Assembly: GCA_019695295.1 (NCBI GenBank)
Contig: JAIBAH010000040.1
Span: 1 to 35,199, forward strand
Origin: Bacteroidia bacterium
GTDB lineage: Bacteria; Bacteroidota; Bacteroidia; J057
Direction: 5' to 3'
DNA: 35,199 nt
Under the pieces are notes generated by a model. The model was not told the DNA's origin. It worked only from the letters and a program-made list of their open reading frames with translations, and made no database searches. Positions within the stretch are counted from its first letter, which is position 1; each line of letters begins with the position of its first letter. Positions 1-35,199 of this stretch are shown piece by piece. Both the position numbers and the translations under genes were made by a program.

Positions 1-458
1 AAATAATATTGTACAGGCTGGGCCTGAGTACCCGAATAAAACACAAAAAGAAATGAAAAAACAAAAGTATTACGAAAAACACAAAAATACATTTTCAATA
101 TTTTAATTTTTTTTGAATTAAAAAAAACATGCAAATGTATAATAAGTTTTGATTAAAAAACAGTATTTTCTAAGCACTAAAATGTTATATGTCAAAAACT
201 TAGTGTTATTTCTGGTTTGATATAATTATAGTGGTTTGAACATTTCAAAAAAAAAAATGGTTGTATTCATCGGAAAAAATCATTAACAAAGGGAATAATA
301 GATTAACCCAAGGATATTGTTTTCAGAGTGTAATAAAAGCGGGTTCTTTACAACTAATTTTTTGTGATTTTTGTTGCAACGCTTTTCGCCTTTCCGGGCT
401 CTTAAATAAAAAACGATAAAATATCCTTAAATTATCTCACTACAAAACCAAAGTGCTT
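1..458. other. A+T-rich region upstream of the ABC transporter genes
   Basis: This stretch is very A+T-rich and holds no convincing complete gene. The plus frame starting at base 2 is open until a TAA at 104-106 (34 codons, no internal clue to family). It could be the last part of a gene entering from the left, but it is too short to judge. I found no clear TAnnTTTG promoter box for the ABC genes and no strong hairpin. Confidence 0.4.
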
Positions 459-1331
459 ATGCAGTTGACAATTGAACATCTTTCTAAAACGTATCCTAAC
501 GGATTAAAAGCCCTTGACGATGTAAGTCTTCAGATTCCAACTGGAATGTATGGACTACTCGGACAAAACGGTGCGGGAAAATCTACCTTAATGCGTACCC
601 TTGCGACTCTTCAGGACGCAGATTCGGGGAGTGTAATGCTGGGTGATACAGATGTACTGAAAGAAAAAGACAAAGTACGGAAAATTCTCGGCTATCTTCC
701 TCAGGAATTCGGGGTCTATCCCAAAGTACCTGCTTCAGATATGCTTGACCATCTTGCAATTCTGAAAGGAATCATAAACCGTAAGGAACGAAAAGAACTG
801 GTAGAGGCACTTTTACAAAAAGTAAATCTGTGGGAGCACAGAAAAAAAGCGGTGAGTAGCTATTCCGGCGGGATGAAGCAGCGTTTTGGCATTGCACAGG
901 CATTGATTGGCAGTCCCCGGCTGATTATTGTGGATGAACCTACGGCAGGACTTGACCCGGGAGAAAGAAATCGTTTTTACAACCTTTTGTCAGAAATCGG
1001 AGAAAATATTATTGTGATTCTCTCTACTCATATAGTGGAAGATGTGATGGAACTATGCAGTAATATGGCGATTATCCATAAAGGAAAAGTGCTTTACAGT
1101 GGCTCTCCCGTAGTTTCGGTAGAGGCAATGCGGGGCAAAATATGGGAAAGGTCAATTTCCAAATCAGAACTCCCCGAATATTCTCAAAAATATCAGATTA
1201 TTTCCGGTAAACTCGTGGCGGGCAAACCGCTGATTCATGTATTCAGTGAAACGCAACCCGAAAGTGGCTTCCACCCTGCAAGCCCTGACCTTGAAGATGT
1301 GTTCTTTGCTAAAATCGAAGGGCTTGCTTAA
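459..1331 (+). CDS. ABC transporter ATP-binding protein
   Basis: Cytoplasmic ATPase subunit that would power the membrane protein encoded just downstream. All nucleotide-binding motifs are present: Walker A GQNGAGKST (about residues 35-43), the signature as YSGGM (135-139) instead of LSGGQ, Walker B LIIVDEP (155-161) with catalytic Glu160, and the H-loop His191. At 290 residues it is of usual size for this exporter-type ATPase, with a C-terminal extension of about 70 residues after the core. A GTG six bases upstream is in frame, but the ATG at 459 is preferred because the protein then begins directly with the first beta strand. The next gene starts 44 bases downstream on the same strand, so the two are probably cotranscribed. 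The substrate is not visible from sequence. Confidence 0.93.
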   Translation: MQLTIEHLSKTYPNGLKALDDVSLQIPTGMYGLLGQNGAGKSTLMRTLATLQDADSGSVMLGDTDVLKEKDKVRKILGYLPQEFGVYPKVPASDMLDHLAILKGIINRKERKELVEALLQKVNLWEHRKKAVSSYSGGMKQRFGIAQALIGSPRLIIVDEPTAGLDPGERNRFYNLLSEIGENIIVILSTHIVEDVMELCSNMAIIHKGKVLYSGSPVVSVEAMRGKIWERSISKSELPEYSQKYQIISGKLVAGKPLIHVFSETQPESGFHPASPDLEDVFFAKIEGLA

Positions 1332-1375
1332 CCTCTTTTTTCTGTAAATCCCTGAATATAACTAACTGAAATACT

Positions 1376-4300
1376 ATGTTTTTTAATATATTTTCATTTG
1401 AACTGCGTTACTGGCTCAGGCAGCCTATGATGTACGTTTTTTTTCTGATTAACTTTCTGCTTGTTTTTTTTGCTGCGGCTTCCAATGATATTTCCATTGG
1501 AGGGAGTTTTGGCAATGTATATAAAAATGCGCCTTATGTAATTCAGAGTACATTTGGCGCAATGAGTATCATCGGATTGCTCATGACTACGGCTTTTGTT
1601 CAAAATGCTACGTTACGGGATTTTAACTATAAAACGTATCAGATTGTCTTTTCCTCTCCCATCAGCAAGATGAGTTATCTGGGAGGAAGATTTACGGGCG
1701 CGGTACTGGTCTCTTTATTTCCGTTTCTGGGGGTTAGCCTTGGTTTTTTGCTGGGGCCTTCGGCGGGGGTTGCTTTTGGGTGGATTGAACCTTTCAGGGT
1801 AGGGGAAGTGAATCTGATGGCTCACCTGAACGGATTCCTGACCTTTGCCATTCCGAATACGATATTTACTGCTGCGGTGGTTTTTTCGATTGCAGCCCTT
1901 ACCCGTAGTACACTCACTTCTTTTCTCGGAGCAGTAGTACTTTTGGTGGGTTACTCTATCACCGGGAGCTTTCTGAGTGATTTGGATAGTGAATATCTGG
2001 CAGTGATTTTTGACGCCTTTGGGGAAAGACCGCTTTCGCTCTTTACGAAATACTGGACGGTGGAAGAGAAAAATACGCTTTCGGTTCCGGTAACTGCAGG
2101 ATTTATGATGCTAAACAGAAGTATCTGGCTGTCAGTAAGTATAATCGTGCTGGGATTTGTGTATTCCCGTTTTTCCTTTGCAGAAAAGAACTCCCGTAAG
2201 AAAAATAAAACCCTTCTTCCGGAACAGGCCGAAAATACAAAATCCTGGATTGAAAGCAAACCGCTTCCGGCAGTCAGTCAGTCCTTTGGGGCTTCTGCCT
2301 TGTCTGTCCAGCTGATGAGTCAGGCTAAGTCTGATTTTATGAGCGTCATAAAAGGGACGGCCTTTATTGTCATCGTATTTCTGGGTTTACTGAACATGGG
2401 TTTTGCATTACAGTATGCCGGTAAATTTTACGGATTGAGTTCTTATCCCGTTTCCTATCAGACAATAGACCTCATCAGAGGTACAATGTATCTGTTTATC
2501 ATTGCCATTTTAATGTTTTATTCCGGGTCGTTAATCTGGAAGGAAAGAGATGCAAATGTAGAGCAGGTGTATGATGCCACGCCTCATCCTTCATGGGTTT
2601 CTTTTGTATCGAAACTACTGGCGATGACCGGAGTGATTGCAATTCTGATGCTACTGTGTGTGTTTGCAGGAGTAAGCGCACAGGCTTTGATGGGATATAC
2701 TAATTTTGAGTTTGGGTTATACTTTACAGAATTTTTTCTGATAGACTTATCCGGGATGATTTGTATCATTGTTTTATCCATGCTGGTTCACACGCTGATA
2801 AATAATAAATATATTGCCTTTTTTGTATTTTTGGTAATCATGATACTGAATGCCTTTATCTGGCGGCCACTGGATATTGAGTCAAATATGATACAGTTTA
2901 GCGCTACTCCGGATTATACTTATTCCGATATGAATGGGTACGGGCCGTTTGTTTCAGGAAAATTCTGGTTTCGCATTTACTGGCTTTTATTCTGTGGAAT
3001 CCTGAGTATGGTTTCTATCATTTTCTGGGTCAGAGGGAAAGATGAAGACTGGAAAAGCCGCTGGAAAAAAGCAAAACTCAGCTTTAGCGGCGGCACAAAG
3101 TGGATTACTGTGGGATTTGTTGCCTTATTTCTCGCTTGTGGGGGCTGGGTTTATTATAATACTCAGGTGCTGAATCATTATACCACTGCCAAAGCCCGCT
3201 TGGTACAGCAGGCAGAGTATGAAAAGAAATACAAAAAGTACGAAGCGATTCCTCAGCCAAGGGTAACCGCTGCAAAATATGATATTCAGCTTTTTCCGGA
3301 ACAAAGGAATCTGAAGGTAAAAGCCTCACTTACGCTGAAAAACAAATCGGATACTCCGATAGATTCCCTTCATCTTACGCTTTTACCGGAGTATATGAGG
3401 CTTACGGTAAATCTGGAAGGGGCTAAAAAGGTATTGAATGATACCCAAAACGGGTACTGTATTTATCAGCTTGGCTCGCCTTTGGCTCCCGGAGATTCCA
3501 TTATGATGAATTTTACAACGGAATATGACTCCAAAGGATTTGAAAATGAGGTTTCGGTTACAGAGATTGTCCAAAACGGGACTTTCTTTAATAATTCGGA
3601 CATTACTCCTCAGATTGGATATCAGGATGATTATGAGATATCCGATAAAAGCGAGCGCATAAAAAAAGGATTAAAGGAAAAATCCCGCTTACCCGCACTG
3701 GAAAAAAACTGTACGAAACATTGTATGAATACTTATACGAGTAATAATTCCGACTGGGTGAATGTGGAAACGATATTCAGTACCTCCGAAAATCAGATTG
3801 CCATTGCGCCGGGCTCTCTGGTGAAAGAATGGAAGGAAGGAAACCGTCGTTTTTTTCATTATAAATTAGACCATCCTTCCCTGAATTTTTATTCCTTTAC
3901 TTCTGCAGAGTTTGAGGTAGCAAGAGAAAAGTGGAACGGAATAGATGTAGAAGTATATTATGATAAAAAGCATCCATACAATGTGAAAAGTATGCTGAAC
4001 TCTGTAAAGAAATCGCTTGCGTACTATACTGAGAATTTCGGGCCTTATTATCATAAACAAGCCCGTATCATAGAGTTTCCGAGGTATTCGTCCTTTGCTC
4101 AGGCATTTCCGGGTACAATGCCCTATTCAGAAAGTATCGGTTTCATTGCCCGAATTGACAAAGAAGAAGACATCGATATGGTTTTTTATGTGGTGGCTCA
4201 TGAGATGGGACATCAGTGGTGGGCACATCAGGTAATAGGTGCAAAAATGCAGGGAGCAACTCTGCTTTCCGAAACATTTGCTCAGTATTCGGCACTGATG

Positions 4301-4987
4301 GTAATGGAGAAAGAGTTTGGTAAAAACCAAATGCGTAAGTTTTTAAAGTATGAAGGCGATAAATACTTAGACAGGAGAGGAAGCGAGTCGGTAAAGGAGG
4401 TTTCCTCAATGAAAGTGGAAAACCAGGGATATATTCATTATAATAAAGGAAGTATGGTGATGTATAATCTGAAGGAAATGATTGGGGAGGATAAAGTGAA
4501 TACAGCATTGAGGGAATTGATTGCAAAGTACGGGTACAAAGAGCCTCCCTATCCGGTTTCTTATGATGTCGTGGATTTGTTTAAGCAGCAAACGCCGGAT
4601 TCTCTTCAGTATATGATTACCGATTTATTCGAAGAAATCACGGTTTTTGCCAACAAAGTAGTAGAAGCTAAGTCTAAAAAACTTCCTGACGGAAAATATG
4701 AAGTAACCATGAAAGTGGAATGCGGGAAGTTCAGGTCTGATTCCCTTGGAAAGGAAACCGCCATAAATATAAATGACTGGGTAGATATCGGAGTATTTGC
4801 AATGCCGGAAAAAGGGAAGGAAGACGGTGAAGTGATTGCAATGCGGAGGGAACGTATGGCGAAAAAGGAAGAGACGTTTACAATCATTACGGATAAAGTA
4901 CCGTATGAAGCCGTTATAGACCCTTTAAATTATCTTGTTGACCGGATTCCAAAGGATAATAAAAAGAAAACAGAAAACGCAGAATAA
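1376..4987 (+). CDS. ABC transporter permease fused to an M1-family zinc metallopeptidase
   Basis: A 1203-residue protein with two functions. Roughly residues 1-600 hold two blocks of hydrophobic helices, an ABC-2-like permease pair. From about residue 620 to the end is a peptidase domain expected outside the cytoplasmic membrane. The zinc site is HEMGH at residues 942-946 with a downstream Glu966 in LLSETFAQY. There are 19 residues between the second His and this Glu, against 18 in classic M1 enzymes such as PepN. The classic GxMEN exopeptidase motif is not seen; the corresponding segment reads GTMPYSESIGF. Fusions of this kind are annotated in many Bacteroidota as ABC permease/M1 family aminopeptidase. 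Substrate and direction of transport are unknown. The ATPase is encoded immediately upstream and a strong terminator follows. Confidence 0.9.
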   Translation: MFFNIFSFELRYWLRQPMMYVFFLINFLLVFFAAASNDISIGGSFGNVYKNAPYVIQSTFGAMSIIGLLMTTAFVQNATLRDFNYKTYQIVFSSPISKMSYLGGRFTGAVLVSLFPFLGVSLGFLLGPSAGVAFGWIEPFRVGEVNLMAHLNGFLTFAIPNTIFTAAVVFSIAALTRSTLTSFLGAVVLLVGYSITGSFLSDLDSEYLAVIFDAFGERPLSLFTKYWTVEEKNTLSVPVTAGFMMLNRSIWLSVSIIVLGFVYSRFSFAEKNSRKKNKTLLPEQAENTKSWIESKPLPAVSQSFGASALSVQLMSQAKSDFMSVIKGTAFIVIVFLGLLNMGFALQYAGKFYGLSSYPVSYQTIDLIRGTMYLFIIAILMFYSGSLIWKERDANVEQVYDATPHPSWVSFVSKLLAMTGVIAILMLLCVFAGVSAQALMGYTNFEFGLYFTEFFLIDLSGMICIIVLSMLVHTLINNKYIAFFVFLVIMILNAFIWRPLDIESNMIQFSATPDYTYSDMNGYGPFVSGKFWFRIYWLLFCGILSMVSIIFWVRGKDEDWKSRWKKAKLSFSGGTKWITVGFVALFLACGGWVYYNTQVLNHYTTAKARLVQQAEYEKKYKKYEAIPQPRVTAAKYDIQLFPEQRNLKVKASLTLKNKSDTPIDSLHLTLLPEYMRLTVNLEGAKKVLNDTQNGYCIYQLGSPLAPGDSIMMNFTTEYDSKGFENEVSVTEIVQNGTFFNNSDITPQIGYQDDYEISDKSERIKKGLKEKSRLPALEKNCTKHCMNTYTSNNSDWVNVETIFSTSENQIAIAPGSLVKEWKEGNRRFFHYKLDHPSLNFYSFTSAEFEVAREKWNGIDVEVYYDKKHPYNVKSMLNSVKKSLAYYTENFGPYYHKQARIIEFPRYSSFAQAFPGTMPYSESIGFIARIDKEEDIDMVFYVVAHEMGHQWWAHQVIGAKMQGATLLSETFAQYSALMVMEKEFGKNQMRKFLKYEGDKYLDRRGSESVKEVSSMKVENQGYIHYNKGSMVMYNLKEMIGEDKVNTALRELIAKYGYKEPPYPVSYDVVDLFKQQTPDSLQYMITDLFEEITVFANKVVEAKSKKLPDGKYEVTMKVECGKFRSDSLGKETAININDWVDIGVFAMPEKGKEDGEVIAMRRERMAKKEETFTIITDKVPYEAVIDPLNYLVDRIPKDNKKKTENAE

Positions 4988-4992
4988 TCATT

Positions 4993-5046
4993 CTCCGCCA
5001 CCTGAGAGTTTACCTGTTTATTGTTTCTCAGGTGGCGGAGTTTTTT
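4993..5046 (+). terminator. Rho-independent terminator of the ABC/M1 gene pair
   Basis: A perfect 15-bp inverted repeat (4993-5007 and 5026-5040, GC-rich) with an 18-base loop is followed by TTTTTT on the plus strand. It lies six bases after the stop codon of the permease/peptidase gene. On the minus strand the hairpin is not followed by T residues, so it should mainly serve the plus-strand operon. Confidence 0.9.
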
Positions 5047-5055
5047 GGGCAGATG

Positions 5056-6279
5056 CTAAAACGTTACATTCATTGTAAGTTCCTCCGTCCCTCTTTTGAT
5101 GGTTAAAGTAGTCGTTTTCCCTTTCTCAAACTGATTGAGGGCGTCCATGTATGAATAGATGTCCTTGATATCGTAAGTACCAATTTTGGTTATAATATCT
5201 CCTTTTTTTAGTCCTGCTTTTTCGGCTGGCTTTCCTTCCGTTACCCCGTCAATTCTAAGCCCTTCTCCCGAAAAGGCGTAGTCCGGCATTACCCCTAAAG
5301 AAACCTTAAAAGAAGAAGTTTTGGCTTCCTTTGTTTTGGTTTTCAAAAAAGTAAGCTTTGGGTATCTGCAGAGTGAGTCTGTAATTGCAGCCACATACGC
5401 CAGAACATCCGTCTCTCCCTGAATGTTTATCTTGTCAAAATCATCCGATGGCTTATGATAGTCACTGTGTACGCCGGTGAAGAAAAACAAAACCGGAATA
5501 TCCTTCAGATAAAAGGAAGTATGATCAGAGGGCCCTACTCCTGCGGAATCCAGTGCAAGCGTAAATCCTCCGGGATTATTTTTCAGTAAAGGGACAAAAA
5601 CAGGGCTTGTCCCGACTCCATGAACAATCAGGGTTTTTCCTTCATTTAACCTTCCAATCATGTCCATATTAATCATAAAATGGGCATTTTTGAGGTCTAT
5701 CGTAGGGTTTTCAGTATAATATTTTGAACCCATAAGGCCGGCTTCTTCTCCGGAAAAACAAATAAAAAGAAAATTATAGGCTTCCTTTGCTCCATTTTTT
5801 GCAAAATACCGGGCAAGTTCGATGACTCCGGCAGTACCTGATGCATTATCGTCCGCTCCATTATGGATTTTACCGGAAGGATTGGCGTCTAAGGAGGAAT
5901 GCCTTCCGTCAGTACCCAGATGGTCAAAGTGAGCCCCGATAATGATAGTGTATTTTGAGCCATTATCCAGATATCCTACTACATTAGCCGTTGAATAGGT
6001 ACCGCCTGTGCCCGATTCTTCGTGCGGATTTACCCTTTCTGAATAGGAGAACGGCTGCAAATATCCATTTGTGCCTTTGGGAGTAAGTCCGATATCCTGA
6101 AACTGTCTGGTAATATATTTTTGGGACAATTTGTCTCCTTTGCTTCCGGGGCCACGGCCTTTTAATTTATCAGAGGACAAATACTGAATGTGTTTTGCTG
6201 CCTTCTCTTTGGAAAACTGCTGAGTAAAACCTGAGAGAGAGGAACATACAATGAAAATACTGAGAAAAAAATATTTCAT
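5056..6279 (-). CDS. Secreted M28-family zinc aminopeptidase with C-terminal PDZ domain
   Basis: Predicted exported peptidase, 407 residues, with a signal peptide (about residues 1-19, hydrophobic stretch then SGFTQ). The M28 di-zinc ligands can be followed: AHFDH (His117), GADDNASG (Asp near 143), SGEEAG (catalytic Glu178 and ligand Glu179), NMDMIG (Asp206) and the His in DYHKPSDD (His275). The last 90 or so residues form a PDZ-like domain (segments GLRIDGVTEGKPAEKAG and KKGDIITKIG), which usually binds substrates or partners. M28 enzymes with PDZ tails remove N-terminal residues from peptides in the periplasm or outside the cell. The gene is convergent with the ABC/M1 operon. It follows the S74 gene on the same strand, but a terminator lies between them, so it is probably transcribed separately. 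Confidence 0.9.
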   Translation of the reverse strand: MKYFFLSIFIVCSSLSGFTQQFSKEKAAKHIQYLSSDKLKGRGPGSKGDKLSQKYITRQFQDIGLTPKGTNGYLQPFSYSERVNPHEESGTGGTYSTANVVGYLDNGSKYTIIIGAHFDHLGTDGRHSSLDANPSGKIHNGADDNASGTAGVIELARYFAKNGAKEAYNFLFICFSGEEAGLMGSKYYTENPTIDLKNAHFMINMDMIGRLNEGKTLIVHGVGTSPVFVPLLKNNPGGFTLALDSAGVGPSDHTSFYLKDIPVLFFFTGVHSDYHKPSDDFDKINIQGETDVLAYVAAITDSLCRYPKLTFLKTKTKEAKTSSFKVSLGVMPDYAFSGEGLRIDGVTEGKPAEKAGLKKGDIITKIGTYDIKDIYSYMDALNQFEKGKTTTLTIKRGTEELTMNVTF

Positions 6280-6406
6280 AATACTTACAGATAAAATTTG
6301 ATATATATTTTTCTTAAACCCTGTTGTTTAAGATTGGTTTGTTTTAAATCCTTCCGGGGTAAGGAAAAAGAAAATGAGAAAGAGATAATTCCGGAAAAAT
6401 GCCTAT

Positions 6407-6444
6407 AAAAAAAGAGACTGTCGTTCACCGGACAGCCTCTTTTT
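6407..6444 (-). terminator. Terminator of the S74-domain gene
   Basis: Inverted repeat 6407-6422 / 6431-6444 lies 20 bases past the stop codon of the S74 gene. On the plus strand one pair is an A/C mismatch, while on the minus strand the same position is a G-U wobble, giving a continuous stem followed by a T run. This polarity supports a minus-strand terminator. Confidence 0.8.
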
Positions 6445-6464
6445 ATTTAGAGATACTGATATTA

Positions 6465-9158
6465 TTATTTATTCAAAAGCGGTCTTCCGCCCTGTAAAGG
6501 CTGTACCTGACTGGAAGGGGTTTGCGTTTCAGGAGAAAGCACTTTCTGTTTAGCGGCAGCTTTTGCTTCTTCCCGTGCTTTTGCTTCAAGTGCTTCCTGT
6601 TCTTCAAGACGGGTAGCCTCCATTTCTTTTTTGATTCTTGCTTCCTGCTCAACTTTACGGATTTCCATCTCTTCGTTTTCACGGTCAACACGGATATATC
6701 CTTTGGTGAGTTTTACTTTTTGAGTTAATTCTGCTCTTTCTTCTTCAGTATAAACCTTATCAGCAGAAAGTACCTCTGCATTTACTTTAGCGGCAGCAAT
6801 CCAGTTAAGCATTACCGGTGTACCGTCAAAATTCTGGATTTTCACTTTAAATCCGGTTGCATTCTGCTCTATGATATTTACAGTTACTGGATTGGAACCC
6901 AAAGGAGTTACAGTAGCAACAGGAATCGTATTGCCCTGGATTTTTGCAGTAAAATCTGAATTATAGGAAATAAATACTTCGGATTGCTGTAAAGTTGCAG
7001 TACCGAAATCCGTAACGGTAGTAAGATTGGCTGTCATTTTTTCCTGTACATCAGCAAGTTCTTTCACTGCATTCAGAGTGATATAATGCAAAGCGTCAGG
7101 ATTGTAGGATAAATATTCTTCTTTATTGGCTAAATCTTTAGAATCCGCGATAAATTCGAAAGAACCTACCATATACGGAGCTACCGGTTTTACATCCTGC
7201 GCCAAAACACCGATTCCGTACTCATTGGGCGTTTTTGCTTTACCATTATAGCGGAAATAAACCGGATTGATTTGCTTCAGTACGTTTAATCCGTCTTTAA
7301 ACGGGTGTACATCTTCTTTGAGGCGTTTGTCAGAGGCGATTGTCCACGAGCCGCTGGTTGGTTTTGCTGCCGAGTTGTTGAGCATTTGCAAATCATAAGC
7401 AGCACTTGTACCGAAGTTGATGGCAAGTCCCACAGTAGCAGCACTATTATTAAAATCAATTGTTGACAGATAATCATGGAATTTTTCGATACTACCAATC
7501 TGAGTTTCTGTTCCGTCGGCAGCGTTGTTTCTGCCTCTGTAAACCAATACTGTACCGGTTCCGGTACTGGCAACGTCCAGGGTTGCTGCTGGAATTGTGG
7601 CAACCAATGAGCCAATCCCTACATTTCCGCCACGCTGAACCCCCAGAAGATATTGATTATCAGAAATATTTCTGATATAAAACTGATTATTGGATGTACC
7701 ATTTCCCAAATTGTTTGCTCCGGTTTGCCAGGAGTTTGATCCGGTATTGGTGGTATAGCTAATGTCACTTTCATTGGGGGAGTTAATGATAACGGCTGAG
7801 GTTGAATTATCCACAATATGGAGTCGTGAAAGAGGATTGGATGTGTTTACACCGATTAACCCATTCATAAACAAGGCAGCATACCCCAAAGAGTTGGCAT
7901 TTACATACAAAGCCTGGTCAGAAGAAGGGGCGATAGGAATATTATTGTTATTCTGAATTACGGCATGTACACCAGTTCCATAGAAAGACGAACTTGTATT
8001 GGCAACCCCCATAACCCCGGTAGAGTATCCCCATGCGAAGTTTGCACCGCGGGCTACCCCAACTACTGCGTTATTCTGAAAATCCAGGTTAGGAGTAGGC
8101 TGAATTGCCTGAGCAAATACTACATTTTTCGAGATATCTCCGCTATGATATACATGAAGTCTTTCTGTAGGAGCGGATATTCCCACACCCACAAGCCCGT
8201 CTTTGGTAATTCTCATTCTTTCCAGAGGGGCAGCACTCGTACTCGGGCGGGTAAAGAAAGACATTCTTGCAGGAAGGTTATTGCCATTAAAGCTACTATC
8301 GGCTTCAGCAACAATATAGGCCGCATCTGCAAAGACAGTTCCGCTATATCCGGCAAACCCAATTAAACCCAGTAAATCATCCTGAACTGTTGTGGTTGGA
8401 GCGGCGGTAGTACCATTTGTACTACTCATATACAAGACAGGAAAAGTACCAAACGCCCGCTGATGAATGTCAGTATATTGATTCCCAACTATCTCTAAAC
8501 CCGTAAAGCCAGACCATACCCCCCCAACAGCCGCTGTACCGATTCCTAACTGTCCGTTAGTATTCATTCTGGCTTTTTCAGTATTATTGGTTCTGATAGC
8601 AAGGTCAACATTGTCTGTAGTACCCAAAAAATTAGTAGCAGCACTTGTTCCGGCATTTCCCAGAATGTTCCATGAACTTGGGCTTAATTCACCATAGCTG
8701 TTAACCACTACCCATAAACCCGCAGTACCTGCATTCGGATGATACTGTAAAGTAATACTTCCCCACGGATTGATTGTGAGATTACCACTTCCTGACTGAA
8801 TTCCTGAAGCAGCAGCTCCGGCGTCTTCATCCACTACTGTCATTACCTGTGTGGTGCCATTGTATAAAGTGACTAGTTTTCCGTCCTGAGGATTGCTAAA
8901 GCCCGCAATAGAAAAAGCAGCAGTAGGTCCGGTTATTCTGTAATAGGAATATTCATTGGCAGGCGAAAGGACTCCGTTTGCTCCATTCACAAGGGCAATA
9001 TTCCATGACCGCCAGGCAATATTCCCACTTACATCCAGTTTTGCCTGAGGAGTTGCTGTTCCAACACCTATAAACTGAGCTTTAACCTGAAAAGACACAA
9101 CAGATAAAAACAAGAAAACAGACAAGAATTTTGATTTTCGAATGCAGAGATGCTTCAT
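6465..9158 (-). CDS. Large surface protein with C-terminal intramolecular chaperone (peptidase S74) domain
   Basis: An 897-residue exported protein with a signal peptide in the first 27 residues (cut near FQVKAQ). The long middle is built of short repeats of the form GIGT-x-P-x-x-LDV, as in other Bacteroidota surface proteins of tail-fibre type. At about residues 605-700 is the S74 domain (SDKRLKEDVHP through YGIGVLAQDV), known from phage tailspikes, where it helps trimer folding and then cuts itself off. The Ser-Lys pair is intact: Ser609 and Lys614, spacing +5. The C-terminal 100 residues are Glu/Lys/Arg/Ala-rich and probably coiled coil. There is no T9SS sorting domain, so the export route past the inner membrane is unclear. 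It has its own terminator and a possible promoter at 9450-9457. Confidence 0.85.
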   Translation of the reverse strand: MKHLCIRKSKFLSVFLFLSVVSFQVKAQFIGVGTATPQAKLDVSGNIAWRSWNIALVNGANGVLSPANEYSYYRITGPTAAFSIAGFSNPQDGKLVTLYNGTTQVMTVVDEDAGAAASGIQSGSGNLTINPWGSITLQYHPNAGTAGLWVVVNSYGELSPSSWNILGNAGTSAATNFLGTTDNVDLAIRTNNTEKARMNTNGQLGIGTAAVGGVWSGFTGLEIVGNQYTDIHQRAFGTFPVLYMSSTNGTTAAPTTTVQDDLLGLIGFAGYSGTVFADAAYIVAEADSSFNGNNLPARMSFFTRPSTSAAPLERMRITKDGLVGVGISAPTERLHVYHSGDISKNVVFAQAIQPTPNLDFQNNAVVGVARGANFAWGYSTGVMGVANTSSSFYGTGVHAVIQNNNNIPIAPSSDQALYVNANSLGYAALFMNGLIGVNTSNPLSRLHIVDNSTSAVIINSPNESDISYTTNTGSNSWQTGANNLGNGTSNNQFYIRNISDNQYLLGVQRGGNVGIGSLVATIPAATLDVASTGTGTVLVYRGRNNAADGTETQIGSIEKFHDYLSTIDFNNSAATVGLAINFGTSAAYDLQMLNNSAAKPTSGSWTIASDKRLKEDVHPFKDGLNVLKQINPVYFRYNGKAKTPNEYGIGVLAQDVKPVAPYMVGSFEFIADSKDLANKEEYLSYNPDALHYITLNAVKELADVQEKMTANLTTVTDFGTATLQQSEVFISYNSDFTAKIQGNTIPVATVTPLGSNPVTVNIIEQNATGFKVKIQNFDGTPVMLNWIAAAKVNAEVLSADKVYTEEERAELTQKVKLTKGYIRVDRENEEMEIRKVEQEARIKKEMEATRLEEQEALEAKAREEAKAAAKQKVLSPETQTPSSQVQPLQGGRPLLNK

Positions 9159-9812
9159 ATTTAATGAATAGTTATTAAAAAAGAATGAATGATTTAAACG
9201 TCTATATAGAAAGATACTAAATATTTTTTTGTCAAAGATTATACCAAATACTGAGAGCTAAAGTTATCCGTTCCCGGTTACCCGGTTTTTAAATTTCACC
9301 TTCTGTACAGCAACTTTTTTATTACACAAAAATCAACACCCCTGAACATTAATCAAAAAGCTATCTGAACTTTCCCGAACCTGCACTCTTTTTATAAAGT
9401 ATTATCTATAAAATGACTTTCAGCCGGTAATACTTTAAATAAGCATTGACAAAGGTAATGAATTTTTCAGAAAATCACATAAAACCTGTTCTTAAAACGA
9501 TTTTTTTATTAAAAAAGTCTATTCGTTGACCGAAAAGAAGAAAAGGATTATCCTATAAACCACTCTATGTACAACAAAAGCGACTTTTCAGGAGAGAATA
9601 CGGGGAATTTGTTCAGGTAAAAAGTATTTTTCGCAGATTCCGGATTGTAATAATTTTGGTTTTTTGTAATTTCTAAAAAAAACAGTTCTTTTGTGGTTGT
9701 AAATAAGTGACGGATATAACTTTTCTTATCTGAATAGCATAAATATAAAAACCCTTCACTAAACACAGGGGAGCAAAATTGTTTTTTTAATAAGAAATAA
9801 AAAACAGATTAC
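9159..9812. other. Divergent intergenic region between the S74 gene and panC
   Basis: 654 bases without a supported gene. It must contain the promoters for the minus-strand S74 gene and plus-strand panC. A good -7 box for the minus strand lies at 9450-9457. An open frame at 9548-9766 on the minus strand (72 codons) has no recognisable features and I do not call it. No clear structured RNA was seen. Confidence 0.5.
9450..9457 (-). promoter_or_regulatory. Possible -7 box for the S74 gene
   Basis: Reads TACCTTTG on the minus strand, an exact match to the Bacteroidota TAnnTTTG -7 element. No TTTG at -33 was seen, and the implied leader is nearly 290 bases, so the assignment is tentative. Confidence 0.35.
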
Positions 9813-10664
9813 ATGATTCAAATATTCAGGACAATACCAGAGTTTAGAAACTTCAGAAAAAATCTGCCACGGGAGATGAAGGTTGGGTTTGTACCTACAA
9901 TGGGTGCTTTACATGAAGGACATGCAAGTTTAGTATCAAGTTCGGCAAAGGAAAATGATATAACGATTTCCAGCGTTTTTGTAAATCCCACGCAGTTCGG
10001 ACCCAAAGAAGACCTGAGCAAATACCCTAGAATGCTGGAGAAAGATGCGGAGATACTGGAAAAAAACGGAGCAACCGTATTATTTGCTCCTTCTACTGCG
10101 GAGATTTATCCTGAATCGCCCTCTCAGATTGGATTTACAATTCAGAGCCTTGGGGATAAATTATGCGGAGCAAGTCGCCCCGGCCATTTTAACGGAGTGG
10201 TTCAGGTGGTGTCGCTTCTGTTTCATATAGTTCGCCCGGATAATGCGTATTTCGGTGAAAAAGATTTTCAGCAATTGATGATAATCAGGCAGTTGGTGGC
10301 TGAGCAGCACTTCGAAGTCAATATTCACGGATGCCCGATTGTAAGGGAATCTGACGGACTGGCAATGAGTTCCCGTAATCTCTATTTATCTGCGGAAGAG
10401 CGGAGTCAGGCCGTTGTGCTTTCTCAGATTTTGTTTTATCTGAAAGAGCACTATCATCAATTTAAGGATGCAGATGCGGTAAAATCGTTTGTATCCGAAC
10501 AAATAAGCAAAAAATCCGTAATGAGATTGGATTATTTTGAAATCCTTTCAGAAAAAGGATTAAAGGACATTGCTGTCTGGGAAAATACGGAGAAGCCTCA
10601 TGCTTTTATTGCAGCTTTTTGCGGGAATACCCGATTGATAGATAATATTCCTTTATTTTCTTAA
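9813..10664 (+). CDS. panC: Pantothenate synthetase
   Basis: Cytoplasmic ligase that joins pantoate and beta-alanine using ATP, giving pantothenate (vitamin B5, precursor of coenzyme A). The 283-residue length is normal. Family motifs are clear: PTMGALHEGH at residues 28-37 (ATP-binding HIGH-like site), FVNPTQF at 56-62, GEKDFQQL near 148, and SDGLAMSSRN near 178-187. The next gene on the same strand is panD, 68 bases downstream, which makes the beta-alanine this enzyme uses. No clear promoter box was found just upstream. Confidence 0.97.
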   Translation: MIQIFRTIPEFRNFRKNLPREMKVGFVPTMGALHEGHASLVSSSAKENDITISSVFVNPTQFGPKEDLSKYPRMLEKDAEILEKNGATVLFAPSTAEIYPESPSQIGFTIQSLGDKLCGASRPGHFNGVVQVVSLLFHIVRPDNAYFGEKDFQQLMIIRQLVAEQHFEVNIHGCPIVRESDGLAMSSRNLYLSAEERSQAVVLSQILFYLKEHYHQFKDADAVKSFVSEQISKKSVMRLDYFEILSEKGLKDIAVWENTEKPHAFIAAFCGNTRLIDNIPLFS

Positions 10665-10732
10665 TTTTGCGGCTGGTTTTGTGGAAGTGTATTTCTCCAA
10701 AGCATCGCCTATATTTATTTTAATAATTATTT

Positions 10733-11083
10733 ATGTACATAGAAGTTTTTAAATCCAAAATTCATCGGGTCAAAGTCACTCAGGCGGAATTACATTATGT
10801 CGGAAGCATTACCATTGACGAAGCACTCATAGAAGCCGCCGGATTAATTCCCGGAGAAAAGGTGCAGATTGTCAATGTAAATAACGGCGAACGCCTCGAA
10901 ACCTATGTCATAAAGGGGCAGAGAAACAGCGGAGTGATTTGTCTCAACGGGCCTGCTGCAAGAAAAGTACAGGTGGGAGATATTGTAATCATCATAAGTT
11001 ATGGACTGATGACTCCCGATGAAGCCAGAAATTTTGAACCTTCCCTCGTTTTCCCCGACGAAAATAACCGCTTACCGCATTAA
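10733..11083 (+). CDS. panD: Aspartate 1-decarboxylase
   Basis: Pyruvoyl-dependent enzyme converting L-aspartate to beta-alanine for pantothenate synthesis. The 116-residue proenzyme has the typical start ([18 protein letters not shown]), with the self-cleavage site between Gly24 and Ser25; Ser25 becomes the pyruvoyl group. [12 protein letters not shown] further on is also characteristic. It stands between panC and a membrane protein gene that begins only four bases after its stop codon, so the three are likely one operon. Confidence 0.97.
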
Positions 11084-11087
11084 TTCA

Positions 11088-12101
11088 ATGAATTCAAAGC
11101 TTGCTGCTTCATTAAAATATATTATCGGAATAGGATTAGGTATATTTTTGTTTTACTATGCCTTCAGAGATACTTCTGTTTCCAAACTACAGACCTATTT
11201 TGAGTCTGCAAGTTGGGGGTGGCTTGCCTTTTCCATGGGATTTTCGGTGCTGAGTCACCTTATCCGTTCACTCCGGTGGCAGATGCAACTTCAGGCTGCG
11301 GGCTATAAAGTCTCAGCCCTGACCGCTTTCTCCGCTGTAATGTTTAATTATCTCGTGAATTTTGCATTTCCGAGAGCGGGCGAGGTAGCGCGTTGTACTG
11401 CTTTATATCAGTCTGATAAAGTTCCTGTCACTATCAGCATTGGTACTGTTTTTACGGAAAGGCTGATAGATGTACTTATGCTGGGAATTTTGTTTGTCAT
11501 TTCCTTTTTTCTGGCAACTCCTCAGCTAATGGACTTCTGGCATACGATTTCACAGGGAAAAAACGAAGGACCCAATTTTCTTTTATGGGGAGCAGTAATT
11601 ACCGGGGTTGTCGTTGCGGTGATTGGCTGGGTTTTCAGAAAAAAAATGATGGAAATTCCGGTGGTGAGAAAAATATATGAATTCGGGATGCAGATGCTCG
11701 AATCCGTATTAAGTATCCGGAAATTGAAAAAACCCGGACTATTCATTTTCTACACCCTGATGATTTGGACATGCTACTGGATGATGATGTATGTAGGGTT
11801 ATTTTGTTTTGCACCGATAGCCGAACTCTCCGGCACTACCAACCTGCTCAGATTTGCCTTTATTGGTACTGTGATTGGTTCTGTCGGAATGGCTTTGCCA
11901 ATTCCCGGCGGAATCGGGCCTTATCATAACGCAATTATTTTTGCATTTGTGGCATTTCATTTATTTCCGGACGATGGTATGTCGAGAACGATGGGTCAGA
12001 CGTTTGCCTTTGCTTTTCACACCGCCCAAATGCTGATTATGATAGCCGGAGGAATACTGGGGTATGTCTATCTTTTGTCTAAAAACAGAAATCCGAAATA
12101 A
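11088..12101 (+). CDS. Lysylphosphatidylglycerol synthase transmembrane (UPF0104/YbhN-type) family protein
   Basis: Integral inner-membrane protein of 337 residues with about eight hydrophobic helices. Family landmarks are the segment FPRAGEVARC in the first third and PIPGGIGPYHNA near the C-terminus. The family shares the flippase-like membrane domain of MprF but lacks the cytosolic lysyl-transferase domain; its true substrate in Bacteroidota is not established. An upstream in-frame ATG at 11019 would overlap panD by 65 bases, whereas ATG 11088 begins right after panD and gives a positively charged N-terminus followed by a helix, so it is preferred. Probably cotranscribed with panC-panD. Confidence 0.85.
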   Translation: MNSKLAASLKYIIGIGLGIFLFYYAFRDTSVSKLQTYFESASWGWLAFSMGFSVLSHLIRSLRWQMQLQAAGYKVSALTAFSAVMFNYLVNFAFPRAGEVARCTALYQSDKVPVTISIGTVFTERLIDVLMLGILFVISFFLATPQLMDFWHTISQGKNEGPNFLLWGAVITGVVVAVIGWVFRKKMMEIPVVRKIYEFGMQMLESVLSIRKLKKPGLFIFYTLMIWTCYWMMMYVGLFCFAPIAELSGTTNLLRFAFIGTVIGSVGMALPIPGGIGPYHNAIIFAFVAFHLFPDDGMSRTMGQTFAFAFHTAQMLIMIAGGILGYVYLLSKNRNPK

Positions 12102-12126
12102 TTTTTTTCAAAAAAAAGAAAAAATA

Positions 12127-12158
12127 TTTGGTGGAATAAAAAAATAGCTGTACCTTTG
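12127..12158 (+). promoter_or_regulatory. Strong Bacteroidota-type promoter for tRNA-Glu
   Basis: TTTG at 12127-12130 (-33) and TACCTTTG at 12151-12158 (-7) are separated by 20 bases, an excellent match to the consensus recognised by the primary sigma factor of Bacteroidota. The tRNA begins 26 bases after the -7 box. Confidence 0.85.
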
Positions 12159-12184
12159 CAGCACTTTTGAAATAAGTACCTCAT

Positions 12185-12258
12185 GCCCCGTTCGTCTAGC
12201 GGCCTAGGATGTCTCCCTTTCACGGAGAAGACCAGGGGTTCGAATCCCCTACGGGGTA
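12185..12258 (+). tRNA. tRNA-Glu (anticodon TTC)
   Basis: A full cloverleaf can be drawn. The acceptor stem is 12185-12191 with 12251-12257, and the discriminator base is A at 12258. The anticodon stem TCTCC/GGAGA encloses loop CTTTCAC with anticodon TTC. The T arm is AGGGG-TTCGAAT-CCCCT. The sequence closely resembles glutamate tRNAs of other bacteria. CCA is not encoded. Two stem pairs are G-U wobbles: the first acceptor pair (G1-U72) and G10-U25. Confidence 0.95.
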
Positions 12259-12270
12259 CAAAAGTAAAAC

Positions 12271-12305
12271 AAAAATCGTCCGGAAGTCCGGACGATTTTT
12301 GTTTT
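12271..12305. terminator. Bidirectional terminator between tRNA-Glu and the exonuclease-like gene
   Basis: Perfect 14-bp arms at 12271-12284 and 12287-12300, with a GC-rich core (TCGTCCGGA) and A/T outer parts. Because the arms begin with AAAAA and end with TTTTT, the hairpin is followed by T residues on both strands. It can stop the tRNA transcript and the minus-strand operon that ends at 12337. Confidence 0.85.
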
Positions 12306-12336
12306 TATATAGTTTCTGATTGTCTTTTCCGCTTTC

Positions 12337-13377
12337 CTAAGGCATAGTATAAACCCCCACAGCAGGATAGTGGTCTGAAAATCTTACGTCATTCCGGATT
12401 CTGTATTGCCAAACGGACAGGGGACTGGAAAAAAACTGATAGTCAATCCGGATGCCCCATTTGTCGTCCATCGGATAGGTAAATCCCCATCCCATCCCTT
12501 TATGGAGAAAGCTGTCCCTGAGATTTCCCTTTACGGTCTGTACCACGCTTGTATGCGGCATTGCATTCATATCTCCGGTTACTATCAAAGGATGAGCATA
12601 TTTTTTGATTTTTTCATTGCAAAGCATCGCAAACTCCATCTGACGGGGCATAATCCGGGATATCTGCAAAACCACATCATTCAGTTTTTTCAGTACAGGC
12701 TGATTGCGCTTTTCTTTCGGGAGATGATAGGAGGTAAGATGAATATTGGCTACACCCAGCTCTCCCTGAGGAGTACGAAAAGTCATAATTACACCGCTGT
12801 TGGTGTGTTTTTTGTCCATATAGATAGTATCCATATCCGTAAGCGGGAAGCGGGAGAAATAAGCTGTACCCACCAAATGTCCTTTTTCGGCAGTAAAGTC
12901 ATAATGTGGAAATCCCAGTTTAGCGGCAATTAATTGCTGGGTTTTGGGGTTAAATCGTTTTCCGTCATCCGAAGGAATAAGCCCAATCCGGAACTCCTGA
13001 AGGCATACTATATCGGGCTGCTCCTGTTTCAGAAGAAGAATGAGGGAGTCAATGTTTTTTCTTTCAAACTGAAAATTCTGGACATTAAAAGAAAGCACTT
13101 TTATTGCTTTGGAAGGAGGATTTGTAGGCAACGTATAGCGAAAATCTTTCCCGATAATCCATCCACAGACCGCAATGGCAGAAAATGCCAGTAATTTCCC
13201 CCACCATTTTTTCCGGAGTATCAGAAGTGCCAGTAAATGGATTGCCAGAAACAGAATGCTGAAAAAAGGCAAAAATTGCAATAATGGAAAAAAATAAGCA
13301 GGAATCCAGGGCACAAAGGCGGATAAAATGGTGAGTAGTACAATGATTCCGTAGGTAAATCCGAAAAAAGATTTCAT
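12337..13377 (-). CDS. Membrane-anchored endonuclease/exonuclease/phosphatase-fold protein
   Basis: A 346-residue protein with about three N-terminal hydrophobic helices (residues 5-80) followed by a metal-dependent hydrolase domain of the exonuclease III/DNase I/sphingomyelinase fold. Fold landmarks are SFNVQNF (Asn98), VCLQEF (Glu128), NIHLTSYHL, VTGDMNAMP (near 274) and the C-terminal SDHYPAVGVY. The anchor suggests that the catalytic domain works at the membrane, perhaps on a phosphodiester or phospholipid; DNA is not certain to be the substrate. It is the last gene of a probable operon with the two rhomboid-family genes, starting 26 bases after the pseudo-rhomboid stop codon. Confidence 0.85.
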   Translation of the reverse strand: MKSFFGFTYGIIVLLTILSAFVPWIPAYFFPLLQFLPFFSILFLAIHLLALLILRKKWWGKLLAFSAIAVCGWIIGKDFRYTLPTNPPSKAIKVLSFNVQNFQFERKNIDSLILLLKQEQPDIVCLQEFRIGLIPSDDGKRFNPKTQQLIAAKLGFPHYDFTAEKGHLVGTAYFSRFPLTDMDTIYMDKKHTNSGVIMTFRTPQGELGVANIHLTSYHLPKEKRNQPVLKKLNDVVLQISRIMPRQMEFAMLCNEKIKKYAHPLIVTGDMNAMPHTSVVQTVKGNLRDSFLHKGMGWGFTYPMDDKWGIRIDYQFFSSPLSVWQYRIRNDVRFSDHYPAVGVYTMP

Positions 13378-13403
13378 ATAGATTGAGGAGGATTTACAAG
13401 GGA

Positions 13404-14264
13404 TTAATTATCGGTTTTTCTTTTTCCGGAAAACTTTTCCAGTTTTTCCTTTTGCTGTCGGGTAAGACTCTGATATCCTGAAAGTGAGATTTTGTCAAGG
13501 ATTTCATCGATTTCTTCCTGAGAGATTACCGTATCTTCCTCTTTTTTCTCAAAAGGATTCACAGTGACAGTAAATTTTCCTTTTCTGTTTTTTTTCTGAA
13601 ATAAATTACGGAAAGCGTCAAATACGATTTCCGTAAGGTCATTTCCTTTTTTCATCTGTAAGGTAAAAAGGTATCCGCAAAGGCCTCCCAGAAGAATTAA
13701 AATACCGGTAGCGGATGCGCCCCAGGATATAAACTCTATCAGCAATGCTACAAACGCAAAGAAAACCATTTTCATCTGTACAACCCCCCAGAGGGATACA
13801 GGATAATCCGGTGTAAGAAACGAAATGGAGAAAACCACCGCCATAATTACAGGAGCGGCTGTATATACAAGCTGATTGCCCATGATGAGGCTTAAAACGG
13901 CACCGCAAATACCCAGAAATGGAATCATGATAATGAGGTATTTCCGGAGTCTTTCCTGTCCCCATAACTGCATGAACATTCCCCCAAAAGACCAGAAAAA
14001 CATACAGTCAACCAGTAACCCGATAAGACCCTGAAGCGAAAGCGGGTAAATCAGGGCATAGGTGAAGATAGTCCACGGACGGAAAAGGGTTTTATTTCCT
14101 GTAAGGATGAAATAATTGATAATACTGCTATATTCCGGGCTTTTCCCTAAAACAGACAATATAACTGAAAGTAAAATCTGGAAAATCAGAGCCCCAATCA
14201 ACACTGCTACCCCCAGCCCGATGATACCGTGCTTCTGTATCATATTTTTAGTTTCTTCTATCAT
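13404..14264 (-). CDS. Rhomboid-family membrane protein without catalytic residues, DUF6576 tail
   Basis: A 286-residue membrane protein with the rhomboid helix pattern: RPWTIFTYAL near residues 62-71, several helices to about 203, then a cytosolic tail. The protease residues are absent. Where active rhomboids have GxSG this one reads TAAPVIM (about 135-141), and where they have the catalytic His before LGG it reads ILLGGLCGYL (188-200). The His/Asn pair of the second helix is also missing. The tail (EEIDEILDKISLSGYQSLT) matches the DUF6576 segment found behind Bacteroidota rhomboids. It sits 34 bases after the active rhomboid gene. A likely role is as a partner or regulator of that protease, or in handling membrane proteins as inactive rhomboids do elsewhere; this is inference. 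Confidence 0.8.
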   Translation of the reverse strand: MIEETKNMIQKHGIIGLGVAVLIGALIFQILLSVILSVLGKSPEYSSIINYFILTGNKTLFRPWTIFTYALIYPLSLQGLIGLLVDCMFFWSFGGMFMQLWGQERLRKYLIIMIPFLGICGAVLSLIMGNQLVYTAAPVIMAVVFSISFLTPDYPVSLWGVVQMKMVFFAFVALLIEFISWGASATGILILLGGLCGYLFTLQMKKGNDLTEIVFDAFRNLFQKKNRKGKFTVTVNPFEKKEEDTVISQEEIDEILDKISLSGYQSLTRQQKEKLEKFSGKRKTDN

Positions 14265-14298
14265 ATCAACCTTTGTTTAGCAGATTTTGAAGTGTAAT

Positions 14299-14955
14299 TT
14301 ATTTGATGGATGAATGTATGCCGGAGTAAAAGAAAATGATAGCGGATACCATTCCGGCAAGGTGACCGAAGTGGGAAATTCCGCCGGTGATTCCAGGAGC
14401 AACTCCTAATGCATCCAGTACTACCAGCAGGGAAGAAAGTCCGCCGATGGTCATCATCCATATTCTGGATTTCATGGTAATCGGGAAAGGCATAAAGAAG
14501 GTAATTCTCTGGTTTGGGAAAAATATGGCAAAGGCCACCATCACTCCAAAGATAGCACCGGAAGCACCCACAACCGGAATCGGGGAGGGGTCAAGCAGGG
14601 CAGTAAAAAAGGAACCTAAAACCCCGCAGAACAGATAAAAAGCCAGAAAACGTTTTGCCCCCAAAACCATTTCTATAATAGAGCCAAAGCTAATCAATAC
14701 CCACATATTGAAAAAAATATGAAAAAATCCACCGTGCGTAAAGAAAGCAGTTACCAGCTGAATTGGCAAAAAATTGCCCTCATCGTAAGTCCGGTGGATA
14801 ATCAGGCTGGATTTATGCAATACAAAAAACTGGTTTTTTATCACATTGATATTTTCTAATCCAAGAAGTCCAAGTAAGCCAAAGTCTAAAAACAAAAAAA
14901 CAATGACATTTACTATCACAATTCTTAATACAATCGGGGTGATATTGAGATTCAT
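14299..14955 (-). CDS. Rhomboid intramembrane serine protease
   Basis: A 218-residue polytopic membrane protease that cuts transmembrane helices of other proteins. The active site is complete: HGGFFHIFFNMW contains the His79/Asn83 pair, VGASGAIFG holds the nucleophile Ser132, and SHFGHLAGM carries the catalytic His198. The number and spacing of helices fit the six-helix bacterial type. It is the first gene of a probable minus-strand operon with the catalytically dead rhomboid and the exonuclease-fold protein. A possible -7 box for it lies at 15023-15030. I recall that rhomboid pairs next to an exonuclease-fold gene also occur in Bacteroides. Confidence 0.93.
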   Translation of the reverse strand: MNLNITPIVLRIVIVNVIVFLFLDFGLLGLLGLENINVIKNQFFVLHKSSLIIHRTYDEGNFLPIQLVTAFFTHGGFFHIFFNMWVLISFGSIIEMVLGAKRFLAFYLFCGVLGSFFTALLDPSPIPVVGASGAIFGVMVAFAIFFPNQRITFFMPFPITMKSRIWMMTIGGLSSLLVVLDALGVAPGITGGISHFGHLAGMVSAIIFFYSGIHSSIK

Positions 14956-14979
14956 TCGCTTTTATTTAATGATAAAACA

Positions 14980-15014
14980 AAAACAAACTACGTTTAAACA
15001 AGGTAGTTTGTTTT
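14980..15014 (-). terminator. A/T-rich hairpin between the GH5 fusion gene and the rhomboid operon
   Basis: Perfect 12-bp arms (14980-14991 and 15003-15014) with an 11-base loop, followed on the minus strand by a T-rich run. It could end transcription of the GH5 fusion gene. The stem is A/T-rich, so strength is uncertain. If the TAAATTTG box at 15023-15030 (minus) is the rhomboid promoter, the hairpin would instead lie in that leader. Confidence 0.45.
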
Positions 15015-15149
15015 ACAGATTACAAATTTACAACTTTAATACAATTTATTTTATTTTTTTTAAAGATATACTTTCCGGTTCGGTTATATTCTATGAAAAA
15101 AAAACTGCTTTCTGAATGAATAAAACCTCTTACCCGATTGGATTCAGGG

Positions 15150-17465
15150 CTATTGACGAATAATCTTATAGGTGTTTTTCCGGCTTCCTCCCGATAACTC
15201 CAGAATATATACACCTGAAGGAAGCTCTTTTACAGAAATAAATGAACGGAACTCACCGGAATAGAGCACTTTGCCCGTAATATCACAGAGAGTCATTCTC
15301 TCAAAAGGGGTTTCGCCCGTTAGCGTTTCAATCTGAATCCGGGATTCGGAAGGATTGGGATAAATTCTGACGGGGAATACCGTTTCGGGGGTGATGTCTG
15401 TAAGGGTGATGTCCCAGATATCGGCCATACACACTGAGATACTATCCAAAGAAGGCGAGCCGTCAAATAAACTGAACCCCTGATTCCATTCCCAGTAGGT
15501 ATAAGGAATCGCAAAGGAATCCAGTGCGGTTTTTACTGCTTCGGTATATCGGCAACGGCTGCCATCATCCGGAATATAGGGTTTGAACGAACCCCATTCG
15601 CCACAAAAAACAGGCAGTGAAGTTAAGTTGCTCCACTTTTTGATATGCCCGATTCCACTTGCGAGAGAGTCTGCATTTCCCCATACATTATAGGAATTGT
15701 AAGCCGGTTCGCCCCAGGTACCAATACTATTGGCCGCAATTGGAGGCATAGTGGCAGCATTATAGGGAAAAGGAATTCCGGTAGTGGCAACGGGGTCTCC
15801 CACCCAGCTTGCTCCCTGATGAGTGAATATCATAGGACTGTAATCATGAAAGGTATAAATCAGATTGCTGTCAGGGAGTGCACCCATGACTTCCAGTCCC
15901 CATGAAGAATTCCAGTTGTGGCCACCGGTGATAAGCATTCTCTCCGGATCCAGCGCATGTATTGTCTGGCAAAGCCGGGTTGCAGCCTGTTTCCATTGAG
16001 AGGCGGTAAGATTCCAGGGTTCATTATATACTTCAAACAATACTTGTTCGGGGTCAGTTCCTGCATACCTTGTGGCAATCTGTACCCAAAGTGCCTGTAT
16101 TTTTTCGAGGTCTTTGTCAAAGGAAGCCGAATCCAGTTTTCCGTGATGGTAATCCACAATGATTTTCATGCCTTTTTCGGAAGTCCACAGGATAAAAGAA
16201 TCTACGAGGGTAAAATAAGACACTGAGTCTATGGTATAAGGGGCTGAATCTCCCGCCCATACATCAAAGCATACCGGTAACCGCAGCGTCTGAAACCCCA
16301 TCTGATTCATCAGGTCAATATCCTCCCTGAAGGTACTGACATCCGGGAGGTTATGAATATAGTTGGCATATCCGATTGCGGGATTTCCGGCCCAGTAATT
16401 TTCAAGATAAGAAAGGTTCATTCCTTTGCCCAGCATTCCGGCCATATTCCAGGCATTTTGCGGGCTGTTAAGTGTGATAGTCTGAGTCAGGGTGTCTTGT
16501 GTACATCCATCCGTAACGATTTGGGTAAGAGGATGAGTACCCGGCTGAGAATAGGTATATTCCGGTTGAAATCCGGTTGCGGTGTCTCCGTTTCCGAAAT
16601 TCCACCAGAAGGACGAAGCGCCCTGAGTGGTATTCTGAAGGAATAGCCCGTATCCGTTTGTACTGAATGCAAAACCGGCCTGAGGCTCAAACTCATTGAT
16701 ATTCCAGACTGAAAGACTGTCAAATACGGTTTGATGGGCTATTTGCTGTAAAAAACCGGCAGTAGTCTGAGGAAGCCCGGCAGTAAAAGGAAGTCCTACG
16801 GGTGTTTTTTCATAAATAGTAGCATAAAATACGCAGGCGGTAAGATAGGAGCCTTCTATACTCGGGTGGCTGTTATCCGCCGACCAGAGATTAATCGTAG
16901 AATCCGCAGCACGGGAAGCCATCCAGGCCATTCCGGCAGGCGCCACAAGGGCTTCATTCATATCAGCCATCTGTACGTAACTGTTCCGGAGTCTGCCGGA
17001 CATTCCTGCATAGGTACATACAGGGGGATAGGAGGCGCAATTCTGTGCGTCCCCGTATTTTCTGCCCCAGGTCATATAGAATACGGTTTTTGCGCAGGCA
17101 TTATTTTTATGAATCAGGCTGTCCAGAATTTTTGCATAGGGAAATACATCCGTAGCAACCTGAGCGGGGGAAAAGGAAGGGAGCTGACTTTGTTCCTGCA
17201 AAATCACGTAATCCCAGGGTTTCTGCTGAATTTTTGCAAGCGAGGTTGCATTGGTCGTATGCAGATTAAAGGTGTATCCTCCGGGGGTATTGGAATCAAA
17301 ATCTATGGTATCGGCCGTACCCAATGCTAAATTGTAAAGTAACTGAGGCAGGTTGTTCACTGCGGTGTAGCTATTGCCCAAAAAAAGCATGTTTTTACGG
17401 CTCTGTGTATAACCCAGAGAAAAGGTCAGGCTAAACAAAAGGAAATAAGAATATAATTTAATCAT
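15150..17465 (-). CDS. Secreted DUF4886 (SGNH-like)-PKD-GH5 fusion enzyme with T9SS sorting domain
   Basis: A 771-residue exported protein with signal peptide (1-20). Residues 24-230 form a DUF4886/SGNH-hydrolase-like domain with FLGNSYT (Ser32), ILQEQS (88-93) and DNSH (Asp197/His200), a possible esterase triad. Residues 265-332 are a PKD domain (WNFGNGDTATG). Residues 340-690 are a GH5 glycosidase: acid/base Glu482 in VYNEPW, His540 in TFHDY, nucleophile Glu623 in FCGEWG. The last 75 residues are a T9SS type A sorting domain (YPNPSESRI through SGVYILEL). It should be exported to the surface or medium and act on beta-linked plant or microbial polysaccharide, perhaps removing acyl groups with the first domain. 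The exact substrate is not visible. Confidence 0.9.
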   Translation of the reverse strand: MIKLYSYFLLFSLTFSLGYTQSRKNMLFLGNSYTAVNNLPQLLYNLALGTADTIDFDSNTPGGYTFNLHTTNATSLAKIQQKPWDYVILQEQSQLPSFSPAQVATDVFPYAKILDSLIHKNNACAKTVFYMTWGRKYGDAQNCASYPPVCTYAGMSGRLRNSYVQMADMNEALVAPAGMAWMASRAADSTINLWSADNSHPSIEGSYLTACVFYATIYEKTPVGLPFTAGLPQTTAGFLQQIAHQTVFDSLSVWNINEFEPQAGFAFSTNGYGLFLQNTTQGASSFWWNFGNGDTATGFQPEYTYSQPGTHPLTQIVTDGCTQDTLTQTITLNSPQNAWNMAGMLGKGMNLSYLENYWAGNPAIGYANYIHNLPDVSTFREDIDLMNQMGFQTLRLPVCFDVWAGDSAPYTIDSVSYFTLVDSFILWTSEKGMKIIVDYHHGKLDSASFDKDLEKIQALWVQIATRYAGTDPEQVLFEVYNEPWNLTASQWKQAATRLCQTIHALDPERMLITGGHNWNSSWGLEVMGALPDSNLIYTFHDYSPMIFTHQGASWVGDPVATTGIPFPYNAATMPPIAANSIGTWGEPAYNSYNVWGNADSLASGIGHIKKWSNLTSLPVFCGEWGSFKPYIPDDGSRCRYTEAVKTALDSFAIPYTYWEWNQGFSLFDGSPSLDSISVCMADIWDITLTDITPETVFPVRIYPNPSESRIQIETLTGETPFERMTLCDITGKVLYSGEFRSFISVKELPSGVYILELSGGSRKNTYKIIRQ

Positions 17466-17767
17466 TGTATTGAAAATCTAAGAGATGAGTTAAGTAATCC
17501 AGGAAAATGCATCTGTCTTTTTGCTTAGAATTAAAAAATAAACAGACCACTTCACACATTCAATAAATAGCGCACAAAGATAACGTTTTGTATCCTATTT
17601 TGAAAAATGATTTTTTTACTGGATTTTATCGGTTTCCTATCAATGACTGGAGGAAATACGTATGAATAACCCGGTTTAAAGAGAATCGCTATAAATTATT
17701 TTAAATTCCTGATTTATATCATTTTTTGCTGAGTGGGCGTATCGTAGATTGCACCAAAATTGATATT
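17466..17767. other. Divergent promoter region between the GH5 fusion and the split metallopeptidase
   Basis: About 300 bases, A+T-rich, no gene. A TATCTTTG box for the minus-strand GH5 gene lies at 17575-17582. No convincing box was seen for the plus-strand gene. Confidence 0.5.
17575..17582 (-). promoter_or_regulatory. -7 box for the SGNH-GH5 gene
   Basis: TATCTTTG on the minus strand matches TAnnTTTG exactly. It implies a leader of about 100 bases before the start at 17465. No TTTG at -33 was found. Confidence 0.45.
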
Positions 17768-18949
17768 ATGAAAAAAAATATTTTATTCTTGTGTTTTTTG
17801 GGAATCGCTTTAAGTGGATTATTCGGTTACCCATTTACAGAATTCCACCGTACCGAGCATTTTAAAATATACTATAATGTAGATTCGGTGCCTTCTTGTA
17901 AAGATCTTTCCTATATCCCCTATGGCAGTAACCCCGCTCAATTGCCGGCTTTCGGGGACCCTGATTGGGAAGATGACCCTAAAAATCCAGGTAAAAAAAG
18001 AAGAACAATTCCATATTACATTCTTGATATCGGGAAAAATATGGAGAAAGCACTTAAAGTATATGTAGATATGGGCTTGGTTTCATACGACGCACCGCCT
18101 CAGGCTAATCCTGCTTTTACAGACGAAACGTATGTTTTACCGTACATTATAGAAGTATATGTACAATCTTTAAATTCTGGCGGAGGAACCCCTATTGACG
18201 GGGAAACGAGTACAAAAACCGGAGTGATTTCCATTAATCAGAATGTGCCGGTAAGCCCTGAACTTCCCAATAAGGTAGAAGTACTTCGAAAGGCTTGTGC
18301 ACACGAACTTTTACATCATGTAACATTTCGCAATTATAGTGCTTTGAATGCTACTGTAAGCGGGATTACTTTTTTTGTGGATGATTTTGCCGGCACTAAT
18401 ATTGCTGATAAAACCAGTGTTCAGTGGTGGTGGGAATGTTTGGCAACTCAGGCTGACAGGCTTGTTTTTCCTGATAGCAAACCGTATGAAGCTGAAAATT
18501 ATGCGATGGACCCAAGTGGGATTATTACCAATCTCCATAACTCCTGGGATGTGTGCAATGCCGATCCTCAGTGGTATATCAGCAGCGGGTTTCTAAGCTA
18601 TCTTTTGTATTACAGAGAAGGCCTAAAAGCGGACTTTGCTCAGATTTTTTTCTACCCCATCAAAAACCTTTCCAATACTTTTTCTTTTGTCAGGGAATCT
18701 CTGGATAAATATGTAAAAGAAAAACTGGGTTCAAAAGGATTAGGGTATGAATACCAGAATTATATGATTTGGTTAATGGAAAAGAGGAATCCTTCCTTTC
18801 ATATAATCCCTGGCGGAGACAACCGTAAATACGTTCAAACGGTGAAGCTGGACAAAAAAAAATATAGAGACTCAATCCACATACGCAATAGCGGTTCCTT
18901 ACATGGCACTAAAGGTGTTGAAAATAAATCAGTCACCGGATGTGGATGA
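17768..18949 (+). CDS. Putative secreted zinc metallopeptidase, N-terminal part (frameshifted)
   Basis: Codes for 393 residues starting with a signal peptide (MKKNILFLCFLGIALSGLFG). A zinc-protease site is visible: CAHELLHH, with His179, Glu180 and His183, and a possible third ligand Glu223 in WWWECLATQA, as in gluzincin peptidases. The family was not recognised more precisely. An in-frame ATG at 17726 lies upstream, but 17768 is chosen because the signal peptide then starts the protein. After a run of nine A at 18854-18862 the frame gives an unconvincing tail and ends at 18949. The next frame is open from shortly before that run and continues to 19685. Removing one A would give a single protein of about 638 residues. 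Confidence 0.7.
   Translation: MKKNILFLCFLGIALSGLFGYPFTEFHRTEHFKIYYNVDSVPSCKDLSYIPYGSNPAQLPAFGDPDWEDDPKNPGKKRRTIPYYILDIGKNMEKALKVYVDMGLVSYDAPPQANPAFTDETYVLPYIIEVYVQSLNSGGGTPIDGETSTKTGVISINQNVPVSPELPNKVEVLRKACAHELLHHVTFRNYSALNATVSGITFFVDDFAGTNIADKTSVQWWWECLATQADRLVFPDSKPYEAENYAMDPSGIITNLHNSWDVCNADPQWYISSGFLSYLLYYREGLKADFAQIFFYPIKNLSNTFSFVRESLDKYVKEKLGSKGLGYEYQNYMIWLMEKRNPSFHIIPGGDNRKYVQTVKLDKKKYRDSIHIRNSGSLHGTKGVENKSVTGCG
18854..18862 (+). repeat. Run of nine A at the probable frameshift site
   Basis: The homopolymer lies in the coding part of the split metallopeptidase gene. With eight A the upstream frame would pass directly into the downstream frame without a stop. Such tracts are prone to replication slippage, polymerase slippage and sequencing error. 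Confidence 0.65.
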
Positions 18950-19685
18950 TAAAACCTATACGATTAAAAACCGATTCAATAAAGAAGAGGCAGCGGAAAT
19001 GGCAGTAACTTACGCAATAGACGGCACGCCAACTCAGGGAAGAAGCTGTGAGGTATGGGTATATGAATGTAATAATGAAACCCGAAAACTGTTAAAAAAA
19101 TTGGGGCATGGAGATAGCCTTAATATTTCTTATGAAAAAGGAAAATGGACGGAAGTAGCCGTGACAAATCCTCTTCTCAGTGCCAATTCCAATGAAGTGA
19201 TTTCGATTATCCGGTATCCGTCTCTTGAAGGGAAATACAAGGGAAAAGTAATATTCTCCGGCGAAAACCCAAAATTGGATGCAATGTACACGATTACCCT
19301 CTCTGAACTGGATATTGAAATAAAAGATACCCTTGCAACCTGCAATTTTGAGTTTCATAAGGCGTATGCAAGAGATGGCTTTTATGCGAAAGGAACGGCA
19401 TTGAAAGGAAAAGCAGACCCCTTGGGGAATGTAACTATCATTGGTGCTGTTCAGGCATTTACCTATCCTAAAGGTTCACCCGGTTGCTGCGATTTTCCAC
19501 AAGTAAAAGAGGATCCAAAATGTGCGAAAATGAATGCCAATCCCTATTTCTGGAAATTTACCGGTAAAGTATCAGCGGAAGGCGGAAAATATTTTCTCAA
19601 AGGTTCAATCGCAGCAGGACTCAGTGCCAAAAAGTTCATGAAGGCCAGTGAAAATCTGTATAAATTTGAAACTGAGAGGGAATAG
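18903..19685 (+). CDS. C-terminal part of the split metallopeptidase (frameshifted)
   Basis: 260 codons if the ATG at 18903 were used, but this start lies inside the preceding reading frame (47-base overlap) and gives a protein with no signal peptide. The frame is open further upstream through the nine-A run, where a stop occurs only at 18843. The joined reading would run TYAIAVPYMALKVLKIN, which looks like a beta strand leading into a beta-sandwich module. The remainder is beta-rich with several Cys residues (GCCDF, DPKCAKMN), typical of exported proteins. I read it as the C-terminal domain or domains of the upstream peptidase rather than an independent gene. The function of this portion was not recognised. 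Confidence 0.6.
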   Translation: MALKVLKINQSPDVDDKTYTIKNRFNKEEAAEMAVTYAIDGTPTQGRSCEVWVYECNNETRKLLKKLGHGDSLNISYEKGKWTEVAVTNPLLSANSNEVISIIRYPSLEGKYKGKVIFSGENPKLDAMYTITLSELDIEIKDTLATCNFEFHKAYARDGFYAKGTALKGKADPLGNVTIIGAVQAFTYPKGSPGCCDFPQVKEDPKCAKMNANPYFWKFTGKVSAEGGKYFLKGSIAAGLSAKKFMKASENLYKFETERE

Positions 19686-19720
19686 GAAAAAATTATGATA
19701 ATGGGTTGTTTCAAATACCC

Positions 19721-20032
19721 TTATAAACCAGCAACTTCCAGTATAGAGCGGAATGCCGCAAACCGACCTTTGTACTTCTCTGAGTGTTCTGCCTGAAGTG
19801 CAGGAGAAAATTCATTGCGGTATTTGTCAAGGATTTCCATAGAAACGCACTTATACTGGATATTATAAGTATCCGCCTCATCATCTACAGTAGGTTCCAG
19901 CATTTTACTCATTTGATATCCCTCAAAGCACCCCGTTGCCATTACATCGGGAATATGCTTGCTCAGCATCCACGATTTCCATTCGTCTGCTATTTTTTTG
20001 TCTATAGAGACACTTACACTGTATATAATCAT
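19721..20032 (-). CDS. DUF4286 family protein
   Basis: A small cytoplasmic protein of 103 residues, beginning MIIYSVSVSIDKKIADEW and continuing WMLSKHIPDVMATGCF, which I recognise as DUF4286. The fold resembles a ferredoxin-like dimeric alpha/beta barrel monomer; no function is established. A longer frame starts at 20113, but its first 27 residues would overlap the upstream gene and are not typical, so the start at 20032 is chosen. It lies 52 bases after the outer-membrane protein gene on the same strand and is probably cotranscribed with it. Confidence 0.8.
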   Translation of the reverse strand: MIIYSVSVSIDKKIADEWKSWMLSKHIPDVMATGCFEGYQMSKMLEPTVDDEADTYNIQYKCVSMEILDKYRNEFSPALQAEHSEKYKGRFAAFRSILEVAGL

Positions 20033-20084
20033 TGGGAAAAATATGATAGATGATATTTTTATATAGTGAAAAAAGGCAGAATGA

Positions 20085-20735
20085 TTAGAATCCGTAGATA
20101 AGGCCAAATCCAAAGTTACCTACCTTCCAGTAATCAGAATTGGCAATCGGATTATTTAGTTGAGTGATTTTGGTGCGCTGCATCATGAGCGGGAAGTGTA
20201 TTCTGCCGGTAAGGTGTCCGCCTCCCTGCTGAATTGTAGCCTCAATGATAGCAGAAGGAATGAACCCAAAGATTTTTTTAGGGCTTTCGGAGTTATAGAC
20301 AAAAGGCCTTTTTTCGTTCAGATAGGAAGTCTGAGCACCCAGCCCCAGTCCCAGCCCGATTTTTTGCTGATTATAGGAAGTAGCCCCGGAGCCTAAACGA
20401 CCCATCAAAAACAATGGAACCTGAGCCTGATAGCTGATGCCACCACCTGTAAAGTTGATTCCTCCCTGAATTGCTCCATCCACGCCTACACTTACTACGT
20501 CGTTTTTGTGTGCAAGCATATAATAAGTACCTATCATAAATGTATAATAAGGCACAAAGATTTGGGAGCTTCCGTTCTGTGAGTTGGCAATTATTTGCTG
20601 ATAAGTTGTATCTTCAGGCATAAGCGTAAAAAACTCATACATAAATCCCATTTTAGGGATGAATCTGTCTGCCTGTGCAGAAACCTGAGAAATACCACTC
20701 AGAAACAGAACGAAATACAAAACATATTTTTTCAT
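20085..20735 (-). CDS. Exported protein, probable small outer-membrane beta-barrel
   Basis: 216 residues with a clear signal peptide (MKKYVLYFVLFLSGISQVSAQ). The rest is rich in Gly, aromatic residues and alternating hydrophobic positions, and ends in a Phe (FGFGLIYGF), which are features of Bacteroidota beta-barrel proteins. No enzymatic motif was seen and the family was not identified. The longer frame to 20771 adds 12 residues before the signal peptide and overlaps a good promoter, so the start at 20735 is used. Confidence 0.7.
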   Translation of the reverse strand: MKKYVLYFVLFLSGISQVSAQADRFIPKMGFMYEFFTLMPEDTTYQQIIANSQNGSSQIFVPYYTFMIGTYYMLAHKNDVVSVGVDGAIQGGINFTGGGISYQAQVPLFLMGRLGSGATSYNQQKIGLGLGLGAQTSYLNEKRPFVYNSESPKKIFGFIPSAIIEATIQQGGGHLTGRIHFPLMMQRTKITQLNNPIANSDYWKVGNFGFGLIYGF

Positions 20736-20768
20736 GAGAATAGCCGTTTTTATGATTAAAAATCTGTC

Positions 20769-20800
20769 CAAAATTACATCTTAATACGCAAATCTCCAAA
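20769..20800 (-). promoter_or_regulatory. Promoter of the beta-barrel/DUF4286 gene pair
   Basis: On the minus strand TTTG at 20797-20800 and TAATTTTG at 20769-20776 are separated by 20 bases, matching the Bacteroidota consensus. The start codon at 20735 lies about 33 bases beyond the -7 box. Confidence 0.7.
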
Positions 20801-20937
20801 AAGTGTTTATTCCTGTGTCTTTTTTTATGGGTTGAGAGGAAAAATTTCCGGTAGTTTTCTGTTCATTAAAACGGAAACGAAGGCTATATTTTTTTGAAAA
20901 AAAATGTAAAAAAAAGCAAATATGTTAAATTATTTAG

Positions 20938-20945
20938 TATATTTG
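20938..20945 (+). promoter_or_regulatory. -7 box upstream of the 711-residue unknown gene
   Basis: TATATTTG fits TAnnTTTG. It lies 38 bases before the ATG at 20984 and inside the longer open frame that starts at 20894, which supports the shorter protein. No TTTG at -33 was seen. Confidence 0.5.
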
Positions 20946-20983
20946 CAAAAAAATATTGTAATATATGGATAATTGCCAATAAT

Positions 20984-23119
20984 ATGGGTAAAAAGGAGGT
21001 AAAAAAAGAAGGTTTTATAAGTACGAAACAGGAAGTGATTCCGGTTTATCGTAATCCTTTTTCTTTTTTTATTCAGGGGGTTGTCCATCAGGCGTTATTT
21101 TCAAAATGTTTTTCGGTTTCCGGTCATAAAATAAAAGAAATTGCGGCCTTAAAAATCTTTACAAAAGAACAATCTCAGGAAACAGAACGCCAAATGCGAA
21201 ATATTTCTTTTGGAAATCTTCTGTGTCTGACTCCTGAGTCTCCGGTTTTATTGCTTCGGGAGTGGCTCGGAATGTTACTGCAAATGGGGTGGCTGAGGTA
21301 TGAGGACGGAAGAATCCCTGCTCATTTTGAACTGGATTTTCATGATGGCGTTCCGGTCATTACCGATAAACGGGATGGCGAAATTATGGACTATATTCCC
21401 CCCGCTCCGGTACAATACAAAACCTATAAACAGGCAATCACCGGAAAAACCATTGTGGTTCAGGAAGGAAAACTGAAGTCAGAAAGGCAGTTGTTTCAGG
21501 AGGCTTTGTTTCAGGAAAGTATGTATTTTATTCAAAATCAATTATTTGTCATCTGTCCTCAGAAGCAGATTTTTGAAGAGGTACTGACTTTGCTGCGTCA
21601 GGAGTTAGAGTTTTTTCGTTTTTTTTCACTCGAAAGCGATTTCAGGGAAAGGGTAGAGATTCCGGCGTTTTTTCAGGGAGTTCTGTACGGAAGTTGTTTA
21701 AAGTCACGGTTTTCTGTAGGTCATCCGTGGAAATTCTCTGTGAAAAACGGAGCAGAGCAATGGACAGAATATCAAAAAATTACGCAGCAGCTCAGGAACG
21801 AAATCTCCCTTAAAAACGGAAGGCAGTTTAATCAAAAAGCCAAAAGCCTTAAAAATCACTTCATCATGGAAAATATCCGGAAAGAAGACGATTTTCAGCG
21901 TTTGATTAAACTGAAAAGCCGCTCCCGGCAGGGAGTACTCCAAGACGATTTGTTCGGTGGGCTGGTAACGGAAGCTACTTCTCATGCGGATCTGACAATT
22001 CAGGCAGAAATACAGGATTTGGAGCGGCAAATGGGCTTGTCGGGTGCTGAATGTGTAGAAACAATGCTGGAGCCCGGACTGGAATTTCCCTCCCTGACCA
22101 ATGAAAACGGAGTGTTTCAGGGGTTTGATGTGATTTGGGGGGATTACGGAACGGTTGCCGCTGCCGAAAAAAACATAAACATGAAGTACTGGAATTGTAT
22201 CCGGAACGGAGCGTTGAAATCGGAGGGAATCACAGGCGTACAATTGCCGTCAAAATGGTTTACGAATGCTTTGTATCAGACTCAGCGGCGCTTCTGGATA
22301 CTTCATTTTCCGCTGATTCAGGTATGGAAAAGTGCTGACAAAACGGGCGTTATTACCGGAGGAGTTTCCGGTGAAAACAAGGAAGTGATGGTAAAAACGC
22401 AAACCGGAGAATATATTCAAACGATCCATTCAGGATATTTTCTGAATAATCCTGATAAACCGGTCAGCTTTGATTACACTTATGAAGAACAGGAATTTAT
22501 GATCGGACTGGAAAAACTCCCGTTGAGGCTTGAGGAACATTGTACGCTTTTTCAGGGTGTCAGTATTCCTAAAAATGAACTCAGTACAGAAGGAGTCCTT
22601 TTCATCACTCCGGCAGAAATGGAACCCTTTGGCGTTGCGTCCCAAATGCGTTATTGTCCGCTTTCTCACCATTATCTTGCTGGTTTTACGCTACATGCTC
22701 CTGAAAAAACAATTTTTCTGACTCAGAAAGAAGACGGCTCCTTCTGTGTTTCCTATACGAATCAGCAATGTATCCATGAGGTCTCAGTGATTTCGTTACA
22801 GTTGGAAACAGTAGAAAAAACGCTCTGGACTTTGGCCTTTTTGAATCTTCCGGTTATCCAAAAATATATTCAACTGCAATTTTCCCATAAAACGAGGATA
22901 GTTTCACCCCGGAAATTAATGGAAATACTCAAACACCTCCCTTTTTTTCTCCCTGATTCCGAAAATACAGAAGAGATAAATAATTTGACACTAAGGATGA
23001 TCCGGGAAAAAAATGACAGAAATTCCGACAATATCATTTCTCAGGAGATTCAGGAAAAAATTTATGCAAAAGCCACACAAATGACAGAATTTTGTTTGTC
23101 AAAAAAACGCCCGGTATGA
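20984..23119 (+). CDS. Large cytoplasmic protein of unknown function
   Basis: 711 residues (MGKKEVKKEGF...), with no signal peptide, no membrane helices and no sorting domain, so probably cytoplasmic. I do not recognise the family. The first third contains a helical region that resembles a winged helix (about residues 60-110, with REWLGMLLQMGWLRYEDG). The centre has charged helices (SRSRQGVLQDDLFGG, LTIQAEIQDLERQMG), and the C-terminal third is mixed alpha/beta with many aromatic residues. No Walker, nuclease or methyltransferase motif was seen. The frame extends upstream to 20894, but a promoter box at 20938-20945 argues for the ATG at 20984. The next gene is a response regulator with its own promoter, so the two are not obviously linked. 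Confidence 0.75.
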   Translation: MGKKEVKKEGFISTKQEVIPVYRNPFSFFIQGVVHQALFSKCFSVSGHKIKEIAALKIFTKEQSQETERQMRNISFGNLLCLTPESPVLLLREWLGMLLQMGWLRYEDGRIPAHFELDFHDGVPVITDKRDGEIMDYIPPAPVQYKTYKQAITGKTIVVQEGKLKSERQLFQEALFQESMYFIQNQLFVICPQKQIFEEVLTLLRQELEFFRFFSLESDFRERVEIPAFFQGVLYGSCLKSRFSVGHPWKFSVKNGAEQWTEYQKITQQLRNEISLKNGRQFNQKAKSLKNHFIMENIRKEDDFQRLIKLKSRSRQGVLQDDLFGGLVTEATSHADLTIQAEIQDLERQMGLSGAECVETMLEPGLEFPSLTNENGVFQGFDVIWGDYGTVAAAEKNINMKYWNCIRNGALKSEGITGVQLPSKWFTNALYQTQRRFWILHFPLIQVWKSADKTGVITGGVSGENKEVMVKTQTGEYIQTIHSGYFLNNPDKPVSFDYTYEEQEFMIGLEKLPLRLEEHCTLFQGVSIPKNELSTEGVLFITPAEMEPFGVASQMRYCPLSHHYLAGFTLHAPEKTIFLTQKEDGSFCVSYTNQQCIHEVSVISLQLETVEKTLWTLAFLNLPVIQKYIQLQFSHKTRIVSPRKLMEILKHLPFFLPDSENTEEINNLTLRMIREKNDRNSDNIISQEIQEKIYAKATQMTEFCLSKKRPV

Positions 23120-23138
23120 CAGCTTTCCGGTAGCGGTT

Positions 23139-23173
23139 TTTGGCCTTAAAGTCCGGATATTTTCTTACCTTTG
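23139..23173 (+). promoter_or_regulatory. Promoter of the LytTR response regulator gene
   Basis: TTTG at 23139-23142 and TACCTTTG at 23166-23173, with a 23-base spacer, slightly long. The start codon is 28 bases beyond the -7 box. Confidence 0.6.
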
Positions 23174-23201
23174 CAGAGTAAAACGGTGATGAAAAGAAAA
23201 T

Positions 23202-23969
23202 ATGAATATTATAATAATAGACGATGAAGTCAATAGTACAGAATTGCTGAAAATCATGCTCGGTAAACACTGTCCTGAAGGGAATATTACCGGAATCTAC
23301 AATAATCCACTGGAAGGCAGGGCAGCGGTTGAAAAATATTTTGAGACAGGCAAACCCAATCTTCTTTTTCTGGATATAGAAATGCCCTATATGAATGGGT
23401 TTGAATTGCTGGATAGCCTGGAAAAAATCAATTTTGAAGTAGTATTTATCACAGCCTATAATCATTACGCAATAAAAGCATTTAAATACAATGCCATAGA
23501 CTATCTCCTGAAACCGTATTCGGCAGCGGATTTGAAGGAAGCATTTGCAAGAGTAAAAGAGCGTTCGCTTCAGTCAGGCGCTTTTCATCATCTCAAAACA
23601 ATTTTACTCAACTCGATTGATATAAAAGAGAAGCCCGGAACGCTGAAAAAAATCGCAATTCCTACTTCTGAAGGAGTAGAGTTTGTGAAACTGGATCAGA
23701 TTATCCGCTGTGAAGCAAGTCAAAATTATTGTAAAGTGGTAGTTTCCCGTCAGCGGGCGATTTTGGTATCCAAAAATATTGGAGAAATAGAAGAATCTCT
23801 TCCCGAAGAGTTGTTTTTGAGGGTTCATAAATCCCATATTGTCAATGTAAACTATGTTTTAAAATACATTAAATCGGAGGGAGGCTCGCTTTTGATGGAG
23901 GATGGAGAAGAAGTGGCCGTTTCCCGCCTTAAAAAAGATGAAGTGCTCAAAAAGCTTTTTAGCAGTTAG
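23202..23969 (+). CDS. LytTR-family response regulator
   Basis: A 255-residue DNA-binding regulator. The receiver domain (1-120) has the acidic pair Asp7/Asp8, phosphoacceptor Asp58 in LFLDIEMP, Thr84 and Lys104 in LLKPYSAADL. From about 148 to the end is a LytTR DNA-binding domain (IIRCEASQNYCKV, FLRVHKSHIVNVNYV). In Bacteroidota such regulators usually pair with a LytS/YehU-type sensor kinase; no kinase gene lies in this window. The following gene, a secreted GH5, begins 151 bases downstream on the same strand and could be a target or a read-through partner, but there is no direct evidence. Confidence 0.93.
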   Translation: MNIIIIDDEVNSTELLKIMLGKHCPEGNITGIYNNPLEGRAAVEKYFETGKPNLLFLDIEMPYMNGFELLDSLEKINFEVVFITAYNHYAIKAFKYNAIDYLLKPYSAADLKEAFARVKERSLQSGAFHHLKTILLNSIDIKEKPGTLKKIAIPTSEGVEFVKLDQIIRCEASQNYCKVVVSRQRAILVSKNIGEIEESLPEELFLRVHKSHIVNVNYVLKYIKSEGGSLLMEDGEEVAVSRLKKDEVLKKLFSS

Positions 23970-24120
23970 TGAAGCATACTTTACATTTCGTCAGGGATTA
24001 TTGCAGTTGATACATTGGTATCGAAATATGCGTTTTTTTAGAGTTACTTTGCATTAAGATTTTGGCATTGATAGATATAAAACAACATATTTATTAATTT
24101 TTCAAAAAAACTTAATCAAA

Positions 24121-25410
24121 ATGAAAACGAATCGCATTTATTTTTTCTTCGCTTTTTTCTTGCTCATGACAGGGATATCCCTCGCTCAGCCCAATGCTAC
24201 AATTACCGTAAATGGCAGATATATCATAGGGAACTGTGGAGATACCCTTGTTTTTAAAGGAGTAAATTATGCGCCTTACAACTGGGGCTACAGCAGTAAT
24301 CAGCTTCGGATTGATCAGATTGCACAAAGTGGTTCCAACGTTGTCAGGCTTCCGTGGTATGCAAGTGGAAATCCGGTTTTGTATGCAGATTATGTTAAAC
24401 TTGACAGTGCGATTTCCAAATGCATTCAGTACGATATGATTCCGGTGATTGAACTCCATGATCAGACTTGTCAGAATACTCCCGGCAATCTGATAGAGCT
24501 GGCAAATTTCTATACCCAACCGGCAATCCTGGCGATGATTCAGAAGTACAAACACAGCCTCATCGTGAATGTAGCCAATGAAGCCCTATACGTTAACTGG
24601 ACCGGAAATGCGGCACAGGCTACTCAGGATTACCTCAATGTATATAATACCATCGTCGGCAATCTTAGAAATGCAGGAATAGATGTTCCTATCATGATTG
24701 ACGGCCCGGATTGCGGAACCAATCTGGATGTTTTGGCCTCCACAGGTCCTTCTCTTATGGCCAATGACCCTATGCATAACCTCATCTTCAGTGCACATAC
24801 TTACTGGTATGCTTTCGCAAACAATGATTCGGCCACCAGCCTCGCCAAAATAAACAATGCAATGAATGCTGGCATTCCCTTTATTTTCGGAGAAATAGCC
24901 AACCTGCAGGATGACGCAACGCTGTGTCAATATACCCTGAATTACAAACCGATTCTCAGTATTTGTGAAACGAAAAAAATAGGCTGGATTGCATGGTCAT
25001 GGGACAATGATGGCTGCGCCCAGCGTCAGGTTACTACAGCAGGAAATTTTAACAGTCTTACCCCTTACGGAAATGTCGTCGTAAACAATCCTGTGTACGG
25101 GATAAAAAATACAGCCAGAAAAAGCCGCTTTCTTACCAATAACGGCTGTGCCACAACCGGAGTTCAGCCCCCGGCAGTATTTCAGGAAAAAATCCGGGTT
25201 TCAGAGAGCAGAGACGATGTCCGGCTTCTTTCCCTTGCTGAAGAGCCTTTGTTCTTTCAAATCTATTCCATCATGGGACAGGATGAAAAAAGACACACGC
25301 TTAATCCCGGACAGGAACTAACACTCAGCAGAGCCGATTTTACTCCCGGAGTTTATATCATCTGTGTGAATACCGGTAAAGGCTCCGTTTTTCGCAAAAT
25401 TCTGATTTAA
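24121..25410 (+). CDS. Secreted GH5-type glycosidase with T9SS sorting domain
   Basis: A 429-residue exported enzyme: signal peptide 1-22 (GISLAQ), GH5 catalytic domain about 25-335, and a C-terminal T9SS sorting domain of about 75 residues (PGVYIICVNTGKGS and basic end FRKILI). GH5 landmarks are FKGVNY (46-51), VVRLPWY (74-80), the acid/base Glu154 in VNVANEAL, His226/Tyr228 in SAHTYWY, the nucleophile Glu258 in IFGEIA, and WIAWSWDND. The layout resembles mannanase/endoglucanase members of GH5, but the exact substrate (mannan, cellulose, xyloglucan) cannot be told. It should act at the cell surface or outside. It ends before a terminator at 25530-25568. Confidence 0.88.
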   Translation: MKTNRIYFFFAFFLLMTGISLAQPNATITVNGRYIIGNCGDTLVFKGVNYAPYNWGYSSNQLRIDQIAQSGSNVVRLPWYASGNPVLYADYVKLDSAISKCIQYDMIPVIELHDQTCQNTPGNLIELANFYTQPAILAMIQKYKHSLIVNVANEALYVNWTGNAAQATQDYLNVYNTIVGNLRNAGIDVPIMIDGPDCGTNLDVLASTGPSLMANDPMHNLIFSAHTYWYAFANNDSATSLAKINNAMNAGIPFIFGEIANLQDDATLCQYTLNYKPILSICETKKIGWIAWSWDNDGCAQRQVTTAGNFNSLTPYGNVVVNNPVYGIKNTARKSRFLTNNGCATTGVQPPAVFQEKIRVSESRDDVRLLSLAEEPLFFQIYSIMGQDEKRHTLNPGQELTLSRADFTPGVYIICVNTGKGSVFRKILI

Positions 25411-25529
25411 TATTTCAGTATTCCTTTGAAATATCCCTTTGTTTTTCTTTTTAATGTACTCATAAATAGTTGGAAGCGACTGGAATTGTATGCTTCGTTT
25501 TAGTTAGAAGTGAAATAAGTTTGAAATGG

Positions 25530-25568
25530 CAGATGTCATGACGAAATTCGAAGTGGCATCTGTTTTTT
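25530..25568 (+). terminator. Terminator after the GH5 gene
   Basis: Arms at 25530-25538 and 25554-25562 pair fully on the plus-strand RNA, with one G-U wobble, around a 15-base loop and are followed by six T. It separates the GH5 gene from the lipoprotein operon. Confidence 0.75.
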
Positions 25569-25606
25569 GGTAAATCATTTATTTAATAATAATTTTTTTT
25601 AATATC

Positions 25607-26212
25607 ATGAAAAATCCTGAATTATGGATGCTGATAGCCCTTCTCTGGGTTTCAGCATGTAAGCCAACGGAAACCCCCGACAGCGAATTGCTCAAAGTTC
25701 ATACTTTTACAGTACAGAACCAACTGAATGCCTCCTCGAAGTGTATGATGGATTTATACAACGGAGTGACTTACACGCCTGCGGAAGCTGCCTCAAAACA
25801 AAGCGATATTGATTTTATCTTCTGGCAATATACCGGCACTTCCCTTAACAAAGACTGCTATTTCCGTAGCCCCCTCGAAATTCACAACGACGCAACGGGC
25901 GCCGGTCAGCAACTGGAAACGGACCTGGGGATTGATACCTGGACAGTGTGGAAAGACGCCGTTATTTCCAACAGCGATGTAACCGAGACGCAGTTTGACG
26001 CGATGGATACAAAAACGGAACTACTGGATTTTTTCAGTCAGAACACACACGGGCTGGTAAATTATTCTCCAATATCGGATGTCAATGGAAACCTGATTGT
26101 AAAGGTCTTTATTTTTCAGGATAAAACCGGGAGAAAAGGATTCCTGAAAGTGAAATCCATTACATCGGGAACCACTGGAAGTATGAGCGTAGAAGTCAGA
26201 ATGGTAAAATAA
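25607..26212 (+). CDS. Lipoprotein of unknown function
   Basis: A 201-residue protein with a lipoprotein signal: hydrophobic residues 7-15 then VSAC, lipidated at Cys18. The mature part (KPTETPDSELLKVHTF...) has no known motif. It shows many Asp/Thr/Asn and a beta-rich end (GNLIVKVFIFQDKTGRKG). The residue after Cys is Lys followed by Pro; surface export signals in Bacteroidota are acidic, so outer-leaflet exposure is uncertain. The next gene (delta-60 repeat protein) begins 22 bases downstream, with the beta-helix protein after it, so it probably acts with these two exported proteins. Confidence 0.75.
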   Translation: MKNPELWMLIALLWVSACKPTETPDSELLKVHTFTVQNQLNASSKCMMDLYNGVTYTPAEAASKQSDIDFIFWQYTGTSLNKDCYFRSPLEIHNDATGAGQQLETDLGIDTWTVWKDAVISNSDVTETQFDAMDTKTELLDFFSQNTHGLVNYSPISDVNGNLIVKVFIFQDKTGRKGFLKVKSITSGTTGSMSVEVRMVK

Positions 26213-26234
26213 ATCAATCTCAAATAATAAAATC

Positions 26235-27788
26235 ATGAAACGCTATTGGCTTTTTTTCTTTATCCTCCACCTTTGGGGAAGTATTCAGGCGCAGAATGCA
26301 GGAACGCTGGATATTACTTTTGCTCAGACGGGTATCACAACCATAGATTACAATAATCTGCAAAACAGCTTTTCGGCATCTGCGGTACAGCCTGATGGAA
26401 AAATAGTGGTAGTCGGGCAGGCCGATGGATACCCTTTTGTTGGAAGAATGCTTGCAAACGGAGCCTGGGATCCGGATTTTGGAACAGGCGGAATATGGAT
26501 AGACAATAGTCATCCGGAAAGCGGACTGAATGATGTGGCAATTGCTGCAAGCGGAAAAATATATGCAACCGGATTTGAAAAAGTAGGAGTCAATCATGCT
26601 TATGCTACGGTGATATGTCTTTTGCCGGACGGTACGCTGGAAACCAATTTTGGCGGAAATATGAATCCGGGCTTTGTGAAAAAAGATATGGGACTCGGAC
26701 AGGATTTTGGGAAAGCCATCTATATACAGCCGGACGGACTGATTCTGGTTGGTGGTGGTACTGCCTATACTTCTCCCACAACTGGAATTACTTCAGTGAG
26801 TAATTTTATCTTCAGAATTTATGAATACGGGACAGATGACATTAGTTTCGGGCCGGGTGGTACAGGATATGTAACGTTAACGGCAGGAAACTACGGTGGA
26901 TATGTGAATGATATTGATTTCCATAACGGGGTTATTGCTGTTTGTTTTTCGGCAGTTCCTTATTATCTGTATTATGACAGCAGTATCAGGGTCAGTCTGC
27001 TGGATTATAGCGACGGACTGGAAATCAATCATGCGATATGTAACTATTATGCCGGTAATGTTTCTACTTCTCAGGCTACATCCCGGGTAGCATTTGCGCC
27101 TGATGGCACACTTTGGGTAACTGCTTCCTATATGATTACAAGTAACAGCCTTTCAGAAATAGATTTATTCAAAGTGAATACCAATATCTTTTCCGGCACT
27201 TTTAATATTGTAGCCTACACCTATTATATTCATCATGTAACCGGGCTGATTGCAACAAGCGACAATGTATATATTGCCGGGATTCAGACAGGAGGCGGAA
27301 AATCCTATGTCCTGAACTTCAAATCTGACAATCAGATTAACCTGAATTTTGCCAGTAACGGTGTTTTTGAGACAGACGGAGTCTATAATGCAAGCATCCG
27401 TGATATGAAGCTTAGCCCTGACGGAAAACTGATTTGTACCGGAATTTCTCCTTCCATTTTTCACGTAAATACTCAGTCTGTTCATGATGATGGGTTTATG
27501 ATGGTCTTATATGCCCAAAGTGCAGTTGCGATACATCATCCGGAGAAAGAATTGAATTTTTCTGTGTATCCCAATCCCTCAAAGGGGAAATTTACAGCAA
27601 GATGGGAAGAAACAGGCGGGCAGGTCCAACTCTCTGTTTTGGATATAAGCGGGAAAGAAATATTCAGCATTTATCCGGAAAAAACAGCAACGGAATATTC
27701 TCCTGAAACAGAAATGACACAAGGGATTTATTTTATCCGCATTACTTCCCCTGAACGGAATTCAGTACAAAAACTCGTTGTGAACTAA
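26235..27788 (+). CDS. Secreted delta-60 repeat protein with T9SS sorting domain
   Basis: 517 residues: signal peptide 1-20 (GSIQAQ), then repeated units of the delta-60 type (pattern G-x-LD-x-TF-x-x-x-G ... QPDGKIVVVG, seen at about residues 23-60 and then more diverged, for example QPDGLILVGG, APDGTLWV, SPDGKLICTG). These repeats are predicted to form a beta-propeller-like or solenoid structure with no known enzyme activity. The C-terminal 75 residues are a T9SS sorting domain (YPNPSKGKF, GIYFIRI, QKLVVN). It should be exposed on the surface or released. It sits between a lipoprotein gene and a beta-helix gene with spacings of 22 and 30 bases. Confidence 0.85.
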   Translation: MKRYWLFFFILHLWGSIQAQNAGTLDITFAQTGITTIDYNNLQNSFSASAVQPDGKIVVVGQADGYPFVGRMLANGAWDPDFGTGGIWIDNSHPESGLNDVAIAASGKIYATGFEKVGVNHAYATVICLLPDGTLETNFGGNMNPGFVKKDMGLGQDFGKAIYIQPDGLILVGGGTAYTSPTTGITSVSNFIFRIYEYGTDDISFGPGGTGYVTLTAGNYGGYVNDIDFHNGVIAVCFSAVPYYLYYDSSIRVSLLDYSDGLEINHAICNYYAGNVSTSQATSRVAFAPDGTLWVTASYMITSNSLSEIDLFKVNTNIFSGTFNIVAYTYYIHHVTGLIATSDNVYIAGIQTGGGKSYVLNFKSDNQINLNFASNGVFETDGVYNASIRDMKLSPDGKLICTGISPSIFHVNTQSVHDDGFMMVLYAQSAVAIHHPEKELNFSVYPNPSKGKFTARWEETGGQVQLSVLDISGKEIFSIYPEKTATEYSPETEMTQGIYFIRITSPERNSVQKLVVN

Positions 27789-27818
27789 ATTCTTTTTAAA
27801 ATTTAAACAAAAAATATC

Positions 27819-29498
27819 ATGAAATCAACTTCTTTTTTACTGTTGCTCTGGATGACAGTCATGCATCTGAATGCAACCACATGGACCGTAGCCACGAACG
27901 GAAATGACAATAATGCCGGTACGGTTTCTTCGCCCTTTAAAACGATTCCTTATGCAATTGATATGGCTCAACCCGGAGATATCATTGAATTAAGAGGGGG
28001 AAATTACCCGTCCGCGGAAATACGGATACCCAAAAGTAATCTTACAATCCGCTCTTATGCCAGTGAATGGGCGGTAATTACAGCGCCTGTAAACGATGAA
28101 AATATAGCAGCAACTTTCTGGTACAATGAACCGGACGTTTCCGGTGGGGTTCTGGAAAATATAGAAATCATCGGGGGATATTATTATGGAATTATGCTTG
28201 AAACAAACTGGGAATGGGGCGTTCCCGACAATCAGAGGCATGGAGCCAGTAATATCACAATCCGCGGGTGCAAAATTCATCATACAGGCAGAGATTGCAT
28301 CAAAATAAAGCCCGGATGTGCCAATATTCATATTATTTCCTGTGAAATATACAATTCAGGTGCCGGTCCCGGTGCTCAGGTAGATTTCAATGCGGAGGGA
28401 ATTGATAATGTAAATGGTTCCGGAATGGTGGTCAAAAACTGTTATTTTCACAATACCGCAACTTCCGGAGTATATGCCAAAGGAGGGGCTTCCAATTGTC
28501 TGATTGAGGAGAACCTTCTCATTGACCTGGGCGAGCATGGAATTCTTCTGGGATTCTATACCGACGCTGAATATTTTGATACCAATACCAATCCCGATTA
28601 TTATGAGTGCCTCAATAGCGTAGCACGAAACAACATCGTCATCAATACCGGCGGGTCAGGTATCGGGTTTTTCGCCGCAAAAGACTGTAAAGCATACAAT
28701 AATACTGTAATAACTCCTTCTACCCTCTATCATTCGCCCCTGTATTTTTCCAAAGGAGATATTTGGCTGAGCAATACTCAGACGGCAACACCCCCGTGTG
28801 TAAACCTGACCGTCGAAAATAATATTTTTAAAGACTCAGGCCCCAGCGACGGAGGAGAAGAGTTTACGGTAAGGGTCAGAGAAGGTGCCCTGACAGGAAA
28901 TAATACCATAAACCACAATATTTATCAAAGTACTATGGGCACCGCAGTCTTCGATGATAATATTACATGGCCTTATATGACGCTTACGGAATGGCAGAAT
29001 ACCATGGGACTTGACGCTCAGAGTATGGAAGTAAACCCTATGCTGAATGCACAGTATCATTTGCAGTCCGGAAGCCCGGCGATTAATGCAGGAGCATCTG
29101 TTTCCGGACTTTCGAGAGATTATGATGGAAATACCCGTTCCGGAATGCCTGATATCGGAGCAGATGAGTACAATGCAGGAGCTGCTTTGTCTGTTCCTCC
29201 CGGCTCAGGAGTGATTGGTACCGGTGCCATTCCTGTAACTACTGCATTACCCAAAATTTCAGAAAACCGATACGGATTTTCAATCCTGAATAATCCCTCT
29301 GCAAACGGCATTTTTTATTTTACTTTTCGGGTTCTTCCTTCTGATGTGTATCCTGTTACTGTTATGGATATTCAGGGAAAAACTATAAGGGAAATCAATC
29401 TTTACGGTCAGAATGGAATGATAGACTTATCCGCAGAAGTACAGGGCACGTATTTTCTTCGGACACAGGAAGGCAAAAGCTTTACCCTTATTCGCTGA
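27819..29498 (+). CDS. Secreted right-handed parallel beta-helix protein with T9SS sorting domain
   Basis: 559 residues with signal peptide (1-20). The start of the mature part (WTVATNGNDNNAGTVSSPF) is typical of pectate-lyase-like solenoids, followed by coils with repeats such as NITIRGCKIHHTG and NIHIISCEIYNSG. At about 425-450 the segment SPAINAGAS...DIGADEY is the choice-of-anchor Q type end seen on such proteins. The last 75 residues look like a T9SS sorting domain, although the YPNP motif is replaced (NNPSANGIF). Parallel beta-helix proteins include polysaccharide lyases and adhesins; I see no decisive catalytic residues, so lyase activity is only possible. It is the third gene of the operon and is followed by a strong terminator. 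Confidence 0.82.
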   Translation: MKSTSFLLLLWMTVMHLNATTWTVATNGNDNNAGTVSSPFKTIPYAIDMAQPGDIIELRGGNYPSAEIRIPKSNLTIRSYASEWAVITAPVNDENIAATFWYNEPDVSGGVLENIEIIGGYYYGIMLETNWEWGVPDNQRHGASNITIRGCKIHHTGRDCIKIKPGCANIHIISCEIYNSGAGPGAQVDFNAEGIDNVNGSGMVVKNCYFHNTATSGVYAKGGASNCLIEENLLIDLGEHGILLGFYTDAEYFDTNTNPDYYECLNSVARNNIVINTGGSGIGFFAAKDCKAYNNTVITPSTLYHSPLYFSKGDIWLSNTQTATPPCVNLTVENNIFKDSGPSDGGEEFTVRVREGALTGNNTINHNIYQSTMGTAVFDDNITWPYMTLTEWQNTMGLDAQSMEVNPMLNAQYHLQSGSPAINAGASVSGLSRDYDGNTRSGMPDIGADEYNAGAALSVPPGSGVIGTGAIPVTTALPKISENRYGFSILNNPSANGIFYFTFRVLPSDVYPVTVMDIQGKTIREINLYGQNGMIDLSAEVQGTYFLRTQEGKSFTLIR

Positions 29499-29520
29499 TT
29501 CAAAAACGAAAGATAAAAGT

Positions 29521-29573
29521 ATCTCCCTGAATTACAGAAGACTTTAATGTTCTGTAATTCAGGGAGATTTATT
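29521..29573 (+). terminator. Terminator of the lipoprotein/delta-60/beta-helix operon
   Basis: A perfect 19-bp inverted repeat (29521-29539 and 29550-29568) with a 10-base loop, followed by a short T-rich stretch. It lies 22 bases past the beta-helix stop codon. Confidence 0.8.
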
Positions 29574-29585
29574 TTGTGCTTATTA

Positions 29586-29680
29586 GGACTTACGCAATTT
29601 ACTGTTTTTGGGCATTTTGACTACGCTCAATGACCCCAAAACAGTAAATTACCGATAAAAAAGACCTTTTTGCGTAAGGC
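29586..29680. repeat. Palindromic REP/MITE-like element
   Basis: Nested inverted repeats: outer arms CTTACGCAA (29589-29597) and TTGCGTAAG (29670-29678); inner arms at 29596-29612 and 29634-29650 (17 bases with one bulge). The loop contains GACTACGCTCAATGACC, a wording I recognise from small intergenic repeats scattered in many Bacteroidota and cyanobacterial genomes. It codes for nothing and may be a nonautonomous mobile repeat or a REP element. Confidence 0.6.
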
Positions 29681-29702
29681 TTACTTACAAGAAAAAACAG
29701 GC

Positions 29703-30545
29703 TTACTCCTCTTCCAGAAAACGGTAAACCTCATGAATAACAGTTTCACTATTGAGGGAATGCCCTAATCCTTTGGTGGTAATCAGTCGTGCCCCCTCCC
29801 AGTTTCTGACAATATTGACACTGTCAGTATAAGGAGCAACAGCGTCATCCTCATCATGTATCACCAATCCGGGAATTGTCAGTTTTTTTACAAAAGCCTG
29901 AAGCGAAAAATCTGACACACGAAATTTATAATTTCGCTCGAAAATCTGCTCCAATCCATTGGAAACATGTTTCTTTAACCCCAAAATATCATAAAACCTG
30001 CCAAATATCTGGGGTAGTTCCGACGGCGCTGCCAGAATAGCCAGTTTTTTTACGGAAACAGTGCCAATCTGAGTAAGTAAATAAACAGCACTTACACCCC
30101 CTACCGAATGCCCCACAATCATATCGGGTTTGTAATGATGGCAAACTACTTCCATCCAGTGAGCATACAGAATCGCATTAAAAAAATCGCTCCCCGACTG
30201 ACCGTGAGCGGGAGCATCCATCGCAATAATCCGGCATTTTTTTCTTCTGAATTTTTTAATGAAATTGCGCCATCTTGCCGAATTGCTCTCCCATCCATGT
30301 ACAAATAAAACAGTAGGCCCTTCGCCTTCCCATAAATAGGATTGAATTTCAGCCCCTTCACAGAATAGCTTTTTTTGAATGCTGCCTTCCAGAAAAGGGA
30401 GATCTTTTTCTTTGATTTTCCCCTTGCGGGGAGTGGAAAATATCTGAACGGCTTTGCCGGCAGCCCACTCAGGGAATAAAATCCCTCCCGTATTCAGGGA
30501 AAATCCAATCATTCTGGGGATATAGGATTGCAGTTTTTGTTTCAT
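29703..30545 (-). CDS. Alpha/beta-hydrolase
   Basis: A 280-residue cytoplasmic hydrolase without signal peptide. The oxyanion/early motif VHGWE, nucleophile Ser147 in VGHSVGG, acid Asp234 in HDEDDAVAP, and His262 in KGLGHS complete the triad. The substrate is unknown; esterases, lipases and C-C hydrolases share this fold. A TTG four codons upstream (30557) is in frame; the ATG at 30545 is chosen. No neighbour gives a functional clue: the flanks are the palindromic repeat and a secreted deiminase gene. Confidence 0.85.
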   Translation of the reverse strand: MKQKLQSYIPRMIGFSLNTGGILFPEWAAGKAVQIFSTPRKGKIKEKDLPFLEGSIQKKLFCEGAEIQSYLWEGEGPTVLFVHGWESNSARWRNFIKKFRRKKCRIIAMDAPAHGQSGSDFFNAILYAHWMEVVCHHYKPDMIVGHSVGGVSAVYLLTQIGTVSVKKLAILAAPSELPQIFGRFYDILGLKKHVSNGLEQIFERNYKFRVSDFSLQAFVKKLTIPGLVIHDEDDAVAPYTDSVNIVRNWEGARLITTKGLGHSLNSETVIHEVYRFLEEE

Positions 30546-30816
30546 CTTTTGAGTCAAACGATTATTCTCCCCGGTTTTTTACCCCAATAGCAAAACGGGA
30601 AAGGATGCCAAAACCGGATTTATGAAGGAAACCCACAGAATCAGTGTATTGTTTATCGCTTTTACTCTCCTCTTACACAAACCCATAAAGAATTATCCCC
30701 GGTTTTAGAGGTTGAAAAAACATGCCCGTACTTCTCAAAGGGAAAACCCGAAATAAAACAACGAATCATCGTAAAAAAAGCGGGCCCGGTTGTAATGAAT
30801 GCCACAAATCCACCCT
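30546..30816. other. Intergenic region, no feature called
   Basis: About 270 bases between the hydrolase and deiminase genes. I found no gene, clear promoter box or convincing terminator. Confidence 0.4.
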
Positions 30817-32580
30817 TTATTCATGCATAATCATTACCTTTTGGGTAACTGCTTTATCATTTGTCTGCAATGAAAGGAAATAGATTCCGGATGGAAATTC
30901 TGCCGCATTAAAGAAAAACCGCTGATTACCGGAAGGAAACTTACCCTCGAAAAGAGTCAGTACTTTTTGTCCTACAAGATTGAATAACTCCAATTTTCCT
31001 TCTGTAGCATTGGAAAACGATACAGGAACAGCCGTCATGGCAGTTGCCGGATTGGGGTAAACAGGATGCATTTTCCCTTCTGTCAAAATATCCATTGCAC
31101 TTAACGTTTTTACCTCAAAGTCATAAAATCCGGTGGGTGCGGTAATCGGACGTACCTGAGACTTTCCGCTATTGGCATTTGCCGAGATAAAATATTCAAT
31201 CTTGCTGCCCGAGGGCTGAGCCGGAATATCTCCCACCCATTCAGTACCGCCGAAAACCTGAGTCATAGGTGCCGCCTGAAAATTCGGTGAAGGCTGTACC
31301 CGGTACATTACCGTTGCGTTGGCTATACCGCTCTGATGTTGAATCGAAGCCACTACCTGATATGGATTGGTGGTATTATAAGTATCTTCCAGTGACTGAT
31401 GGGTAATCAGCAAAGGCTCCGAAACCCCCAGAGAATGGGTAATACAATGAAGTGCGCCACTTTGCTGAATGATGTCATTGCAGTAGATTCCGGCAATCTG
31501 ATATCCGGGCAAAGTCTCCTGCAAAATCCGGATTGCCGTTGTATCATATTTCTCTTCGTATATAGGCAGCAGAATTTTTTTGTTCACAAAGGTGAAGTTT
31601 GCATAAGTACGGTAGTCCCCTCCATTATTGGGGTACGCATTTCCGGCATCCGGAGGCATCGGAATTCGTACTACTTTATAGGGAGTTCCGAAAGGAGAGT
31701 TAAAATTACTCATCACATACTGAAGATTCGTATTGATTTGGGGGCCGTCCGCAATGCCTGTGGGGTATTCCCCTACGAGCAGGGTTTGTTCATCCGTTAG
31801 TTTCATGTGCATATCTATATGATGAATCCCGTCATAGGGCAAAACATCCATTTTAATATATCTGCCGTAGTCAATTCCCATAAATTCATGCATGATAGTA
31901 TCTATCTGAGCAGCGGTTTTAGGACTAAGGCTGTAACCGGAACCCATATTTTCATTCAGCACTAATTTGGAGGAAAAAGCCGTTCCCATGCCATCAGACA
32001 TGAAGTTTCCGCCGGTATGCACGAGGTCGTAAGGCAATTGAGTCGTTGCATAATGAGGAATACCAAAATCCGTAGCAATCGCCTCCGGTATTACATCATC
32101 CAAAGGGCGGGGCCGGTTGTAGATCCAGTCCACAAACAGGAGGTCTTCCACCTGATTTTTATAAATTGTATTACCGCCATAATCCCGCATCCAGATTGTA
32201 TTGGAGTTTTTTTGAAGAAACTTTACATTGGTAAGGGGAATATTGTTCGTAGTCAGGTTTGATTTTACGGCGCTTGAGTCGGAGCAAATAATTACAACGA
32301 GACACTCAGTCTGTGCTTCCTTGACGATTTGCCTCAAAATACCGGGAAAAGTTCGCCATGTAATAAACAAAGCCTGAATCTCTTCCCATTCAGCCATCGT
32401 TCTCACGGGAAATCCCGGAGGCACAGTGATTGCGTCAGTAGCATAAGCCCTTGAGGAGGCATAGGCAGGGATTGCACTCTTTTCCTCAGGAGTAGTCCAT
32501 TTTGGCAGGTCGCTTTGAATCTGAGCGAAAAGAGGGAGTAAGGTAAAAAGGAGAATTCCGCTACACAATATTTTTCTCAT
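30817..32580 (-). CDS. Secreted agmatine/peptidylarginine deiminase-family protein with T9SS sorting domain
   Basis: A 587-residue exported protein (signal peptide 1-20) with a guanidino-group-modifying domain of the Porphyromonas-type peptidylarginine deiminase (PAD_porph) family, about residues 55-395. Conserved active-site landmarks are present: Trp130 and Asp133 in WMRDYGG, TGGNFM (189-194), His254/Asp256 in HHIDMHM and the nucleophile Cys379 in GALHCITHSLG. An extra beta domain (about 400-495) and a T9SS sorting domain (YPNPATAM, GIYFLSLQ) follow, as in the secreted PPAD of Porphyromonas gingivalis. Such enzymes turn arginine side chains or agmatine into citrulline or carbamoylputrescine plus ammonia. 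Whether proteins or small molecules are the substrate cannot be told from sequence. It is divergent from the GDPD gene. Confidence 0.88.
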   Translation of the reverse strand: MRKILCSGILLFTLLPLFAQIQSDLPKWTTPEEKSAIPAYASSRAYATDAITVPPGFPVRTMAEWEEIQALFITWRTFPGILRQIVKEAQTECLVVIICSDSSAVKSNLTTNNIPLTNVKFLQKNSNTIWMRDYGGNTIYKNQVEDLLFVDWIYNRPRPLDDVIPEAIATDFGIPHYATTQLPYDLVHTGGNFMSDGMGTAFSSKLVLNENMGSGYSLSPKTAAQIDTIMHEFMGIDYGRYIKMDVLPYDGIHHIDMHMKLTDEQTLLVGEYPTGIADGPQINTNLQYVMSNFNSPFGTPYKVVRIPMPPDAGNAYPNNGGDYRTYANFTFVNKKILLPIYEEKYDTTAIRILQETLPGYQIAGIYCNDIIQQSGALHCITHSLGVSEPLLITHQSLEDTYNTTNPYQVVASIQHQSGIANATVMYRVQPSPNFQAAPMTQVFGGTEWVGDIPAQPSGSKIEYFISANANSGKSQVRPITAPTGFYDFEVKTLSAMDILTEGKMHPVYPNPATAMTAVPVSFSNATEGKLELFNLVGQKVLTLFEGKFPSGNQRFFFNAAEFPSGIYFLSLQTNDKAVTQKVMIMHE

Positions 32581-32639
32581 AAGTCAAGATTAAAAAAATT
32601 ATGCGGGTAAAATTACGAAAAAAAATCCTGAAAAAACCG

Positions 32640-32647
32640 TATCTTTG
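32640..32647 (+). promoter_or_regulatory. -7 box for the GDPD gene
   Basis: TATCTTTG matches TAnnTTTG exactly and lies 19 bases before the ATG, implying a very short leader. No TTTG at -33 was found. Confidence 0.55.
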
Positions 32648-32666
32648 TATTTCGATTCCTTAAAAA

Positions 32667-33467
32667 ATGAGTAAATATTTTTTTCTGACATTAATTTTAT
32701 TCCTGAATATGAGTTTTTCCAATCTGTCAGCACAGAACAGGAAGATTACTGTGACCGGCCACCGGGGTGCAGCTTCCTATGCCCCTGAAAACACTTTGTC
32801 CGGAATAAGCAAAGCGCTGCAGCTCAAACCGGACCGTATTGAGATTGATGTACAGCAGACGCAGGACGGAATCGTGGTTTTAATGCATGACATTACCCTG
32901 AGCCGTACCACAAACGGAAAAGGAAAGGTTAAAAATTTTACCTTTGAGGAAGTCAGAAAACTCGACGCTGCCTCAAAATTTACCCCGGAAGGAGCGTTTG
33001 TAGGAATCCCATTGCCTTTTGAACCGGTTCCTTCACTCGAAGAGGCAATTCAGCTGATCAATGGTCAGACTCAGTTTATCATTGAAATAAAAAAAGGAAA
33101 TGAATATTATCCCGGGATTGTAAATAATATTGTCTCCCTGATTCAGAAATACAACGCTCATTCCTGGTGTATCATTCATTCTTTTGAGGATAGTGTACTG
33201 AAGGCTGTACATGAAGCAGATGACAGAGTCGTTTTACATAGTGTCACTGCAATGAGAAGAAGCCGGCAACTTCGTCAGATGCCCTATATTTCTGAAGTTT
33301 CGGTTTATTACAAATTTGCTACTCAAAAATGGATAGATAAAATTCATAAAATGGGAAAAAAGGTAAATGTATGGACTGTAAATAATGAGGAAGATATTCA
33401 AAAAATGATAAATATAGGAGTGGATGGCATTATTTCAAACAATCCGGACAGGGTAATTCAAAGATAA
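32667..33467 (+). CDS. Exported glycerophosphodiester phosphodiesterase
   Basis: A 266-residue protein with signal peptide 1-22 (NLSAQ). It is a GDPD-family TIM barrel: GHRGA (His32, Arg33), PENT (40-43), EIDVQQTQDG (Glu59, Asp61) and MHD with His74, followed by the IEIK strand (near 145) and NVWTVNN near the end. It hydrolyses glycerophosphodiesters to glycerol 3-phosphate and an alcohol, probably in the periplasm, for phosphate or carbon recovery from lipids. The gene stands alone on the plus strand, divergent from the deiminase gene. Confidence 0.93.
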   Translation: MSKYFFLTLILFLNMSFSNLSAQNRKITVTGHRGAASYAPENTLSGISKALQLKPDRIEIDVQQTQDGIVVLMHDITLSRTTNGKGKVKNFTFEEVRKLDAASKFTPEGAFVGIPLPFEPVPSLEEAIQLINGQTQFIIEIKKGNEYYPGIVNNIVSLIQKYNAHSWCIIHSFEDSVLKAVHEADDRVVLHSVTAMRRSRQLRQMPYISEVSVYYKFATQKWIDKIHKMGKKVNVWTVNNEEDIQKMINIGVDGIISNNPDRVIQR

Positions 33468-33614
33468 TTCCCTGTTTTTATCTGGTCTGATTTACCGGAA
33501 AAGAGAACAAAATCCACTTTTTTACGTATAATAAGGGGTTTTTGAAGGCTAAAATTCTTTTTGTTGAGTTACCAAATATCTGTTTTTTTCCAGAGATATT
33601 TAAAAAATGTGTTT

Positions 33615-33622
33615 TACCTTTG
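33615..33622 (+). promoter_or_regulatory. -7 box for the DUF3127 gene
   Basis: TACCTTTG, an exact TAnnTTTG match, 74 bases before the start codon at 33697. No clear -33 TTTG. Confidence 0.55.
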
Positions 33623-33696
33623 TACCATCATTATCAGGAATACGAAAAAAGGACGCCTGATGTAAGTTTAGTAACAGTTTAATATTATATAAATCA

Positions 33697-34080
33697 ATGG
33701 AAGTTACCGGAAAATTACACGCAAAGTTTGACACTCAGGATGTAAGTGCGAGCTTTAAAAAACGCGAATTCGTGTTGGAAATTGTTGAAAATCCTCAGTA
33801 TCCTCAATTTGTGACCTTTCAGTTAGTTCAGGATAAATGCGGGCTGATTGACGCTTTTGCTTTGGGGGGAGAAGTCGTTGTGTCCTTTAATTTAAGAGGA
33901 CGTGCATGGAACAGCCCTCAGGGCGAAACCAAGTATTTTAATACCCTCGAAGCATGGAGAATCGCTCCGGCAAACGTAGCAGCTGGCTCTAATCAGCCGG
34001 TGGTGAATGCGCCAAGTGTTCCCCCTGTAGAAGGAATGGACATTACTCAACTGAATGACAGTGACGACCTGCCGTTCTGA
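33697..34080 (+). CDS. DUF3127 (SSB-like OB-fold) protein
   Basis: 127 residues. The N-terminal 90 residues (MEVTGKLHAKFDTQDV, KREFVLEI, VVVSFNLRGR) are a DUF3127 domain, a small OB-fold-like domain found in Bacteroidota. After a short Pro/Asn/Val linker the protein ends DSDDLPF, closely like the acidic tip of single-stranded DNA-binding protein (DDDIPF) that recruits repair and replication enzymes. This suggests, but does not prove, single-stranded DNA binding with a protein-docking tail. It has its own promoter box and terminator, so it is probably monocistronic. Confidence 0.88.
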   Translation: MEVTGKLHAKFDTQDVSASFKKREFVLEIVENPQYPQFVTFQLVQDKCGLIDAFALGGEVVVSFNLRGRAWNSPQGETKYFNTLEAWRIAPANVAAGSNQPVVNAPSVPPVEGMDITQLNDSDDLPF

Positions 34081-34104
34081 TAATCATTTTCAAAACAAGA
34101 AACC

Positions 34105-34137
34105 AAAAGGGAGTGCCGGAAAAAGCATTCCCTTTTT
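34105..34137 (+). terminator. Terminator of the DUF3127 gene
   Basis: Arms 34105-34116 and 34125-34136 pair with one G-U wobble on the plus strand around an 8-base loop, within a T-rich end. Confidence 0.75.
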
Positions 34138-34257
34138 CATTTTCGCAAACTCAATAAAATCAACAATGCAGAATTCCGCTACGATAAAGAAAATTTCCTT
34201 TCTTTTTAATGAATAAGTAATAAAAAATGCTGAAATTTGTACCGTTAATTCAATTTT

Positions 34258-34905
34258 ATGAAGAAAGAAAAAATCGCAATTATTGATTTAGGAACGAATA
34301 CCTTTCATCTTTTACTTGCAGAAATAGATGAAAGAGAGCATTATTTAGTCAGCGGGAAATATAAAGAACCGGTTCAGCTGGGGGAGGGTGGAATCAACTC
34401 CGGTAAAATTGCCGGCGAGCCATTCAGGAGAGGGATTAAAGCACTCAAGCTATTCAGAACTATTATCAATACTGCCGGCGCAACCAAAATTTTTGCGTAT
34501 GCTACCAGTGCTATCAGGAGTGCGGGTAACGGAGCCGATTTTATCAAAGCAGCCAAAGAGGAGGCGGATATTCAGATTAAAACGATTAATGGAAATGAAG
34601 AAGCAGCACTCATTTATGAAGGAATAAAAAATGGCGTACAACTCCCTTTTAGCGAAAGTATTTTGCTGATGGATATCGGAGGAGGAAGCGTGGAATTTAT
34701 TGTTTCGCATGAAGGAAGGGCCGAATTGCTCCGGAGTGTAAATATCGGTGGCGCAAGGTTGCTGGATAAAATCAAGCCTTCCAATCCCATAAAACCCAAA
34801 GAAATAGCAGAACTTTATAAATTGTTTGACAAGGAACTTTCGGGTTTAATAAAAGAACTTAAGGAGTTTAATCTCAGAAACCGTTTTAAAAGCCTAAAAA
34901 GTTAA
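34258..34905 (+). pseudogene. Ppx/GppA phosphatase, truncated by an insertion element
   Basis: Begins as a normal exopolyphosphatase/guanosine pentaphosphate phosphatase: IIDLGTNTFHLLL (residues 8-20, phosphate-binding loop), YATSAIRSAGNG (about 81-92), NGNEEA near 122 and LLMDIGGGSVEF (146-157). These enzymes release phosphate from polyphosphate or convert pppGpp to ppGpp. Family members are around 300 residues, but here the frame stops after 215. Family-like sequence seems to end near residue 207; the last codons (RFKSLKS) look like the edge of the IS element whose transposase begins at 34956. The missing part includes the end of the second ASKHA subdomain, so the protein is probably inactive. 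Confidence 0.8.
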
Positions 34906-34923
34906 AAAAGCGTTCAAAAATTG

Positions 34924-34931
34924 TAAATTTG
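34924..34931 (+). promoter_or_regulatory. -7 box of the IS transposase
   Basis: TAAATTTG fits TAnnTTTG and lies 24 bases before the ATG at 34956, within the left end of the element. Confidence 0.5.
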
Positions 34932-34955
34932 AGTTGTCAAACGGATTCACAATAA

Positions 34956-35199
34956 ATGAACGCTATGCAAAGTAAAAGAAAAAGGAAATCATATCCAAGT
35001 GATATACAGAAAAATGGTTGGAAACAGTTAAATTCTCTTCTTCCAGTAAGCAAAAGTAATAAAAAAACGGGTGGTCGTCCCCCGGAAGATTTACATGAAA
35101 TTATCAATGCAATATTTTATGTACAAAAAACAGGTTGTAGTTGGCGTAGTATTCCACATGATTTTCCGAAGTGGGAAACGGTTTACGGATATTTTCGGA
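34956..35199 (+). CDS. IS5-family transposase, N-terminal part (window edge)
   Basis: The frame starts [18 protein letters not shown] and stays open for 81 codons to the end of the window. The sequence is characteristic of the small IS5-family/DUF4096 transposase N-terminus: [48 protein letters not shown] and the W-x-TVYGYF segment. This part is DNA-binding; the DDE catalytic domain would lie beyond the window. A second possible start is the ATG at 34965. Confidence 0.85.

Follow-up and report, generated by a model that had tools for sequence, protein, structure and literature searches.

Within the window, the whole stretch of 35,199 nucleotides that was analysed, positions 15150-17465 were read on the minus strand as a single intact open reading frame (ORF) of 771 aa. 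The plus-strand reading of the same interval contains many stops. The following features were assigned:

15150..17465, minus strand: entire fused ORF, 771 aa, with the stop codon at 15150-15152
17406..17465, minus strand: residues 1-20, hydrophobic N-terminus resembling a signal peptide (by sequence reading)
16704..17402, minus strand: residues 22-254, DUF4886/SGNH-fold domain (Pfam, alignment, model)
17370-17372, minus strand: Ser32 codon
16875-16877, minus strand: Asp197 codon
16866-16868, minus strand: His200 codon
16464..16691, minus strand: residues 259-334, PKD domain (Pfam)
15396..16463, minus strand: residues 335-690, GH5 (beta/alpha)8 domain (Pfam, alignment, model)
16020-16022, minus strand: Glu482 codon, putative acid/base
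15597-15599, minus strand: Glu623 codon, putative nucleophile
15153..15368, minus strand: residues 700-771, T9SS type A C-terminal sorting domain (Pfam, NCBIfam)

An earlier note on this DNA had claimed that DUF4886, PKD and GH5 domains and a T9SS tail are combined in one polypeptide. The domain searches confirmed this, with all domains above their curated cut-offs. Pfam matched DUF4886 (PF16227) to residues 71-242 (E 9.3e-8, 31.8 bits against a gathering cut-off of 26.7), PKD_4 to residues 279-331 (E 6.7e-8, above cut-off), Cellulase/GH5 (PF00150) to residues 379-662 (E 4.6e-38, 131.7 bits against a gathering cut-off of 23.5) and Por_Secre_tail to residues 701-769 (E 1.2e-9, above cut-off). 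The NCBIfam model TIGR04183 (T9SS type A sorting domain) scored 40.5 bits, its cut-off being 23. The active-site residues that had been named, S32, D197, H200, E482 and E623, were all found at these numbers, and each is conserved in the three genus genomes that were examined.

In the GH5 half, the MtGlu5 residues aligned with E482 and E623 are Glu149 and Glu393. Alignment A1 has 13 rows, the window among them, and E482 and E623 are invariant in all of these. A full-length model was predicted (pLDDT 89.3, pTM 0.75) on alignment A4, in which the first 100 columns are noisy from GH5-only rows; the mixed alignment A5 was discarded, as it had conserved columns in the SGNH part although half of its rows were GH5-only. 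The model matched MtGlu5 with Z 34.9 (304 aligned, 2.4 A), TmCel5A with Z 34.4 and FnCel5A, presumably a GH5_25 member, with Z 34.1. TmCel5A-mannotriose and TmCel5A-cellobiose entries were among the fold matches, and CelC and GH5_4 enzymes followed close behind (Z 32-33). Among the top matches by sequence and by fold are thus MtGlu5 and TmCel5A, both of GH5_25, with CelC/GH5_4 nearly as close in fold. MtGlu5 is described as a GH5_25 member in which Glu149 is the general acid/base and Glu393 the nucleophile (PMC9063844), and TmCel5A as active on both beta-glucan and beta-mannan (PMC3526467). The intact GH5 active site that had been proposed is supported by the alignment of E482/E623 with the MtGlu5 catalytic pair and by the fold match. 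Sequence and model firmly point to a predicted endo-beta-1,4-glycanase type.

The SGNH and PKD domains were also modelled together (pLDDT 93.4; in this model residues 1-18 have pLDDT < 50). Two DUF4886 structures were far ahead of all other fold matches: 4i8i (Z 26.1, 221 aligned, 2.2 A) and 4s1p (Z 23.0, 176 aligned, 1.9 A). The acetyl xylan esterases 7ddy (Z 17.2) and Axe2 (Z 16.7) came next, and many SGNH esterases match at Z about 15-17. On this predicted model the first domain has an SGNH fold. The earlier note had named a model with no SGNH pocket in this domain as evidence against its reading; at fold level the model points the other way, because it matches the DUF4886 crystal structures.

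We take S32, G62/G63 and D197/H200 to represent SGNH blocks I, II and V. Asp197 and His200 (the block V Asp-x-x-His) are invariant in all 54 rows of A6, an alignment that contains the window sequence, while Ser32 and Gly62/Gly63 are present in at least 90% of the 54 rows. The description of the SGNH site as intact therefore stands for the Ser/Asp/His triad but not for the block III Asn of textbook SGNH enzymes. By sequence, this Asn is replaced by Gln, and the stretch reads LQEQSQ. Both Q90 and Q92 are invariant in the 54 A6 rows (window included). The 4s1p sequence has QEM at the block III position, and since it retains Q90 but has Met at Q92, Q90 is the likelier candidate to stand in for Asn in the oxyanion hole. 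In CE2 enzymes the block III Asn supplies an oxyanion-hole contact (PMC2661963). A 2022 review counts DUF4886 among five SGNH families in which no member has a known function (PMC9487903), and the literature searched yielded no tested activity for any DUF4886 protein. A 2026 paper describes BcCE25, an SGNH mannan esterase of a newly named family (PMC13276840).

The same full architecture was found without stops in all three genus genomes examined, the other two proteins being 67% and 59% identical to that of the window. Constraint among the three copies was compared by dN alone, as dS was estimable in 2 of 15 comparisons. The lowest dN was obtained for the SGNH domain (0.135-0.201), followed by the linker plus GH5 (0.237-0.381), the PKD domain (0.374-0.516) and the sorting domain (0.648-0.728). 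Thus both catalytic domains are held tighter than the PKD and sorting domains.

Searches for the fusion outside the genus were negative at each level covered. It was present in 3 of 100 genomes of relatives and in 3 of 22 genomes of the order, in both cases the three of the genus. In the class and phylum draws it was present in 1 of 395 genomes each, the window's own; here the two best candidates per genome were scored, and the class matches listed go down to about E 5e-52, so that a diverged fusion could be missed. Among GH5 loci from named genomes (the best 80 of 582 confirmed), one was fused, that of the genus member KLAP112. For the other 79, an SGNH match was absent from the DNA around the GH5, with some of these loci ending just upstream of the GH5 ORF, where the upstream part may be off the contig. 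Among loci L001-L089, SGNH and GH5 share an ORF in the proteins of the genus only. In three genomes (G015, G346, G358) the SGNH ORF is cut by a contig end; no separated GH5 half was detected for them, and the matches covered just query residues about 610-771, mostly sorting domain. Unusually long SGNH ORFs span 589-756 aa. Nine of them (L077-L084, L086) showed no GH5 in a Pfam scan that left G327 and G042 outside, and none was seen in L088 by BLAST. Plasmid records gave matches in 3 of 72,556 cases, to the GH5 part only.

The two halves are found separately outside the genus. In the class draw, 159 of 395 genomes had a match to the fused protein. Among the matches listed, which reach down to about E 5e-52, all except the window's lie on the SGNH side (end at or before query residue 373) or on the GH5 side (start at or after residue 327). 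The first half corresponds to a common free SGNH-PKD-T9SS protein, mostly of ~420-470 aa. Ten stand-alone SGNH-PKD proteins were scanned whole: the sorting domain was matched in all ten (nine above cut-off), DUF4886 was above cut-off in nine and PKD was matched in nine. The GH5 half corresponds to a stand-alone enzyme. Among the best 80 of 582 loci, its closest free relatives come from two Chitinophagaceae MAGs (46-47% identity, 380-384 aa, sorting-domain match absent), followed by two Saprospiraceae MAGs (45% identity, 468-473 aa) with borderline sorting domains. The sorting domain of L093 scored 28.7 bits against 27 (Pfam) and 20.6 against 23 (NCBIfam), that of L094 23.3 against 27 and 23.7 against 23. 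Mucilaginibacter species have a free GH5 relative of roughly 360-410 aa. Elsewhere, a 1657-aa ORF (G632:C18:18287-20779) contains two GH5-domain matches.

Trees were built from 53 SGNH and 91 GH5 stretches, a set in which a gene can be represented by more than one locus. L087, which duplicates the gene of L056, had been dropped before this count, as had L089, L021, L028 and short matches. Both were quick trees without bootstrap, with 51 of the 53 SGNH stretches and 47 of the 91 GH5 stretches as rows, each together with the three fused domains. In the GH5 tree the fused domains form a single clade (SH-aLRT 100), nested in a poorly resolved group of 17 rows (SH-aLRT 93) that includes Saprospiraceae, Chitinophagaceae, Arcicella, Fibrella and Acidobacteriota GH5. 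The SGNH tree likewise gives a single clade (SH-aLRT 99). This clade is joined (92) to four GH5-free SGNH-PKD proteins from another order, and three SGNH proteins from the genus's own family are placed elsewhere. Because the fused proteins form one clade in both trees, the simplest account would be a single GH5 insertion between the PKD and sorting domains of an SGNH-PKD-T9SS gene. The recipient gene was perhaps acquired from outside the family of the genus.

The spacer between PKD and sorting domain also holds additional sequence in other proteins. A ~190-aa insert is present in the five aligned rows of a six-row SGNH clade, and in G074 two HYDIN-type Ig domains occupy this position. The five rows with the ~190-aa insert are L077, L078, L080, L084 and L088 (603-630 aa); the insert has no Pfam match and by eye looks like two Ig-like repeats. 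L079 groups with them in the SGNH tree and lies outside that alignment. A 756-aa ORF of L086 (6273-8540, plus strand) has a diverged DUF4886 just below cut-off and a T9SS tail, with about 385 residues without identified domain between them.

The surroundings of the fused gene were inspected for related functions. All 23 window ORFs of at least 200 aa were scanned, and no SusC/SusD-type polysaccharide utilisation locus (PUL) was detected on the contig. A PUL around the gene was rejected, as none was present in the window nor in the 10 neighbouring ORFs of G001 and G002. Housekeeping genes, genes without known function and unrelated T9SS genes make up these 10 ORFs. The remaining ORFs of the window fall into the same categories, save a second GH5 and a beta-helix protein, and the contig encodes other proteins with a T9SS tail. 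The second GH5 (24121-25410, plus strand) lies about 7 kb from the fused gene. Of its eight solved relatives, the six that head the list are named mannanases. A 64% identical stretch was found inside a 1050-aa ORF on contig C58, and no relative in G001. The second GH5 was also considered as a close copy of the fused domain. This was rejected, since it is not among the fused protein's 35 same-genome matches and its relatives are led by beta-mannanases. A GH130 mannan phosphorylase was matched in none of the three genus genomes.

We take CtCel5C-CE2 of Clostridium thermocellum to be a cellulosomal protein, whereas the fused ORF carries a T9SS tail. Like the fused ORF, CtCel5C-CE2 joins a GH5 cellulase and an SGNH-fold acetylesterase in one chain, but the cellulase comes first and the esterase is a CE2 enzyme with its own jelly-roll domain rather than DUF4886 (PMC2661963). 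In the CE2 layout the jelly-roll domain is N-terminal to the SGNH domain (PMC2661963). Such a domain is absent from the model of the fused protein, where the first SGNH strand (residues 23-29) lies right behind the signal-like stretch. The closest structures of the SGNH fold, 4i8i (Bacteroides uniformis, titled DUF4886 family protein) and 4s1p (Slackia heliotrinireducens), are chains of 259 and 184 residues without PKD, GH5 or sorting domain, and their titles name no activity. MtGlu5, TmCel5A and FnCel5A share the catalytic fold, both glutamates and the FTHQGxxW loop with the GH5 half, but are 24-32% identical in structural alignments and have no esterase domain; MtGlu5 has an inserted CBM, unlike the fused ORF. 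The multi-modular cellulases of Ca. Paraporphyromonas polyenzymogenes resemble the fused ORF as Bacteroidota proteins that unite multiple catalytic domains with a T9SS tail, but are described as GH-GH pairs, GH5-GH5 and GH5-GH26, rather than as esterase-GH5 fusions (PMC5831590). The widespread SGNH-PKD-T9SS protein corresponds to the first ~335 residues, with at most 60% identity (G212), and to the sorting domain, but has no GH5. A DUF4886-GH5 pairing was not found in the literature searched, in agreement with the earlier remark that no characterised enzyme with this domain order was known. In principle the combination has a precedent, since CtCel5C-CE2 already unites an SGNH esterase with a GH5, and multi-catalytic T9SS cellulases are known from rumen Bacteroidota (PMC5831590); the pairing with DUF4886 appears to be a new variant.

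Based on these observations, we lean modestly towards a secreted enzyme with two active sites that would combine de-esterification and endo-cleavage of acetylated beta-1,4-glucan or (gluco)mannan. A GH5_25-like endoglycanase domain would have entered the PKD/sorting-domain spacer of the widespread SGNH-PKD-T9SS protein once, in the genus ancestor. The T9SS tail would direct export from the cell or onto its surface. The SGNH (DUF4886) half would remove O-acyl groups, most likely acetyl, via the Ser-His-Asp triad, and the GH5 half would cut the exposed beta-1,4 glucan, mannan or glucomannan backbone by a retaining two-glutamate mechanism. We infer, in the first case by analogy, that the DUF4886 half may have esterase activity with acetyl as leaving group, that both halves may act on the same polymer and that the GH5 probably joined the SGNH-PKD-T9SS gene. 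An enzyme that removes side groups and cuts the same polysaccharide had been suggested in the earlier note; the two conserved catalytic domains, the secretion tail and the endo type of the GH5 fit this suggestion, whereas the contig without a PUL does not. The replaced block III Asn, the solitary gene and the stand-alone SGNH-PKD proteins without glycanase also speak against combined esterase and cleavage activity.

Acetylated glucomannan is a first guess for the substrate, because GH5_25 uses both backbones, a mannanase-like second GH5 is near and the CtCel5C-CE2 esterase prefers acetylated glucomannan over xylan (PMC2661963). However, the lack of GH130 in all three genus genomes weakens a reading in terms of mannan catabolism, and this counts against the guess together with the missing relative of the second GH5 in G001 and the contig without a PUL.

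Rather unlikely, though to be taken seriously, is that the GH5 is the sole working polysaccharide enzyme, with the SGNH domain a substrate-binding module or an esterase for a surface glycan or lipid, retained because it belongs to the ancestral chassis. The SGNH-PKD-T9SS protein is widespread without GH5, and as the listed matches to the fused protein are one-sided, its native job requires no attached glycanase. The SGNH esterase site of CtCE2 can moreover also bind cellulose (PMC2661963). Against this reading, none of the three fused proteins has lost Ser, Asp or His, and their most conserved part is the SGNH domain, which argues for retained catalysis, leaving the substrate aside.

Quite improbable is a fortuitous fusion, in which the domains share a secretion signal alone and act independently on different polymers. 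The ~190-aa region and the HYDIN-type Ig domains of G074 in the same spacer indicate that a domain can occupy it without evident functional coupling, but here a single ORF has persisted in three species whose proteins are 58-67% identical, and both sites have stayed intact. An assembly or gene-calling artefact joining two genes, conceivable for a draft of 223 contigs, is refuted by the same stop-free architecture in three of three genus genomes, the public MAG KLAP112 among them, and the fusion is genuine.

Returning to the two-active-site enzyme, a natural glycanase partner would narrow the substrate guess for DUF4886 to carbohydrates. The fused ORF provides a functional clue for DUF4886 and makes it possible to study both halves jointly in one construct. 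As a tentative extension, DUF4886 may be a carbohydrate-esterase family that has so far gone unrecognised and whose oxyanion hole is formed with Gln. It would deacetylate beta-mannan, glucomannan or some other acetylated beta-1,4-glycan before an endo-enzyme of the GH5_25 type cuts, and SGNH-PKD-T9SS may be a secreted chassis that repeatedly accepted modules in its spacer. If DUF4886 is a carbohydrate esterase, the fusion would be its Rosetta stone; apart from this clue, it would be a further esterase-glycanase fusion, as in CtCel5C-CE2.

Several other genes of the window were noted. Directly downstream of the fused gene (13404-14955, minus strand) are genes for a rhomboid protein and a DUF6576 membrane protein. 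They follow in the same order in G002, and in G001 neither was detected within 9.5 kb downstream. Two ORFs without Pfam match (17726-18949 and 18903-19685, plus strand) overlap by 47 bases in different frames and could be one frameshifted gene. The ORF at 30817-32580 (minus strand) combines a PAD_porph domain and a T9SS sorting tail, which we take to be the layout of secreted peptidyl-arginine deiminases.
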